Part shown: one piece after another, positions 1 to 52,800 of the stretch
Position numbering within the stretch: the stretch's first letter is position 1
Layout of the letters: every line of letters begins with the position of its first letter
Origin: Candidatus Iainarchaeum sp.
GTDB lineage: Archaea > Micrarchaeota > Micrarchaeia > Anstonellales > Bilamarchaeaceae
Reading direction: 5' to 3'
DNA: 52,800 nt
NCBI GenBank assembly: GCA_028686985.1
Contig: JAQUBA010000006.1
Span: forward strand, 1 to 52,800
Position numbers and translations under genes: made by a program
Notes under the pieces: model-generated
What the model saw: the letters and a program-made list of their open reading frames with translations, nothing else
Databases searched by the model: none
What the model was told of the DNA's origin: nothing

Positions 1-65
1 TCGTTGAGGAAGCTGACAACCCCAAGTATTTTTGTGTTCCTGGAGAGGCCTTTCTTCCTTGCCAT
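1..65 (-). CDS. MFS transporter, N-terminal fragment (runs off left edge)
   Basis: The minus strand opens with ATG at 65 and stays open to the window edge (21 codons). The peptide starts MARKKGLSRNTK and continues ILGVVSFLN; a basic start followed by a VSFLN-type first membrane helix is common in major facilitator superfamily drug and sugar transporters. It is divergent from the dephospho-CoA kinase gene and shares a 38-bp AT-rich promoter region with it. Only the extreme N-terminus is visible, so substrate and even family are tentative. Confidence 0.45.
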   Translation of the reverse strand, partial: MARKKGLSRNTKILGVVSFLN

Positions 66-70
66 ACAAT

Positions 71-87
71 CCCTTTTTTAATTTTCC
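71..87. promoter_or_regulatory. TATA-like element between divergent genes
   Basis: A T-rich then A/T stretch (CTTTTTTAATTTTCC) lies about 25 nt before the ATG at 104 on the plus strand, the spacing of a leaderless archaeal promoter. On the other strand it can serve the gene starting at 65 only with a very short spacing. Confidence 0.45.
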
Positions 88-103
88 ACGCGCATCCGGA
101 GCC

Positions 104-616
104 ATGGCAGCGCTGAGTGAGGAATTGCGTGCATCCCTTAAAAAACCCCTTGGGGACGAGGGCACATTTGATTCGCTGCTCCCGCGCATGGAGGGCAAAA
201 AGATAATCGCGGTGGGGGACCAGGCCGTCTATTCCCTGCTCAAGAGGGGTATCCGGCCCCATGTGGCAGTCTTTGACTTCAGGACGATGCGCGGCCCGGT
301 GGACGATGTGGTGAGGAAGAGGATAGAGGAGGAATATCCCTCCCCGGAATGCATAAAGAATCCTGCGGGCACCATATCGGAGGCCCTTTTTCTTCTTGTG
401 CCGTCCCTCATGAGATCTGGCGGCGCACTCAGGGTGGAAGGGGAGGAGGACCTGGCGGCAATCCCATTCATCCACATGCTGAAGAAGGGATACGTTGTGT
501 TGTACGGACAGCCCGGCGCCGGCTGCGTGCTGGTGGATGGGAAAAGCAAGGGTAGAAAGACGGTTGAAAAAGTGGTCAAGGCGCTCGGGCTAGCTTCCCT
601 TCCCGATCGCCTTTAG
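104..616 (+). CDS. GTP-dependent dephospho-CoA kinase (DUF359)
   Basis: A 170-residue cytosolic enzyme for the last step of archaeal coenzyme A synthesis: transfer of phosphate from GTP to the 3'-OH of dephospho-CoA. DUF359 signatures are visible in order: VGDQAVYSLL near residue 38, FDFRTMRGP near 58, NPAGTISEA near 85, GEEDLAAIPF near 112 and VLYGQPGAG near 132. The start at ATG 104 was chosen over an upstream ATG at 32 because the family begins close to this point and a TATA-like element sits 25 nt before it. The last 27 bases overlap the 3' end of the convergent small membrane protein gene. Function is assigned by family; the order of motifs is clear. Confidence 0.88.
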   Translation: MAALSEELRASLKKPLGDEGTFDSLLPRMEGKKIIAVGDQAVYSLLKRGIRPHVAVFDFRTMRGPVDDVVRKRIEEEYPSPECIKNPAGTISEALFLLVPSLMRSGGALRVEGEEDLAAIPFIHMLKKGYVVLYGQPGAGCVLVDGKSKGRKTVEKVVKALGLASLPDRL

Positions 617-766
617 CAGGAAGAACAGTATCAATATGCTGACTATCGTCACGCCTGCAACCGTGAGGAGGTCGTCCGCGGGCCGGGTCATCTTCCAGAA
701 ATATCCGACCGCCAGCCCAAGCGCAAGCGCGAGGACCGCCCGGACGGCACCCATAACGTCGCCCAT
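590..766 (-). CDS. Small two-helix membrane protein
   Basis: A 58-residue protein with two hydrophobic segments (about residues 5-23 and 36-54) separated by a short charged loop, ending in a basic tail (AIGKGS). The ATG at 766 is preferred because AGGTG lies 6 nt upstream; a GTG at 775 right after the previous stop codon is the alternative. It follows the PRC-barrel gene by a few bases and is probably translated from the same mRNA. I recognise no family; a membrane partner for the PRC-barrel protein is possible but unproven. Confidence 0.55.
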   Translation of the reverse strand: MGDVMGAVRAVLALALGLAVGYFWKMTRPADDLLTVAGVTIVSILILFFLLKAIGKGS

Positions 767-775
767 GGGGCGCAC

Positions 776-1006
776 CTAGTGTGTCCTTGCGACAACCACT
801 ACGTCTTCCACGGACTTTACGTTCTTGTAGAGCACGCTCTTCTCCTTCAGGATTTCCTTTCCCTTGTGGGAACTGAACTGCTCAAGGAGCATCCTCGCGA
901 CCTCGCCGCCTTCCAGGTCTATCACAAAGTCCTGGGCCGTCCCGACGTATTTTCCGCCGTCGGTGAAAATCTCCATCCCGTACAGTTTCGAGAGCTTGAC
1001 TGTCAT
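776..1006 (-). CDS. PRC-barrel domain protein
   Basis: A 76-residue single-domain protein that matches the short archaeal PRC-barrel type: an N-terminal LSKLYGMEIFTDGGKYVG strand-turn-strand, then a DFVIDLEGGEV strand and the closing VKSVEDVVVVAR strand. PRC-barrels are small beta-barrels found in photosynthetic reaction centre H subunits and RimM; free archaeal copies have no settled role (binding of RNA or of protein partners has been proposed). It has its own TATA-like box at 1045-1054 and the Shine-Dalgarno AAGGTG before the ATG, and is followed by a small membrane protein gene. Confidence 0.82.
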   Translation of the reverse strand: MTVKLSKLYGMEIFTDGGKYVGTAQDFVIDLEGGEVARMLLEQFSSHKGKEILKEKSVLYKNVKSVEDVVVVARTH

Positions 1007-1044
1007 CCTTTCACCTTGCGCTCTACTTACAAACTAAGAATTTA

Positions 1045-1054
1045 TAAACTATGC
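1045..1054 (-). promoter_or_regulatory. TATA-like box for the PRC-barrel gene
   Basis: TTTATAAAT on the minus strand lies about 40 nt before the ATG at 1006, leaving a short leader with the AAGGTG ribosome-binding site. It lies in the 66-bp gap after the hydrogenase stop codon, so the two genes can be transcribed separately. Confidence 0.5.
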
Positions 1055-1072
1055 TGGGCGCCGAAAATCCCG

Positions 1073-2176
1073 TCATATCTTAGTGCCGTTGAAATAGAAA
1101 AGGCGATGCGCCTCCCTGCTCCCGGGCTTTATGCCCAGCGTGTCATAGATTCCTGAAATCCCCACCTGGCCCATAGGGCACTTGAGCGGCTTCCTGTCCG
1201 CCGCGGCCCGGAGCCCGTGCGCCCTCGCCTTGTATTTCGCCTCCGTTGCGGGGAGGGGCTGGCCCGGCCCGCCCACGCACCCGTACGGGCAGTTCATCAC
1301 TTCCACGAAATGGTACTTCACGCCGTGCCTTATCTCCTCCAGCACCCTGTCCAGGTTGGATACCCCATAAATGGAAACCACATTCAATTTGTATTTCCCT
1401 ATCTGGACGCACAGGTGCTTCACCTGCCCGTCCCCGCGGAACTTTATCCTCTCCTGGGATTCGCCCAGCTTGCACGCCAGGCTCGTGAGCAGCGCCTCCA
1501 CTATGCCGCCCGTCGCCCCGAATATCACCCCGTCCTTGGAGCTGTCCGGAAGGAGCGGAGTGAATTTCCCTTCCTTCACCGTGTTTATGCCCATCCCCCT
1601 TTTCTTCGCCCACATTGCGAGCTCCTGCGTGGTGAGCACGTAATCCACATACCTTTCCCCGGAGGCCATCCTCTCCCGCACCTCGTATTTCTTCAGGACG
1701 CAGGGCATTATGCCCACCATGCATATCCTGGAAACGGGCACCCCCAGCTTTTTGGATATGATATTCTTCGCCGCGCTGCCCGTGACCATGTGCGGGGACG
1801 CAATCGGGGAAACGAGGTGGTACAGTTCCGGGTGCTTGTTCCTGCAATACAGCCGCCACCCTATGCAGCAGGAGTTGAAGACCGGAAAATAGTTCTCGTC
1901 CCCGCGCTCCAGCGCGGCGATTATTTCCCCGACTTCCTCAAATATGTTTATGTCCGCGCCGAGCGGCGTATCAGTGACATGGTCAAATCCCAGCGCCCGC
2001 AGCAGCCCCACCGTTTTGTAGGTCAAATCCTCGCCCGGAGCGCGCCCGAACTCCTCGCCGATTGAGACGCGCACCGCGGGCGCAATCTGCGCCACCATTA
2101 TTTTTCCATTCTTTTTCTCCTTCTCAATCGCCGCGAAAAGCTCGCCGGGCTTGTTGAGGTATATTTCGCCTTCCAT
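1073..2176 (-). CDS. hydA: Minimal [FeFe]-hydrogenase, H-cluster domain only
   Basis: A 367-residue protein that is almost only the catalytic H-domain of [FeFe]-hydrogenase (2H+ + 2e- to H2 and the reverse). All three H-cluster motifs are present. L1 is FNSCCIGW (C103 in the proton-relay position, C104 a cluster ligand; Ile replaces the usual Pro). L2 is MPCVLKKYE (C159, K162, E165). L3 is VMNCPYGCVGGPGQP (C296 and C300). FGATGGIVEA at about 219-228 and the C-terminal GIKPGSREAHRLFY (the small-subunit segment, fused) also match. The N-terminal ferredoxin-like domains of larger enzymes are absent; the protein begins about 25 residues before AQIAPAVRVSIGEEFG. Eukaryotic Narf/Nar1 relatives lack the intact L1-L3 set, which argues against that alternative. 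ATG 2176 is preferred (GAGGTG just upstream); GTG 2182 is possible. HydE, HydF and HydG maturases are not in this window. Confidence 0.9.
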   Translation of the reverse strand: MEGEIYLNKPGELFAAIEKEKKNGKIMVAQIAPAVRVSIGEEFGRAPGEDLTYKTVGLLRALGFDHVTDTPLGADINIFEEVGEIIAALERGDENYFPVFNSCCIGWRLYCRNKHPELYHLVSPIASPHMVTGSAAKNIISKKLGVPVSRICMVGIMPCVLKKYEVRERMASGERYVDYVLTTQELAMWAKKRGMGINTVKEGKFTPLLPDSSKDGVIFGATGGIVEALLTSLACKLGESQERIKFRGDGQVKHLCVQIGKYKLNVVSIYGVSNLDRVLEEIRHGVKYHFVEVMNCPYGCVGGPGQPLPATEAKYKARAHGLRAAADRKPLKCPMGQVGISGIYDTLGIKPGSREAHRLFYFNGTKI

Positions 2177-2195
2177 ACGCACCTCGTTTCCCCAT

Positions 2196-2207
2196 CATAA
2201 TTAAAAA
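2196..2207 (-). promoter_or_regulatory. TATA-like box proximal to the hydrogenase gene
   Basis: CTTTTTAATTATG on the minus strand is centred about 26 nt from the ATG at 2176, which would give a leaderless transcript. It competes with the distal AT box at 2264-2276 as the true promoter. Confidence 0.4.
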
Positions 2208-2228
2208 GAATTCGCGCCCTCGCCTCTT

Positions 2229-2246
2229 ATGTAACCATGGTTACAT
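2229..2246. promoter_or_regulatory. Perfect 18-bp palindrome upstream of the hydrogenase
   Basis: ATGTAACCATGGTTACAT is identical to its reverse complement. It lies between two AT-rich TATA-like boxes, 53-70 nt before the hydrogenase start, and would cover the transcription start set by the distal box. This is the position and symmetry expected of an operator for a dimeric regulator. No other copy was noticed in the window. Confidence 0.5.
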
Positions 2247-2263
2247 ACTGCACCAACGCCCCC

Positions 2264-2276
2264 ATAATTTAAAAAA
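2264..2276 (-). promoter_or_regulatory. Distal TATA-like box, hydrogenase gene
   Basis: TTTTTTAAATTAT on the minus strand. A start 25 nt downstream would fall at about 2243, inside the palindrome at 2229-2246. Confidence 0.35.
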
Positions 2277-2470
2277 CGTTGGGTGGCAAAAATAGATAAT
2301 CAGGTAGTAAACATGGAAGGACACAACCAAAAACAAATCGCGGTTTCCGCTCCCTTCAGCTTCTTCTATTTTGGGGCCTAGCCCCATCCACATAACTACC
2401 CCAGAAACAAAAACTTCCCATCTTGCCTTTTTGCCGCAAGACAAAGAAAAAAATGAAAAAGGTGAAAACT

Positions 2471-2974
2471 ATGTCAGAACTCAAAAGAACAACCAGGGAA
2501 AATGTGGGCGCAACCCGCGCCGATGCAGGCCGGCTCATGCGCAGGGCAGGCGAGCGCTCCCGGCCCGGCTCAAGGGAGCAGGAGCTCGGGCTCGCAATCG
2601 CCCGCGTCCTCCAGGACAGGGATTTGCGCCTCAAGCTGGAGGCGTGCACCATGCGCATCGGGGATGGGAAGGGAACCCTGATATCCGCGGTGGAGATGCT
2701 TTCCCAGAGGGCGGACCAGAACCCGGACGGCCGTTCCCTCATAGGGGCGGTTACCCGCGTGCTCAGCGAGGAGATGCTGATGCTGACCCTGAGCATGTAC
2801 CGCAGCGGGGAGAACGGAACATCCAGGTCCGCCGCTGATGTGTTGCGCGGTTACGGCATCAACCCGAGCAACTGGGAGCTCGGCAGGGGAAACATTGATG
2901 TGCGCACCGCACCGCCGTGCGCACCCCCGGCTGAGGAATGCCGCGGCTGGGGCCTATGCACAGGGCATATCTGA
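2471..2974 (+). CDS. Unknown protein, probably frameshifted at its 3' end
   Basis: A 167-residue frame beginning MSELKRTTRENVGATRADAG, with GGTG about 10 nt before the ATG. It is mainly helical and charged and I recognise no family. The last ~15 residues (PPAEECRGWGLCTGHI) look unlike the rest. From about 2930 the next frame instead encodes a convincing amphipathic continuation (AYAQGISEAFGMRRDAAL, then KAVLADGRMCAALKARF) to about 3060. Losing one C from the CCCCC run at about 2925-2929 would join them. A terminator-like hairpin follows at 3061. The true product may therefore be about 200 residues. Either a sequencing/assembly error or a real mutation could explain it. Confidence 0.6.
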   Translation: MSELKRTTRENVGATRADAGRLMRRAGERSRPGSREQELGLAIARVLQDRDLRLKLEACTMRIGDGKGTLISAVEMLSQRADQNPDGRSLIGAVTRVLSEEMLMLTLSMYRSGENGTSRSAADVLRGYGINPSNWELGRGNIDVRTAPPCAPPAEECRGWGLCTGHI

Positions 2975-3113
2975 GGCGTTTGGCATGCGAAGGGATGCGG
3001 CACTTAAGGCCGTCCTTGCGGATGGCAGGATGTGCGCAGCACTCAAGGCCCGCTTCCAACGGGCGGCTTCTCCGCCGCCCCTTTCTTTTTCCGAACGCGA
3101 AACGCGAACATAA
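2930..3113 (+). pseudogene. Probable out-of-frame C-terminal part of the 2471 gene
   Basis: This frame carries AAAGAYAQGISEAFGMRRD and a following alanine/lysine-rich helix that read like coding sequence, in the frame reached from the 2471 gene by one base. It has no start codon or ribosome site of its own that I would trust. The last 17 codons run through the terminator hairpin and are probably not natural protein. Confidence 0.4.
3061..3090 (+). terminator. GC hairpin followed by T-rich tract
   Basis: GGGCGGC (3061-3067) pairs with GCCGCCC (3074-3080) across a 6-nt loop, followed by CTTTCTTTTT. This ends the 2471 transcript and separates it from the giant gene, which has its own TATA box. 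Confidence 0.6.
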
Positions 3114-3124
3114 TACTTTTAAAA
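3114..3124 (+). promoter_or_regulatory. TATA-like box for the giant membrane protein gene
   Basis: TACTTTTAAAA lies about 27 nt before the ATG at 3146, the spacing for a leaderless transcript. Confidence 0.5.
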
Positions 3125-3145
3125 CCGGCATTCAGTAATAATTCC

Positions 3146-6100
3146 ATGGCCGATGCTGGCAGGAAGTGTTTAGCTGTGCTAATACTCCTACTGGCACTCG
3201 TGCCCCCCTCCTTCTCCGAAGCCACAAGCCCCTGCGCCGCATGCGGCCAGACCGACATCTATTCAATCTTTGATTATACGTCCTCCCAGATAAATGCCAC
3301 CCTTTCAGCGACCATAATCGATTTCACCCAGGACCGCGACCGCGACGCGCTTGAACAGCAATACCTGGATTTCCTCCATGAGAGATACAACCCGGACATC
3401 CTCCCGGCTGCGGGCAGCAGCGTCCACCGCCTGCCGGTCCCCAACGCCACGATAAGCATCTTTTATGAGAAAAGCGAAGTGGGCGCCGACGGCAGGCTCT
3501 CCTCCGCATTGATGCCCGTGACGTGCGTTGGCGCGCCAGCCGGCCCACTCAAAACAACCGCCCCCCTGGGCGAGGCCTCGTGCAGGATAGACCCAGAGAT
3601 ATACACGGGCAAATGCGTCCAGTTTTACTTGGAATTCACCGGCGGCAAGCCGGCCGGAATGCCCGCGGAACTCAACCCCGTCCAGTCCTCGCTCCGCATC
3701 TGCGACCCTGAAAGGACCGCCTTCTCCGCGATGGGCTCGGCCCTCTCCACAATAGGGGCCGCCTCCCTAGCCAACCCCATCTGCATAATCGGCTTCGTCA
3801 TACTCGGCCTTTTCGTCGCGTCCATGTTCTTCAGCGGTAGAAGCCCCGCATCCCTGCTTGACATCACCACGCCCCTCCTGCCCAAGCCGAAATCCATGTC
3901 CTACAGCGGGCTTGCTTTCGGAGCCACGTACGTGCGCATGAGGCGCGGAATAGAGAACATCCGCAAGGCATCCGGCAAACTGCTCTCAGGCCAGTCCGGC
4001 CAGCTCAGGGCCGAGCTGATGAAGCGCGGCTTCTCGCCGCGCGAGCTTGACGACATACTGGCGCTCGCAAAGGACGCCCCGCACATGGGCTATCTCGCGC
4101 TCCGCGCGCTCCGCGAAGGCAAGACCGTCGCCCAGGCGAAGGAAATCGCAAGGCTCCGTCCCCAGCCCGGGAAGGACGCAGACCTCAAGAGGGCTGCCGA
4201 AGAACTCAGGAAAATGCGCGAACGGAAGGGTGAGGAGGACGCCGCCCTCACGGCCGTGAGCGCCAGGATAGAGGCGGACCTCGCGGACAAGACCCTTGCC
4301 CTCATAACCGGAAACGTGCCGCCCCGCATCGCAAAGACCGTGAAGGCGGTCCTGGACAGCAAGAAATCCCCCTTATACTATCTCATGCCAGAGGACGTCC
4401 GCGACCAGTTGCGCGTTGGAATCGGTTCCGCCTTCGCAAGCGGAAGGCACGTGTCCCAATTCACAAAGAAGGCTGCAAAAGGCGTGGTTTCCATGGTTTC
4501 GGCCACAAAGGCCGAGCGCGCAGGCGCCGGCGCCCTCATGCCCGCCATGCCGGCCCCGAAGAAGGGCGAGGCGCGGAAAGACCTTTACCTCATGGACATA
4601 CGCTCCCGCATCTCCGAGTTCTACAAGACGCAAGTGCAGGAGTCCAAGGCAAACGCCGCCATGTACCTCGTCAAGAGGATTTTGGAATCCCGCGGCGTCA
4701 AGCTGGAACTTTCGGAGAAGGAGCTCCTTGAAATCGGGAAGCTGGAGATAGTGGGCCACATGGGCCTCGCAGGCAACGCGCGCGCCCTGGACGCGGACAA
4801 GAAGATACGCGCGATACTCTCCAGCAAGGATATCCCCATGGAGCTGAAGGTGGAAATGCTCATGAAGCTCGCCACCACGGAGGGCGTTTCCTTTGACCGC
4901 GTTGGCGTCCAGGCATTCATGTCCAAGATACGCTCCATAGAGGCAACGCAGAAGAGCGACAGGGAGAAGCTCCAGGAGCTGCACGACTACCTCAAGGAAA
5001 GATTCAAGGTGGACAAGATATGCGATTTCCGCGACGAGGCGCGCGGCGGCTTCTACCCCTGGGTGGGCCGCGACAGCCTTCGCTATTCCGCGGGCAACAA
5101 GAAATACGACGACACATGGACATTCATGCTGCTCCACAGCTTCCTTGACGGCGCCGCATCCGCCAAGCCCACATCCTTCGTGGATTCCGCGAAGCTGATG
5201 TGGCTCCGCCTGGTCAATGAGATGTGGGGCCTCCTCCCCTCGGACCCGAAGCTCATGCCAGGGCTGGACGAGAAGCTCCGCCCCATGATGAGGCGCGCGG
5301 AGGAATACGCGAAAAGCCTCCTTACCGAAGAGGGAAGGAAAAAGCTGGGCGAGATGACCCACGTATATGAACTGTTCTACAACCCCGCAATCGCCAAGCT
5401 TCCGATGGGCATGTGGATGCAATCCGAAATTGCCCGCGAATACGGCCCGGACATGCGCCACTGGAACGCCGACGTGAGGGGCTTCTGGCGCACATTCATC
5501 CCTGGCACGCCTTACATGGGCGACAAGAGGCACGCCAAGACCACTGTGATGGAGCAGGCATACGGCGAGAAGACTTACTCTCACATACACCGCAAGGACT
5601 CCGTGGATGCGATTGCGGCAAACATGTTCTACAACCGCATACGGAGCATGGTCGGCACGAAGTACCCGGACTCGTATTACACATCCAACTCAGAGTTCCG
5701 CTTCCTCGCATCCACCTACGGGGCGTTCAAGGAGCGCTACGCCCAGCTGTTCGGCGACACCAAGGGCAAGCGCGCGGACCCGAGCTGGGTAACGGACGGC
5801 ATGGTGGAGAACCTCACAAGGCGCGGCATAACCATGGACGAGCTCCACAACAATGTGTGGGTCAGGACGAGGGAAGGCAGCTACATCCCGTTCACGGAGG
5901 GCCGCGAGGCATTCGGCCTGCGCCTCAGCGACGGCGACAGGGTGGTCGGCGGCAAGCTCGCGGTCAATCTGGGCGGGCGCTGGACCCCGTTTGACCCACA
6001 GAAAATCGGGGAACGCATGGACAAGGAGAAGATCAAGCTCCCAGCGGAACTTGAGAGGGAGCAGGCGCTGGTCAGGCAGAGGATATTTGACTCCCCCTCC

Positions 6101-8026
6101 GCGCAGGAGGGCCTTTACAAGCACAAGGTCATAGACGAAGACACGCGCGCAGCGATGGTCGCCCACGCCCGCAACCTCGCCCGATGGGCAGGCAACGACA
6201 AGCGCGACATCGCAGCATATCTCGTGCAGCGCATGTGCAAGGAGGCAAGCGATTCCGCCGCCATGGAGCGCACCGGCCTACTGTCCATCCGGCCGCAGCG
6301 CGACCTTGGATTCGTCGGGTTCCGCAAGACCCTCCAGAAGATTTGGCAGCCGTTCAGCAAAGGCGTTGAGCAGCTCCTGATTTCCTCATTCATGCCGCAG
6401 GCGAACGAGATGCTGAACACGACCATGCAGACCGAGCACCTGCGCGCCCGCACCACTGCGCTTTCCGGCAGGCTTGCCGCAGCCATGACGAATCCGGACA
6501 TTGACCCCTCCATAAACACTAAACTGTTCAGCAAGGACGTTTCTGAGCTGATACACGCCATGACGCGCTACCGCGCCACCTGGGATTACAGCGTGACCAG
6601 GGACCCGAGGGGCCTCAGCTCCAGCATCAGCTCGCAACTCAACTTCGCGGCAATGCACCACCACGGCCCGGCCACGCATCCCGAGGCCGTAACCGCTACG
6701 CTCCCGGAATTCCAGGGCAGGAAGTTCCGCCAGTTCATGGAGAAGATACGCCTCTCGCCGCTTTCCATAAACTGGATGATAGGCGCCCCGTTCATCCTCC
6801 AGGTCAGGGGCGCGCTCACTTCCTGGTATGGCTACCCGAGCAAGCACGACAAGACGTACCACCCCCTGCACCCGTACGCGATGTCCCCCGGCCGCACCCT
6901 TGAGGGCATCCGTTCCCTCCTTGACCCGTTCTATTCCGCGATAGACCTCCAGTCCAGCACGTCCCAGAAGCTCGCATCGCTTGCGGCTTCCCCGATGCAC
7001 CCCGTGGCCAGCCCCATAAGCAAATACCTGCTGGACCCGCTGGCCGGGAAACTCGACCGCACGTCCGGGCGCGATGGCGACCTCACCGCCAAGCTTTCCA
7101 GGGCAGTCAGCTTCGTGTCCAGCGCCTTGCAGCCCGAGAAGGGCCTCAGCTCCGCGAGGGACGCATACTACCTGCCGCACTATGCGAAGGAGGCCAGCAT
7201 CCACGACAAGCTCAACGGGGCGATGTCCGCCCGCGAGTACGGCGGCAAAGCCGTGCTGGATGGCCAGACCAGGGCGCACGAGGACCAGGCCTGGATATAC
7301 AAGAACATAAACGTGGTCTGGAGCGAGGACACGAACCCCGGCGTCTCCTACCTGGACTTCAACTACAACGTGCTCGCGGACCCGCGCCTCGCAACCCACC
7401 TGGTCTCCGGCACAAAATTCACCTCATATTTCGCGCAGGACGAATACCTGCAGAAGCAGGCGAACCTCGGGATAGTGCAGAGGCACGTCTCCGCGTACGA
7501 GCTCACGGAGGAGAGGGAGCAGGAGATACGCAGCTACCAGAGCCCCAGGCAGAACCGCATGTGGGGCTTCATGAACCCCCTCCTCTTCTTCCTGAACAAC
7601 CCGATATGGCCGCTCTCCTACGCCACATACGAATCCGTGGCACACCAGCTTCCGCAGCGCTTCAGGCAGATGCGGGAGGAGGCGGAGAGGAGGAAGGAGC
7701 TGCGCTTCGCGGACCTCTACAATCCCCCCAAGATATACATGGGCGGCATGCCGGTGGGCACCGCCTCGGAGGAAATAAAATATAGCACCCTCAGCCACGA
7801 GCAGGTCCGCACCGCCGAGACCACCACGGAGAAGTTCATCCGCAAGGCGGGCAGCATCTGGTCCGCGGTCTTCCACAACGTCCGCTTCGTCTATTGCGGC
7901 ACCTGCCACTCCCCGATGCAGGCCAATGGAATCTGCCCGATATGCAGCGGCAAAGCATTATATTTCAACAACCTCCAGAAGAGGCAGTGGGCCAACTACA
8001 AGCCGCCAAAGGAGAGGAAGAGATGA
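3146..8026 (+). CDS. Giant membrane protein of unknown function with C-terminal zinc ribbon
   Basis: A 1626-residue protein, much the longest in the window; I recognise no known family. Residues 1-26 are a signal peptide (MADAGRKCLAVLILLLALV, cleavage near SFSEA). Residues ~27-205 look extracellular (several Cys, N-x-S/T sites), and ~209-231 form a membrane helix (ICIIGFVILGLFVASMFF). About 1350 mostly alpha-helical, Lys/Arg-rich residues follow, predicted on the opposite face, with many aromatic His/Trp/Tyr patches (for example AMHHHGPATHP). The end is a zinc ribbon at ~1583-1602 (CGTC ... CPIC) and a basic tail. The ATG at 3146 was chosen for the signal peptide and TATA spacing. It overlaps the next gene as ATGATGA. 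A role as a surface or secretion machine with the downstream lysozyme-like protein is inference from the coupling alone. Confidence 0.85.
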   Translation: MADAGRKCLAVLILLLALVPPSFSEATSPCAACGQTDIYSIFDYTSSQINATLSATIIDFTQDRDRDALEQQYLDFLHERYNPDILPAAGSSVHRLPVPNATISIFYEKSEVGADGRLSSALMPVTCVGAPAGPLKTTAPLGEASCRIDPEIYTGKCVQFYLEFTGGKPAGMPAELNPVQSSLRICDPERTAFSAMGSALSTIGAASLANPICIIGFVILGLFVASMFFSGRSPASLLDITTPLLPKPKSMSYSGLAFGATYVRMRRGIENIRKASGKLLSGQSGQLRAELMKRGFSPRELDDILALAKDAPHMGYLALRALREGKTVAQAKEIARLRPQPGKDADLKRAAEELRKMRERKGEEDAALTAVSARIEADLADKTLALITGNVPPRIAKTVKAVLDSKKSPLYYLMPEDVRDQLRVGIGSAFASGRHVSQFTKKAAKGVVSMVSATKAERAGAGALMPAMPAPKKGEARKDLYLMDIRSRISEFYKTQVQESKANAAMYLVKRILESRGVKLELSEKELLEIGKLEIVGHMGLAGNARALDADKKIRAILSSKDIPMELKVEMLMKLATTEGVSFDRVGVQAFMSKIRSIEATQKSDREKLQELHDYLKERFKVDKICDFRDEARGGFYPWVGRDSLRYSAGNKKYDDTWTFMLLHSFLDGAASAKPTSFVDSAKLMWLRLVNEMWGLLPSDPKLMPGLDEKLRPMMRRAEEYAKSLLTEEGRKKLGEMTHVYELFYNPAIAKLPMGMWMQSEIAREYGPDMRHWNADVRGFWRTFIPGTPYMGDKRHAKTTVMEQAYGEKTYSHIHRKDSVDAIAANMFYNRIRSMVGTKYPDSYYTSNSEFRFLASTYGAFKERYAQLFGDTKGKRADPSWVTDGMVENLTRRGITMDELHNNVWVRTREGSYIPFTEGREAFGLRLSDGDRVVGGKLAVNLGGRWTPFDPQKIGERMDKEKIKLPAELEREQALVRQRIFDSPSAQEGLYKHKVIDEDTRAAMVAHARNLARWAGNDKRDIAAYLVQRMCKEASDSAAMERTGLLSIRPQRDLGFVGFRKTLQKIWQPFSKGVEQLLISSFMPQANEMLNTTMQTEHLRARTTALSGRLAAAMTNPDIDPSINTKLFSKDVSELIHAMTRYRATWDYSVTRDPRGLSSSISSQLNFAAMHHHGPATHPEAVTATLPEFQGRKFRQFMEKIRLSPLSINWMIGAPFILQVRGALTSWYGYPSKHDKTYHPLHPYAMSPGRTLEGIRSLLDPFYSAIDLQSSTSQKLASLAASPMHPVASPISKYLLDPLAGKLDRTSGRDGDLTAKLSRAVSFVSSALQPEKGLSSARDAYYLPHYAKEASIHDKLNGAMSAREYGGKAVLDGQTRAHEDQAWIYKNINVVWSEDTNPGVSYLDFNYNVLADPRLATHLVSGTKFTSYFAQDEYLQKQANLGIVQRHVSAYELTEEREQEIRSYQSPRQNRMWGFMNPLLFFLNNPIWPLSYATYESVAHQLPQRFRQMREEAERRKELRFADLYNPPKIYMGGMPVGTASEEIKYSTLSHEQVRTAETTTEKFIRKAGSIWSAVFHNVRFVYCGTCHSPMQANGICPICSGKALYFNNLQKRQWANYKPPKERKR

Positions 8027-10326
8027 TGAAACGACTCGCGCTCCTGCTCGCCGCCCTGATGCGCTTCGGCTGCATAGACCAAAGCTATTACCGCAGCGCG
8101 GTGCAGGGGAGCGGCGTTGTCATAGACGGCTCCGGCGCATCGGATTTGTGCGCACAGGGCAACTGCAACTGCATGGTCTGCGACACCTACCTGTTTTATG
8201 GCGCCAGGCCAACCGCCCAATTCTATCCCTTCTCATACAAGCACAGCGAATGCCAGTTCGTGCCCTGCACCTTTGACCAGTTCAGCTCCTACGTGCAGGC
8301 CAACCCCCAGGCGCGCACCGGCGCCGGCACGAGCGCCGCCTCCGGAGAGAACATGCTCAACTTCTTCATGTTCGGGCAGGGCGGCTTCGGCGAGTTCAAC
8401 CGCGCCAACCCGTTCTGCAACAATTCCCTGCGCATGCCCGTCAAATGGCTTGACAGCAGGTACGGCAACGGCGAATACCCGATGCCGAACGTGGGCAGGG
8501 CCGAATGCTTCCTGGACAAGGGCACCATGCCGGTTTATATCCTCTACAGCAACGGCGAGCACATAGACGCCAGCCGCTCAAGGGAGATTGCGGACGAGCT
8601 GGACGGAACCGGGCTGCACACGGGCCCCATAATCATAACCTCGGAGATGAACTTCAACTCCTCCAACCCGGACACAGTCTCCAATGTCACGGAGCAGGTG
8701 CGCGCCCTCAAATCCGCGTGCCCCGAATGCCTCATCGCGCTCGCCCCCCGCATCTGGGACGAGTCCGAGGAGCTTGACGGCATAATGCAGGAAGCCGGGG
8801 ATTCCATAGACCTGTTCGCATTCGGCATAGACTCCAACAACTACACCTCATGCAGCCCGCTCCTGATGCTCTCGGACGCAACCCAGTACTCCCAGTACCT
8901 ATTATACAGATACAAGAAGCCATCCATCCTCGCATACGTCCTCTTTGACAACACCACGAGCAGCGATGGGAGCTGCACGTGGGACGACTCACTCATCTCC
9001 GAGGGCTACTCCGCGTTCTTCACCTACCCGCAGGGCTTCGCGTCCTCCGGCATACTCGGAGGCGCATTATACTCATTATACGGGGTGGCCGACCCCCTCG
9101 GTTGCACGGACTGCGGCCTCTACAATTCCACCGGCTCGCCCATCCCGCAGCGCCAGGCCTCCTGGTTCTCCGGCTGCCAGGGAGCATACGCGACCTCCAG
9201 CGTCGTCCCATTAGTTTTCAGCGACGCCCCGGGCACCACCTGCTCCTATTCCCAGCCAGGCTATTCTTTTGTGGGCTCGGACTTCAGGACCTCCCCCCCC
9301 ACCTACACCGAGCCCGCGGGCTCTTGGGATACGTTCTACAGCTGCGACTCCTGCCTCGTCACTGACAGGCCCTCTTCGGTTGGCAAGAACATACGCCCAC
9401 AGCTCCCTGGAGATTACGTATGTGAAGACTACCCCGCCCTTGACGTGTACGCGGACATCCGCGACATCGACCCCGCCTATGTGCGCGCAACGGTATGGCA
9501 CGAGAGCAACTTTCAGCGCTGCTCGGTGGGCAACTCCACCGCCCCCTGCGGCAGGGACGAGCCCATCTTCTCGGTTACCGACCCGGGCAGCGGCTGCGAA
9601 GGGGATCCGGACTGGGAAGGCTTGAACACCTACACCGCGCCCAGCGGCCACATCTGCGACATGGGCCTCATCCCCACCTTCGCCACCCCCGAAGACATGT
9701 GGCTGGACATAAACTGGAATTCCGATATGGAAGGCCCTGGGGGGGACCTTGAAATAGCCCGCAACTGTGCCGGGGATGAGAAGTTCAACCCTTTCAACCC
9801 GGAGCACATCTCCTGCGAGGGCACTTATGAACTGGCCGAGCACATCCGTAAAGCCACATCCTTTGTTGAGGATAATGAAGGCAAGCTCGGCCTGACCAGG
9901 ATAAAGGCGACATATGGGGAAGATGAATACGAGAACTCAAAAGGCCTTGTAATCGTGATGATGGCACGCATGCAATTCATAGGCGCGGCATACGGCCAGA
10001 GGGACACATTGGCTTCCAAATTCAGCGATTTCTCTAAAAAAGATGCAGGATACTGCAGGGACCATCCAGGCGACAGCCCGTGCTGCGAAGGCGGCCGCGT
10101 TACTAATGAACTATGCTGCGGCAACAACGATTTCGTGGAATTCGTAGTGAATGAGGAATGCATAGACCTCGCCGGCATCAGCTATGGCGGCCAGAAAACC
10201 AGCGTGGCAAATATGCGCTTCGTGCTCAGCAAATATCTCGGAGTCCGCGAGAAGTGCGGAATCTGCGACCAGGGGGCCTGGGACGAGAACGTAAATGCAT
10301 GGGCAAGAACCCAGGGCGTAGAATAA
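8023..10326 (+). CDS. Secreted Cys-rich protein with TIM-barrel-like and lysozyme/SLT-like regions
   Basis: A 767-residue exported protein translated from an ATG that overlaps the stop codon of the giant gene. The N-terminus (MMKRLALLLAALMRFGC) is a signal sequence ending in a lipobox-like FGC, so it may be lipid-anchored. There are many Cys pairs, suggesting disulfides. Residues ~170-360 read like a glycosidase-type TIM barrel (VYILYSNGEHID, IIITSEMNF, CLIALAPRIWDE, ILGGALYSLYG). Residues ~475-680 read like a transglycosylase/lysozyme fold: IDPAYVRATVWHESNF with candidate catalytic E494, then CDMGLIPTFATP, then FNPFNPEHISCEGTYELAEHI. Known relatives of the second fold cleave murein, or serve as VirB1-type wall openers in secretion systems. 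Archaea lack murein, so the target would be another cell or a different polymer. Domain calls are by eye. Confidence 0.75.
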   Translation: MMKRLALLLAALMRFGCIDQSYYRSAVQGSGVVIDGSGASDLCAQGNCNCMVCDTYLFYGARPTAQFYPFSYKHSECQFVPCTFDQFSSYVQANPQARTGAGTSAASGENMLNFFMFGQGGFGEFNRANPFCNNSLRMPVKWLDSRYGNGEYPMPNVGRAECFLDKGTMPVYILYSNGEHIDASRSREIADELDGTGLHTGPIIITSEMNFNSSNPDTVSNVTEQVRALKSACPECLIALAPRIWDESEELDGIMQEAGDSIDLFAFGIDSNNYTSCSPLLMLSDATQYSQYLLYRYKKPSILAYVLFDNTTSSDGSCTWDDSLISEGYSAFFTYPQGFASSGILGGALYSLYGVADPLGCTDCGLYNSTGSPIPQRQASWFSGCQGAYATSSVVPLVFSDAPGTTCSYSQPGYSFVGSDFRTSPPTYTEPAGSWDTFYSCDSCLVTDRPSSVGKNIRPQLPGDYVCEDYPALDVYADIRDIDPAYVRATVWHESNFQRCSVGNSTAPCGRDEPIFSVTDPGSGCEGDPDWEGLNTYTAPSGHICDMGLIPTFATPEDMWLDINWNSDMEGPGGDLEIARNCAGDEKFNPFNPEHISCEGTYELAEHIRKATSFVEDNEGKLGLTRIKATYGEDEYENSKGLVIVMMARMQFIGAAYGQRDTLASKFSDFSKKDAGYCRDHPGDSPCCEGGRVTNELCCGNNDFVEFVVNEECIDLAGISYGGQKTSVANMRFVLSKYLGVREKCGICDQGAWDENVNAWARTQGVE

Positions 10327-10327
10327 T

Positions 10328-10726
10328 CTACTTCTTGTGCCCGTTCAACCTTTTCTTCCAATAATAATAAGTCCTTCTTGACATCCCCAGCGTGGCAAGC
10401 CGCTCCACTTCGCCCCCCTTTTCCCTCAGCACGCGGAGGAACTCCGTCTCCACGAACTTCCGCGGCCTCCCGCGCTTCCCGTCCAATACCTCCACGCTCA
10501 GGCTCTTGCGCAGGCTGCCCATCACCTTCTCCGGCACGGTCTTCGCTATCCCGGCATTCATGTAGACCTTCTTCGCACGAGTAGCGTCCAGCAGCAGCGC
10601 GAACACCTTCACGCTCGGCTTCGTCTTTATGAAGAACTCCTCCCCGCCGCTGTTGGCAAGGATGGAATCCAGCATCTCCTGCCTGCTGCCCTTAAGCTCA
10701 ATCCTTTTTCCTGATGCGTCCGACAA
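10328..10726 (-). CDS. Small protein with C-terminal helix-turn-helix
   Basis: About 132 residues. The C-terminal third has a basic linker (KRGRPRK) followed by FLRVLREKGGEVERLATLG and MSRRTYYYWKKRL, which looks like a Fis/resolvase-type helix-turn-helix with the recognition helix at MSRRTYYYWKKRL. The N-terminal part (about residues 1-75) is unrecognised. TTG 10726 is suggested as start because GAGGTG sits 6 nt upstream; a GTG at 10735 in the same frame is possible. The gene begins inside the 3' end of the 436-residue gene, so the two are coupled. It is probably a DNA-binding protein; its target is unknown. Confidence 0.65.
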   Translation of the reverse strand: MSDASGKRIELKGSRQEMLDSILANSGGEEFFIKTKPSVKVFALLLDATRAKKVYMNAGIAKTVPEKVMGSLRKSLSVEVLDGKRGRPRKFVETEFLRVLREKGGEVERLATLGMSRRTYYYWKKRLNGHKK

Positions 10727-12008
10727 ATTCAGCACCTCGTTTTCCCTGGCTGAAATTCCTGAGCACGTACAGTGCCCCCTCAGCCTTCTCTTTCTCTATG
10801 CCTATGTATTCCGAAACCCACGCGGCGTCCTTGCCGCCGTCCATGAGCAGCGCGGAGGCAAGCTCCTTCCCGGCAAGCGGCACTTTCCCCTCCATCCCAA
10901 TCTTCCTTTTGAGCAGGGAACGCGCAGGCAGCCCCTCCGCATCCATGTAGGAGAACAGCATCATGTGCCTGTCCCCCGGCGTTATCGCCAAAGACGGATA
11001 CAGGTTTTCCTTCCTCCTCGCCTCCTCATTGTTCATTAGGTAAAACTTGAAAATCGGCGAAAGCAGGAGCAGCGCGGACCTCCTCCTGGTCTCCTCCGCC
11101 CTCTTCCTCCTCCTCCCCATTATCTCGGTTTTCAGGGAGCCCTTCATCGCGTACTTGCCGCCGGCCCCCACAAGGAAGCCCGACTTCGCGAGCTCCGCCT
11201 TCTCCTTCTCAAACCCGCTGACCATGTCCATGCGCACGTCCGGCCTTATGCCGAACTCCGCCAGCCTTGAATTGTACAGCGCCGCCTCGGCGCCCATCCC
11301 CATCTCCTTGCCCATGCTTTTGGAAACGTAATGCACTATGGCGGAAACGAGCGCAATCCGCACCCCCTTCGTCCCCAGTATGGGGACGCTCCTGACCCCC
11401 GGTCGCGTGGAAACGATTTCCGCACCCACCCCGAACATCCTGGACACCTTCATCTCCAGGTTCTCGCCCTCCGCGACTTGCACGCTCTCCGTAGTGCCGT
11501 TGGACTTGACCTTCGCGATGAAGCAGCCCTTCTTCTCCGCCGCCCCCTCCACCTTGTCCATCAGCTCCCTGTAGGCCACCACGCCGTCGTCCCCGGACTC
11601 CATCAGCAGCCGTATGTGGTTGCCGTCCAGCGGCAGGTGCCCCACCACGTCGCCGTAGCCCATCTTCTCAAATCCCCTCGCAATCCTGTGGGCGTCCAGC
11701 GCGATGTTGACCCGCGCCATGCTGTATTTCTTCAAATTGGCGATATACCTAAAATATGCATTCTGCTTCTTGAGGTCCGACCATTCCGCCTCGCTCAGGT
11801 CGCCGGCCTCCTCCATCGTCCTCTGCACGAGCCCCCTGAACGGGCTGCTGAAGCCGGAGCCCTCCATTTTCTCCTTCAGCCCCTCCAGCCCCGCAATCAT
11901 GGCCGTGTCAAATGAGCTGATGCCGGCGAGCATCTCGGTCGCACTGTGCACGTGCGCCATTGAGGGAATCGCATCGTACGGGACACGCGGCTCATTCTCG
12001 CTCTTCAT
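10698..12008 (-). CDS. Unknown 436-residue protein downstream of topoisomerase VI
   Basis: An intact, charged, mostly helical soluble protein with no membrane segment or signal. I recognise no family. A glycine-hydrophobic section (SVPILGTKGVRIALVSAIVHYV, about residues 215-240) may be the core of an alpha/beta domain. A strongly basic section follows (MGRRRKRAEETRRRSALLLL, about 310-330). The C-terminus ends ELASALLMDGG ... RNFSQGKRGAEF and may contain a winged-helix-like segment. It lies 55 bp after topoisomerase VI A on the same strand and overlaps the HTH gene, so a role in DNA handling is suggested by context only. Confidence 0.7.
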   Translation of the reverse strand: MKSENEPRVPYDAIPSMAHVHSATEMLAGISSFDTAMIAGLEGLKEKMEGSGFSSPFRGLVQRTMEEAGDLSEAEWSDLKKQNAYFRYIANLKKYSMARVNIALDAHRIARGFEKMGYGDVVGHLPLDGNHIRLLMESGDDGVVAYRELMDKVEGAAEKKGCFIAKVKSNGTTESVQVAEGENLEMKVSRMFGVGAEIVSTRPGVRSVPILGTKGVRIALVSAIVHYVSKSMGKEMGMGAEAALYNSRLAEFGIRPDVRMDMVSGFEKEKAELAKSGFLVGAGGKYAMKGSLKTEIMGRRRKRAEETRRRSALLLLSPIFKFYLMNNEEARRKENLYPSLAITPGDRHMMLFSYMDAEGLPARSLLKRKIGMEGKVPLAGKELASALLMDGGKDAAWVSEYIGIEKEKAEGALYVLRNFSQGKRGAEFVGRIRKKD

Positions 12009-12063
12009 CCTTATCCATCCTCACTCCGGGGTTTTCTCTTTTACCCTTTCACCTTTAAAAACT

Positions 12064-13161
12064 CTATGGCAGCCACTGCTTCTTGCCTATCTTCTCGCGG
12101 ACATATTCGCCCACGAAAGTGAGCCGCTCGCCCTGCAGCGCATCCTGTTCTATCTTCTTCTTGGTCTTCAATACCATTTTCAGCTCCCCCACCCATTCCT
12201 TGTGCCGGTTTATCCACGGGTAGCCGAGCATCTCCTCCGCCCTCTTCAGGTCCACCTGTTTCGCATTTATCGTGAGCTTTTTCAAAAAGTCATATTTCTC
12301 TATGTCCGCCATCGTCACGCCCAGGAACCTTGACTCAGGTATGGAAAAGTCCCTCCCCAGGTACGCGAGGTTCATGCTCCCGGTCTTTATCGTCCAGTAG
12401 ATGTACCATCCCCACGCATCGCAGTCCGTCATTACGTATATGGGCAGCTTCTTGTCCGCCAGCTTCCTCAGCAGCCTCCTCGTCCCCCTGCTCGCCTGCC
12501 CCTTGGGAGTAACCAGTATGCAATTCTCTTTCTTCCAGAACCTATCTTCATTGAGCCGCTGCCAGAGCGCGTCCTTCTCCACCACGAGCACGTAGTCCGC
12601 CTCCACCTCCACGAACTCCATGCCGTTGTCCACGTCGCTCGGAATCATCCACCCGCTCCTGCCCTGCTTCGCGCAGTCTATGGTCGTCTCCTCCCCCGCA
12701 AAATTGTCCTTCACGACCATGGGCCCCGCCACCACGCCCTTCCTGTCCGTGGTAAGGTGCAGGTCCTCCCTCTTCACCCCCAGTGCGACCTCCAAATCCT
12801 CCACGAGCACGTTGCTCTCGGTCTGCTCCTCAAACAGGCTCTCGTCCACGTCCTCGCCCAAACTAAACTTTAGCTGGTAATACAAACCCCTGATGCTCGT
12901 GTGCAGCCCCTCCTTCACGAACTTCTTGGTCTTGTTCGCCACTGACACGGTCTGCATGAACGTCCTCGCCTGCCCCACGTTGAGGAATGTTCTCTCCTCC
13001 TTCTTCGCCCCCAGCCTGAGATAGCCGAGCCCCTCCTCAAACTGCACATTGCTCTTTGACCTCAGCGGTGTCTCAAACGTCGGCGACTTGTCCTTCCTGA
13101 CCTGCCCGAGCATGTTCTTCCCGAGCGCCTCCAGCTTCTCAAATGCCGCCTTGTCGCTCAT
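12064..13161 (-). CDS. top6A: DNA topoisomerase VI subunit A
   Basis: The DNA-cleaving subunit of the type IIB topoisomerase (Spo11 relative), which breaks both strands, passes a duplex and reseals in an A2B2 complex. The winged-helix CAP domain contains RGLYYQLKF with the candidate catalytic tyrosine Y95. The Toprim domain shows the acidic metal site TDCDAWGWYIYW near residue 245. Length (365) is typical. The gene starts within the last codons of top6B (ATGA overlap), so the subunits are made from one mRNA. Confidence in family and role is high. Confidence 0.96.
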   Translation of the reverse strand: MSDKAAFEKLEALGKNMLGQVRKDKSPTFETPLRSKSNVQFEEGLGYLRLGAKKEERTFLNVGQARTFMQTVSVANKTKKFVKEGLHTSIRGLYYQLKFSLGEDVDESLFEEQTESNVLVEDLEVALGVKREDLHLTTDRKGVVAGPMVVKDNFAGEETTIDCAKQGRSGWMIPSDVDNGMEFVEVEADYVLVVEKDALWQRLNEDRFWKKENCILVTPKGQASRGTRRLLRKLADKKLPIYVMTDCDAWGWYIYWTIKTGSMNLAYLGRDFSIPESRFLGVTMADIEKYDFLKKLTINAKQVDLKRAEEMLGYPWINRHKEWVGELKMVLKTKKKIEQDALQGERLTFVGEYVREKIGKKQWLP

Positions 13162-14801
13162 GATAATTCACCTTCCTCCTCCCCCTCTCCGGCATCATCC
13201 CCTGCCCTCCTCCCCTTCCCTTTCTTCCCCTCCTCCCCCTCCGGCGCCTCCCCTTCCTCCTCTTCCGCAGCCGCGCCCCCTGCGCCATACCTCCCCTCAA
13301 CCATCTTCAGCAGCCTTTCCTTCACCTTGGCCGCGTCCGCGCCCACTCCGCCAAGCTCGCTCATATCTTTTGAGAGCTGCCCCACGTACCTGAGTATCGC
13401 CGCCCTCTTCCCCGCGGCCTCCTTCACCCTCCTTTTCCCGGAAAGATGCCTGTCAAGCCCGCGGGCCGCCTCCATCACCGAGTTCTTTATCTCGTCCACC
13501 ACCTCCTCCTCGTCCGAGATGGACTGCTTGCCTGCAGAGGTGTAAGGCACATGCACCGAGGCAAAATGCACGAATATGCTCAGCGGCTCCTCCTCCAGGT
13601 TCTTTATCCCGTACCTCTTCCAGTCAATTGACTTCACCGCCTGCGTTATTGAGCACCCGCCCGCATCAAAGAGCAGCGGCGCCCTGTTCGCGAACCTCAA
13701 TATCTCCCCGTTCGCACCCTTCCCGTTGTACGCGAGTGCCGCCTCCACCATGAACGGTATCCCCCCGCGGTAAATTTTCGGGCTCCTCCGCGTCACGAAT
13801 ATGTATTCCGGCCCTATTATGCTGTTCAGGGATTTCTCCACCTGTTCCGCCCCTATGGGCACCACGCTGTCCGTTGCCGGCGCAATCCACTTCACCTTCC
13901 TGAACGCGCCCACCAGCCTCTCAGCCTCCTCCCAGCTCATCTCCGAGGGCTTCTTGCCCAAATCCACGTCCGGCACCGCCTCCTGCAGTTCCTTCACCTT
14001 GTTCAACGAAACGCGCGTGAATTCCTCCTGCAGGAACGCGGATATCCTCTGGTACGGGGCGCCCCTCGCCTTCTCTATGAGGTCGTGCGCGCTTATTCCC
14101 AATGGGTGCGGCTTGACCTCCGCCGGCTTGGTCGGCATCAAATCCACGGATTTCGGAAACACGAACCTCTCCCCCTCCGGGGAATTGTATATTATCGTCG
14201 CGTGCGGGTTCGCAATCGCGGTCCTCCTCAGGTATTCATAGACTCCGTACGCGCTTTTCTCATGCCTCACGCCCCCGAAAACGCCCTCTATCTCCAGCCC
14301 GCACTTCCCCCCCTCCGCAGGCCCTTCGGAAATAGGGGTAATGACCGGCTTGTTGTTCTTGAAATCTATCCCCACTTCGCACTCTATTTTTTTTCCTTCG
14401 TGGGAAGAGCTTACCCTTATGGGCTTGCCCGTCGTAATAAGCGCATACATGGTGCACCCGGTCGCCCCGATGCCCTGCTGGCCCCTCTGCTGCGCGTACC
14501 TGTTGAACTTGGTTCCCGCCAGCATCATGCCCAGCGCCTTCCCGATGTGGGTCTTCGGTATCCCCGGCCCGTTGTCCCTCACCTTCACCCTGTACCTGTC
14601 CTCCCCGTCCGCGCCCACCCACACCTCTATCTCCGGGTATATGCCAGCCTCCCCGCATGCATCCAAACTATTTGTGACGTACTCATGCACTATGGTGGTG
14701 AGGCTCCTCACCTTGCCCGAGAAGCCGAGCATCTGCCTGTTCTTCTTGAAGAATTCCGCAACCGAGTATTCCTTGAATTTTGAAAATATGCCGTCGCTCA
14801 T
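13158..14801 (-). CDS. top6B: DNA topoisomerase VI subunit B
   Basis: The ATPase subunit of topoisomerase VI. The GHKL ATP site is complete: EYVTNSLDA (Mg/ATP, ~44-52), DNGPGIP (~77) and GQQGIGATG (~109). The transducer domain follows. The C-terminus (from about residue 505) is an unusual low-complexity acidic/glycine/lysine tail (for example AAEEEEGEAPEGEEGKKGKG) not needed by the core fold. Total length is 547. It sits between Krr1 (10-bp gap) and top6A (4-bp overlap), an arrangement seen in many archaea. Confidence 0.96.
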   Translation of the reverse strand: MSDGIFSKFKEYSVAEFFKKNRQMLGFSGKVRSLTTIVHEYVTNSLDACGEAGIYPEIEVWVGADGEDRYRVKVRDNGPGIPKTHIGKALGMMLAGTKFNRYAQQRGQQGIGATGCTMYALITTGKPIRVSSSHEGKKIECEVGIDFKNNKPVITPISEGPAEGGKCGLEIEGVFGGVRHEKSAYGVYEYLRRTAIANPHATIIYNSPEGERFVFPKSVDLMPTKPAEVKPHPLGISAHDLIEKARGAPYQRISAFLQEEFTRVSLNKVKELQEAVPDVDLGKKPSEMSWEEAERLVGAFRKVKWIAPATDSVVPIGAEQVEKSLNSIIGPEYIFVTRRSPKIYRGGIPFMVEAALAYNGKGANGEILRFANRAPLLFDAGGCSITQAVKSIDWKRYGIKNLEEEPLSIFVHFASVHVPYTSAGKQSISDEEEVVDEIKNSVMEAARGLDRHLSGKRRVKEAAGKRAAILRYVGQLSKDMSELGGVGADAAKVKERLLKMVEGRYGAGGAAAEEEEGEAPEGEEGKKGKGRRAGDDAGEGEEEGELS

Positions 14802-14811
14802 TTGCCCCGCC

Positions 14812-15321
14812 TCATCCCTTCAGCCTTCCGAACCTTATGCTCTCCCTCGCCCTCGCGAGGACTCCGGCGATGGTCGTAAGGGGCGCGCCGTCCATTATCA
14901 TCCCTATCGCATCCTTCACGTATTCCATCGCATCCGAAGGGGCGATTATGCCCACGGTGTGCCCGTATATGCATAAATCCGAGCCGGTCGCCTGCTCAAT
15001 CTCCGCCTTCACCTTGCCCTTCTCGCCGATTATGCGCCCTTTCACCCGCCTCATTGCGTTCTCGGCGGAGAAATGCTCCCTCAGGTCAATGAGGTAGAAG
15101 GAATAATCATCCTTAAAAAGCTTCCCCGCTTCCGAAGGCGAAAAGCCCCTGCCTATCGCCCGAACCACGTCCCTCGCCAAATAGGTCCAGACCGTCTCCC
15201 CGCCTATCTCAATCTCGCCATCCTCCCCTAGCACGAGCGTAACAGTATAATGCTTCTCAATCTCCGCCTTCGCCCCGCGCAGCGCGCCCAATCTCTCTTT
15301 CGGTATCCTCAGTATCTCCAT
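14812..15321 (-). CDS. KH-domain ribosome biogenesis protein (Krr1/Dim2/Pno1 family)
   Basis: A 169-residue RNA-binding protein. Two KH domains are visible. The first is IPKERLGALRGAKAEIEKH with a degenerate GxxG, followed by GFSPSEAGKLFKD. The second contains VKGRIIGEKGKVKAEIE (GEKG loop) and YGHTVGIIAPSDAMEYVKDAI. In archaea and eukaryotes this family helps 16S/18S rRNA 3'-end maturation. It is the gene before topoisomerase VI B, a conserved archaeal neighbourhood that often also holds Rio1 and eIF1A. Confidence 0.92.
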   Translation of the reverse strand: MEILRIPKERLGALRGAKAEIEKHYTVTLVLGEDGEIEIGGETVWTYLARDVVRAIGRGFSPSEAGKLFKDDYSFYLIDLREHFSAENAMRRVKGRIIGEKGKVKAEIEQATGSDLCIYGHTVGIIAPSDAMEYVKDAIGMIMDGAPLTTIAGVLARARESIRFGRLKG

Positions 15322-15354
15322 CAGCCCGACCTTGCCATTCTATTTTCGCCCTGC

Positions 15355-16347
15355 CTAGGGAAATTCCTTGGGCGCCTCTTCCCCCTTTCCGCTTCCAGTT
15401 TCCTGCTTCCCGCTCTCCTGTACCCCTCCCGCCTTTTCCTCCTTCTTCGCGAACATCGCGCCAGCCTCCTTCTTCCCATAGATGGATTCCGCGAGCGCCA
15501 TCAGCTCCTTGTTCACTTTTTCATTATATTTCCCCACGTACTTTCCCATCTCGCCCTTGGCCGCATCCTTGTTATTCCTGATTATCTCCTTCAGCATGCC
15601 CTTCGCGTGCGGGTCAAACTCATACACGTACGACGCCACCGCCTTCTTCCCGATGTCCGCGTCCTGCATCCCGGAGAGGCTCTCAAGCACGACCTTCTTC
15701 GCGCGCATGTCCCAGTCATCCATCAGGTCTATGAACACTTTCTTCACCGCCGCGTCATCCTTCACCAGCGGCGCGAGCGCCTCCAGCGCATAAAGCTGCG
15801 GCTCGTTTATCTCGCTCTTCGCTATGAATACGAGCTGCTCCCTCAGCGCCATCACCAGCCCCCTGTCCCCAAGGTGCGCGATGTACGCGAGCAGCGGCTC
15901 CGGCCGCCTCCCCTCCGCGAGGAGCCTCTTCACCCAGCCCACGAGCCCCGTGTCCTTCCCCACCGCGTTCCCGAACGCAATCATCATGTTGAGGTTCGGC
16001 CCCCTCCTCCTGTCATAGAGGTTCTCCAGCAGCCGGGTCAGCGCGTCCTCCCACCCCCCCTGCACCACCATGTCCATTACGCACTCGGCTAGCCTCGCCT
16101 TGGGCATCCTCACGCGGTAGGTGCGCTCCTCTTCCATGAGCACGGTCGCCCCTATGTTCACGAGCGCCTCCCTCCTGTTGGAGTTCTTCTTCGCCAGCTC
16201 CGCTATGTCCTTCTTCTCCAGGTACTGCGCGGCTATCTCCCAGAACACGTCCCTAGGGTTCCTGTCCGCGTCCCCCTTGTACTTGGAGAGCTTTGCAATC
16301 TCTTCCGGCTGCTCCGGGGGCTTCTCCTCTTTTGCATCTTGAACCAT
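15355..16347 (-). CDS. HEAT-like helical repeat protein, function unknown
   Basis: A 330-residue soluble protein made of repeated amphipathic helix pairs (for example LAYIAHLGDRGLVMALREQ, LYALEALAPLVKDDAAVKK, DMRAKKVVLESLSGMQDADI), typical of HEAT/ARM-like scaffolds. The C-terminal ~45 residues are low-complexity Lys/Glu/Gly. An AAGGTG ribosome site lies 11 nt before the ATG. It is the first gene of the minus-strand run leading through Krr1 and topoisomerase VI. No catalytic motif is seen; a scaffolding role is inferred from the fold only. Confidence 0.7.
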   Translation of the reverse strand: MVQDAKEEKPPEQPEEIAKLSKYKGDADRNPRDVFWEIAAQYLEKKDIAELAKKNSNRREALVNIGATVLMEEERTYRVRMPKARLAECVMDMVVQGGWEDALTRLLENLYDRRRGPNLNMMIAFGNAVGKDTGLVGWVKRLLAEGRRPEPLLAYIAHLGDRGLVMALREQLVFIAKSEINEPQLYALEALAPLVKDDAAVKKVFIDLMDDWDMRAKKVVLESLSGMQDADIGKKAVASYVYEFDPHAKGMLKEIIRNNKDAAKGEMGKYVGKYNEKVNKELMALAESIYGKKEAGAMFAKKEEKAGGVQESGKQETGSGKGEEAPKEFP

Positions 16348-16407
16348 GTGGATCTACACCTTATTATTTGCACAAGCCCTTAAATACATATTCCCGCCGT
16401 TCTGCCG

Positions 16408-18159
16408 TCAGTCCAGTATGAAGTTGATGAGCGTTGTCTTGAGCCCGCCCCCTCCCCTTCCCCCCCTGTGCACCTTCTCCTTCAGCTTCTTCTTGAATAT
16501 CTCGCCCGCAGTGAAAACGGTCTCTATGAAGAACACCAGCGCCAGCACGTAGAACACCGCCAGGAAGTAGTATAATATGCGCGGGAGCATCATGAAGGAG
16601 AAGAAGAACGCCAGCGCCATCGCCACCACCAGGCACAGCACCATCGCCACAGTCCTCGCCATCATCTTCTTGTCCAACTCCTCGGGCGCGTTTGAGCGCA
16701 GGAACGCCTTGCTTATGCCGTGCATTATGCCAAGCGCGGACCTGAACAGCTTCGGCGCCTCGTACGCAAGCGCAGCCAGCGTGAGCAGCGCCGCCATCGC
16801 CTGTATCCACAGCACATACTCCGCGGCTATGCTCATCTCCGCAATCTTCAACAGGAAGAGGGAGAACGCCACCGCAATCAGCACGTTCACGAGGCTGGAG
16901 CCCACCCTTCCGAGCTCCCTCACGAACAGCGTGTGGAACGTCCCGCCCGGCTCAAACGCCTCCATCACATCGGACATGTAGCTGGAAACCCTGCGCATGC
17001 CCATCTTCGCCTTCGGCGAGACCGCCTTCTCCACGAGCCGCGTCATCCACTTTTCATTGATGACGGTTATGGAAGAGGCAACCGCGGCTATCAGCACCAC
17101 GGAGCCGATGATTGACGTGAGGTCCGTTCCTAACGTAAGTGACGCCTCCCTTGCCATGAGCAGCGAGAACTCTCCCGTTGAAAGCATCAATGCGGCCGCG
17201 CCCAGCGCCCGCGAGCTCTCCACGCCCATGAAGTACATCGCCACCGCGGTCCCGCCATACTTGGCAACCACGCTCACCACGGCAAGCACTATGACCGGCC
17301 AGGGGTCCGCGGCGATTGCCGCCGCGTTTATGCTCATGCCGACCGAAAGGAAAAAGAACGAGGAAAACAATCCCGTGAATGGCTTCATCGTCGCGTACAC
17401 CTCGCTCTGGCCCCTGAGGCTCGCCATCACGTTGCCGGCGAGGAACGCGCCTATGGCCGCCTCCAGCCCCACTACCTTCGCCCCGAAGCTGAGTATGAAG
17501 CACAGCGCCAAAGAAGTGTATAATATGCTCTCCTTGTTCCCGCTCTCCATGAAGAACGGCACCGCGAATTTAAGCAGCGCCCTCGCGGCGAGGTACGCGC
17601 CCAGCAGTATGAGCAGGGAAACTGCCATGCTGAACAGCGTTTCCAGGCCCCCCGCCTCCATATTCCCGAGCCCGGGTATCATCGCCAGCACGAATATCGC
17701 GAATATGTCCTCTATTATGAGCACGGTCACGAGCAGGTCCCGCTCAATGTCCCTGCCCTTGCTCATCATCGCGAATATCGCCGTGCTCGTCACCGAGAGC
17801 ATGGAGCCGATTAACAAGGATTCCACAAGCCCGAAGCCCATCACGAGCGCGCACTCATAAACCACTATGAATACCACGGTGATTTTCATCACGGCGACCA
17901 TTATCGCCCGCAGCCCCTTGCCCAGCATGCTGTGCGGGTCCACCTCCAGCCCAATCCCAAAAATGAGCAATACCGCGCCCACCTCCGCCATTGAGGAGAT
18001 TAGGTCGCTCCCCTCCACCAGGTTCAGTCCATAAGGGCCTGCGGCTAGCCCGAGCAGGAGGAGCCCGGCGATAGGGTGTAGCCTCATCCGGAGAGCGATG
18101 ACGCTCCCTACGAGGGAGAGCAGGATCGCTACCCCCAGACTGAACAACTGGTCCGCCAT
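16408..18159 (-). CDS. Kef/NapA-type cation:proton antiporter (CPA2) with extra membrane C-terminus
   Basis: A 583-residue integral membrane protein. The first ~380 residues match the CPA2 transporter core (GLAAGPYGLNLV, LLIFGIGLEVDPHSMLG, SMLSVTSTAIFAMMSKG, GAFLAGNVMASLRGQSE), expected to exchange Na+ or K+ for H+. Instead of the usual TrkA-N NAD-binding domain, the remaining ~180 residues carry about four more hydrophobic segments and a basic/glycine tail (HRGGRGGGG). ATG 18159 was chosen because a TTTATAAA box lies 26-29 nt upstream; ATG 18180 and GTG 18183 in the same frame are alternatives. Ion specificity cannot be told from sequence. Confidence 0.87.
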   Translation of the reverse strand: MADQLFSLGVAILLSLVGSVIALRMRLHPIAGLLLLGLAAGPYGLNLVEGSDLISSMAEVGAVLLIFGIGLEVDPHSMLGKGLRAIMVAVMKITVVFIVVYECALVMGFGLVESLLIGSMLSVTSTAIFAMMSKGRDIERDLLVTVLIIEDIFAIFVLAMIPGLGNMEAGGLETLFSMAVSLLILLGAYLAARALLKFAVPFFMESGNKESILYTSLALCFILSFGAKVVGLEAAIGAFLAGNVMASLRGQSEVYATMKPFTGLFSSFFFLSVGMSINAAAIAADPWPVIVLAVVSVVAKYGGTAVAMYFMGVESSRALGAAALMLSTGEFSLLMAREASLTLGTDLTSIIGSVVLIAAVASSITVINEKWMTRLVEKAVSPKAKMGMRRVSSYMSDVMEAFEPGGTFHTLFVRELGRVGSSLVNVLIAVAFSLFLLKIAEMSIAAEYVLWIQAMAALLTLAALAYEAPKLFRSALGIMHGISKAFLRSNAPEELDKKMMARTVAMVLCLVVAMALAFFFSFMMLPRILYYFLAVFYVLALVFFIETVFTAGEIFKKKLKEKVHRGGRGGGGLKTTLINFILD

Positions 18160-18184
18160 TGCAACGTAAACGCTCCCCATCACG

Positions 18185-18192
18185 GTTTATAA
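18185..18192 (-). promoter_or_regulatory. TATA-like box for the antiporter gene
   Basis: TTTATAAA on the minus strand, 26-29 nt before ATG 18159. It supports the shorter start and a leaderless mRNA. Confidence 0.55.
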
Positions 18193-18310
18193 ATCTTTTT
18201 GCGCTCCGTCGTCGATTTTCCAAAATCCGCACACCCGCCGAGTCGCCCAATCATCGCGTCCGCATATCCGCACGCCGTTGCATTTTTATATTCCGCCGTC
18301 CAAATTCCAC

Positions 18311-18757
18311 ATGGTGTCCAATATGAAAAAAACATCCTTCATCGCGATGCTAATCCTCCTATCCGCATTCTCTTTTGCGCGCGGCACGACAATCAGCATC
18401 GGGGAAACAGTCCCCGTGGACGGCGGCACAACCACCACTCCGGATGGCTCCGGGGAGGAAACCGCGCCTCCACCCGAAGAAGATTCCGATTCCGGCCCCA
18501 TCCCGCAGGTCACAATCACCCCCGCGGACGGCAGCGGCGCCCCATCGGGCGAGGGCTCCTCCTGGGAAAATTCCGAAATCCTCGGCGTTGGAGAAACAAG
18601 CGGCGAAACAGGCATGCCAGCTTCGGAAGAAAATGCTGGCGCAACCGGTGAGCAGCCCCAGCCCGGCGGCAACGGGGAGGACAGGAACGGAGCGTCCTGC
18701 GCGCCCGCACTAGTCCTTGCCTGCCTCGCCTCCCTCGCCCTCTTCGCCAAAAAGTGA
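18311..18757 (+). CDS. Secreted acidic low-complexity protein with C-terminal hydrophobic anchor
   Basis: A 148-residue predicted surface protein. The signal peptide is MVSNMKKTSFIAMLILLSAF (cleavage near SFARG). The middle ~100 residues are rich in Gly, Ser, Thr, Glu and Pro with almost no bulky hydrophobics. The protein ends CAPALVLACLASLALFAKK, a hydrophobic helix plus KK, like an archaeal C-terminal anchor or sortase-type signal. ATG 18311 or 18323 may be the start. Its last 48 bases overlap the convergent gene at 18710-19243. Function unknown; S-layer or pilus-like stalk is a guess. Confidence 0.65.
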   Translation: MVSNMKKTSFIAMLILLSAFSFARGTTISIGETVPVDGGTTTTPDGSGEETAPPPEEDSDSGPIPQVTITPADGSGAPSGEGSSWENSEILGVGETSGETGMPASEENAGATGEQPQPGGNGEDRNGASCAPALVLACLASLALFAKK

Positions 18758-19243
18758 TCCCACAAAAGGCAATTGCCTGGCCACGCCCACCATCTCTTCA
18801 AGTATTCCCTTTTTTTCAATTACTCTTCCAGGTCGGCCCTTGACTTCACAAACGACCGGAGGCACACCCCCATCTTCCTCCCCGCGCACCTCTTGCGCCG
18901 CCATTTCCATTATCTCCAATGGATATACGAGTGTCACTCCGCCTGCTTCGTCCCCCAGCGCCTTCGCATTGCAGCCAATCCCCCACATCTCCAACGCGAA
19001 TTCCGCGCCCAGCCCCGCGGACACCACCTCCTCCGCAAGCTCGGCGGCCAGCTCCGACCTCTCATAAACGTCATTCCTGGGCGTGCCGAGCCGCCCCTTC
19101 ATTTCGCTCACTGCCTCAAATGCCTTCCTGAAGGCCACCTCGCTCACCCGCCGCCTGCCCTCCTTCGCATGCCCCGCTGCGCGCTCCGCAAGCATCCGCG
19201 CCCTTGATTCCGGGCCGGGTGCAGGCCTTTCCCCAACTACCAT
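18710..19243 (-). CDS. Unknown 177-residue protein
   Basis: A soluble protein. The N-terminal half is helical and Arg/Ala/Glu-rich (ESRARMLAERAAGHAKEG; YERSELAAELAEEVVSAG). The second half has beta-rich sections (GVTLVYPLEIMEMAAQEV; VPPVVCEVKGRPGRVIEKK). I recognise no family. ATG 19243 is preferred over the longer frame starting at 19396 because a clear TATA-like box lies 25 nt upstream and the extra N-terminus crosses a tRNA-derived repeat. The 3' end overlaps the convergent secreted protein gene by 48 bases. Confidence 0.6.
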   Translation of the reverse strand: MVVGERPAPGPESRARMLAERAAGHAKEGRRRVSEVAFRKAFEAVSEMKGRLGTPRNDVYERSELAAELAEEVVSAGLGAEFALEMWGIGCNAKALGDEAGGVTLVYPLEIMEMAAQEVRGEEDGGVPPVVCEVKGRPGRVIEKKGILEEMVGVARQLPFVGSLFGEEGEGGEAGKD

Positions 19244-19262
19244 CTTAGTAATATGCCAACCA

Positions 19263-19274
19263 CCATATAAAATT
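19263..19274 (-). promoter_or_regulatory. TATA-like box for the 19243 gene
   Basis: AATTTTATATGG on the minus strand is centred 25 nt before ATG 19243, the spacing of a leaderless promoter. Confidence 0.55.
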
Positions 19275-19290
19275 CTTTCCAAAACCAGAA

Positions 19291-19308
19291 AGCCCTGGAC
19301 GAGAGTTG
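19291..19308. repeat. 18-bp copy of the tRNA-Thr 3' end (att-like repeat, outer)
   Basis: AGCCCTGGACGAGAGTTG is identical to bases 19648-19665 inside tRNA-Thr, from the T-loop through the discriminator. It lies in the same orientation 357 bp away on the 3' side of the tRNA, as expected for the far attachment site of an element that integrated into the tRNA gene. Confidence 0.7.
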
Positions 19309-19312
19309 CTCC

Positions 19313-19346
19313 AAGAGGAAGGGGGAAGGCGTTCCCCCCTCTCTTT
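19313..19346. terminator. Strong GC stem-loop beside the repeat
   Basis: GGGGGAA (19321-19327) pairs exactly with TTCCCCC (19332-19338) around a GGCG loop, and the flanks (AAGAG / CTCTT) can extend it. On the minus strand it follows the small Cys-rich gene and could end that transcript. Confidence 0.4.
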
Positions 19347-19399
19347 AGGGTAATCATACCCCCCTCCCACTTCACTTTAACACTCTTTGCATGCACTCC

Positions 19400-19603
19400 T
19401 TACGCTTTTGATTTTTGATTAGTAGATTTTACAGGATATGTGCAAACCACTGTGTCAGGTGACTTTATTCCATTGAAATATTTGCAAATAGAGATATTCT
19501 TCACAGCACATTTGTGCCCGTCAGTATTTTCTGCAACATTCCACGGGCATTTGTCCTGTTTCCAAGAAATGTTCCCAGGATTAGTTGCTAAATCTATATC
19601 CAT
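19400..19603 (-). CDS. Small Cys-rich protein next to tRNA-Thr
   Basis: A 67-residue protein with an ordered Cys pattern: CPWN, HKCAVKN, ISICKYFNGI, VVCTYP. This suggests a metal site or disulfides. GGAG lies 6 nt before ATG 19603; a longer frame from 19645 exists but lacks such a site. The gene is more AT-rich than its neighbours. It fills the interval between tRNA-Thr and the 18-bp copy of that tRNA's 3' end, and reads in the tRNA's direction. Similar small Cys proteins occur in archaea as far as I recall, with no known function. Confidence 0.6.
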   Translation of the reverse strand: MDIDLATNPGNISWKQDKCPWNVAENTDGHKCAVKNISICKYFNGIKSPDTVVCTYPVKSTNQKSKA

Positions 19604-19647
19604 ATTCGCTCCTTGCAATTCCCGTGGCGCTGTTCTTTTTACCATTT

Positions 19648-19665
19648 AGCCCTGGACGAGAGTTG
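19648..19665. repeat. 18-bp repeat at the tRNA-Thr 3' end (att-like repeat, inner)
   Basis: This is the tRNA-internal copy of AGCCCTGGACGAGAGTTG. The match ends at the discriminator base on one side and in the T-loop on the other, the usual boundaries of tRNA attachment sites. Confidence 0.7.
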
Positions 19666-19719
19666 AACTCGCGGCCTCGTGCTTACCAAGCACGCGCTCT
19701 GCCACTGAGCTACCAGGGC
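19648..19719 (-). tRNA. tRNA-Thr (anticodon GGT)
   Basis: A full cloverleaf folds on the minus strand: acceptor GCCCTGG/CCAGGGC, D-stem GCTC/GAGC, anticodon stem CGTGC/GCACG with loop TTGGTAA (anticodon GGT), and T-arm GCGAG-TTCAACT-CTCGT. The discriminator is U73, usual for archaeal tRNA-Thr. CCA is not encoded. It starts 9 bp after the stop codon of the Mut7-C gene with no TATA box between, so it is probably cut from a shared transcript. Confidence 0.95.
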
Positions 19720-19728
19720 GCCTAACAC

Positions 19729-20208
19729 TCATTTCTTTTTTGACAGAATTCTTCTCTGCTCTTCTATTTTCCCAAGAACCTTTTTAATATTAATCCAATG
19801 CCCCCCTTCCCAGTAATTCTTGCCGCACGAAGAGCATTTCCAGCATTTCCTCTTCCCCCCAACCACATCTTCAGGAATCCCCTCCAGCGAAGCGCAATCC
19901 TTCCCCTCCAATTTCCCGTTGCACTCCGGGCACCTGGTCTTCTCCGGAAACCCTGCCTCCAGCCCGTACCTGTCCATTATTATCGCAAGGTCCTCCTCCA
20001 GTTTCTCCTGCCTCAAAAACAGGAAAGGAATCCCCACCTTGTCCGCCCTCTTCGCCAATTCCTCATCTTTGGTAAGGAGTACCCTGCCGCTCTTCCCCGC
20101 CTCCGCAAGCACGGCGGTATCATCCCCCTCAAGGAATTCCGTATCATACCCGATGAGCCGCAGCCATTTCGCCGTCTTCTTCAGCATCTCGTCCGCAAGG
20201 AACCTCAT
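19729..20208 (-). CDS. Mut7-C (DUF82) PIN-like nuclease with zinc ribbon
   Basis: A 159-residue protein. The N-terminal PIN-like fold shows the acidic residues of the family: MRFLADEMLKKTAKWLRLIG (D6, E7), then EGDDTAVL and VLLTKDEELAKRA. The C-terminal zinc ribbon has CPECNGKL and CWKCSSCGKNYW. Members of this group are predicted RNases; the exact substrate in archaea is not established. The gene is directly followed by tRNA-Thr on the same strand. Confidence 0.88.
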   Translation of the reverse strand: MRFLADEMLKKTAKWLRLIGYDTEFLEGDDTAVLAEAGKSGRVLLTKDEELAKRADKVGIPFLFLRQEKLEEDLAIIMDRYGLEAGFPEKTRCPECNGKLEGKDCASLEGIPEDVVGGKRKCWKCSSCGKNYWEGGHWINIKKVLGKIEEQRRILSKKK

Positions 20209-20260
20209 GCATACTGATAGGAAGGAAAACTAAAATAAGGTGGAAGGATAAGCAAAATGC

Positions 20261-20569
20261 CTATCCGACCAGCGAAATCTTCACGAAAACAGAGTCCGGG
20301 ATTTTGATGCGAAGGAGCTGCCTAATCGTCTTCTCGTCCCCGTCCACCTCTATGAGCCTCTTGCTTATCCTCTTCTCCCAGTGCTCATAGGTGTCCGACC
20401 CGTCGCCGCACGGAGTCCTCCTGCAGGAGATATTCAGCCTCCTGCGCGGCATCGGGACCGGCCCCACGACCTTCATGTTCAGCGCGGTGGAGAGTTCCTT
20501 GATCTGCGCCACCACGAGCTGTAGGTCGGACGGTTTCTCGCTCTTCAGCGTAATCTTTGCCTTCGTCAT
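20261..20569 (-). CDS. rps10: 30S ribosomal protein S10 (uS10)
   Basis: A 102-residue small-subunit protein of the head domain. The start MTKAKITLKSEKPSDL and the sequence VVGPVPMPRRRLNISCRRTPCGDG followed by HWEKRISKRLIEVDG match archaeal S10. ATG 20569 fits the usual archaeal length; a GTG at 20584 overlapping the EF-1 alpha stop is the alternative. It lies directly after EF-1 alpha, the conserved archaeal tuf-rps10 order. Confidence 0.95.
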   Translation of the reverse strand: MTKAKITLKSEKPSDLQLVVAQIKELSTALNMKVVGPVPMPRRRLNISCRRTPCGDGSDTYEHWEKRISKRLIEVDGDEKTIRQLLRIKIPDSVFVKISLVG

Positions 20570-20580
20570 CAAATCTGCCT

Positions 20581-21855
20581 TCACTGCTGCTTTCTCGGGA
20601 CCACGTCCAAGACCACGCCCGCGGCGACGGTCTGGCCCATGTCCCTGATCGCGAACCTTCCCAGCGGCGGGAACTCGCTGAACTTCTCAATGACCACGGG
20701 TTTCAACGGCTTCATCTTCACAACAGCCACGTCGCCGGTCTTGATGAAGTCCGGCTTCGCCTGCTGCGTCTGGCCGCTCTTCGGGTCCTTCCTCTCCACT
20801 ATCTCCGTGACCCTCGCGGCGAACTGCGCCGTGTGGATGTGAAGAACCGGAGTGTACCCAATAGATATCGCGGTCGGGTGGTTCAGGACGACTATCTGCG
20901 CGGTGAATTCCTCGGCCACCGTGGGCGGCTTGTCCGCCGGGCCGATTACGTCACCCCTCTTCACGTCCTTCTTGTCAACACCCTTCACGTTGAAGCCGAC
21001 ATTGTCGCCGGGCATCGCCTCCTGCATCTCCTGGTGGTGCATCTCTATCTTCTTCACTTCGCCCTTCGCTCCCGAAGGCATGAAGATTATCGGCATGTTC
21101 TGCTTCAGCACGCCCGTCTCCACCCTCCCTACCGGCACTGTTCCGTGCCCGGTGATGGTGTAAACGTCCTGCACCGGCAGCCTGAGCGGCTTGTCGGTCG
21201 GCTTCACTGGCGGGACGAACGTATCAATCAGCTCCAGCAGCGTCGGGCCCGTGTACCACGGCATATTGGTGGATTTCTTCGCGATGTTGTCCCCGACGTA
21301 TGCGGAGGTGGGCACGAAAGCGACCTTGTCCATCTTCCATCCCATTCCCGCGAGGAGCTTGGACACCTCCTCCTTCACCTTGTCGAACTGCGCCTTGTCG
21401 TAGTTCACCGCGTCCATCTTGTTCATGTTGACTATCATCTGGTTTATGCCCAGAACCTTTGAAAGGAACGCGTGCTCCTTCGTCTGCGGCTGCACGCCAT
21501 CCTTAACGGACACGACGAGCACTGCACCGTCCGCCTGGCTCGCACCGGTAATCATGTTCTTGACGAAGTCCCTGTGCCCCGGGGCGTCTATGATTGTGCA
21601 GTGGAATTTCGGGGTGTCGAACTCCTTGTGCGACACCTCTATCGTCACGCCCCTTTCCCTCTCCTCCTTGAGAGTGTCCATGACGAACGCATATTCGAAA
21701 GTCGCCTTCCCTAGCCTCTCGGCTTCCTCCTTGAGCTTCCTCATCACGTTCTCAGGAAGCGCGCCGGTGTCGTAAAGCACCCTGCCCACAGACGTTGACT
21801 TTCCAGAGTCAACGTGCCCGATAAACACTACGTTCAAGTGTTCTTTCTTTGCCAT
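20581..21855 (-). CDS. tuf: Translation elongation factor 1-alpha (EF-Tu homologue)
   Basis: The GTPase that delivers aminoacyl-tRNA to the ribosome. G motifs are intact: GHVDSGKST (G1), ERGVTIEVS (G2 region), DAPGHRDF (G3), NKMDAV (G4) and TSAY (G5). Domains II and III follow. Its 424 residues are typical. A consensus GAGGTG lies 6 nt before the ATG, and the promoter region contains an inverted repeat with a central TATA-like core. Co-transcribed with S10. Confidence 0.98.
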
Positions 21856-21891
21856 ATCTACACCTCATTTTTAGAGTTCAATTTCTTTACT

Positions 21892-21907
21892 TCGCGTATA
21901 AACGCGA
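21892..21907 (-). promoter_or_regulatory. TATA-like core inside an inverted repeat upstream of EF-1 alpha
   Basis: TCGCGTATAAACGCGA: 6-bp arms (TCGCGT/ACGCGA) around ATAA, giving GTTTATAC on the minus strand about 45 nt before the EF-1 alpha ATG. A transcript starting 25 nt downstream would have a leader of about 18 nt holding the GAGGTG site. Confidence 0.45.
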
Positions 21908-21937
21908 GAAAGAGTATAACTTTTATTGATAGATTAG

Positions 21938-21947
21938 TTTTTAAACC
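21938..21947 (+). promoter_or_regulatory. TATA-like box for the phosphorylase gene
   Basis: TTTTTAAACC, about 25 nt before ATG 21968; leaderless spacing. Confidence 0.55.
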
Positions 21948-21967
21948 TTGTTTTCTTTTCCTTCATT

Positions 21968-22684
21968 ATGCTGGGGATAATCTCAGGAAGCGGCCTGTAC
22001 AACATGGGGAAGATGAGGGAGCGCCACGTGAACACCCCCTACGGGAGGGCTTCGCTCTATTCCCTCAAGCTCGGCGGCGAGGACGTCCTGTTCATCCCCC
22101 GCCACCGCACCGACCACTCCATACCCGCGCACAAGGTCAATTATAAAGCTAATATATGGGCACTTGAGGAGGAGGGCGCCACCGCAATCCTGGCGTTCTA
22201 TTCCGCGGGCATAATCTCCAGATACAAGCCCGGCGACCTCGTCCTGCTCCAGGACTTCATCGGGCTCTTCACGCCCATATCCCTATACGACTCCTTTGAG
22301 TCCGGCATCCGCCACGCGGACGTTTCCCGCCCCTTTGACAAGGGGCTCTGCAACCTGGTCCGGGAGGGCGCGTATTCCTCCCGCATAAAGCTCAGGAAAG
22401 GCGGCATAATCGCCACCACCCGCGGCCCGCGCTTTGAGACCGCCGCGGAAATCCGCGTCCTGAAGCAGATGGGCGCCAACCTCGTGAACATGACCGCCGC
22501 CTACGAGATTACGCTCGCGAACGAATTGGAAGTCCCCATCGCCGGAGTCGCAATAGGCACCAACCTCGCCTGCGGCGTAAAGGGAACCCGCGCCATCTCC
22601 CACGCCGAAGTGACCAGGGCGGTAAGGAAAAAGGAGGCGCAGGTAAAATCCATCGCGGCGTACGTAGCGGAGGAAGTCCTCTAG
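21968..22684 (+). CDS. S-methyl-5'-thioadenosine/inosine phosphorylase family
   Basis: A 238-residue nucleoside phosphorylase of the MTAP family, which splits 5'-methylthioadenosine or methylthioinosine with phosphate and feeds methionine salvage. Visible motifs are the phosphate loop GIISGSGLY, IPRHRTDHSIPAHKVNYKAN, TTRGPRFETAAEI, VNMTAAYEITLANEL and IAGVAIGTNLACG. It is slightly short for the family. Archaeal members differ in using adenosine or inosine substrates and this cannot be decided by eye. The last 4 bases overlap the convergent TyrRS gene. Confidence 0.88.
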   Translation: MLGIISGSGLYNMGKMRERHVNTPYGRASLYSLKLGGEDVLFIPRHRTDHSIPAHKVNYKANIWALEEEGATAILAFYSAGIISRYKPGDLVLLQDFIGLFTPISLYDSFESGIRHADVSRPFDKGLCNLVREGAYSSRIKLRKGGIIATTRGPRFETAAEIRVLKQMGANLVNMTAAYEITLANELEVPIAGVAIGTNLACGVKGTRAISHAEVTRAVRKKEAQVKSIAAYVAEEVL

Positions 22685-23754
22685 CGCGTAACCCTCATCT
22701 TTTCCATTTCCTTCAAATATTCCTCGTGCTTCGCGAAGTATTCCCTCGCCGGCTTGAGCATGGAGCACAGCTCGCCCGCAACCGCATTCTTCAAATCCAT
22801 CGGATGCAATTTCCCCCCGGAATACTCCTTCCTCAATTCCGCGGAATCCGCAATCTCAATGTCCCCGCCGAATTTCGCGGGCCTCCCTATATTGAGCGAC
22901 CCATCCCGGAGCACGAGCATCTCCGCATACTGGATAATGGGATTCCCTTCCACAATTTTGGGGGCGCAGTTCGCCTTCGCTATCTTTCTCTTAATCTCCT
23001 CTTCACTTTCATGTATGAAAATCGCCGAATCCGGGACGCTCTTGCTCATCTTCGCGTCTATAATCTCATCTTCCGTCGGGTTCATCCTGGTTGAGCTCTG
23101 CAGCCCCGCCAGCAATCCCGTATGCAGGGCAATGGGCTTCTCGTGACCCACCTTCCCTGCAATCTCCCTTGCGAGCATATGCACCTTCCTCTGGTCCATG
23201 CCCGCATGCGCAATGTCCACATTCAATTTGAAGATATCGGCCGCCTGCATCGCAGGATAGAGCATCGCCGCGCTGCTCAGGGTGTCCGTCTCCTTCCTGC
23301 CCATTATCGTTACGCATCTCATCATTCTATTCGCGGTAGTGTTCCTCATTATGTCCAGCACCATCTTCCAATATTCGTCGTCGTAGATTTTGCTCCCAAG
23401 CACGTACTCAACTTTATCCTCCGGAAGCCCCAGCGCCACGAATGCATGCTTGAAATAGCCCGCTGCTATTTTCCGTATCGCCTCCAAATCCCCGCCCATC
23501 TTCCCGTTTATCCACGCGTGATAATCAGCCAGGAATATGCAGGGCTTCACGCCCGCCTCCATCAGATCCTTCACTTTGAGGGCGGTCATCAGCCCCGTCC
23601 CCAGGTGCACGTAGCCCGAAATCTCAAACCCTATATAGTGCTTCGGGTGCGCCTTTGTCTCAAACAAGTTCTTCAGCTCCCCCTCCGTGACCAGCTCTAT
23701 GGTCGGAGTCCTTTTCGCCAGCGCAACCTTTCCCTGCACATCCATTTTCTTCAC
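22681..23754 (-). CDS. tyrS: Tyrosyl-tRNA synthetase (archaeal type)
   Basis: Class I synthetase, 357 residues, charging tRNA-Tyr. The HIGH-type signature appears as YVHLGTGLM and the KMSKS loop as DAKMSKSVPDSAIF. The archaeal/eukaryotic type is shown by the LADYHAWINGKMGGD section and by the lack of a bacterial S4 domain. The stop codon of the following DUF2070 gene product and this start are adjacent (23754/23755), so the upstream DUF2070 gene and TyrRS are likely co-transcribed. Confidence 0.95.
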   Translation of the reverse strand: MKKMDVQGKVALAKRTPTIELVTEGELKNLFETKAHPKHYIGFEISGYVHLGTGLMTALKVKDLMEAGVKPCIFLADYHAWINGKMGGDLEAIRKIAAGYFKHAFVALGLPEDKVEYVLGSKIYDDEYWKMVLDIMRNTTANRMMRCVTIMGRKETDTLSSAAMLYPAMQAADIFKLNVDIAHAGMDQRKVHMLAREIAGKVGHEKPIALHTGLLAGLQSSTRMNPTEDEIIDAKMSKSVPDSAIFIHESEEEIKRKIAKANCAPKIVEGNPIIQYAEMLVLRDGSLNIGRPAKFGGDIEIADSAELRKEYSGGKLHPMDLKNAVAGELCSMLKPAREYFAKHEEYLKEMEKMRVTR

Positions 23755-25533
23755 CTAGATTTTGGAAATAACCCAAAGCACCGCCATTATTCCCCCAAAT
23801 ATTATAAGTGGCGCCGCAATCCGGGCAACCGCGACAATGGCATTCACGGTGCTCACAATCCCTATCGCCTGCTTCGCGCCGAGCGCCTTTATCCCCACCA
23901 GCGCACGTTCCCCGTAGAATTCCGCATCCCCAATATCCGCATACGCGGCCGCAACCAGCTCCAGCGTCTTCCCCATCACTTTCCCGTCTTCCTTGAGGGG
24001 ATTCACAACCCCCTTCACCGTATTCACCTTATGCGTATCCGTAGTGTAAAGGGCGGGCAATACCTTTCCCCATCCCTTCTCCCTGAACATTCCCTCCACT
24101 CCTTCCATAATCCTTTCCCTGAACGCAGGGGTGACCCCGTTCGCATCCGCCAATATGATTACATACTTCGGCTCGGTCCCGAACACCGCAACTTTTATGC
24201 CCGCGGGTCCAACAGTCTCAACCTCCACATTCCCCTCCGCGCTCCCAATCCTCAATTTCTTCCCCGTCACTTTCGCGCCGCACGCCTTCCCCACCGCTTC
24301 CATGTACCTGAACCCAAAGGGCGTCCCCGGCTCCACATATTGTATTTCCCCCGTCTCGGAATTGTGCTCGTCCGCAAGCGCCGCCACCCGAACCTTTTTC
24401 TCCGCCTCGGATGTGAGCGCAATCCCCATGCCTAAAGAGAAGTCCTCGCAGGTCTCCGGCGCCCTGGTAAGCCCGATAAAAGCGGCATCCCCAATCCTGA
24501 GGCATTCCGCCCTGCACTCGCCTTCCTTCCCCTCAATGAAAGCCGCCTTCGCCCCTGCAAACTCCGCCCTCCCCATCACTTCCCTGCACTTGTCCGTGAT
24601 GTTCCTGAGTTCCGTCACGGACACGGGGTTTATGTCATGCGTCGCAAGCCCGTGGAAAACGAACACTTCCCTCGCCCCATTGTCCCCCAGCGCCTTCGCA
24701 ATCAAATAAGAAAAGTTGCTCCCCCCCAGCTCCCCGAACGGCCCGAAGTGCACGTATGGGACCACAAACGCAATCTCTTTCTTCCCTTTCCTAAACAAAA
24801 ATACAGATAAGTATGTCTGCACGTCCTCCCCGACCTTCCTGAACGCCTTCTCTATGTCCTTCGCGTTGTAGAACCACTGCCCGAAGAACATGGACACCGC
24901 GTCCGTGCTCGCCACCCCGAAGGTCCTCTTCATCGGCGCGTTGATTATCCAGAAGAAGAGGAAGAGCGCCCCCAGCAGGATGAGCGACGCCGCATAGAAT
25001 TTTATCATAACGCTTTCCGTGCTCCCCTCAAACGGCAGCAGCCCGTTGGTTATGAGGAAAAATGCATACAGGAGCAGCTGCAGGAATGCAAACAGCAGCG
25101 ACCTCCACTTCAGCACGAACACTATCCTCCCTATGATATACCATAAGAGCAGGACGAACGCGCTCCCCAGAAAGACAATTTCCAGCCCGAGCGGAATCCC
25201 GGACCCGGGCAGGGAGATTGCCGCCAGGTACGTAAGCGCATATATGAGTTCCCCGATAAGCGCCACTGCCGTAATCCTCCGTATCGGCACCTTCATCATC
25301 AGCGCTTTCCCTATTATGATGGAGATGAAGCCGGGCACCGCCAATACGTAGAATGAGGTAAGCCCCGCCTCAAAGATGTTCTCAGGGGTGAGCGCCGCGA
25401 GCAGCATCCCGAACACTACCGCCACAACCAGCATGGATGCCGCAAGCAGCCTCGCACGCGGAAGGGAAACGAAATATTTGGTGAGCCCCACCGCCTTCTC
25501 CATCTGGGTGTGCCTGCCCGCCCCGTTATCCAT
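23755..25533 (-). CDS. DUF2070 integral membrane protein
   Basis: A 592-residue archaeal-only membrane protein. About seven hydrophobic helices occupy the first ~215 residues. A soluble domain follows with the conserved DUF2070 pattern VPYVHFGPFGELGGSNF (about 265) and FHGLATHDINPVS (about 300), whose His/Asp residues look like a metal site. A last C-terminal helix ends the protein (LIIFGGIMAVLWVISKI). Function is unknown; a membrane hydrolase is a common guess from the His/Asp pattern. It ends exactly where TyrRS begins. Confidence 0.9.
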   Translation of the reverse strand: MDNGAGRHTQMEKAVGLTKYFVSLPRARLLAASMLVVAVVFGMLLAALTPENIFEAGLTSFYVLAVPGFISIIIGKALMMKVPIRRITAVALIGELIYALTYLAAISLPGSGIPLGLEIVFLGSAFVLLLWYIIGRIVFVLKWRSLLFAFLQLLLYAFFLITNGLLPFEGSTESVMIKFYAASLILLGALFLFFWIINAPMKRTFGVASTDAVSMFFGQWFYNAKDIEKAFRKVGEDVQTYLSVFLFRKGKKEIAFVVPYVHFGPFGELGGSNFSYLIAKALGDNGAREVFVFHGLATHDINPVSVTELRNITDKCREVMGRAEFAGAKAAFIEGKEGECRAECLRIGDAAFIGLTRAPETCEDFSLGMGIALTSEAEKKVRVAALADEHNSETGEIQYVEPGTPFGFRYMEAVGKACGAKVTGKKLRIGSAEGNVEVETVGPAGIKVAVFGTEPKYVIILADANGVTPAFRERIMEGVEGMFREKGWGKVLPALYTTDTHKVNTVKGVVNPLKEDGKVMGKTLELVAAAYADIGDAEFYGERALVGIKALGAKQAIGIVSTVNAIVAVARIAAPLIIFGGIMAVLWVISKI

Positions 25534-25653
25534 AGGCAGGGAATTCCAATTCAGGAATTTAAAAAACCCTACCCCCTTCCCGCGCCCACCGCTCGCCCAA
25601 TCACTGCACCATTTTTAACGTTGTCCATGCTAAAACATGGTGGGGTATGTTTT

Positions 25654-26757
25654 ATGGATGACAATGAGGCCGTGGCCATTCTTGATGTTGCGCTGCACCG
25701 CTTGTTTCTGAGAAGCGACGTCTCTGGGCTTGCGGAAATGTATTTGAAAGCACAGGACCCAGGGATAAGAGAGAGGATAGAGAAAGCTCTAAACGGCGCT
25801 ATACCACGAAGTACGCCCCACAATCTACTTTGGCCCAAAGCCATCGACTACCCCGTCATTTACCTGATAGGCATAGGCGGTCTTCCCGAAAGCACCTATA
25901 TGGCTGTTGCGAAGGAATTGGGAAGCATCCCCCTCATAAAAGAGCTTCTTAAGCTGAGGGAAAAATCCAGTTCCGTTAAGGTAAAGGAAGCGTGTGACGA
26001 AGCCATGATCGGAGTCATACGCTATTTGGAGCAGGAGGGGGAACGCAAGGCAGTCGCTTTGGCGGAGTTCGGCGGCGGTAAGGCTCTTCCGGTGAATGTT
26101 GAAAAAGAACGCGACGCTGCATTGATAAGGGTAATACAGAAATGGGCCGAAGAAGCAAAAGACGAGAACATACTCAAATTGAGCGAAGTTAAAGGCATCT
26201 CCCACGCGGTGAAGGATGCGGCAGCCGCCGCCCTTTCCCGGCTCGGCAACATCCCTGATATGCACTTTAAGGAGGCCATTAGCGTGCTCGCAACCTGCGG
26301 CAAACTGGATGCCCTAAGCGATGCATACGCAGAGGCAACCCTTCCGCGCACAAAAGAACAAATCGGGGCTGTAATGGACCTGGCAATGCAAGTCGCGGCC
26401 AGTTTGGGCTGGGGTGACGACGGTTATAACGGGAGTATGGTTTCGTGCCCTTGCTGGTTCGGCAGGGGCCCATTTGAACATCTTCTCACGACCGATTGCC
26501 CGGAACCGCTAAAGCAAAAGGCGAGAAAGATTCTGGAAGAGGGCGGCTCCTATGGCGACCCGCTCGGCTTGGGAAAGAAAGCTTCGGAGAACCTCCATCT
26601 GGCAGATTCATGTCTCAGGAGGGTAAAGCTCTATCTCATTCAGGAGCGCCACAGGAACCGGGGCCAGATTTTGGAGGGCGCCACGGTCGCGCCGCCGGAA
26701 AGAGGCACTTCTACGCCCGCAGGGCGCAGGATTCCGCACATGAGGCACAGCCGCTAG
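25654..26757 (+). CDS. Unknown soluble helical protein
   Basis: A 367-residue protein starting MDDNEAVAILDVALHRLFL; GGTGG lies 9 nt upstream of ATG 25654 (an ATG at 25627 is possible). The first ~280 residues are helix pairs resembling HEAT/ARM repeats (AAAAALSRLGNIPDMHFKEA; EAISVLATCGKLDALSDAYA). A later CPCWFGRGPFEHLLTTDCPE section has three Cys. The C-terminus is basic and proline-rich. I recognise no family. It is transcribed away from DUF2070 and toward NMD3, which has its own TATA box. Confidence 0.65.
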   Translation: MDDNEAVAILDVALHRLFLRSDVSGLAEMYLKAQDPGIRERIEKALNGAIPRSTPHNLLWPKAIDYPVIYLIGIGGLPESTYMAVAKELGSIPLIKELLKLREKSSSVKVKEACDEAMIGVIRYLEQEGERKAVALAEFGGGKALPVNVEKERDAALIRVIQKWAEEAKDENILKLSEVKGISHAVKDAAAAALSRLGNIPDMHFKEAISVLATCGKLDALSDAYAEATLPRTKEQIGAVMDLAMQVAASLGWGDDGYNGSMVSCPCWFGRGPFEHLLTTDCPEPLKQKARKILEEGGSYGDPLGLGKKASENLHLADSCLRRVKLYLIQERHRNRGQILEGATVAPPERGTSTPAGRRIPHMRHSR

Positions 26758-26797
26758 CCGCCACAAATATAAATGCCCCCGGCGTATTACCTATCAT

Positions 26798-27424
26798 ATG
26801 CACGACCTAGTCTGCCCGAGATGCGGCGCCACGAACGAAAAAACCCAGTTCATGGGGCCCTTCTGCATAGACTGTGCACCGTTCAAGCTGGAATGCCCAA
26901 AGGAGTTCTCCATTGAGCTATGCCCAAAGTGCGGAAAGATGCGCATCGCCCGCGACTGGATAAAATTTGACGCCCCCATAATAGAGAAACTATTGCGCAG
27001 AAAATGCAAGGGGAACATAGAGAAGATGGAATACGATCCGTACTCCGGAAAAGCCACTTTCTTCATAAACAAGGACAACAACCTGATGCAGGTAAGCCGC
27101 GATGTGGAATTCAAGCCGATAAAGAACCTCTGCCCCAACTGCTCAAGGAAATCCTCCGGCTATTTTGAAGCCATAATCCAGCTCAGGGGCCGCCCGGAAA
27201 GGATTGCAAAATACGAGAAGCTCCTCACCACCGCCCTGAAGGAGAAGACCTTCATCGCGAAGACCGAGCAGAAGAAGGAGGGCAAGGACCTCTACGTCGG
27301 CGATTCCAAGCAGGTGGTCGCCCTTTTCCGCGAACTCGGCCTGAAAGTGGTAATCTCAAGGACCCTCCACGGGCTCAGGCAGGGGAAGCGGCTCTACCGC
27401 ACTACTTTCCTCTTGCGCCTGTAG
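26798..27424 (+). CDS. NMD3-family 60S/50S export-factor homologue
   Basis: A 208-residue archaeal homologue of the N-terminal part of NMD3. It begins with paired zinc motifs: CPRCGATNEK, CIDCAPFKLECP, LCPKCGKMR; a fourth site is LCPNCSRKSSGYFEAIIQLRG. In eukaryotes NMD3 binds the large ribosomal subunit; the archaeal role is probably in ribosome assembly or quality control. A TATA-like AAATATAAA lies 27 nt before the ATG. The 3' end overlaps the convergent flippase-like gene by 23 bases. Confidence 0.92.
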   Translation: MHDLVCPRCGATNEKTQFMGPFCIDCAPFKLECPKEFSIELCPKCGKMRIARDWIKFDAPIIEKLLRRKCKGNIEKMEYDPYSGKATFFINKDNNLMQVSRDVEFKPIKNLCPNCSRKSSGYFEAIIQLRGRPERIAKYEKLLTTALKEKTFIAKTEQKKEGKDLYVGDSKQVVALFRELGLKVVISRTLHGLRQGKRLYRTTFLLRL

Positions 27425-28433
27425 CGTGCTTATATTTCCCCGCGCCCTGCCCCTTTTTCCCGAACCCCTTCAGCGCATCCATCGCATACTTGTACCCGGG
27501 GATGTTCACCGCGAACGTCTTGAACCTCACCACGAGCATGAAAGCCGTCGCCTGCGCCACCGGGACCCCCATCAATCCAAGCACCAGTGCGCCCCCCGTT
27601 TCGCTCAGCCCCATCCCCGCCAGCGTGGGGGTGGGAATGAATTCCAGCATCGTGACCAGCGGCTGGAAGAAATAGAAGAACAGCGCCCCGTGGATTGGGA
27701 AATCGATATGTATGCCCACGCTCTCCGCAGCCGCCCACCACGAAAACGCCTTCAGGCTCCACGTGACCGCCTGCAGCCCTATTATCTCCGGCGCCTTCCT
27801 TATGACCACCCCGGAGTGTTCCTGCATCCTGTGGAACATCGCGAGCACTTCCCCCAGGACCGGCCATCCCCCCATAAAACCGAATAATCCGAGGAACCTT
27901 TTTGAGTAAAGGAGGAGCGCCATAATCGCGAGCATTGCCGAAATCCCGAACACGCCCAAATACATTATCCATCCACTATCGGTCTTCAGCACCTCGCTGA
28001 GCAGATAGAAGAGCGCCACGCCCCCGGCGCCCACCTTCACTATGAAGTCGCACATCTGCGGCCCGAGTATGGAGACCATCGCCTTTTCCGAGGGTACGTG
28101 GTATTTCTTGTTCAGCACCAGCGCCGTTGTCATGTAGCCGCTCCTTGCAGGCGTCAAATCCGCGACTAGCATGCCGCTGAGGTTCGCCCTGAACGTGTCC
28201 ATCCACCCCAGCTTCACTCCCATTTCCGCCAGCATTATCCGTATCCTCAGCACCATGCCGAAATACATGAGTATGAGCAAAATCACCGATAGCGCGAGCC
28301 GCCAGAGGTTTATGTTCCCCACATAACCCATGAAGTCCTCAAATCCCGCAAAGTGCAGGAGCAGCCCTATGATTATTATGGAAATGAGCAGTTCGGCTAT
28401 GAAGTGCGCCCTGTCCAGCAGGAATTTCTTCAA
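27402..28433 (-). CDS. Lysylphosphatidylglycerol synthase TM/UPF0104 flippase-like protein
   Basis: A 343-residue polytopic membrane protein (about eight helices). Family markers are LLHFAGFEDFMGYVG near the N-terminus, LTPARSGYMTTALVL (~95-110) and FIPTPTLAGMGLSETGGALVL (~265-285). Relatives move or modify lipids. The start is a TTG at 28433 supported by AAGGTG 5 nt upstream, and a TATA-like GAATTTAATAG lies near 28467-28477. A 12-bp palindrome is at 28492-28503. The substrate is unknown. Confidence 0.85.
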   Translation of the reverse strand: MKKFLLDRAHFIAELLISIIIIGLLLHFAGFEDFMGYVGNINLWRLALSVILLILMYFGMVLRIRIMLAEMGVKLGWMDTFRANLSGMLVADLTPARSGYMTTALVLNKKYHVPSEKAMVSILGPQMCDFIVKVGAGGVALFYLLSEVLKTDSGWIMYLGVFGISAMLAIMALLLYSKRFLGLFGFMGGWPVLGEVLAMFHRMQEHSGVVIRKAPEIIGLQAVTWSLKAFSWWAAAESVGIHIDFPIHGALFFYFFQPLVTMLEFIPTPTLAGMGLSETGGALVLGLMGVPVAQATAFMLVVRFKTFAVNIPGYKYAMDALKGFGKKGQGAGKYKHATGARGK

Positions 28434-28491
28434 TCAGACACCTTGCTGTTGATTGCCCGGGACACTATTAAATTCTTTGCAGGGCTGCGGA

Positions 28492-28503
28492 TGTGCATGC
28501 ACA
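28492..28503. promoter_or_regulatory. 12-bp palindrome upstream of the flippase-like gene
   Basis: TGTGCATGCACA is a perfect palindrome 15 bp upstream of the likely TATA box of the flippase-like gene. It could be an operator or chance. Confidence 0.3.
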
Positions 28504-28524
28504 GGCACCATTCCGAATCCAAAC

Positions 28525-29187
28525 CTACAGCTTCTTCCCGCACTCGCTGCAGAACTTGGTCCCGGCAAGGTTCTTCGCGCCGCACTTCTTGCATTTGGCT
28601 ATCTTGAGGTCGGCCCCGCAATTGCTGCAGAACTTCCCCTTCCCCGCGGGCTTCCCGCATGCCGGGCAGAGGACCTGCTTCGCCTCTATCTCGCCCGTGA
28701 AGACCTGCGTTACGGCGGCCTTGTCCTGTATGTCCTTCGTGCGCTTCCCTGCCCGCGCCGCGGCGACCTCAATCGCCTCGCGTGGCGCGCACTTGGTGCA
28801 CATGCCCTCCTCCTCGTTCCAGCAGTTCTCGCACACCCAGTCGGTGCATTTCGGGCACCGCTGGAAATGGGCCCTGCCCTCGTTCTGGGCCGCCTCAAAC
28901 GCCTTCTCGTGCTCCTTGTGCCATTCGGGCGACATGCCCGTGAACCTTTCCCCTATCACTTCCGTTCCGCGCTCCACGCCAGACCCGATGTTGTATTTCC
29001 CCGCGAGGCTCGCCCCCGCGCCTATGAGCCGCCCTATGTCCTTCAGGAGCCTGCCTTTCCCATAGGAACTGGACGCCACGAACTTCGTCTTGTACCCGTC
29101 CCGGCAGTTATCGCAGTAAAAAGTGAACTGGAATCCCGCCTCGGTGGAGTTGTCCGCGAAATTTTTCGTAAATGCCTGCATTGTCAT
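28525..29187 (-). CDS. Multi-zinc-ribbon soluble protein
   Basis: A 220-residue protein with no membrane segment. Cys pairs occur at the N-terminus (FYCDNCRDG), in the middle (CPKCTDWVCENCW, CTKCAP) and as two C-terminal ribbons (CPACGKPAGKGKFCSNCG and CKKCGAKNLAGTKFCSECG), the double-zinc-ribbon type. A glycine-rich section (LLKDIGRLIGAGASLAGKYN) may be a membrane-touching helix. It starts 14 bp after the membrane zinc-ribbon gene and is probably in its operon. Function unknown. Confidence 0.8.
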   Translation of the reverse strand: MTMQAFTKNFADNSTEAGFQFTFYCDNCRDGYKTKFVASSSYGKGRLLKDIGRLIGAGASLAGKYNIGSGVERGTEVIGERFTGMSPEWHKEHEKAFEAAQNEGRAHFQRCPKCTDWVCENCWNEEEGMCTKCAPREAIEVAAARAGKRTKDIQDKAAVTQVFTGEIEAKQVLCPACGKPAGKGKFCSNCGADLKIAKCKKCGAKNLAGTKFCSECGKKL

Positions 29188-29201
29188 ATTTCCCCATCTC
29201 C

Positions 29202-29801
29202 CTAAGCTTTTTTATTCGGCTGCTTCGTTGGCAGCGGCTTCCCGCACTTTATGCAATTGTCGCCTAGCGGCGGCTGCTCCTTCAGGCAGCTCTGGCACTT
29301 CACCACCAGCCGGGCCCCGCATTTTTCGCAATAGTCCGCGAAGAACGTCTTCTTCCCGCAGAAGGGGCACTGCACGCTCAGCACCTGGCCGCACCCGCTG
29401 CATTTCTTCCATTCCTTGTCAATCGGGTTCATGCACCTCGGGCACCTGAGCGGCCCCAGTGGATTGTCCTTGGCGCAGAACGGGCACACGTTTGAGTTCG
29501 GGGGGATGAGCTTTCCGCAGTACCTGCAGGGGTGCTTATATCCGATTATGACCCGGTTCGCCTCATCTATCCCGGAATAGTAGCCCATTTTTTCCTCTTC
29601 CGGCCTTGTCCTCTTGTACCATAGGTAGATTATCGCGGCAATCACCAGGACGATGATTGCGACCAGCCACGGGTCTATCGGCTGCTGCGCCGTGCTGCTT
29701 GCCGCAGCCCCGCTGGCATTCTGTGCGGCGTACGCGACGCTGGCAAGAACCAGCAACGATAAAAGAAGCGCCAACCCACGTTTCCCAATCATAGGTTTCA
29801 T
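29202..29801 (-). CDS. Membrane-anchored zinc-ribbon protein
   Basis: A 199-residue protein. It begins with a signal peptide (KRGLALLLSLLVLASVAYA), then a short linker, then a membrane helix (WLVAIIVLVIAAIIYLWY). A long cytosolic tail has eight CxxC pairs (CRYC, CPFC, CPRC, CSGC, CPFC, CEKC, CQSC, CIKC), enough for four zinc sites. A TATA-like box at 29820-29831 stands 25 nt before the ATG. It heads an operon with the soluble zinc-ribbon gene and follows the beta-rich protein gene at 29873-31327. Confidence 0.8.
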   Translation of the reverse strand: MKPMIGKRGLALLLSLLVLASVAYAAQNASGAAASSTAQQPIDPWLVAIIVLVIAAIIYLWYKRTRPEEEKMGYYSGIDEANRVIIGYKHPCRYCGKLIPPNSNVCPFCAKDNPLGPLRCPRCMNPIDKEWKKCSGCGQVLSVQCPFCGKKTFFADYCEKCGARLVVKCQSCLKEQPPLGDNCIKCGKPLPTKQPNKKA

Positions 29802-29872
29802 GGCTATGGTAAGAATACAATTTTTTTAAACCGATGCCCTGGCCGGAAGGGCAGTAGGCCTTCCAATTCAAC

Positions 29873-31327
29873 CTACATATCCTTCTGCACCATATCCTCG
29901 TCGTTCTCGCTGGACTCCACAGCCATGTCCCTCTCCGAGGCCACCTGCTCCTCCTCGCCCGCTTCCTCCCCGATGACCGCGCCCTTCCTGCTCCATTTCA
30001 GCAGGTCGTCCTCCACGCTCACGTTGAACTCCAGCACGGCCATCACACTCTCCTTCCACGTGTCCGGAGCGTTGTGGGCGACCTTCCCTATGAAATGCCT
30101 CCTCAGCATCTGCAGGTCCTGCGACCTCGCTATCGCCTCCCTGTAATGCTCATACTTCCCGTCCTCAAGCTTCTTTTCCGTGAGGTAAATCGGCTCGCGC
30201 CTGAAGTTAGTCGCAATCATGCAGGCGTTCAGCTTTTTTATGAAGCCGCCGCACATCCCGTCGAGCTCCTTCATGCTCCTCTTTTCCGCGTATTCCCCCC
30301 TCCCGCAAATCCTGAAAAAATAAGTGGCCTTCCCCGATGTCCCGGGCGCGGCTGCAGCGGCTGCCCCGGCGCCTCTTGCCGCCGCTTCCTCCGCGGTGGT
30401 TATGGATTCCATGATGACCGCATTCCCCGGCTTTTTCGGGTCCGTGCCGTAGACCGGGACGAGGAGCCATAAGTATTCGCCCGTAAAGCCGCCCATCAGC
30501 CCCCTCTTTATCCCCACGCACATCCTGTCCTTCTGGCCTATGCCTTTCAGGAATTCGTACTCCTGTTTTATCCCCATCTTGCTGATTTTCTTCTCCAGGT
30601 TCAGCCAGAATTCCGGCGAAACCTTGTCCAGCTCCGCTTTCGGCACCGCCTTCCCGTCCTTCATCAGCTTTGACGCCTGCCTGATTATCGCAGGGTCCGC
30701 GGAAGGCAGCATTTCGCCGAGCATCTCCTGCAGCGCGGCCGACAGCGCGTTCAGCGCTCCGGAGATTGTGTTCCCCACCAGGCCGAACTGCTCGCCCAGC
30801 CTGAAGAGCGTCAGCTTCTCCCCGCTCTCCCTCGTTATGGTTATATCATGCCCCTTTTCCTCTATGGTTGAGATGGTACTGTAGTCTATCCTCATGGGCT
30901 CTCCGCCCTCCGGAATCACCACAATCCCTGTTTCATAAATGCGGAACTCGCACTCCCCCTTCGCGCTCTCCTTCCCGTCCGCCCCAGCATAGGAGAAATC
31001 CGCGTGCAGGTTCGCCTTCTTCACCGCCTCGTTCATCAGGCTGTCCTTGATGCTGCTGGTGGTCCGGAATTTTTTCATCACCCGCACTATATCCTCAAAC
31101 TGGTGGCCCGCATTGAAGATCTCCAGGAGCTCGCCGGACCCCAGCGCCACCTTGATGCGGTACCCCTCCACGGCGATGCCGCTTATCTCGCGGATGGTGA
31201 ACCTCAGGGCCGCCCCGGACCTGGGGAACACCTTGATGCTTTTCTCATCCAGTTCCAGCGGCACTTCCTCGCCGCCTTCGGTTTTCCCGTCCCTCCCCCT
31301 GAACGAATAATCCACCGTGAATTTCAT
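29873..31327 (-). CDS. Unknown beta-rich protein (two PH-like repeats)
   Basis: A 484-residue soluble protein. Two similar beta-rich segments, at ~25-90 (KSIKVFPRSGAALRFTIREI ... VALGSGELLEIFNAGHQFED) and ~125-185 (ETGIVVIPEGGEPMRIDYST ... ITRESGEKLTLFRLGEQF), each end in a helix as PH-like domains do. A helical region and an aromatic beta section (GEYLWLLVPVYGTDPKKPG) follow. The protein ends with a strongly acidic tail. I recognise no named family. It lies upstream of two zinc-ribbon genes on the same strand. Confidence 0.7.
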   Translation of the reverse strand: MKFTVDYSFRGRDGKTEGGEEVPLELDEKSIKVFPRSGAALRFTIREISGIAVEGYRIKVALGSGELLEIFNAGHQFEDIVRVMKKFRTTSSIKDSLMNEAVKKANLHADFSYAGADGKESAKGECEFRIYETGIVVIPEGGEPMRIDYSTISTIEEKGHDITITRESGEKLTLFRLGEQFGLVGNTISGALNALSAALQEMLGEMLPSADPAIIRQASKLMKDGKAVPKAELDKVSPEFWLNLEKKISKMGIKQEYEFLKGIGQKDRMCVGIKRGLMGGFTGEYLWLLVPVYGTDPKKPGNAVIMESITTAEEAAARGAGAAAAAAPGTSGKATYFFRICGRGEYAEKRSMKELDGMCGGFIKKLNACMIATNFRREPIYLTEKKLEDGKYEHYREAIARSQDLQMLRRHFIGKVAHNAPDTWKESVMAVLEFNVSVEDDLLKWSRKGAVIGEEAGEEEQVASERDMAVESSENDEDMVQKDM

Positions 31328-31369
31328 GCCACACCATCCGTAATTAGATTAATAACACTTTTTTCGCGA

Positions 31370-31441
31370 GGCCACGACCGAGATTCGAACTCGGGCTAAG
31401 GGCTCCACAGGCCCCCGTGCTGCCGCTACACCATCGTGGCC
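31370..31441 (-). tRNA. tRNA-His (anticodon GTG)
   Basis: The minus strand folds as tRNA-His, with the extra G-1 paired to C73 (8-bp acceptor GGCCACGA/TCGTGGCC). The anticodon loop is CTGTGGA (anticodon GTG) and the T-arm is CCGAG-TTCGAAT-CTCGG. CCA is not encoded. It is alone in the 178-bp gap between the 31327 and 31506 genes. Confidence 0.94.
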
Positions 31442-31505
31442 GAATAAGACAGAACAATAGTCCTGCCTGCTTTCGCAATAGTAAAAGCCGCAAAACCCTT
31501 TTTAA

Positions 31506-32393
31506 TTACTTACCCAGCTTCTGCTGGAGCTTCTTCTCCAAATGGGTTCCGTCCCCATGGACGAAATCCACCCTTTTCGGATTCACCGCATCCATGTATC
31601 CCACTATGTCATAGAAGTCCGCATGGTCGCTCAACGGGAAAGCCGCATCCGCATTGTGCCTCATGCTCATCACCCATCCAGTAGCAACCGCACAAAGCGC
31701 CCGCCTCCCAAATGCATCGCCTAATTTCCTCGCAAACCCCCTGTTCGCCAACTTTGGGGGCACAATCGCCACGAACCCCCCTTTCATTACTTCCTCCGCT
31801 TCCGGAGTCCCCACCACCGCCCTCTCCAATCCAATCCCATACTTCGCATACACGGATGAGAACCTCTCGCTCTCCTGCATAACCACCGGCACGATAGAAG
31901 AATACTCATTCAGCACCCGTATGATTTCCTGCGCCTTTCCCAGATTATACGCCCCAATAAGCATTATGCTCCCTGAATTCTCTTTCACCCACTTCCCAAT
32001 CTGCGAATAAACCTCAAAAGGGTCAGGAAGCTTGAACCTCGGGTCCCCGTACGTGCATTCCACAACCAGCCGGTCCGCTTCTTTAGCCGCAGCTCCCTTG
32101 CCAAATATCCCATTTTTTACTCTAAAATCCCCGGTATAGAGAACGCTCTCCCCGTCCAATTCCGCATACATCTGCCTGGAACCCAGAATATGCCCCGCAT
32201 CCAGCAGCTGGATCCATTCCTCCGAATGCCGCTCCGCCCCGAAGCCGGCGAGCGCGAGCGTCTCCTCGCTCGCAATGATCCTTTCCTTCTTCTTAAAACC
32301 AGAAACGTGGTCCCCGTGCGCATGGGAAAGGAACGAAACCTCCCCGGAATTGCAGTCCAGCCCTATGCTCTTCCCGCCTACGGAAACCTCCAT
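31506..32393 (-). CDS. Beta-CASP/metallo-beta-lactamase nuclease, short form
   Basis: A 295-residue predicted zinc-dependent nuclease. Metal motifs are in order: LSHAHGDH (motif 2), GHILGSRQM (motif 3), YTGDFRVKN (motif 4). The beta-CASP insert follows, and the fold ends with ATGWVMSM and PLSDHADF (motif C). It lacks the KH domains of archaeal CPSF-like aCPSF proteins and is shorter than RNase J, so it matches the short mRNA 3'-end-processing-like or ligase-associated exonuclease group. A TATA-like TATATAGATT lies 25 nt before the ATG. Confidence 0.88.
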   Translation of the reverse strand: MEVSVGGKSIGLDCNSGEVSFLSHAHGDHVSGFKKKERIIASEETLALAGFGAERHSEEWIQLLDAGHILGSRQMYAELDGESVLYTGDFRVKNGIFGKGAAAKEADRLVVECTYGDPRFKLPDPFEVYSQIGKWVKENSGSIMLIGAYNLGKAQEIIRVLNEYSSIVPVVMQESERFSSVYAKYGIGLERAVVGTPEAEEVMKGGFVAIVPPKLANRGFARKLGDAFGRRALCAVATGWVMSMRHNADAAFPLSDHADFYDIVGYMDAVNPKRVDFVHGDGTHLEKKLQQKLGK

Positions 32394-32423
32394 GCCGGGA
32401 TTTTGCAGATAATCTATATATTA

Positions 32424-32804
32424 CTAACCCCCGCCCTTCCACAGCCCGTGTATGTTGCAGTATTCCCTCGCAACAATATTCTCCGCATTAATCTCAAACT
32501 CCGCCTCGGGCTTGTCCCCCGGCTTAAGGAACTTCCTGTAGCTCTTCCCGTCCGCAACCACCTGCACCCATTCAATGTAGTGCTTCTCCTCCATCGGGTG
32601 CGGCACGGCCCCAACCTTCACCAGGACCCCCTTCTCAGTCCTTTCCACCACAGGCACGTGCTTCTCGTTCCCCACATCCGCAGTTTTCTCCGCCTGCAGG
32701 TTCATCTCCTGCCCGCAGCAAACCAGCTTCCCAACCCCCGCATGCAGGACCTCAACAATGTTTCCGCAAACCCCGCACTTATAGACTTCCAGCATCTTGG
32801 TCAT
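32424..32804 (-). CDS. Desulfoferrodoxin / superoxide reductase (2Fe type)
   Basis: A 126-residue enzyme that reduces superoxide to hydrogen peroxide without releasing O2, typical of anaerobes. The N-terminal rubredoxin-like Fe site is YKCGVCGNI ... LVCCGQEM (four Cys). The catalytic Fe site has [20 protein letters not shown] and CNIHGLW (four His and one Cys). ATG 32804 starts the domain; the long upstream extension is noise. It is divergent from an Lrp/AsnC regulator, with two operator-like repeats in the shared 64-bp promoter. Confidence 0.95.
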
Positions 32805-32831
32805 CCCAACCACCGTCCAGGTTGTTAATAG

Positions 32832-32867
32832 GTTCGTTTTAAAAACTATTTGGTTCGTAAAACGAAC
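32832..32867. promoter_or_regulatory. Paired operator repeats around a shared TATA box (SOR/Lrp divergent promoter)
   Basis: GTTCGTAAAACGAAC (32853-32867) is a 6-3-6 inverted repeat ending 1 bp before the regulator's ATG. A related half-degenerate copy, GTTCGTTTTAAAAAC, starts exactly 21 bp earlier at 32832, two helical turns away. The TTTTAAAAA inside the first copy is nearly symmetric: it is 27 nt before the regulator ATG and about 37 nt before the reductase ATG, so it may serve both directions. Autorepression by the Lrp-type protein is the likely use. Confidence 0.6.
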
Positions 32868-32868
32868 T

Positions 32869-33285
32869 ATGGACGAAAGGGATGAAATCATCCTTAATGC
32901 TCTCATCGCGGATTCCCGCACCTCTTTCGTAGAATTGGCAAGGCGCCTCCGCATAACCGAGGCCGCGGTCCGCAAGAGGGTGAAGAACCTGGAGGAATCG
33001 GGGATAATCCAGCACTTCACCATAAAGGTAGACCCTGCCGTCCTGGGCTACAATTCCGTGGCCATAATAGGGATGGACACCGATCCCGGTTTTCTCCCCG
33101 AAATATATGGGGCTCTCCGGAGGGTGAGGAACGTAAAGTACGTATCCCTCTCCTCCGGGGACCACATGCTCATGTTTGAGGCCTGGTGCAAGGACCAGAA
33201 GGAGCTTTGCAGGCTCATCTCCCACACGAAGAAGATGCGGGGCGTCACAAGGGTATGCCCCGCAATACTCCTAAGGAACCAATGA
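32869..33285 (+). CDS. Lrp/AsnC-family transcription regulator
   Basis: A 138-residue regulator. The N-terminal winged helix-turn-helix reads [20 protein letters not shown] then [19 protein letters not shown]. The C-terminal RAM/ligand domain reads [17 protein letters not shown] ... [22 protein letters not shown] 32869 lies 1 bp after an inverted-repeat operator. Its divergent partner is superoxide reductase, so it probably controls that gene and itself; whether it senses an amino acid or redox state is not visible. Confidence 0.92.
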
Positions 33286-33336
33286 TTTTAGTCGCAAATA
33301 AATACCCTTTCTTTCATCTAATCCACAGGCTTTGCA

Positions 33337-34326
33337 ATGGAGATAATCCAAATCAACAACCTTACGAAGAGGTTCAACTCCCTAGCCGCGGTGGATTCCG
33401 TATCCTTCAGCGTATCCGAGGGGGAGATATTCGCCCTCCTCGGCCCGAACGGCGCGGGAAAGACCACGCTCATCTCCATGCTCGTCACGATGAAGAAGCC
33501 CACCTCCGGGAAGGCATCTGTGAACGGCTTCAGCATCGTAAAAAACCCCGATGACGTCCGCAGGAGCATAGGCATAGTCTTCCAGGACCAGTCCCTTGAC
33601 GAGGAGCTCACGGCCTACGAAAACCTGGAATTGCACGCCGCGATGTACGGGGTGGAGAAGAAGGAAAGGGAGGCGCGCATAAAGGAGGTCATAAGGATGG
33701 TGGAGCTGGAGGACCGCCTCCACGCGGTGGTGAAGACCTTCTCAGGCGGCATGCGCAGGCGGCTGGAAATCGCCCGCGGCCTCATCCATTACCCGAAGGT
33801 GCTGTTCCTTGACGAGCCCACCATAGGGCTTGACCCCCAGACCCGCAACCATATCTGGGAATACATAAAGAAGCTCAAGAAGGAGCACGGCATCACGGTC
33901 CTCATCACCACCCACTACATGGACGAGGCGGACTCGCTCTGCGACCGCGTCGCAATAATGGACCACGGGAAAATAATCGCCATCGGGAAGACCGAGGACC
34001 TGAAGAACTCGCTCGGGGGGGACTCCATCCTTGTAGAGACCGGGCATGCGAAAAAGCTCTGCTCGCTCCTGAAGGATTTCGGCTGCAAGGGGAAGCCTAA
34101 AGCCCACAACGGAAGCCTCACCCTCTACGTTGACCACGGGGAAAAGAAAATCCCGAAGATAGTGGAGCTTGCGAGCAGGAAAGGGGTCCATATCGCTTCT
34201 ATAGTCCTGCACAAGCCCACGCTTGATGACGTGTTCCTCCATTACACCGGAAAGACAATCCGCGAGGAGGAGGCCTCAACAAATGAAGGGATACGCGGGA
34301 GGGTCCGCGCAAGGAGGATGAGATGA
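33337..34326 (+). CDS. ABC transporter ATP-binding protein (DrrA/ABC-2 type)
   Basis: A 329-residue ATPase subunit. Walker A is GPNGAGKTTL, the signature is TFSGGMRRRLEIARGL, Walker B is VLFLDEPTIGLDP, and the switch His is in TTHYMDEAD. The C-terminal extension with the DrrA-type tail (VLHKPTLDDVFLHYTGKTIR) is present. It overlaps the permease gene by 4 bp, forming an exporter. The substrate (drug, lipid or polysaccharide) is unknown. Confidence 0.94.
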   Translation: MEIIQINNLTKRFNSLAAVDSVSFSVSEGEIFALLGPNGAGKTTLISMLVTMKKPTSGKASVNGFSIVKNPDDVRRSIGIVFQDQSLDEELTAYENLELHAAMYGVEKKEREARIKEVIRMVELEDRLHAVVKTFSGGMRRRLEIARGLIHYPKVLFLDEPTIGLDPQTRNHIWEYIKKLKKEHGITVLITTHYMDEADSLCDRVAIMDHGKIIAIGKTEDLKNSLGGDSILVETGHAKKLCSLLKDFGCKGKPKAHNGSLTLYVDHGEKKIPKIVELASRKGVHIASIVLHKPTLDDVFLHYTGKTIREEEASTNEGIRGRVRARRMR

Positions 34327-35084
34327 TGCACCACGAGCTCACTGCGATTTATTTCATGTGGAAGCGCGAGCTCATCCGTTTCTACCGTTCCAAGAGCCGC
34401 ATCATAGGCAGCCTGGGCATGCCCTTCTTCCTTCTTGCAGTTGTGGGCGCAAGCCTGAACGGAGTGTTCCAGCTTCCGGGAGGAGGCACCAATTACCTCC
34501 AGTTCATGACCCCAGGCATTTTGGGGATGGTCCTGCTCTTCGGCTCAGTTTTCTCAGGAGTAATCGTCATAATGGACAGGCAGTTCGGCTTCCTCAAGGA
34601 AACCCTGGTCGCGCCAGTAAGCCGCACCTCCATAGTGATAGGCAAATCTTTAGGGGGCGCCACCACCGCGGTAATCCAGGGCCTCTTGATGCTCATAATC
34701 GCCCTCCTCATCGGCGTCCAGCTGGACCTCTCCAGCATGGTCCTGGTAATCCTGCTGATGGCCCTCGTCTCCACCGCCTTCGTTTCCCTGGGAATAACCC
34801 TCGCCTGCACCATGGAGGATATGCACGGCTTCCAGCTCATCTCCAATTTCCTCATCATGCCGATATTCTTCCTCTCCGGGGCGATGTTCCCGCTCTCCAC
34901 CGCGCCTGAAATAGTCCGCACAATCTCATACCTGGACCCGCTCACATACGCCGTGGAGGCGCTTCGCTTCTTCCTCATAGGCACGTCCTCAATCCCGCCC
35001 CTCACGTGCGTCGCAGTGCTCTCCGGCTTCCTCATCCTCTGCACGCTGGCCGCCAGCTACATGTTCGGAAGGATTGAGAGCTGA
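34323..35084 (+). CDS. ABC-2 type permease (DrrB family)
   Basis: A 253-residue integral membrane subunit with six hydrophobic segments. It begins FMWKRELIRFYRSKSRIIGS and contains LQFMTPGILGMVLLFG and YLDPLTYAVEALRFFLIG, which match DrrB/NodJ-like permeases. The gene starts inside the ATPase stop (ATGATG context), so the pair is co-translated as an exporter. Confidence 0.92.
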   Translation: MMHHELTAIYFMWKRELIRFYRSKSRIIGSLGMPFFLLAVVGASLNGVFQLPGGGTNYLQFMTPGILGMVLLFGSVFSGVIVIMDRQFGFLKETLVAPVSRTSIVIGKSLGGATTAVIQGLLMLIIALLIGVQLDLSSMVLVILLMALVSTAFVSLGITLACTMEDMHGFQLISNFLIMPIFFLSGAMFPLSTAPEIVRTISYLDPLTYAVEALRFFLIGTSSIPPLTCVAVLSGFLILCTLAASYMFGRIES

Positions 35085-35136
35085 GCGGTGCAGTTATCCT
35101 TTAAAACCTCGGCTTCCCTACCCCCCTGGTGATTTA

Positions 35137-35394
35137 TTGGCCAAGGATGACGAAAAAATCCTTTCTGTGAAATTCAACAAGGGCGCCCTTGAAAAAAAGG
35201 TCGCCATGAGGGGGAAGGCGGTGGAAAGGCAGGCCGGAAGGGCCGTGCAAAGCCTTGAGGAGAAGCTTTCCAGCATAGACCTTGAGGCGCTTGAGGTGGA
35301 CGTGAAGAAGCGCCCGCTTCTTTACCTCGCGGTCGCTTTCACTGCGGGAATCGCGATAGGCGCCATTATCAGCGGCGGAAGGAGGAGGGATTGA
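35137..35394 (+). CDS. Small membrane-anchored coiled protein
   Basis: About 85 residues. A charged helical part (KFNKGALEKKVAMRGKAVER) is followed by one C-terminal membrane helix (LLYLAVAFTAGIAIGAIISG) and GGRRRD, a layout like the ribosome-associated ElaB/DUF883 group. TTG 35137 is the suggested start, with GGTGAT upstream. The next gene starts 2 bp after the stop. Function unknown. Confidence 0.6.
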   Translation: MAKDDEKILSVKFNKGALEKKVAMRGKAVERQAGRAVQSLEEKLSSIDLEALEVDVKKRPLLYLAVAFTAGIAIGAIISGGRRRD

Positions 35395-35395
35395 A

Positions 35396-35731
35396 ATGCT
35401 TGACGTATTCAAGGACATATTGTCCAACATAGTGCAGGCGTCCATAAACGACATCGTGGACGAGACCTCGGACAGGATAAACGAGAAGGTTGACCTCATC
35501 GTGGCGAAGATGGCGGCGATGATGAGGGAGGTCGTCCCAGCGCTCGTGTTCAGCTCCCTGTTCTACGGGGTCGGCATGATACTGTTCGTGTTCGGGCTCG
35601 GCTCCTTCCTTGACACCATTGTCGGGTTAAAGGGCGCGGGCGCCATGGTTGGCGGCGTTGTACTCATCTTCCTGGGCCTCTACTACAAGATGCAGTTTGA
35701 GAAGGCCCTCGCCCGCATGGAACAGAAATGA
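35396..35731 (+). CDS. Small two-helix membrane protein
   Basis: A 111-residue protein. An amphipathic N-terminus (ILSNIVQASINDIVDETSDR) precedes two membrane helices (PALVFSSLFYGVGMILFVFG and GAMVGGVVLIFLGLYYKM), resembling the holin-like/DUF1469-type layout. GGAGG lies upstream of the ATG. It is coupled to the preceding small membrane gene. Function unknown. Confidence 0.68.
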   Translation: MLDVFKDILSNIVQASINDIVDETSDRINEKVDLIVAKMAAMMREVVPALVFSSLFYGVGMILFVFGLGSFLDTIVGLKGAGAMVGGVVLIFLGLYYKMQFEKALARMEQK

Positions 35732-35776
35732 TCCTTTTTTCCTTTATCCTATTTTTTTCAGCCAGCCCAGCAAAAC

Positions 35777-35787
35777 CTTTATATGCC
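35777..35787 (+). promoter_or_regulatory. TATA-like box for the 35824 gene
   Basis: CTTTATATGCC lies about 40 nt before ATG 35824; the leader contains AAGGTG as ribosome site. Confidence 0.5.
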
Positions 35788-35823
35788 CTGCATTTGATGC
35801 ATATGAAGAAATAAGGTGTTAAA

Positions 35824-36033
35824 ATGAGCAAAACAAAACCTGATGCCAAAAAACAGGCCCAAGCGGCTGCAAAGAAGGCATTTGCCTCAGCAAAGGCAAA
35901 GTTCAATGCTGCGGAGAGGGAGGTAAACAAGCACATACATAAGGACCCGGCAAAGGCGCTTATGATTGCAGCCGGAGTCGGGGCCGCGATTGGCGCGGTT
36001 ACGATGTTGGCCCTGTCCCGTAAAAAGAGATGA
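35824..36033 (+). CDS. DUF883/ElaB-like small membrane protein
   Basis: A 69-residue protein: a Lys/Ala-rich helix (KKQAQAAAKKAFASAKAKFN), then KDPAKALMIAAGVGAAIGAV and a short membrane helix, then a basic end (LSRKKR). Bacterial ElaB/YqjD-type proteins share this pattern and tie ribosomes to the membrane. Archaeal equivalence is only by pattern. Confidence 0.6.
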   Translation: MSKTKPDAKKQAQAAAKKAFASAKAKFNAAEREVNKHIHKDPAKALMIAAGVGAAIGAVTMLALSRKKR

Positions 36034-36077
36034 CCGCCGGGCATGAGCCGCGCGATGCGGGCCATCCCTTCTTTTTC

Positions 36078-37019
36078 CTAAAATACCCCGTTCATCCAGA
36101 ATTCCACCGCCAGCGATAACAGGTAGAAAAGCAGGAGGAGCAACCCCTCCACCCTCGTCAGCACTTTCCCAGATTTTATGAACGTCACCGCGAGCGCGCC
36201 GGCGAAGAACATCATCACTCCCGTGACGCGCACTATGCTGGGGTTGAAATCAAATGGGCTTATCAGGGAGATGACCCCGATCAGTATTGTCGCGTCTATG
36301 ATTACGTTCCCGAGGATATCCCCGAGGGCGAGCGCGTCGTGCCCGGTCCTCACGGCTTTCAATGAGAATATCAGCTCAGGCATGCAGCTCCCTATGGAAA
36401 CCATCGTGAGGGCGACCAGGAACGGGGGTATATTGATATCATTCGCAAAATCTATCCCGAATTTCACAGTGTAATACGCGCCCGCGACCAGGAACGCCAG
36501 GCTGAGCACAAGCAGGACAAAGTTCTTCGCCCACCCGTGGTTCCTTGCGTGGTTGAACTTCCTCCTGAAAAGCCGGCTCTGCCTTGCAAGGGTCGCCAGG
36601 AAAGCCGCGCCACTGAGGATGAGCACGACGCCGTCCTCCCTTGAGAGATGGCCGTCAAAGCCCAGGATTATCGGCACGAGGAGCAGCACAAGGTAGAACA
36701 GGTCGTTCCTCACTATCTGGCTCTTCACCTTCACCCCGTTCGCGGAGAACAGCGCAACCACCCCGAAAACAAGGGCGAGGTCCGCGACATTGGAGCCGAG
36801 CAATGCCCCCAGCCCGAACTCCGGCACCCCGTTGATTGCAGAGATTATCGAGACCGTCGCCTCCGGGGAGCAGGATATGAAGGCGACTATGAAAAAGCTC
36901 ACTACGAACTCGGAAATCCTGAACGCCCTCGCTATCTTTGAGGAGTAGCATACCGCGTACTCCGCACTTTTTATAAGGACGAAAAGCGAGGCCAAAAACA
37001 ATGCCAGATCGGTCATCAT
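36078..37019 (-). CDS. Na+/Ca2+ exchanger (CaCA family)
   Basis: A 313-residue membrane antiporter with about ten helices. Both alpha repeats are visible: SPEATVSIISAINGVPEFG with GALLGSNVADLALVFG, and MVSIGSCMPELIFSLKAVRTG with ALGDILGNVIIDATILIGV. The acidic residues of the two repeats (E in SPEA and E in MPEL) form the ion site in this family. The ion pair (Ca2+/Na+ or Ca2+/H+) is not certain. Confidence 0.92.
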   Translation of the reverse strand: MMTDLALFLASLFVLIKSAEYAVCYSSKIARAFRISEFVVSFFIVAFISCSPEATVSIISAINGVPEFGLGALLGSNVADLALVFGVVALFSANGVKVKSQIVRNDLFYLVLLLVPIILGFDGHLSREDGVVLILSGAAFLATLARQSRLFRRKFNHARNHGWAKNFVLLVLSLAFLVAGAYYTVKFGIDFANDINIPPFLVALTMVSIGSCMPELIFSLKAVRTGHDALALGDILGNVIIDATILIGVISLISPFDFNPSIVRVTGVMMFFAGALAVTFIKSGKVLTRVEGLLLLLFYLLSLAVEFWMNGVF

Positions 37020-37086
37020 AACATCAATTTCCCCGCTTTCGCATGGCTTTGCGCAAAAAGCTTCTTAAATCCGAATGCGGCTATGA

Positions 37087-37094
37087 TTTAAAAT
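37087..37094 (+). promoter_or_regulatory. TATA-like box for the cupin gene
   Basis: TTTAAAAT lies 30-38 nt before ATG 37125. Confidence 0.45.
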
Positions 37095-37114
37095 CTGGTT
37101 TGCATTACCAGATT
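37092..37114. promoter_or_regulatory. Inverted repeat in the cupin promoter
   Basis: AATCTGGT (37092-37099) and ACCAGATT (37107-37114) are exact 8-bp inverted arms around TTGCATT. The element overlaps the TATA box edge and the expected transcription start. In addition TGGTTTGCAT recurs at 37096 and at 37117, 21 bp apart, the second copy running into the start codon. This suggests a repressor site. Confidence 0.5.
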
Positions 37115-37124
37115 GGTGGTTTGC

Positions 37125-37526
37125 ATGGCATTGAAAGGATATGTCGCGGACATTGAGGATCTGACGGAGAAGAACGCCGATTTCAGGCGCGTCCTCTACA
37201 CGGGCAAGCACAGCCAGCTCGTGCTGATGTCCCTCAGGCCGGGCGAGGAAATCGGCATGGAAGTACACCTCCACATAGACCAGTTCTTCAGGTTCGAGTC
37301 AGGGGAGGGCAAGGTTTTCATAGATGGCGCCATGCACAAGGTAAAAGACGGGGACTGCGCAATCGTTCCCGCGGGCGCCCAGCACAATGTAGTAAACACC
37401 GGCAGCACCGAGCTCAAGCTCTACACGATCTATTCGCCCCCGGAGCACATTGACAAGACCGTCCGCCACACGAAGAAGGAGGCGGAGGACATGCCCGAGG
37501 AATACGACGGCAAGCCCACCGAATGA
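37125..37526 (+). CDS. Single-domain cupin protein
   Basis: A 133-residue cupin. Motif 1 reads RPGEEIGMEVHLHIDQFFRFESGEG (metal His in HLHIDQFF) and motif 2 reads VPAGAQHNVVNTGSTELKLY. Small archaeal/bacterial cupins of this type bind one metal and act as mannose-6-phosphate isomerase-like or unknown enzymes. ATG 37125 overlaps the second direct repeat of the promoter. Substrate unknown. Confidence 0.88.
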   Translation: MALKGYVADIEDLTEKNADFRRVLYTGKHSQLVLMSLRPGEEIGMEVHLHIDQFFRFESGEGKVFIDGAMHKVKDGDCAIVPAGAQHNVVNTGSTELKLYTIYSPPEHIDKTVRHTKKEAEDMPEEYDGKPTE

Positions 37527-37557
37527 TTGAACCGATTGCGTAAATCCGCATGCCGGC

Positions 37558-39150
37558 TCATGCGGGGCTGACTTTTATCGTGAACGAGCCTGCCACAACC
37601 GCGCCTATGTCGTCATCATCCGTGTCCAGCTCGGCGGCCGGGAACTGCCTCACCATCGGGAAAAACACCCTTCCCTGCGCCGGAGGCGCCACGGGCAGGT
37701 CCACGTCGTCCTGTATCACGAACCGCGTCACGTCCAGGTTCCCGAAGAAGAACCCCTTCACCGCATGGTTGGCCGCGTCCGAGGGCTCATACACCCAGTC
37801 GGCGGCTTCCGCCGCGGTGACGTCCGCAGGCACCCAGCCGTAATTCGGGAGGTAGAACTGCGCCCAGAAATGGGAGCCCGTCCCTCCCCCGAACATCTGG
37901 TACCCGCCGCTCGCCCTCGCAGGTATCCCTATGGACCGCGCCAGCGCCGAGAAATACATGCTCTGCGTCCCGCAGTCGCCTATGTGGTTTACCCTCGCAT
38001 ACTCTGACTCCGGGATGCCCAGCTCGCTCAGGGTGACGTGCGGCACAAAATGGTATTCCGTAGTGTTTATGACGAACCAATAGAGCTTCTCTGCCTGCAG
38101 GTAGGGGTTCGTCTCGTTGCCCACCGCCTCAAGCGCCAGTTCCCTCACCTCCGGGCTTACAACTATGTTTTCCGAGGAGCCCGTGTACTTTTGGTAAAGC
38201 CCGCTTTCCGTATCGTACTCCCCCACGTTCCCGGAGTCTATCTCAAAATGCTGCTCGTAGGAAGTGAATGCAAAAACGATGGTGATGTTGAGGTCCCCGC
38301 CCAGGTTCTCAAGCGGTACTTCCATGTATGCCAGCCCGATGTCCCCATCAGTGGTTGGGGCGCCCACCAGGTAATCATCCGGTGTTATGGAAACCACTCT
38401 CGCATCCTTCTGCGAATCAGTATCTATAGGGACGGGCATCCATAGCCTGAGCACTCCGGACGCCGGCAGCTCTGAACGCGGTATGTACAGGTTTTCCACC
38501 CCGGTGTAATTCACTGGATTGGAATAAGGCGTGGGGTGGGCGCCATCCATGCCCTCTAGGACCGAATCAAAAAGTTCGGTCATCACGTTGCTCCTGTTTG
38601 ACTCGCGCAGCATCTGCCGCTTTACCTGCGTGTTGCTGAACAGCACGTTGTCTCCCGCAGAATAGAAATAATGCGGCGTGCCGTCTATCATAAGGTACTG
38701 CGTGCTCAGCCAGGCACGCATCTGCTCCTGCGATGCGTTGGGAAGCACTTCAGATATCTGTTGATACACCGCGCTTTCGTTCGTGTACTGGAACTCCATC
38801 AATATCCTGTTCATGCTGTTTATCCTGTCAAGCGAGCGCCTGGCCCCCTCCGCATTCCCCCCGGCAAGGTATTCCTCCCTCGCCTGGCTGTACAAACCGT
38901 TCGCTGCTGTGAATGAATAATCTGCATATAATGCGTCCGCCTGCGCAGAGAGCCCGTCCGGGCTTGTGCAATTCTCCTCCCACGGCCGTATGCACTGCTG
39001 CGAATAATCGCACCACACATATCCCGCGGACCCTATGCAGCCGTGTGCGTCCGTGTCGTTCCCGTCCATGGGCCCCGGGCCCGGCGAAGCGCATCCAAAA
39101 AGAACAAGCAAAACCACGGATATGATAAGAATCCCAGCGCGTTTGTACAT
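37558..39150 (-). CDS. Transglutaminase-like lipoprotein
   Basis: A 530-residue predicted surface protein. The N-terminus (YKRAGILIISVVLLVLFGC) is a lipoprotein signal with LFGC as lipobox. A Cys-containing segment and helical region follow. The transglutaminase-like core has the Cys-His-Asp triad: GDCGTQSMYFSALARSIGIP, then GSHFWAQFYLPNYGW, then PADVT. Such domains act as cysteine proteases or amide-forming enzymes. ATG 39150 was chosen because TTATAAAT lies 26 nt upstream; ATG 39165 is the longer alternative. Confidence 0.88.
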   Translation of the reverse strand: MYKRAGILIISVVLLVLFGCASPGPGPMDGNDTDAHGCIGSAGYVWCDYSQQCIRPWEENCTSPDGLSAQADALYADYSFTAANGLYSQAREEYLAGGNAEGARRSLDRINSMNRILMEFQYTNESAVYQQISEVLPNASQEQMRAWLSTQYLMIDGTPHYFYSAGDNVLFSNTQVKRQMLRESNRSNVMTELFDSVLEGMDGAHPTPYSNPVNYTGVENLYIPRSELPASGVLRLWMPVPIDTDSQKDARVVSITPDDYLVGAPTTDGDIGLAYMEVPLENLGGDLNITIVFAFTSYEQHFEIDSGNVGEYDTESGLYQKYTGSSENIVVSPEVRELALEAVGNETNPYLQAEKLYWFVINTTEYHFVPHVTLSELGIPESEYARVNHIGDCGTQSMYFSALARSIGIPARASGGYQMFGGGTGSHFWAQFYLPNYGWVPADVTAAEAADWVYEPSDAANHAVKGFFFGNLDVTRFVIQDDVDLPVAPPAQGRVFFPMVRQFPAAELDTDDDDIGAVVAGSFTIKVSPA

Positions 39151-39208
39151 GCTGATGGAAGGCATGCAACCCTTATAAATGATTTAGTCCCTCCCGGAAA
39201 AATAGAAA

Positions 39209-39292
39209 TGCAGGGGACGAGATTCGAACTCGCGTAGGCACTAAGCCACTAGGCCCTCAACCTAGCGCGTTTGGCCGCTCCGCCACCCCTGC
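39209..39292 (-). tRNA. tRNA-Leu (anticodon GAG)
   Basis: A long-variable-arm tRNA folds on the minus strand: acceptor GCAGGGG/CCCCTGC, anticodon stem CTAGG/CCTAG with loop TTGAGGG (anticodon GAG), a type II variable arm, and T-arm GCGAG-TTCGAAT-CTCGT. The discriminator is A73. CCA is not encoded. Confidence 0.94.
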
Positions 39293-39395
39293 TCTCCTTT
39301 TTTCTCGCCTCACCTCGCCACCAGGGGCTCGGTTCGGCTCTGCCTTTGGGTATCCTCGCTCCGCCCGGAAGCAAAAAGGAGCCCAAAAACCCACA

Positions 39396-39414
39396 ACCAC
39401 GTAAGTAACGTGGT
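39396..39414 (-). terminator. Stem-loop after truD
   Basis: ACCACGT and ACGTGGT (7-bp arms, loop TACTT on the minus strand) lie about 30 nt after the truD stop codon and are followed by GTGGGTTTTT on that strand. This looks like the end of the dut-truD transcript. Beyond it, to tRNA-Leu, I see nothing else. Confidence 0.5.
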
Positions 39415-39442
39415 CGTAATCCTATTCTACGTTGAAAACTGT

Positions 39443-40645
39443 TTATAAACTTGCCTTCGCGTCCATAAATTCCCTAAGAAGAGAAGTCGCATAGCTTCCC
39501 GAAGGCAGGGAGAACCTGAACTTATTCTCCGCAAATGAGAAGCCCACATATGGAGCCATGATAGTCCTATATGCCCCCTTTGAACTAACCTCTGGAATTG
39601 ATTTTATCTTGAAATCCCGCGGCGAAATCCCATGCCTTTCCAATATTTCCAGCTCACGTGCATTCGGCTTGGTTTCATAACCCACTATCCTTCCGCAAAG
39701 CCAAGAATCCCCTTTTTCCTCAATCACCGGGAATCCGCCCCTCTCCGAGCAGAAATACTCCCCCTCTTCCGGCGCCATCTCCCCCTCCCTTACCCGTTCG
39801 GAAACCATTTCATTGAACAAATAGGACTGGAACGCATGCACGAACATCAGAAGCGTGGGCCGGGGCAGCTGCCTGAACGCCCCGATGAAATCATTCGCGG
39901 ATTTCGCCAGCCAGGAGAGCATCGCCCTCTCCGGCCGGAGGTACTTCGGGAATTCCGCAAGCGCACGCGCAAAATCCATGTGCTCCGAGAGCGCCTTCCT
40001 CGCCTCCACGCTCTTTTCATTAAGCTCCCCTCCCGTGGCGCAAAGGAATTCCATGGCCGCCTCCTCAAACTGCCTCGCGACCATCATCTCCCCTATTATA
40101 TGGGTATTATGCCTTGTGCTGCCGAACCTCTGCGGCCCGAAATAGTTCGGAAATCTCCCGCCTAGTTCCAGATGGATGGCTGAAACCCTCTCGTTCGCCT
40201 CTGCGTTTTCCCCTTTCCATCCGATGGTAAACCTGTTCCCCAGCAAATCCCCCATCTTCACCTTCCCAGGGGCGCTCCACGCCCCTAAAATGGTAATGTC
40301 CTTTGCCTTCACCGCAAGAACCTTATCCGGGGGGATGTCAAACACCGACATCAGCTGCACCGAAACAGCAGTCTTATCCTTCGTCCCGGCATAATCAAAC
40401 CTGCTCTGCCCCACGTGCAATCTTCCCGAAATCTCCTTCACCGCGGCAGCAGTGGTCCAGTTCTTTTTCTCAAGCACAAAGTGGGAGAATTTCCCTTCAA
40501 CCCCGGCCCCATCAACCTTCTTTCCTTCCTCCAGCACCGTCCCGTCCTCCATTATCTCCTCAACAAGGAAGGAATCCGCATCAAATTTTATCTCCCCGCC
40601 AATCCCAGAAGAAGGCGCAAGATAAGGCCAGTTGAAATCCCTCAT
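39443..40645 (-). CDS. truD: tRNA pseudouridine synthase TruD family
   Basis: A 400-residue enzyme that converts U13 of tRNA to pseudouridine (archaeal/eukaryotic Pus7 group). The N-terminus has FSHFVLEKKNWTTAAAVKEI. The active-site motif is RFDYAGTKDKTAVSVQ with the catalytic Asp in TKD. NRFTIGWKG, FPNYFGPQRFGSTRHNTH and HAFQSYLFNEMVSER are further family blocks. It overlaps the dUTPase gene by 4 bp and ends at a hairpin. Confidence 0.94.
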   Translation of the reverse strand: MRDFNWPYLAPSSGIGGEIKFDADSFLVEEIMEDGTVLEEGKKVDGAGVEGKFSHFVLEKKNWTTAAAVKEISGRLHVGQSRFDYAGTKDKTAVSVQLMSVFDIPPDKVLAVKAKDITILGAWSAPGKVKMGDLLGNRFTIGWKGENAEANERVSAIHLELGGRFPNYFGPQRFGSTRHNTHIIGEMMVARQFEEAAMEFLCATGGELNEKSVEARKALSEHMDFARALAEFPKYLRPERAMLSWLAKSANDFIGAFRQLPRPTLLMFVHAFQSYLFNEMVSERVREGEMAPEEGEYFCSERGGFPVIEEKGDSWLCGRIVGYETKPNARELEILERHGISPRDFKIKSIPEVSSKGAYRTIMAPYVGFSFAENKFRFSLPSGSYATSLLREFMDAKASL

Positions 40646-41130
40646 TTATTTTCTCCTTGGTATTTCCCAGAATAAAGTTCCTTCGCCGTCTCCGCAAGCT
40701 TCAAGAACACGAGCTGCCCAACTTTCGCGTTCCTCCTGAACTTGCCGCCGTGCGGATTGGAAACGACAAGCAGCGCCTCGCTCCTGCCCTCGTACCCGGG
40801 GTCCCACACCGCGCATTCCAGCGCCATCCCGCACCTCAGCAGGGAAGAGCGCGGGAAGCAGAGCGCAGCCGCATCCGAAGGAATCTTCACATACTCGTTG
40901 AACACCACCTTGTAGCATCCGGGCGCAAGGTGCACCCACTCATCCTCAAACGGAACCTCGTGCGTCTCCGAAATCCGCCTCTCCTTGTTGTCAAAATCTA
41001 TGCTTCCTGGGTTGGAAAACGCAAGCACCTTCTTCAGGGTCATGTCCACCCCAGCGGGCTGGAACTGCGAATCCCCGATGAACTCCGACACAATCGCGGA
41101 GGACAGTATGTGCTGTTTCGGCAATATCAT
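40642..41130 (-). CDS. dUTPase (dCTP deaminase/dUTPase superfamily)
   Basis: A 162-residue trimeric pyrimidine nucleotide enzyme. Visible motifs are GVDMTLKKV, FPRSSLLRCGMALECAVWDP (motif 2/3 with the catalytic Asp in VWDPGYEGR) and the end RRNAKVGQLVFLKL. The DPGYEG form fits dUTPase better than dCTP deaminase, but a bifunctional enzyme is possible. ATG 41130 was chosen (GAGGG upstream); ATG 41154 is also in frame. It prevents uracil incorporation in DNA and is coupled to truD. Confidence 0.85.
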   Translation of the reverse strand: MILPKQHILSSAIVSEFIGDSQFQPAGVDMTLKKVLAFSNPGSIDFDNKERRISETHEVPFEDEWVHLAPGCYKVVFNEYVKIPSDAAALCFPRSSLLRCGMALECAVWDPGYEGRSEALLVVSNPHGGKFRRNAKVGQLVFLKLAETAKELYSGKYQGENK

Positions 41131-41172
41131 AGAAACCCTCTTCCGTAATTTCATGAGAAAGAGTTTAAAGAC

Positions 41173-42393
41173 CTAATTCCCGGAGGCAAGGAGCCGGGCC
41201 TGCGTAATTGCATATTGCGCCGCCTCGCCGCCCGCGATTATCTGGTGCGGCTGCCCGAACACCCCGTCAAGCCAGAACGATTTTTCGCGGTATGTGACAA
41301 GTATGGACGAACCCAGGAACCTGGGGTCCCTCGCCTGGTGGTACTTGAACACGGCGAACGTATCCCGCCCCCTCCTCTCCACGGAAACCATTTCCATCTT
41401 CCCGCTCACGTGGGACATGATGAAGCGGAAGCTCTTCGCCAGCCCCGAAAGGTGCCTTTTGGCCTCCTCCACAATCCCATACCCCTCAATCAGCGGAAGC
41501 GCGAAATGCGTGCCGCCTTTCACAGGCCTGCATTGGAAGAGGTAATGCGGCGCAATCCCGGCGTCCGTTATCCCCCTGAAAAGCTCCACGAGCGTCTCCG
41601 GGGAATCGTTCACCCCCCTCATGAGCACGCTCTGGGAACGGAGGTGCACCCCTGCGCCCATCAGCTTCGCGTGGGCCTCCTGCGCCTGCGAATCCAGCTC
41701 ACCCGGATGGTCTATGTGTGAAACCACGCACACCCTTTTCCCCGCGGAGCTGTGGCTCTCCAGTATCCTGAGCAGTTCCGGGTCCGAGAACCGCGACGGA
41801 AGATAAACGGGCATCTTCGTCCCGAGGCGTATGACGCCGACGTGCCCTATCTGCCTGAGCCGCCCAAGTATCTCCGCGAGCCGGAAATTGCTTGCCATGA
41901 ACGCGTCCCCGCCAGTGAGCAGCACGTTGTTTATCTCGCGGTGCCGCGCTATGTAGCTGAATGCGGCCCCCAGGTCCAGGGCGGTTTCATTCTCCGTCCC
42001 GACCACCCTCCTCCTGAAGCAGTACCTGCAGTACGCCGCGCACGTCCCCGCAACCATGAGTAGCGCGGTCGGCCCGTACTTGTGCTGCAAGCCCGGAACC
42101 CCGGTCTTCCTCGTGCTTATCCATTCTCCGCTCTGGTCCCCGAAACCATCCGCGCGGAGCTCCTCCGCGTCCGGGAACACTATCCGGAGCAGCGGGTCGT
42201 CCGGATTGCTCCAGTCTATCCGCTTTGCGTAATGGCGGGTAATCGCTATCGGGTAAGCGGCATCAATCATCCCCACAAGCCCGTCGGTCAGCCCCTTCGC
42301 CGCCGCCAGTTCCCCGTGCCTCCTGAAAACCTGCTTCGCGGTGATGCGCTGCCCCAGCTCCCGCTGCCATCTTTCATGCCGCACACCCCGCAT
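41173..42393 (-). CDS. KamA-family radical SAM aminomutase-like enzyme
   Basis: A 406-residue radical-SAM, PLP-dependent enzyme of the lysine 2,3-aminomutase group. The iron-sulfur motif is CAAYCRYCFRRR (C-x3-C-x2-C). Sections NVLLTGGDAFMA, LGTKMPVYLPSRF, SHIDHPGEL and FQCRPVKGG are family blocks. The PLP-lysine region is divergent (SHVSGKMEM instead of PGGGGK), so the substrate may not be lysine. No acetyltransferase partner (AblB) for the beta-lysine osmolyte lies nearby. ATG 42393 has TTATATAA 25 nt upstream; an in-frame start at 42429 would lie upstream of that box. Confidence 0.85.
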   Translation of the reverse strand: MRGVRHERWQRELGQRITAKQVFRRHGELAAAKGLTDGLVGMIDAAYPIAITRHYAKRIDWSNPDDPLLRIVFPDAEELRADGFGDQSGEWISTRKTGVPGLQHKYGPTALLMVAGTCAAYCRYCFRRRVVGTENETALDLGAAFSYIARHREINNVLLTGGDAFMASNFRLAEILGRLRQIGHVGVIRLGTKMPVYLPSRFSDPELLRILESHSSAGKRVCVVSHIDHPGELDSQAQEAHAKLMGAGVHLRSQSVLMRGVNDSPETLVELFRGITDAGIAPHYLFQCRPVKGGTHFALPLIEGYGIVEEAKRHLSGLAKSFRFIMSHVSGKMEMVSVERRGRDTFAVFKYHQARDPRFLGSSILVTYREKSFWLDGVFGQPHQIIAGGEAAQYAITQARLLASGN

Positions 42394-42410
42394 ACGCTGA
42401 TTACTTCGTA

Positions 42411-42421
42411 AAATTATATAA
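42411..42421 (-). promoter_or_regulatory. TATA-like box for the KamA-like gene
   Basis: TTATATAATTT on the minus strand, about 25 nt before ATG 42393. Confidence 0.55.
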
Positions 42422-42476
42422 TGTACCACGTTCTACGATAGCCGTTGCGAACTTCCACGATTGTGGTATGCTCAAG

Positions 42477-42486
42477 CTTTTTATCC
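42477..42486 (+). promoter_or_regulatory. TATA-like box for the repeat protein gene
   Basis: CTTTTTATCC, about 25 nt before ATG 42507. The bases between it and the KamA TATA box include short inverted repeats (CCAC-GATT-GTGG at 42455-42466). Confidence 0.45.
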
Positions 42487-42506
42487 TGCACCAATGAAGC
42501 TTCCGC

Positions 42507-44306
42507 ATGGCAAAGAGAGTGCCGAAGCCGGCAAGGCGCGTGGAAATACGCGCAGGCCGCAAGCCCCCATTCCGTGCAATAGAGGTGGAGATGAGGAAGC
42601 CGCCAGAGGACATAGGCTTCGTATTCAGGGAGCCGGCGCTCACATTCGTGGAGAAGAGGGGGGAGGCGCGGAAACTGGAAAGCGAGGCGGAGCATTACGA
42701 GTCAATATTCTCCAAAAGCCAGGCAGCTGAGAGCTATGCCGCCGCAGCCGCCATCTACGAGGAGCTGCACGACTTCCCCAGGGCGGAGGCGCTGCACGAG
42801 AAGGCCGCGGCATTATACGAGGGCGTGGGCGAGGGCCTTGCGCCCCAGCCCGAGGAAACCCGCAATCTGGTTGATGCGTACAGCCGCGCCGCCGCCTCGC
42901 TGTTCTCAGCCGCAACAATCGCCGCCGAAACCTCGCCCAAAAAATCCGTGGGGATCTTCTTCCGCGCTGCGGAGGACTATTCCAAATCCCGGAACCAGCA
43001 GGGTGTCCGCTCCTCATATTCCCACGCGTTCGCGGTGGAGCCGAAGAAATCCGCGGCCCTGTGCAAAAAGGCGCTGCCCGCCCTCATCCTTGAGGCACGC
43101 AGGGAGGAAAGCTCGGGCAACCCCGCCCAAGCCGCTTCGCTCCTTTTCTCCGCCGCCTCCCTCTCCGAGCTCACCAACCCAAAAGGCGCCCCAGCCCTCT
43201 TCATAGCGGCAGGCGACAATTACCGCGAGGCGGGCATGCACGGCTCCGCCGCAACTTCCTATTCCTCCGCCGCGTCCATGATTTCCGCAAGGCATCCTGC
43301 AAAGGCGGCGGCCACGCTCCTGGATGCGGGCGAGAGCATGGCAAAATCCGCGGACTACCTCGGAGCCGCAATTGCCTTCTCCTCCGCCATAAAGCTGGGC
43401 GCCGTGAACACCCCGATCAGCTACACGCCGGTCGCCCTCCTCGCAGCAACCGCCGAATCCAAGCTGAAGTCCGGAAGCTACTTCTCCGCAGCGCGCGCGT
43501 TCTTCTCCGCCGCCTACGTCTCCATGCACATCTCCCTCCAGATAGCATCGGGATTCTACCTGAAAGCCGGCGAATATTTCCTGAAATCCGGAAAATACGA
43601 GGACGCGGCATTCTCCTTCTCCTCCGCGGCCCGCCTTGGAGGGGGTGAGGCGAAGATAATCCGGGAAGTGGTCCCGGCTCTCCTTGAGATTGCCAGCATG
43701 GAGCTGGAATCCGGGAACCTTGCCTCCGCGGCCAGCGCCTTCCTATCCGCCGCAATCCTGCTCCGCGAGCCGAAGCCCCTCATGTCCGCGGTGCTGTTTG
43801 AACGGGCCGGGGACGTTTTCACAAGGTCCGGGCGGAACTGCCGCGCGGCCTCCGCCTATTCTTTTTCCGCAGTCCTCCTCTTCAGGGAAGACACTGAAAG
43901 GGCATCCGTACTCCTCAGGAAGGCGGCAGAGTGCTACGGGAAGGCGGGCTCGCAGGAGGACGCGGCGGCATCATTCGCATCCTCCGACCGCCTGCATTCG
44001 GGCGAGGAGTCCCTCCAGAGGAGCGTCTCGGTCATCACCGCCGCAGCAGAGCAGAAGCTGAAGTCCGGCGACCACCTGGATGCCGCGCGCCTTTTCTCCT
44101 CTGCCGCGGAGCTCTCCCGCGAAATGGACGCGAAGAATTCCTCCATCCTTTTTGAAAAGTCCGGAGACAATTACTTCATAATGGAAAAGTACTGCTCCGC
44201 GGCCTCCGCCTACCTCTTCGCGGCAATCCTCTCCAGCAGCCTGGACTCCGTGCGCGCGATGTACCTTCTTGGGAAGGCGGGCAACTGCTACGGGCGCGTG
44301 CGCTGA
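42507..44306 (+). CDS. SNAP/TPR-like helical repeat protein
   Basis: A 599-residue soluble protein built of about a dozen alpha-helical repeats of roughly 40 residues. The recurring pattern is a FSAA or FSSA helix ending followed by a small-residue helix (ASLLFSAASLSEL, AAFSFSSAARLGG, ASAFLSAAILLREP, AARLFSSAAELSRE). The spacing and the AGDNY/AAECYGKAG turns resemble alpha-SNAP-type TPR domains. The N-terminal ~70 residues are basic. No membrane segment or catalytic motif is seen. An adaptor or protein-complex scaffold is the likely role; true SNAP homology needs structure comparison. Confidence 0.75.
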   Translation: MAKRVPKPARRVEIRAGRKPPFRAIEVEMRKPPEDIGFVFREPALTFVEKRGEARKLESEAEHYESIFSKSQAAESYAAAAAIYEELHDFPRAEALHEKAAALYEGVGEGLAPQPEETRNLVDAYSRAAASLFSAATIAAETSPKKSVGIFFRAAEDYSKSRNQQGVRSSYSHAFAVEPKKSAALCKKALPALILEARREESSGNPAQAASLLFSAASLSELTNPKGAPALFIAAGDNYREAGMHGSAATSYSSAASMISARHPAKAAATLLDAGESMAKSADYLGAAIAFSSAIKLGAVNTPISYTPVALLAATAESKLKSGSYFSAARAFFSAAYVSMHISLQIASGFYLKAGEYFLKSGKYEDAAFSFSSAARLGGGEAKIIREVVPALLEIASMELESGNLASAASAFLSAAILLREPKPLMSAVLFERAGDVFTRSGRNCRAASAYSFSAVLLFREDTERASVLLRKAAECYGKAGSQEDAAASFASSDRLHSGEESLQRSVSVITAAAEQKLKSGDHLDAARLFSSAAELSREMDAKNSSILFEKSGDNYFIMEKYCSAASAYLFAAILSSSLDSVRAMYLLGKAGNCYGRVR

Positions 44307-44318
44307 GCCTGGAAAGCA

Positions 44319-44326
44319 TTTAAAAC
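44319..44326 (+). promoter_or_regulatory. TATA-like box for the TMEM175-like gene
   Basis: TTTAAAAC, about 25 nt before ATG 44348. Confidence 0.5.
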
Positions 44327-44347
44327 ATAATAATCCATTCCTCCCCC

Positions 44348-45001
44348 ATGGTGGATGAAAAGCATTGGCTTGCCACAACCCGGCTGGAAGCGCTCACGGA
44401 CGGCATATTCGCCTTCGCCATGACGCTGCTCGTCCTTTCCATAGCCATGCCGGACGACCCGGGCGAAAACGGTTACATGCCCAATGCCGAGCTCAAGGAC
44501 CTGATTTTCCATGAGTGGCATAGGTTCCTGAATTACGCCATTGCCTTCCTGCTCCTCGCGAGCTTCTGGATGAACCACTCAAAGGAATTCCATATGCTGA
44601 AGGCGACCGAGCACAAGCACACGTGGATAAACATCATTTTCCTGATGTTCGTCGCCCTGGTCCCCTTCACCACCTCACTTGTGGGCGATTACAGCGACGA
44701 CTCCATCGCCTGGACCATATTCGGCCTCAATATGTTCATCCTTGGCTCCTTCCTCTACCTCAACTGGTGGTATGCGGCCAGGCACGGCCAACTCCTACGC
44801 GAGGACGTAAGCAAGGAGCACATGGTAATGGGCAAGAGGAGGTGCCTCGTAGTGCCGGCAATCTCGCTTGTTTCCATAGGTGCCGGCTTCGTCAACCCCA
44901 GCCTCGCCGGCCTGGTTTACCTGCTGATACCCCTGGTAATGATGCTTCCTTATTTCAATGCCCCTTATCACATGAAGCAGATGCTGTGGGAGAAGAAATA
45001 G
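44348..45001 (+). CDS. TMEM175-like potassium channel (DUF1211)
   Basis: A 217-residue membrane protein with six helices. The first helix carries the family filter motif RLEALTDGIFAFAMTLLVL (R-x3-T/S-DG). Later sections HRFLNYAIAFLLLASFWMNH and VPFTTSLVGDY match prokaryotic TMEM175. These form tetrameric K+ leak channels. A TATA-like box sits 25 nt upstream. Confidence 0.88.
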   Translation: MVDEKHWLATTRLEALTDGIFAFAMTLLVLSIAMPDDPGENGYMPNAELKDLIFHEWHRFLNYAIAFLLLASFWMNHSKEFHMLKATEHKHTWINIIFLMFVALVPFTTSLVGDYSDDSIAWTIFGLNMFILGSFLYLNWWYAARHGQLLREDVSKEHMVMGKRRCLVVPAISLVSIGAGFVNPSLAGLVYLLIPLVMMLPYFNAPYHMKQMLWEKK

Positions 45002-45018
45002 AAAAATAAGGGAAGAGC

Positions 45019-45483
45019 CTATTTCAGCTCGTCTTCCGCGTAAAAGTACTCGTGGAGGGCCATCCCGTAGTCAAAGAGTTCCTCCCCCCTGAAGAACCTC
45101 GCCACTTCCTTCTGCGCGGTTTCCAGAGAGTCGGATGCGTGTATCACGTTCCTGCTCGTGGAGTTTGAGAAGTCCCCGCGTATGGTGCCTGCCTCCGCTT
45201 TTCTGGCATTCGTCGCACCCGCGAGCTTCCTCCCGACCTCCACCGCCTCCACGCCCTCCACCGCCATCGCAACTACCGGGTGGTGCGTCATGAAGTGCTC
45301 CAGTCCGGGGTAGAACGGTTTAGCGGCAAGGTGCGCATAGTGCTCCTTCGCGACCGCAGGGCCCATCCTCAGCATCTTCAGCCCCACAATCTTCAGGCCC
45401 TTCTTCTCAAACCGGGTTATGATTTCCCCGAGGAGCCCCCTCTGGAGCACGTCCGGCTTGAACAGTATCAGCGTCCTTTCCAT
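45019..45483 (-). CDS. ndk: Nucleoside diphosphate kinase
   Basis: A 154-residue enzyme that moves phosphate from ATP to NDPs. The signatures are ERTLILFKPDVLQRGLLGEI at the N-terminus and, around the active-site His, NVIHASDSLETAQKEVARFF, containing the conserved HASDS. It is the last gene of the L7Ae-S28e-L24e-NDK ribosomal operon, a classic archaeal order. Confidence 0.96.
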   Translation of the reverse strand: MERTLILFKPDVLQRGLLGEIITRFEKKGLKIVGLKMLRMGPAVAKEHYAHLAAKPFYPGLEHFMTHHPVVAMAVEGVEAVEVGRKLAGATNARKAEAGTIRGDFSNSTSRNVIHASDSLETAQKEVARFFRGEELFDYGMALHEYFYAEDELK

Positions 45484-45487
45484 GCGC

Positions 45488-45661
45488 TCACGCCTTCCTT
45501 GTCTTCTTCGCCCACTTTACCTTCTTGCCCACCCTTCCCAATTTTAGTTGGTTTTTCATGCACTTGGATGAGCAGAAGTAAAAGAGCGTCCCGTCCCTCT
45601 TAGCGTAGAGCCGGCCGCTTCCTTTCGGGATGTCTATTCCGCAGAATGAACAGCTTGCCAC
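45488..45661 (-). CDS. rpl24e: 50S ribosomal protein L24e
   Basis: About 57 residues. The zinc-binding pattern CSFCGIDIPKGSGRLYAKRD and YFCSSKCMKNQLKLGR marks eL24. GTG 45661 is preferred because GAGGTG lies 6 nt upstream; the GTG at 45670 would overlap the S28e stop. Member of the L7Ae-S28e-L24e-NDK operon. Confidence 0.94.
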   Translation of the reverse strand: MASCSFCGIDIPKGSGRLYAKRDGTLFYFCSSKCMKNQLKLGRVGKKVKWAKKTRKA

Positions 45662-45666
45662 AGCAA

Positions 45667-45873
45667 TCACCTCGTCCTTATCTCCTTGGCCTCCCTCTCG
45701 GGCTCTATGAGCATGATTATCATGCCCTTCTTCACAGGGCCCTTTATGTTCCTGAGGATGACCCTTCCGGCTTCATTGCCTTCAAGGACCTTGCAGAGAA
45801 CCTGGTAGATCTCGCCATAGACTCCCGTCTTGGCCTTGACCTCCATGATTTCCGCAGCTACCGCGTCTGCCAT
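45667..45873 (-). CDS. rps28e: 30S ribosomal protein S28e
   Basis: A 68-residue small-subunit protein. Sections AEIMEVKAKTGVYGEIYQVL, EAGRVILRNIKGPVKKGMII and the end LIEPEREAKEIRTR are characteristic of eS28. It follows L7Ae by 5 bp. Confidence 0.96.
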   Translation of the reverse strand: MADAVAAEIMEVKAKTGVYGEIYQVLCKVLEGNEAGRVILRNIKGPVKKGMIIMLIEPEREAKEIRTR

Positions 45874-45878
45874 TCAGC

Positions 45879-46433
45879 TCACTCCTTTTTCTCTTCAGCA
45901 GGAGCTTCGGCAGGCTTCCCCTCATTTGGCGCAGCTTCGGCTTCCGGTGCCTTTTCCTTCTTGGCCTTGGGCTTCCTCGCCTTCTTGGGCTTCTTCTCGC
46001 CCTCGGCCGCAGGCGCCGCTTCAGCCGGCTTCGCCTCCGCCTTTGCCGGGGCCTCGTGCTTCTTCTCCTCTATCTTCGGCCTCGGGAGCCTCTTCAGCAC
46101 ATTATTGAGAATCTCGTTAGCGCCGCCCGCGTCCTCCAACGCTATGGTTGAGGTCGGGACAGGGATGCCCACCGCCTTCCCAAGGTCCGCCTTGGTCGGC
46201 ACATACACGTAGGGTATGCCTTTCTCTTCGCAGAGCATGGGGATGTGTATGACAATCTCCTCGGGCTCCACATCAGAGGCAATCACAACAAGCTTCGCCG
46301 CCTTCCTCTCTATGGATTTGGTGGTCTCGTTTATGCCCTTCCTAATCCTGCCAGAGTCCTTGGCGACCGAGAGCGCCTCAAGCACCCCATCCACTACTTC
46401 CTTTGGTGTTTCAAATTTCACATAACTTGGCAT
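45879..46433 (-). CDS. rpl7ae: 50S ribosomal protein L7Ae with long charged tail
   Basis: The K-turn-binding protein of the ribosome, box C/D and H/ACA particles and RNase P. Residues ~1-125 are the standard fold (GINETTKSIERKAAKLVVIA, DVEPEEIVIHIPMLCEEKGI, YVYVPTKADLGKAVG). The next ~60 residues are an unusual Ala/Lys/Glu/Pro tail (AEGEKKPKKARKPKAKKEKA) absent from most archaeal L7Ae. GAGGTG lies before the ATG, and the leader contains two hairpins. Confidence 0.96.
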   Translation of the reverse strand: MPSYVKFETPKEVVDGVLEALSVAKDSGRIRKGINETTKSIERKAAKLVVIASDVEPEEIVIHIPMLCEEKGIPYVYVPTKADLGKAVGIPVPTSTIALEDAGGANEILNNVLKRLPRPKIEEKKHEAPAKAEAKPAEAAPAAEGEKKPKKARKPKAKKEKAPEAEAAPNEGKPAEAPAEEKKE

Positions 46434-46455
46434 ATTTGCACCTCGTTATTCATTT

Positions 46456-46493
46456 AGCCCCGCCTTGCAGGGCTATCGCCACTTCATCGGTGG
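46456..46493 (-). promoter_or_regulatory. Structured leader of the L7Ae operon
   Basis: In the ~65-nt leader (TATA-like GTTTTTTAAACC near 46518-46528), two hairpins can form: CCAC/GTGG around CGATGAA (46479-46493) and AGCCC/GGGCT around 9 nt (46456-46474). L7Ae is known in some archaea to bind its own leader. No clear K-turn consensus was found here. Confidence 0.35.
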
Positions 46494-46529
46494 TAACTGT
46501 TTATTTGCCGGAGAGGGTTTAAAAAACTA

Positions 46530-47201
46530 TTACCAGACTCCCGGCACCAGCCTGTACCTCGTTTTCTGCGCGTATTCCTCGTACCCAGGCAGATTCTCGT
46601 GCAGGAACTTGTCCTCCCTGGAGGTGCGCACAAGCATCAGCGCAACCATCCCCAGGGCAGGTATAATTCCATAATATGAGCCCAGCGACACCGGCACAGA
46701 GATGCAATAGACGAGCATCGCCGCATAAAGCGGATGCCGCACATACTTGTACGGCCCGGTCGTGATTACCTTCTGCCCCTCCTGCACTTCCACAGCCCTG
46801 GACAGATAAGTGTTCTCCCTCATCACCAGGAACATCGCCGAGAACGCAAGAACCATCCCCACGAACCCCGCTATTTCCAGATAAACGGGCATCTCAGACC
46901 ATCCGAACCTGAAATCCAGCCCAGGGATAACGAAAAATCCCAGATAGCAAATAACCCCAAGGATGAGGATGAGCTTGTCCCACTCCTGCGTCCTCCTTGT
47001 GATGTCCATCCTTTGCTTAAGCAATTCCGGGTTGTTCCTCCCCAGCCATATCAGCACAGGGAGCGCCCACGCGAGGTAGATGAGCACCATAATCCATGCC
47101 TCGGGCCAGTAAATCGTCCCTGCGGCAACTAATGGAAGTGCAAAGAAAGCGATGACCACAAGCAGGAATCCCAAAGTCTTCTTGAGCTGCCCGGCTTCCA
47201 T
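46530..47201 (-). CDS. Isoprenylcysteine carboxyl methyltransferase-family membrane protein
   Basis: A 223-residue membrane protein with five or six helices. The family end motif is visible: TTGPYKYVRHPLYAAMLV, then REDKFLHENLPGYEEYAQKT and RYRLVPGVW. Such enzymes use SAM to methylate C-terminal or lipid acceptors; archaeal substrates are unknown. It has no obvious operon partner. Confidence 0.85.
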   Translation of the reverse strand: MEAGQLKKTLGFLLVVIAFFALPLVAAGTIYWPEAWIMVLIYLAWALPVLIWLGRNNPELLKQRMDITRRTQEWDKLILILGVICYLGFFVIPGLDFRFGWSEMPVYLEIAGFVGMVLAFSAMFLVMRENTYLSRAVEVQEGQKVITTGPYKYVRHPLYAAMLVYCISVPVSLGSYYGIIPALGMVALMLVRTSREDKFLHENLPGYEEYAQKTRYRLVPGVW

Positions 47202-47320
47202 GCGCTTCCATCGCTCAGCAGGGTTAAAAAACTACTTTCGGGACCAAAATTGGGGGTTTTCTTATCGCATACATCTCTCCTGTTCGGAATCCATTTAAGC
47301 CATACTACCGATACTGTTTC

Positions 47321-47941
47321 ATGAAACCTCACATTCTTGTAGTGTTCCTGGCATTCCTCTTATTCGGCTGCACTCAGCCATCTAATCGCCCGGCAAACGA
47401 TACAACTGAAGGTATTGTAACTGCACCAGAAGTTCCTGTTTATGAGCCACAGAATACCTCGCAGACAAAAAATCAATCCACAGATACAGAACCCGTACAA
47501 AACGAAACTGCCAACTCATCAGCAGAAGAACCGACGGATCATATCGCCAGCTCTGAAATCATTGATGGCGATGGTGTTGATGAGCTATGCAACAATACTT
47601 GCATTTCAATTTCTCAATTGAATTCTGATGCCGAAGGCAATGATTGTGATAATCTGAATGGCGAGTATGTCGTTATAACTAACAGTTGTTCTCGCCCGTG
47701 CAACCTGACCGGGTGGACTGTTAAGGATGCATCATCACGGAATTCTTATGTTTTCCCATCTTTCGTCCTGCAAAATACTTCCTCGGCTTCATTATACACT
47801 GGATGTGGCGCAGATACAGCTACGCAATTGTATTGGTGTAGCAGCGGTTATGCCTGCAACGCTATCTGGAATAATGATGGTGATACCCTGTATATGATAG
47901 ATTCTCAAGGCAGTCCGGTTTTGAGTTATTCTTACTCCTGA
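47321..47941 (+). CDS. Lamin-tail-domain lipoprotein
   Basis: A 206-residue lipoprotein: signal KPHILVVFLAFLLFGC with lipobox, a Thr/Asn/Glu-rich linker (~20-85), then a lamin-tail domain (~90-206) with EYVVITNSCSRPCNLTGWTV, SYVFPSFVLQNTS, and CSSGYACNAIWNNDGDTLYM. The LTD is a beta-sandwich used in secreted nucleases and surface proteins. The gene is visibly more AT-rich in third positions than its neighbours, hinting at horizontal transfer. A TATA-like CATTTAAGCC lies 26 nt upstream. Confidence 0.85.
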   Translation: MKPHILVVFLAFLLFGCTQPSNRPANDTTEGIVTAPEVPVYEPQNTSQTKNQSTDTEPVQNETANSSAEEPTDHIASSEIIDGDGVDELCNNTCISISQLNSDAEGNDCDNLNGEYVVITNSCSRPCNLTGWTVKDASSRNSYVFPSFVLQNTSSASLYTGCGADTATQLYWCSSGYACNAIWNNDGDTLYMIDSQGSPVLSYSYS

Positions 47942-47992
47942 TGGCGTTCGTAATCCATTTAAACTCTAACTTATACTTCCTTCTACGTTCCC

Positions 47993-49360
47993 ATGTCCAA
48001 AATAGTAGTCATCGGCGGCGGCCCCGCGGGGATGTTCGCCGCCTACGAGCTCTCCAAGAACGGGCAGGAAGTCACTTTAGTGGAAGCCGGATTTGACGTT
48101 GAAGAGAGGAAGAAAGCAATAGCGCAGGAGGATTCCGCAGGCCAGAATTACATCTCCGGGATGGGCGGCTCGGGCACCTTTTCCGATGGAAAGCTGAACC
48201 TCCACCCACTTATAGGCGGGGACCTGATGGAATTCGTCCCCCGCTCAAGGGCAGATGAATTAATCTCATATATAGACAGCATATTCACCAGGCACGGCGT
48301 AAGCCAAAAAGCAGAGATAAGCCCCGATGCAAGGAAACTGGAAATCAGGGCAATGAAGGAGGGGCTGAAATACATCCCCATCCGCCAAAAACACATAGGG
48401 AGCGACGTCCTCCCCTCCGTGGTCGTCTCCATAAACAAGGAGATGGAATCCTTTGGCCTGGAAGTGCTCATAAAGACCGCTGCAACCGACCTCATAATCA
48501 AGAACGGGAAAGTCACCGGAGTAAAAATAAAGAAAGGAACAAAAGAGTCAATACTGCCGGCTGACTACGTAATCATCGCACCCGGGCGCGCGGGCTCCCA
48601 ATGGCTCCTTGACCTCGCAAAAAAGAAGGGAATCGGCTTCCGCTACGGCCCCTTGGATATCGGGGTAAGGGTGGAAGTTCCGGACGAAGTGATGGAGGAC
48701 ACCACAAAGATAAGCTGGGACCCCAAATTCCACATCCGAACCAAGAAGTATGACGACTTCGTCCGAACATTCTGCACAAACCCCAGCGGCTTCGTAATCA
48801 CCGAAAACTATGGAAAATTTGTCTCTGTAAATGGGCACTCCATGAAGAACAAAACGTCGCACAACACAAATTTCGCATTCCTCGTCCGCATAAACCTCAC
48901 GCAGCCGGTGGAAAACACCACCCAGTACGGAAGGTCCATCTGCATGCTCGCGACCACAATAGGCGGAGGAAAAGCCATCGTACAGCGCTTGGGCGACCTG
49001 AAAGCCGGCCACCGCTCCACCTGGGAAAGGATAAACAAATCATACGTGGAGCCCACGAACAAGGACGTAACCCCCGGCGACATCGCGATGGCGATGCCCG
49101 CAAGGATAGTAGAAGATTTAGTAGAAGGTCTGGACCAGCTCGCAAAAGTAATTCTAGGGGTGAATGACCAATCCACCCTCCTGTACGCCCCGGAAGTGAA
49201 ATTCAAGTCCATAAGATTGGACATCACAAAGCAATTGGAAACCGTGCAGGTGAAGAACCTCTTCACCGCAGGGGATGGCGCGGGCGTGTCCGGCGGCATA
49301 ATCCCAGCAGCCGCCACGGGGTTAATCACAGCAAGGGAAATACTCAAAAGGTGCAAGTGA
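47993..49360 (+). CDS. FAD-dependent oxidoreductase (COG2509 type)
   Basis: A 455-residue flavoprotein. The N-terminal FAD Rossmann motif is VVIGGGPAGMFAAYELSKNG; the second is the C-terminal NLFTAGDGAGVSGGI. In between are ISGMGGSGTFSDGKLN and DYVIIAPGRAGSQWL. This matches the uncharacterised FAD-dependent dehydrogenase group near geranylgeranyl reductase/NQR-like enzymes. The next gene's ATG follows the stop immediately, so the two share an operon. Substrate unknown. Confidence 0.88.
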   Translation: MSKIVVIGGGPAGMFAAYELSKNGQEVTLVEAGFDVEERKKAIAQEDSAGQNYISGMGGSGTFSDGKLNLHPLIGGDLMEFVPRSRADELISYIDSIFTRHGVSQKAEISPDARKLEIRAMKEGLKYIPIRQKHIGSDVLPSVVVSINKEMESFGLEVLIKTAATDLIIKNGKVTGVKIKKGTKESILPADYVIIAPGRAGSQWLLDLAKKKGIGFRYGPLDIGVRVEVPDEVMEDTTKISWDPKFHIRTKKYDDFVRTFCTNPSGFVITENYGKFVSVNGHSMKNKTSHNTNFAFLVRINLTQPVENTTQYGRSICMLATTIGGGKAIVQRLGDLKAGHRSTWERINKSYVEPTNKDVTPGDIAMAMPARIVEDLVEGLDQLAKVILGVNDQSTLLYAPEVKFKSIRLDITKQLETVQVKNLFTAGDGAGVSGGIIPAAATGLITAREILKRCK

Positions 49361-50149
49361 ATGCCTGAAGAACTGAAAATGGAGGTTTCGCTCCCGGAAT
49401 TGAAGGAAGGAATCGCGTTTGATTTCTCCTCCGCATCGGAGAAGGATGTTGCATACGCAATCTCTTACTGCTCGGAGAAAATAGATGCCCTCACATTCGC
49501 ATACAGCGGCATAGAAGTCCAGGCACTGGACAAGGCCCTTTCCAAGTATTCCGGGAAAGGCCCAAAGGAGGCGGGTGCGGCAATCCTTTCGGTCAAATCT
49601 TTAAGGGAAGTGTTCAAAGACGCGATAGACGACAGGCCAGCCCTCATTTCCGTGGCGGGGTGCTATTTCTTCTCAAAGCTCCCGGGGAGGTTCGGCTTCA
49701 GCCCGAAGATTCGCCCGGACATGGCTCAGTCCTCCATACAGCCGAAGCTCTTCGCCCCCGGCACCAGGATTTCCCTCGTATCCAAATACAAGGATTGGGT
49801 CGCAATCAAGAAGCTCTTCCTTGAGCCGGACATGCAGAAATGGGAGATAGCAGGAATACTCGCGGGCATAAATGAAACGTTGGTAAAGAAGGCATTTGAT
49901 TTCGCGGGCCTGGACAAGGCAAAACTGGACGCAAAGGCGGCAGCGCTCACGAAAGGGAAAAGGAAATCCTACCAATCCATAGGGGAAGCAGTGAAAGGAA
50001 TTGAAGGGACCCCCGCAGAAGCCGCATATCTCTACAATTCCATCCTATCCACGTTTGAAGTCCTTCCATACGCAAACAGGCCCATGCTCTCCAAGCAATA
50101 CCCGGACATAAAAGGGCCGAAGATGCGCGGAAGGAAGCCCAAGGCCTAG
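49361..50149 (+). CDS. Unknown protein co-transcribed with the FAD enzyme
   Basis: A 262-residue soluble protein. N-terminal helices (KMEVSLPELKEGIAFDF) lead to a middle section (ALISVAGCYFFSKLPGRF) and ARG/LYS-rich helices. The end is RGRKPKA, an AT-hook-like basic motif. I recognise no family. It starts directly after the FAD oxidoreductase stop and ends in a 4-bp convergent overlap with the PHP-like gene. Confidence 0.65.
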   Translation: MPEELKMEVSLPELKEGIAFDFSSASEKDVAYAISYCSEKIDALTFAYSGIEVQALDKALSKYSGKGPKEAGAAILSVKSLREVFKDAIDDRPALISVAGCYFFSKLPGRFGFSPKIRPDMAQSSIQPKLFAPGTRISLVSKYKDWVAIKKLFLEPDMQKWEIAGILAGINETLVKKAFDFAGLDKAKLDAKAAALTKGKRKSYQSIGEAVKGIEGTPAEAAYLYNSILSTFEVLPYANRPMLSKQYPDIKGPKMRGRKPKA

Positions 50150-51804
50150 CCGGTGGAGTGCCCCAGCGCATCCCACTTCCCGCCTAAAAAGAAGTCCTTC
50201 AGCACGTCGTCCATAACCTCACCCGCATAGTTGTGGTCTTGCAGCATCTTCAGGATGCGCGCATTCTCCTTCTGCTCCTCCGGCATGTGCGTATATCCCT
50301 CTTCAACGACCAGCCCGGAGCCGTCGTTGCGCGTGTGCACGACCGCTTCCATGCGCGCCTTCTTCTCCACCAGCCAGCGCACAATCTCTTCCGCGGTGGG
50401 CTTCCTGTCCGCCTTCTTCACCATTTCGGCCGCATCTGGCCCCAGCACTATCTTGGTGTAGCCCATGTTCATTATCTCGCCGCCTGAAACGTATTTCCCC
50501 TTCACCAATATGGGGCGCGTCACATGGTCGTCCCCGTCAAACATGGTTCCCATCCCGTGTTTCCAGCGCATCATTTCCGCGTACGCCATCATGACCGAAT
50601 TAACGTCGTATCTACGTATCGGCCCTTCGGGGTGCAGCCAGTTATGGTACGCCACCGCATTCATCACCACTGGCCGCAGGGCGCTCCAGTCATCGCCCCC
50701 TATGGGCATGCTGTCCCCGGATAGCGTGGGGTTGAAGCACGCTATCGCCTGCGCCTTCATCATGAAGTCCTCCGCATCCTTCAGCGGAAGCCCGCCGTGC
50801 ACGTTCGCGGTCATCAGCCCCACGTCGTATATGGGGAGGGATTTCGCATTGAAATTGAATTCGTGCGCAATTGCGAACGCCAGGATGCCCGCCGCCTGCA
50901 TCTCCTCCATCACCTTCCTGCTCTCCTGGAAGCCCATGCCCAAAAAGTATGACCTCATGTCCGAATTCGGGTCCCTCTTGTAAAGAATCCTCCTCGCAAG
51001 CATCTCCCGCGCCTCCCTAGGCCCGGGCCATGCGCACACGTGCGGCCCGTTAGGCACTTTAGGGGTAAGCGACATCGTAATCTCGGTCCCCGCGACCTTC
51101 ACCATCCCGAGCCCTTCCTCCACCGCCCTCAGGAACCTGAACCAGTCGTACCCTATCCTCATCTTTAGCATGATGTGCCTGGGAAGCAGCGTCTCCATCG
51201 CGTTGTGCGGCGTGCTCATGTCAAAATCAGTATGGCACAGCTGCATCATGCGCACCGAGTCCTGGAACCGGGAAACCCCGTCGTCCTGCATCCTTATGCC
51301 GTTCACGTATCCCCAGTGGTGGTGCGTAACAGCCCTGTACTCGTCCAGCGGCTTTTTCGCCGAGCATTCCAGTATCGCCTTCGCAACCCTGTCCGCCATC
51401 CCGTCCAGGTCCTGCCCGACAAACACATATCTCCTGTATATCTGCTCCCACGTGGCCCCCTTGGGCGGGGAAGGGTCCGTGAAGAACACCTGCACCCCGT
51501 CCGAATCCTGCTTCGCGAACACGAAAAAGTTGGAAGCCCTGCCCTTCAGCCCCCTGTTGAATACGAACTCCCCTCCGGCCACCAGCGGGAATTCCCATCT
51601 CTTCTCCCAGCCGCAATCCACCGGTATCCTCTTCTCTATCTCGTTCGGGTTAACCACCCCGAACCCTGCCGGCGCCAGCCTCTCAAGCAGCGCCTGGATG
51701 AACTTCATGTTTTCCTGCTGCTTCATAGGCATGGAGCTGAATAGGTTGCGGGCGCTTGCCGCAGCTTCCCCTGCCTTGGACAATTCTTTGTTTTCCGGTG
51801 GCAT
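50146..51804 (-). CDS. Large protein with divergent PHP-like metal-hydrolase core
   Basis: A 552-residue soluble protein. A His/Asp-rich core could be a remote PHP domain: LCHTDFDMSTPHNAMETLL (~190-210), GLGMVKVAGTEITMS with GPHVCAWP (~235-260), AGILAFAIAHEFNF (~310), LMTANVHGGLP (~330) and FDGDDH (~415). The N-terminal ~150 residues and the C-terminal ~120 are unrecognised. TTTTTATTTG lies 25 nt before ATG 51804. PHP enzymes are metal-dependent phosphoesterases, but this assignment is weak and by pattern only. Confidence 0.55.
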   Translation of the reverse strand: MPPENKELSKAGEAAASARNLFSSMPMKQQENMKFIQALLERLAPAGFGVVNPNEIEKRIPVDCGWEKRWEFPLVAGGEFVFNRGLKGRASNFFVFAKQDSDGVQVFFTDPSPPKGATWEQIYRRYVFVGQDLDGMADRVAKAILECSAKKPLDEYRAVTHHHWGYVNGIRMQDDGVSRFQDSVRMMQLCHTDFDMSTPHNAMETLLPRHIMLKMRIGYDWFRFLRAVEEGLGMVKVAGTEITMSLTPKVPNGPHVCAWPGPREAREMLARRILYKRDPNSDMRSYFLGMGFQESRKVMEEMQAAGILAFAIAHEFNFNAKSLPIYDVGLMTANVHGGLPLKDAEDFMMKAQAIACFNPTLSGDSMPIGGDDWSALRPVVMNAVAYHNWLHPEGPIRRYDVNSVMMAYAEMMRWKHGMGTMFDGDDHVTRPILVKGKYVSGGEIMNMGYTKIVLGPDAAEMVKKADRKPTAEEIVRWLVEKKARMEAVVHTRNDGSGLVVEEGYTHMPEEQKENARILKMLQDHNYAGEVMDDVLKDFFLGGKWDALGHSTG

Positions 51805-51848
51805 AATACTATTTCTATTATAACAAATAAAAACCCCCCGGCAAATAC

Positions 51849-51858
51849 CTATTTAATC
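51849..51858 (+). promoter_or_regulatory. TATA-like box for the M24 peptidase gene
   Basis: CTATTTAATC, about 26 nt before ATG 51880. Confidence 0.5.
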
Positions 51859-51879
51859 CTAACCCGCCATTCTTCCCCC

Positions 51880-52800
51880 ATGCTTTTGCTCGCAAGGGGG
51901 GACAGGTTCAACGCGAATTTCTTCTACCATTCCGGAGTGGACATAGACAATTCATTCTTCCTAAAGGACGGTGGCGACCGCATCCTTCTCGTCCCGCGCA
52001 TGAACGCGGATTATGCAAAGGAGAAATTCCAGGGGGACGTGAAGGTTTACACCAAGGACCCCCTCAAGGAAATGGAGAAATTGTGCAGGGGAAGGAAGCT
52101 GGAGATGGACTTCCGCAGCATTTCCGCCCACTTCTACAAGAAGATATCATCCTTCTCAAGGCCGGCAGATGTCTCTGAACAGCTCTCCCGCGCCCGCATA
52201 AAAAAATCCCCGGGCGAGCTCCTCCTCATAAAGCAGGCAGTCCGCGCCTCCAAGTCCCTCGTGGAGGCAGGGCGCCACGCCTTCGGAAAAACGGAGATGG
52301 AGTTCGCCTCCGAGCTCTACACGAAAACAAGCTCAAAGGGCTTCAGGCCCGCATTCAAGCCCATCGTCTCCTCCGGAAAGAACACTTCCTTCCCCCACTA
52401 CGATCCGAATTCCGACAAAATCTCCGGGATGTGCCTCGTGGATTATGGCGTCTCCTCCCGGCGCTACTGCGCGGACATAACAAGGGTATTCTTCCAGAAA
52501 TCGGACCCCAAAAAGGAAAAGATATACAGGAAGCTCCAGCACATCCTTGAGCAGCTGGTTGAGCACATGCCAGAATTCAATACGGGCGGCGAGCTCGCCG
52601 CATACGCCGAAAAGCTCTATAGAAAAGAAGGTTTGGTCTTCCCTCCCCACTCCATAGGGCACGGAATCGGTTTGGAGGTGCATGAGATGCCCTCTCTCTC
52701 CAAGCTCTCCAAGGACCCGCTGGAGGGCGCGACCTTCGCCCTTGAGCCGTCCGTGTATTATTCAGGGCAATTTGGCTTGAGGTATGAAGAAGTGGTCTAT
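51880..52800 (+). CDS. M24 metallopeptidase (Xaa-Pro dipeptidase-like), truncated at window end
   Basis: 307 codons without a stop. An N-terminal creatinase-like domain is followed by the catalytic pita-bread fold. Metal ligands of the family are visible: CLVDYGVSSRRYCADITRVF (two Asp of the VDYG and ADITR motifs), then HSIGHGIGLEVHEMP (His), then FALEPSVYYS (Glu). These peptidases remove N-terminal residues next to proline. The gene continues past 52800. Confidence 0.92.
   Translation, partial: MLLLARGDRFNANFFYHSGVDIDNSFFLKDGGDRILLVPRMNADYAKEKFQGDVKVYTKDPLKEMEKLCRGRKLEMDFRSISAHFYKKISSFSRPADVSEQLSRARIKKSPGELLLIKQAVRASKSLVEAGRHAFGKTEMEFASELYTKTSSKGFRPAFKPIVSSGKNTSFPHYDPNSDKISGMCLVDYGVSSRRYCADITRVFFQKSDPKKEKIYRKLQHILEQLVEHMPEFNTGGELAAYAEKLYRKEGLVFPPHSIGHGIGLEVHEMPSLSKLSKDPLEGATFALEPSVYYSGQFGLRYEEVVY

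Follow-up and report, generated by a model that had tools for sequence, protein, structure and literature searches.

How can an archaeon with an intact [FeFe]-hydrogenase gene complete its enzyme when it lacks the HydE, HydF and HydG set that is considered essential for H-cluster assembly (PMC6212873)? The question is raised by a gene in the window, the whole stretch of 52,800 nucleotides analysed here, which belongs to a Candidatus Micrarchaeota genome assembly (G000). Some organisms have an [FeFe]-hydrogenase and no HydEFG, and how they cope is unexplained; the data presented here put forward a concrete candidate gene, named cl3. Giardia intestinalis poses the same maturation problem, differing in that it is a eukaryote, and we know of no HydEFG replacement there. 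Table 2 of PMC6397501 gives its HydA as present and reports HydE, HydF and HydG as not found.

The hydrogenase of the window

The hydrogenase gene, hydA, lies on the minus strand at positions 1073 to 2176 as an unbroken reading frame of 367 amino acids, with its ATG at 2176 and its stop codon at 1075-1073, whereas the plus strand across the same interval is interrupted by stops. The protein matches the Pfam family Fe_hyd_lg_C over most of its length (E = 1.9e-65) and 43 distinct [FeFe]-hydrogenase sequences from the PDB (best E = 4.9e-63). The NCBIfam models for group A were the best of that collection, yet they scored under their own cut-offs, which are set for longer enzymes. An AlphaFold model (pLDDT 91.3, pTM 0.91) superposes at full length on CpI with a TM-score of 0.88, so the comparison with an H-cluster template that had been proposed as a check returns the H-domain fold. 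The domain begins at residue 16-25 of the 367, and no accessory Fe-S domain is present at the N-terminus or elsewhere. At the other end, residues 312-361 (1094-1243, minus strand) form a stretch that is helical in the model and like a small subunit; the phmmer alignment with a construct in which the large and small subunits of the D. desulfuricans enzyme are fused reaches residue 361, which indicates that the small-subunit tail is present in hydA. No convincing operon partner of the hydrogenase was found within the window. With orthologues of 78-91% identity in each of the four other species sampled in the genus, hydA cannot be put down to a fault of assembly or binning, and the gene is present in 22 of 59 near relatives. 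The named genomes nearest to G000 are MAGs of Candidatus Micrarchaeota.

All three H-cluster motifs can be read from the minus-strand translation. The L1 motif is FNSCCIGW (residues 100-107, 1856-1879), in which both cysteines are kept and Ile replaces Pro; the L2 motif is MPCVLKKYE (residues 157-165, 1682-1708), which agrees with MPCxxKxxE in translation and alignment; and the L3 motif is EVMNCPYGCVGGPGQP (residues 292-307, 1256-1303), which holds the cluster cysteines C296 and C300, agrees with ExMxCxxGCxxGG and reads GGPGQ. This confirms that the window gene is an intact H-domain-only [FeFe]-hydrogenase. A sequence-only reading of the window had described it in those terms, as an archaeal enzyme of 367 residues with three motifs, a fused tail, no ferredoxin-like domains and no partner subunit, and had named loss of a cluster cysteine as a finding that would overturn the description; every cluster cysteine is present and the description holds throughout, the minus strand being added to it here. 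The same reading singled out the Ile after the SCC pair and the L3 variant as unusual. Both are there, but they are less remarkable than was thought, since the genus has Ile or Val after SCC and the altered L3 without exception, and most of the clade of small hydrogenases shares them. Judged from these alignments, the odd motifs are clade-wide lineage marks and not unique to the window gene.

That clade was recovered in a tree with bacterial homologues, a quick tree with SH-aLRT support only, in which the window protein falls inside a Micrarchaeota-only group of 20 small hydrogenases (support 97). Several other hydrogenase lineages of Micrarchaeota group among bacterial ones in the same tree. 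A Nar1/NARF-like identity, against which the earlier reading had wanted a phylogeny, was rejected on the position in this group A Micrarchaeota clade (in a tree that holds no Nar1 sequence) and on the retention of the L1 cysteine pair together with the ligands in L2 and L3. A different L1 variant was seen in the bacterial [FeFe]-hydrogenases L059, L067, L068, L089, L090, L091 and L099, from Firestonebacteria, Planctomycetota and Kiritimatiellota, which read TSCSPGW or TSCSPAW with Ser for the second L1 cysteine.

An H-domain-only archaeal hydrogenase is in itself of an already known kind, the M1 type, of which CrHydA1 is the archetype. M1-type enzymes of archaea are described in the part of PMC12645427 that cites Greening 2024, in agreement with the statement of the earlier reading that very small archaeal enzymes are reported from DPANN lineages. 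The window enzyme resembles these minimal enzymes in having only the H-domain, the three motifs and a DPANN host; it differs in Ile/Val for Pro in L1, in GGPGQP in L3, and in being found in genomes without HydEFG and with cl3. The group A enzymes of Woesearchaeota and other DPANN archaea (PMC8421398), among which Micrarchaeota relatives were reported, share the catalytic domain, but unlike the window enzyme they are mostly trimeric A3 hydrogenases with NuoE/NuoF-like subunits, and the main text of that paper does not mention HydE or maturation. What appears to be new here is the maturation, that is, hydrogenase-bearing genomes without HydEFG that are coupled to cl3.

Missing maturases and the cl3 gene

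No match to HydG or HydE was found anywhere in the G000 assembly, which is 85% complete, and the search for HydF returned weak matches of a generic GTPase type only. The observation that no maturase genes lie near hydA therefore extends to the whole assembly. It had been made for the window alone, and both its near phylum-wide extent and its coupling to a membrane protein had been missed. In a sample of 301 Micrarchaeota genomes, 40 carry hydA (defined by PF02906), and HydG is absent from 37 of these 40, the exceptions being G004, G038 and G279. HydE and HydF, searched in 22 genomes, were found only in G004 and G038; in G279, two reading frames adjoining HydG match the HydE (55% identity) and HydF (51%) of G038. 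Absence of the maturases is thus a near phylum-wide rule among Micrarchaeota that carry hydA.

Absence is one possible reason to think that the hydA product never receives the [2Fe] half of its cofactor and instead has a redox or regulatory role based on the [4Fe-4S] cluster alone, and degraded proton-path residues in some relatives point the same way. For example, the hydA of one cl3-bearing relative (L047, genome G016) has LEAANH instead of FEEVGE and has lost the acidic residues aligned with E81 and E84, which are probable proton path residues. However, the L1 cysteine pair, the Met, Cys and Lys of L2 and the Met and two Cys of L3 are retained across nearly the whole clade, as expected of an H-cluster site under selection, and the minimal DPANN enzymes of Greening 2024 are said to bind the H-cluster and make H2. 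We regard a [4Fe-4S]-only protein as very doubtful.

A gene that accompanies hydA was found by comparing neighbourhoods, in which an uncharacterised membrane protein of about 187 amino acids, cl3, stands beside hydA in several genera. The G000 copy, located by profile search and contig alignment, lies outside the window on the minus strand of another contig (C16:36935-37501). By profile search of the 301 genomes, and leaving one weak fragment (G050) out of the count, cl3 is present in 36 of the 40 genomes with hydA and in 1 of the 261 without (Fisher p = 6e-41). Among the genomes with hydA, 36 have cl3 without HydG, three have HydG without cl3 (G004, G038 and G279), none has both and one has neither (Fisher p = 4e-4), an exclusion that rests on the three HydG-bearing genomes. 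It should be noted that both p-values overstate independence, the genomes being related. In G093, the one genome with neither gene, hydA sits at the edge of a 7.4-kb contig, which stops ahead of the expected site, cl3 lying about 2.3 kb further on in its congeners. The single match outside the hydA-bearing set (G042:C208:9773-10237) is a strong one from an assembly that is 85% complete and in 210 contigs, and it represents either an assembly gap or cl3 without the enzyme. The three genomes with HydG belong to three families and to three parts of the hydA tree, which implies that as many as three exchanges took place independently. In the cl3 tree, hydA type needs no more than the minimum number of changes, and the f13 genomes and most of the f5 ones share one type. 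In 40 hydA-bearing bacterial genomes cl3 was not found by a search run without a positive control of its own; this fits replacement and is equally expected of a gene specific to Micrarchaeota.

One such exchange can be seen between sister species within the genus. In G004, hydG-hydE-hydF lie on contig C35 (L034:2263-5975), which is collinear in contig alignment with G000:C16:36637-46034. The aligned blocks at positions 757-1035 and 5994-6345 of C35 are separated by 4958 bases in G004 and by 620 in G000. The 4.96 kb in G004 hold an aminopeptidase-like gene and hydG-hydE-hydF, and the 0.62 kb in G000 hold one clear gene, cl3. The three other species (G001, G002 and G003) carry cl3 on contigs homologous to this region. 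Contamination as the source of the G004 contig was rejected on its collinearity and on its composition, which matches the genus (GC 0.556, tetranucleotide correlation with the window 0.82-0.87); a contig from a closely related strain would still fit. The order of the genes in G004 is G-E-F as against E-F-G in G038 and G279, and their products are 31-52% identical to those of both, which suggests that the G004 cassette was gained separately. In Micrarchaeota with hydA, the HydEFG toolkit thus appears to be replaced at the genome level by cl3.

These data also bear on whether the maturases are present and were simply missed, through gaps in the assemblies or divergence of HydEFG. The genomes are draft MAGs and G000 is incomplete. 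However, the syntenic site in G000 is closed and holds cl3, and the 37 genomes without HydG include near-complete assemblies, while the same search detects HydG in the three genomes named above and, above cut-off, in one control genome. Genomes without maturases include G044 (97% complete, 7 contigs), in which 83 kb of a single contig (C2) separate cl3 from hydA and HydE, HydF and HydG are all absent, and G061, in which hydA lies on a 920-kb contig. A MAG gap or binning error was rejected on the closed site and the phylum-wide pattern, and missed maturases in general are highly improbable.

A further explanation is that cl3 encodes a membrane protein that partners or anchors the hydrogenase, for electron transfer or localisation, and that its link to the absent maturases is coincidental. 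Close linkage would favour this, cl3 being within 6 kb of hydA in 28 of the 36 genomes, mostly no more than 3 kb away, and in three arrangements. It does not explain why cl3 is missing from exactly the three genomes that have HydG, or why it was exchanged in situ with hydGEF, when a partner should be required under any route of maturation. Additionally, cl3 has no conserved Cys or His with which to hold a redox cofactor. A partner or anchor is, on balance, quite unlikely.

Fold and possible cargo of cl3

Searches of cl3 against Pfam, NCBIfam and PDB sequences gave no significant family, the best match being PF12822 (ECF_trnsprt) at E = 0.49 in one member. An AlphaFold model from 30 sequences (pLDDT 92, pTM 0.87) has a short N-terminal helix followed by six long transmembrane helices, and its leading Foldseek matches in the PDB, the only credible ones, are S-components of ECF transporters. 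TmRibU matched with a probability of 0.99 (TM-scores 0.61/0.67), 5edl with 0.95, PanT and ThiT with 0.69 each and BtuM with 0.38, at E-values of 0.3-1.9. The three best matches overall have probabilities of 0.93-0.99 and TM-scores of 0.46-0.67, but E-values of 0.3-0.5, and E-values against S-components as a whole are weak (0.3-2.5). An S-component-like fold is therefore suggested, short of proof. The likeness to RibU, ThiT, PanT and BtuM lies in a length of about 190 amino acids, six transmembrane helices and Foldseek probabilities of up to 0.99; unlike them, cl3 has no significant sequence similarity to the family, is associated in genomes with an [FeFe]-hydrogenase, and comes from a genome whose examined part, roughly 50%, showed no recognisable EcfT or EcfA. 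The EcfT/EcfA module is dispensable for solitary S-components. Q46, W102, N105, K134 and Q163 are among the invariant residues of the helices, and position 113 is always Lys or Arg; an invariant Lys134 and an always basic position 113 in predicted transmembrane helices would suit an anionic cargo.

Work on maturation in vitro indicates what such a cargo might be. The [4Fe-4S] half of the H-cluster comes from housekeeping Fe-S assembly, and in apo-enzyme to which [2Fe]adt is added the H-cluster is complete within seconds, with no need of maturases (PMC7399679). In living cells of E. coli and Synechocystis, apo-HydA is likewise activated when [2Fe]adt is supplied (PMC6984386). Since apo-HydA is activated by [2Fe]adt alone, a cell that takes up [2Fe] would not need HydEFG, and an S-component-like protein that occurs with hydA only where HydG is absent, and that takes the place of hydGEF on the chromosome, is the most economical candidate for such uptake. 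We infer that cl3 is the importer and that [2Fe] or a precursor is its cargo. That cl3 imports the diiron subsite or a precursor of it, and so makes HydEFG dispensable, has in our judgement an even chance of being right. The fuller proposal, in which Micrarchaeota salvage the finished organometallic [2Fe] from other cells through an importer of the S-component type and the H-cluster becomes a shared, scavenged cofactor like a vitamin, is more tentative and stands somewhat below even.

Under the import explanation, hydA would be a minimal [FeFe]-hydrogenase, predicted to be catalytically intact, whose [4Fe-4S] half would come from the ordinary Fe-S machinery of the cell. With HydE, HydF and HydG all missing, the organometallic [2Fe] half would have to come from outside, probably released by neighbouring cells that have HydEFG. 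The six-helix cl3 protein would bring in the diiron subsite or a late precursor. Once inside, the imported unit would enter apo-HydA unaided, in the way known for synthetic [2Fe]adt from in vitro work and from living E. coli, and the completed enzyme would shed electrons as H2, if catalysis runs in that direction. Against import, we are aware of no pool of [2Fe] or of precursors to it that occurs naturally outside cells.

It is also conceivable that cl3 replaces HydEFG by importing something earlier or different, such as a synthon of the Fe(CO)(CN) type, the ligand azadithiolate, or else a vitamin that feeds some home-made maturation pathway. The co-occurrence, the exchange and the fold speak equally for this, as none of them identifies the cargo, and the S-components characterised so far carry vitamins and related small molecules. 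However, one importer in place of three maturases at one locus fits a finished product or late precursor more simply, and the loci read around hydA and cl3, which are partly annotated, show no evident alternative maturation enzyme. Such another cargo seems unlikely to us.

The swap of cl3 for hydGEF between sister species amounts to a natural exchange, and an assay that already exists makes the question testable in E. coli. If import of [2Fe] by cl3 is true, it would provide a HydEFG-independent route to active [FeFe]-hydrogenase and, to our knowledge, the first known importer of an organometallic CO/CN iron cofactor. It would also extend cofactor cross-feeding to hydrogenases and could simplify the maturation of engineered ones. 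In the literature searched, with most subscription papers lying outside it, neither cl3 nor any importer for the H-cluster was found to be described.

Other features of the window

A ferredoxin, for which the sequence-only reading had suggested a search, was sought in about 50% of G000, made up of three contigs and the window, and no protein with the motif CxxCxxCxxxCP was found in that part. Directly downstream of hydA is a gene for a 76-amino-acid PRC-barrel protein (776-1006, minus strand), which is also downstream of hydA in G004; this is an association only and lies outside the proposed mechanism. On the plus strand, 3032-8026 and 7894-10326 encode proteins of 1664 and 810 amino acids with no Pfam match, and both keep their place next to hydA across the five genomes of the genus. 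An Rfam scan of the window returned tRNAs only. Near tRNA-Thr, at 19300-19420, there is a small dispersed element, a G/C-rich hairpin followed by CTCTTTAGGGTAATCATA, with two exact core matches in 419 kb of G000 and related copies scattered in all five genomes of the genus.
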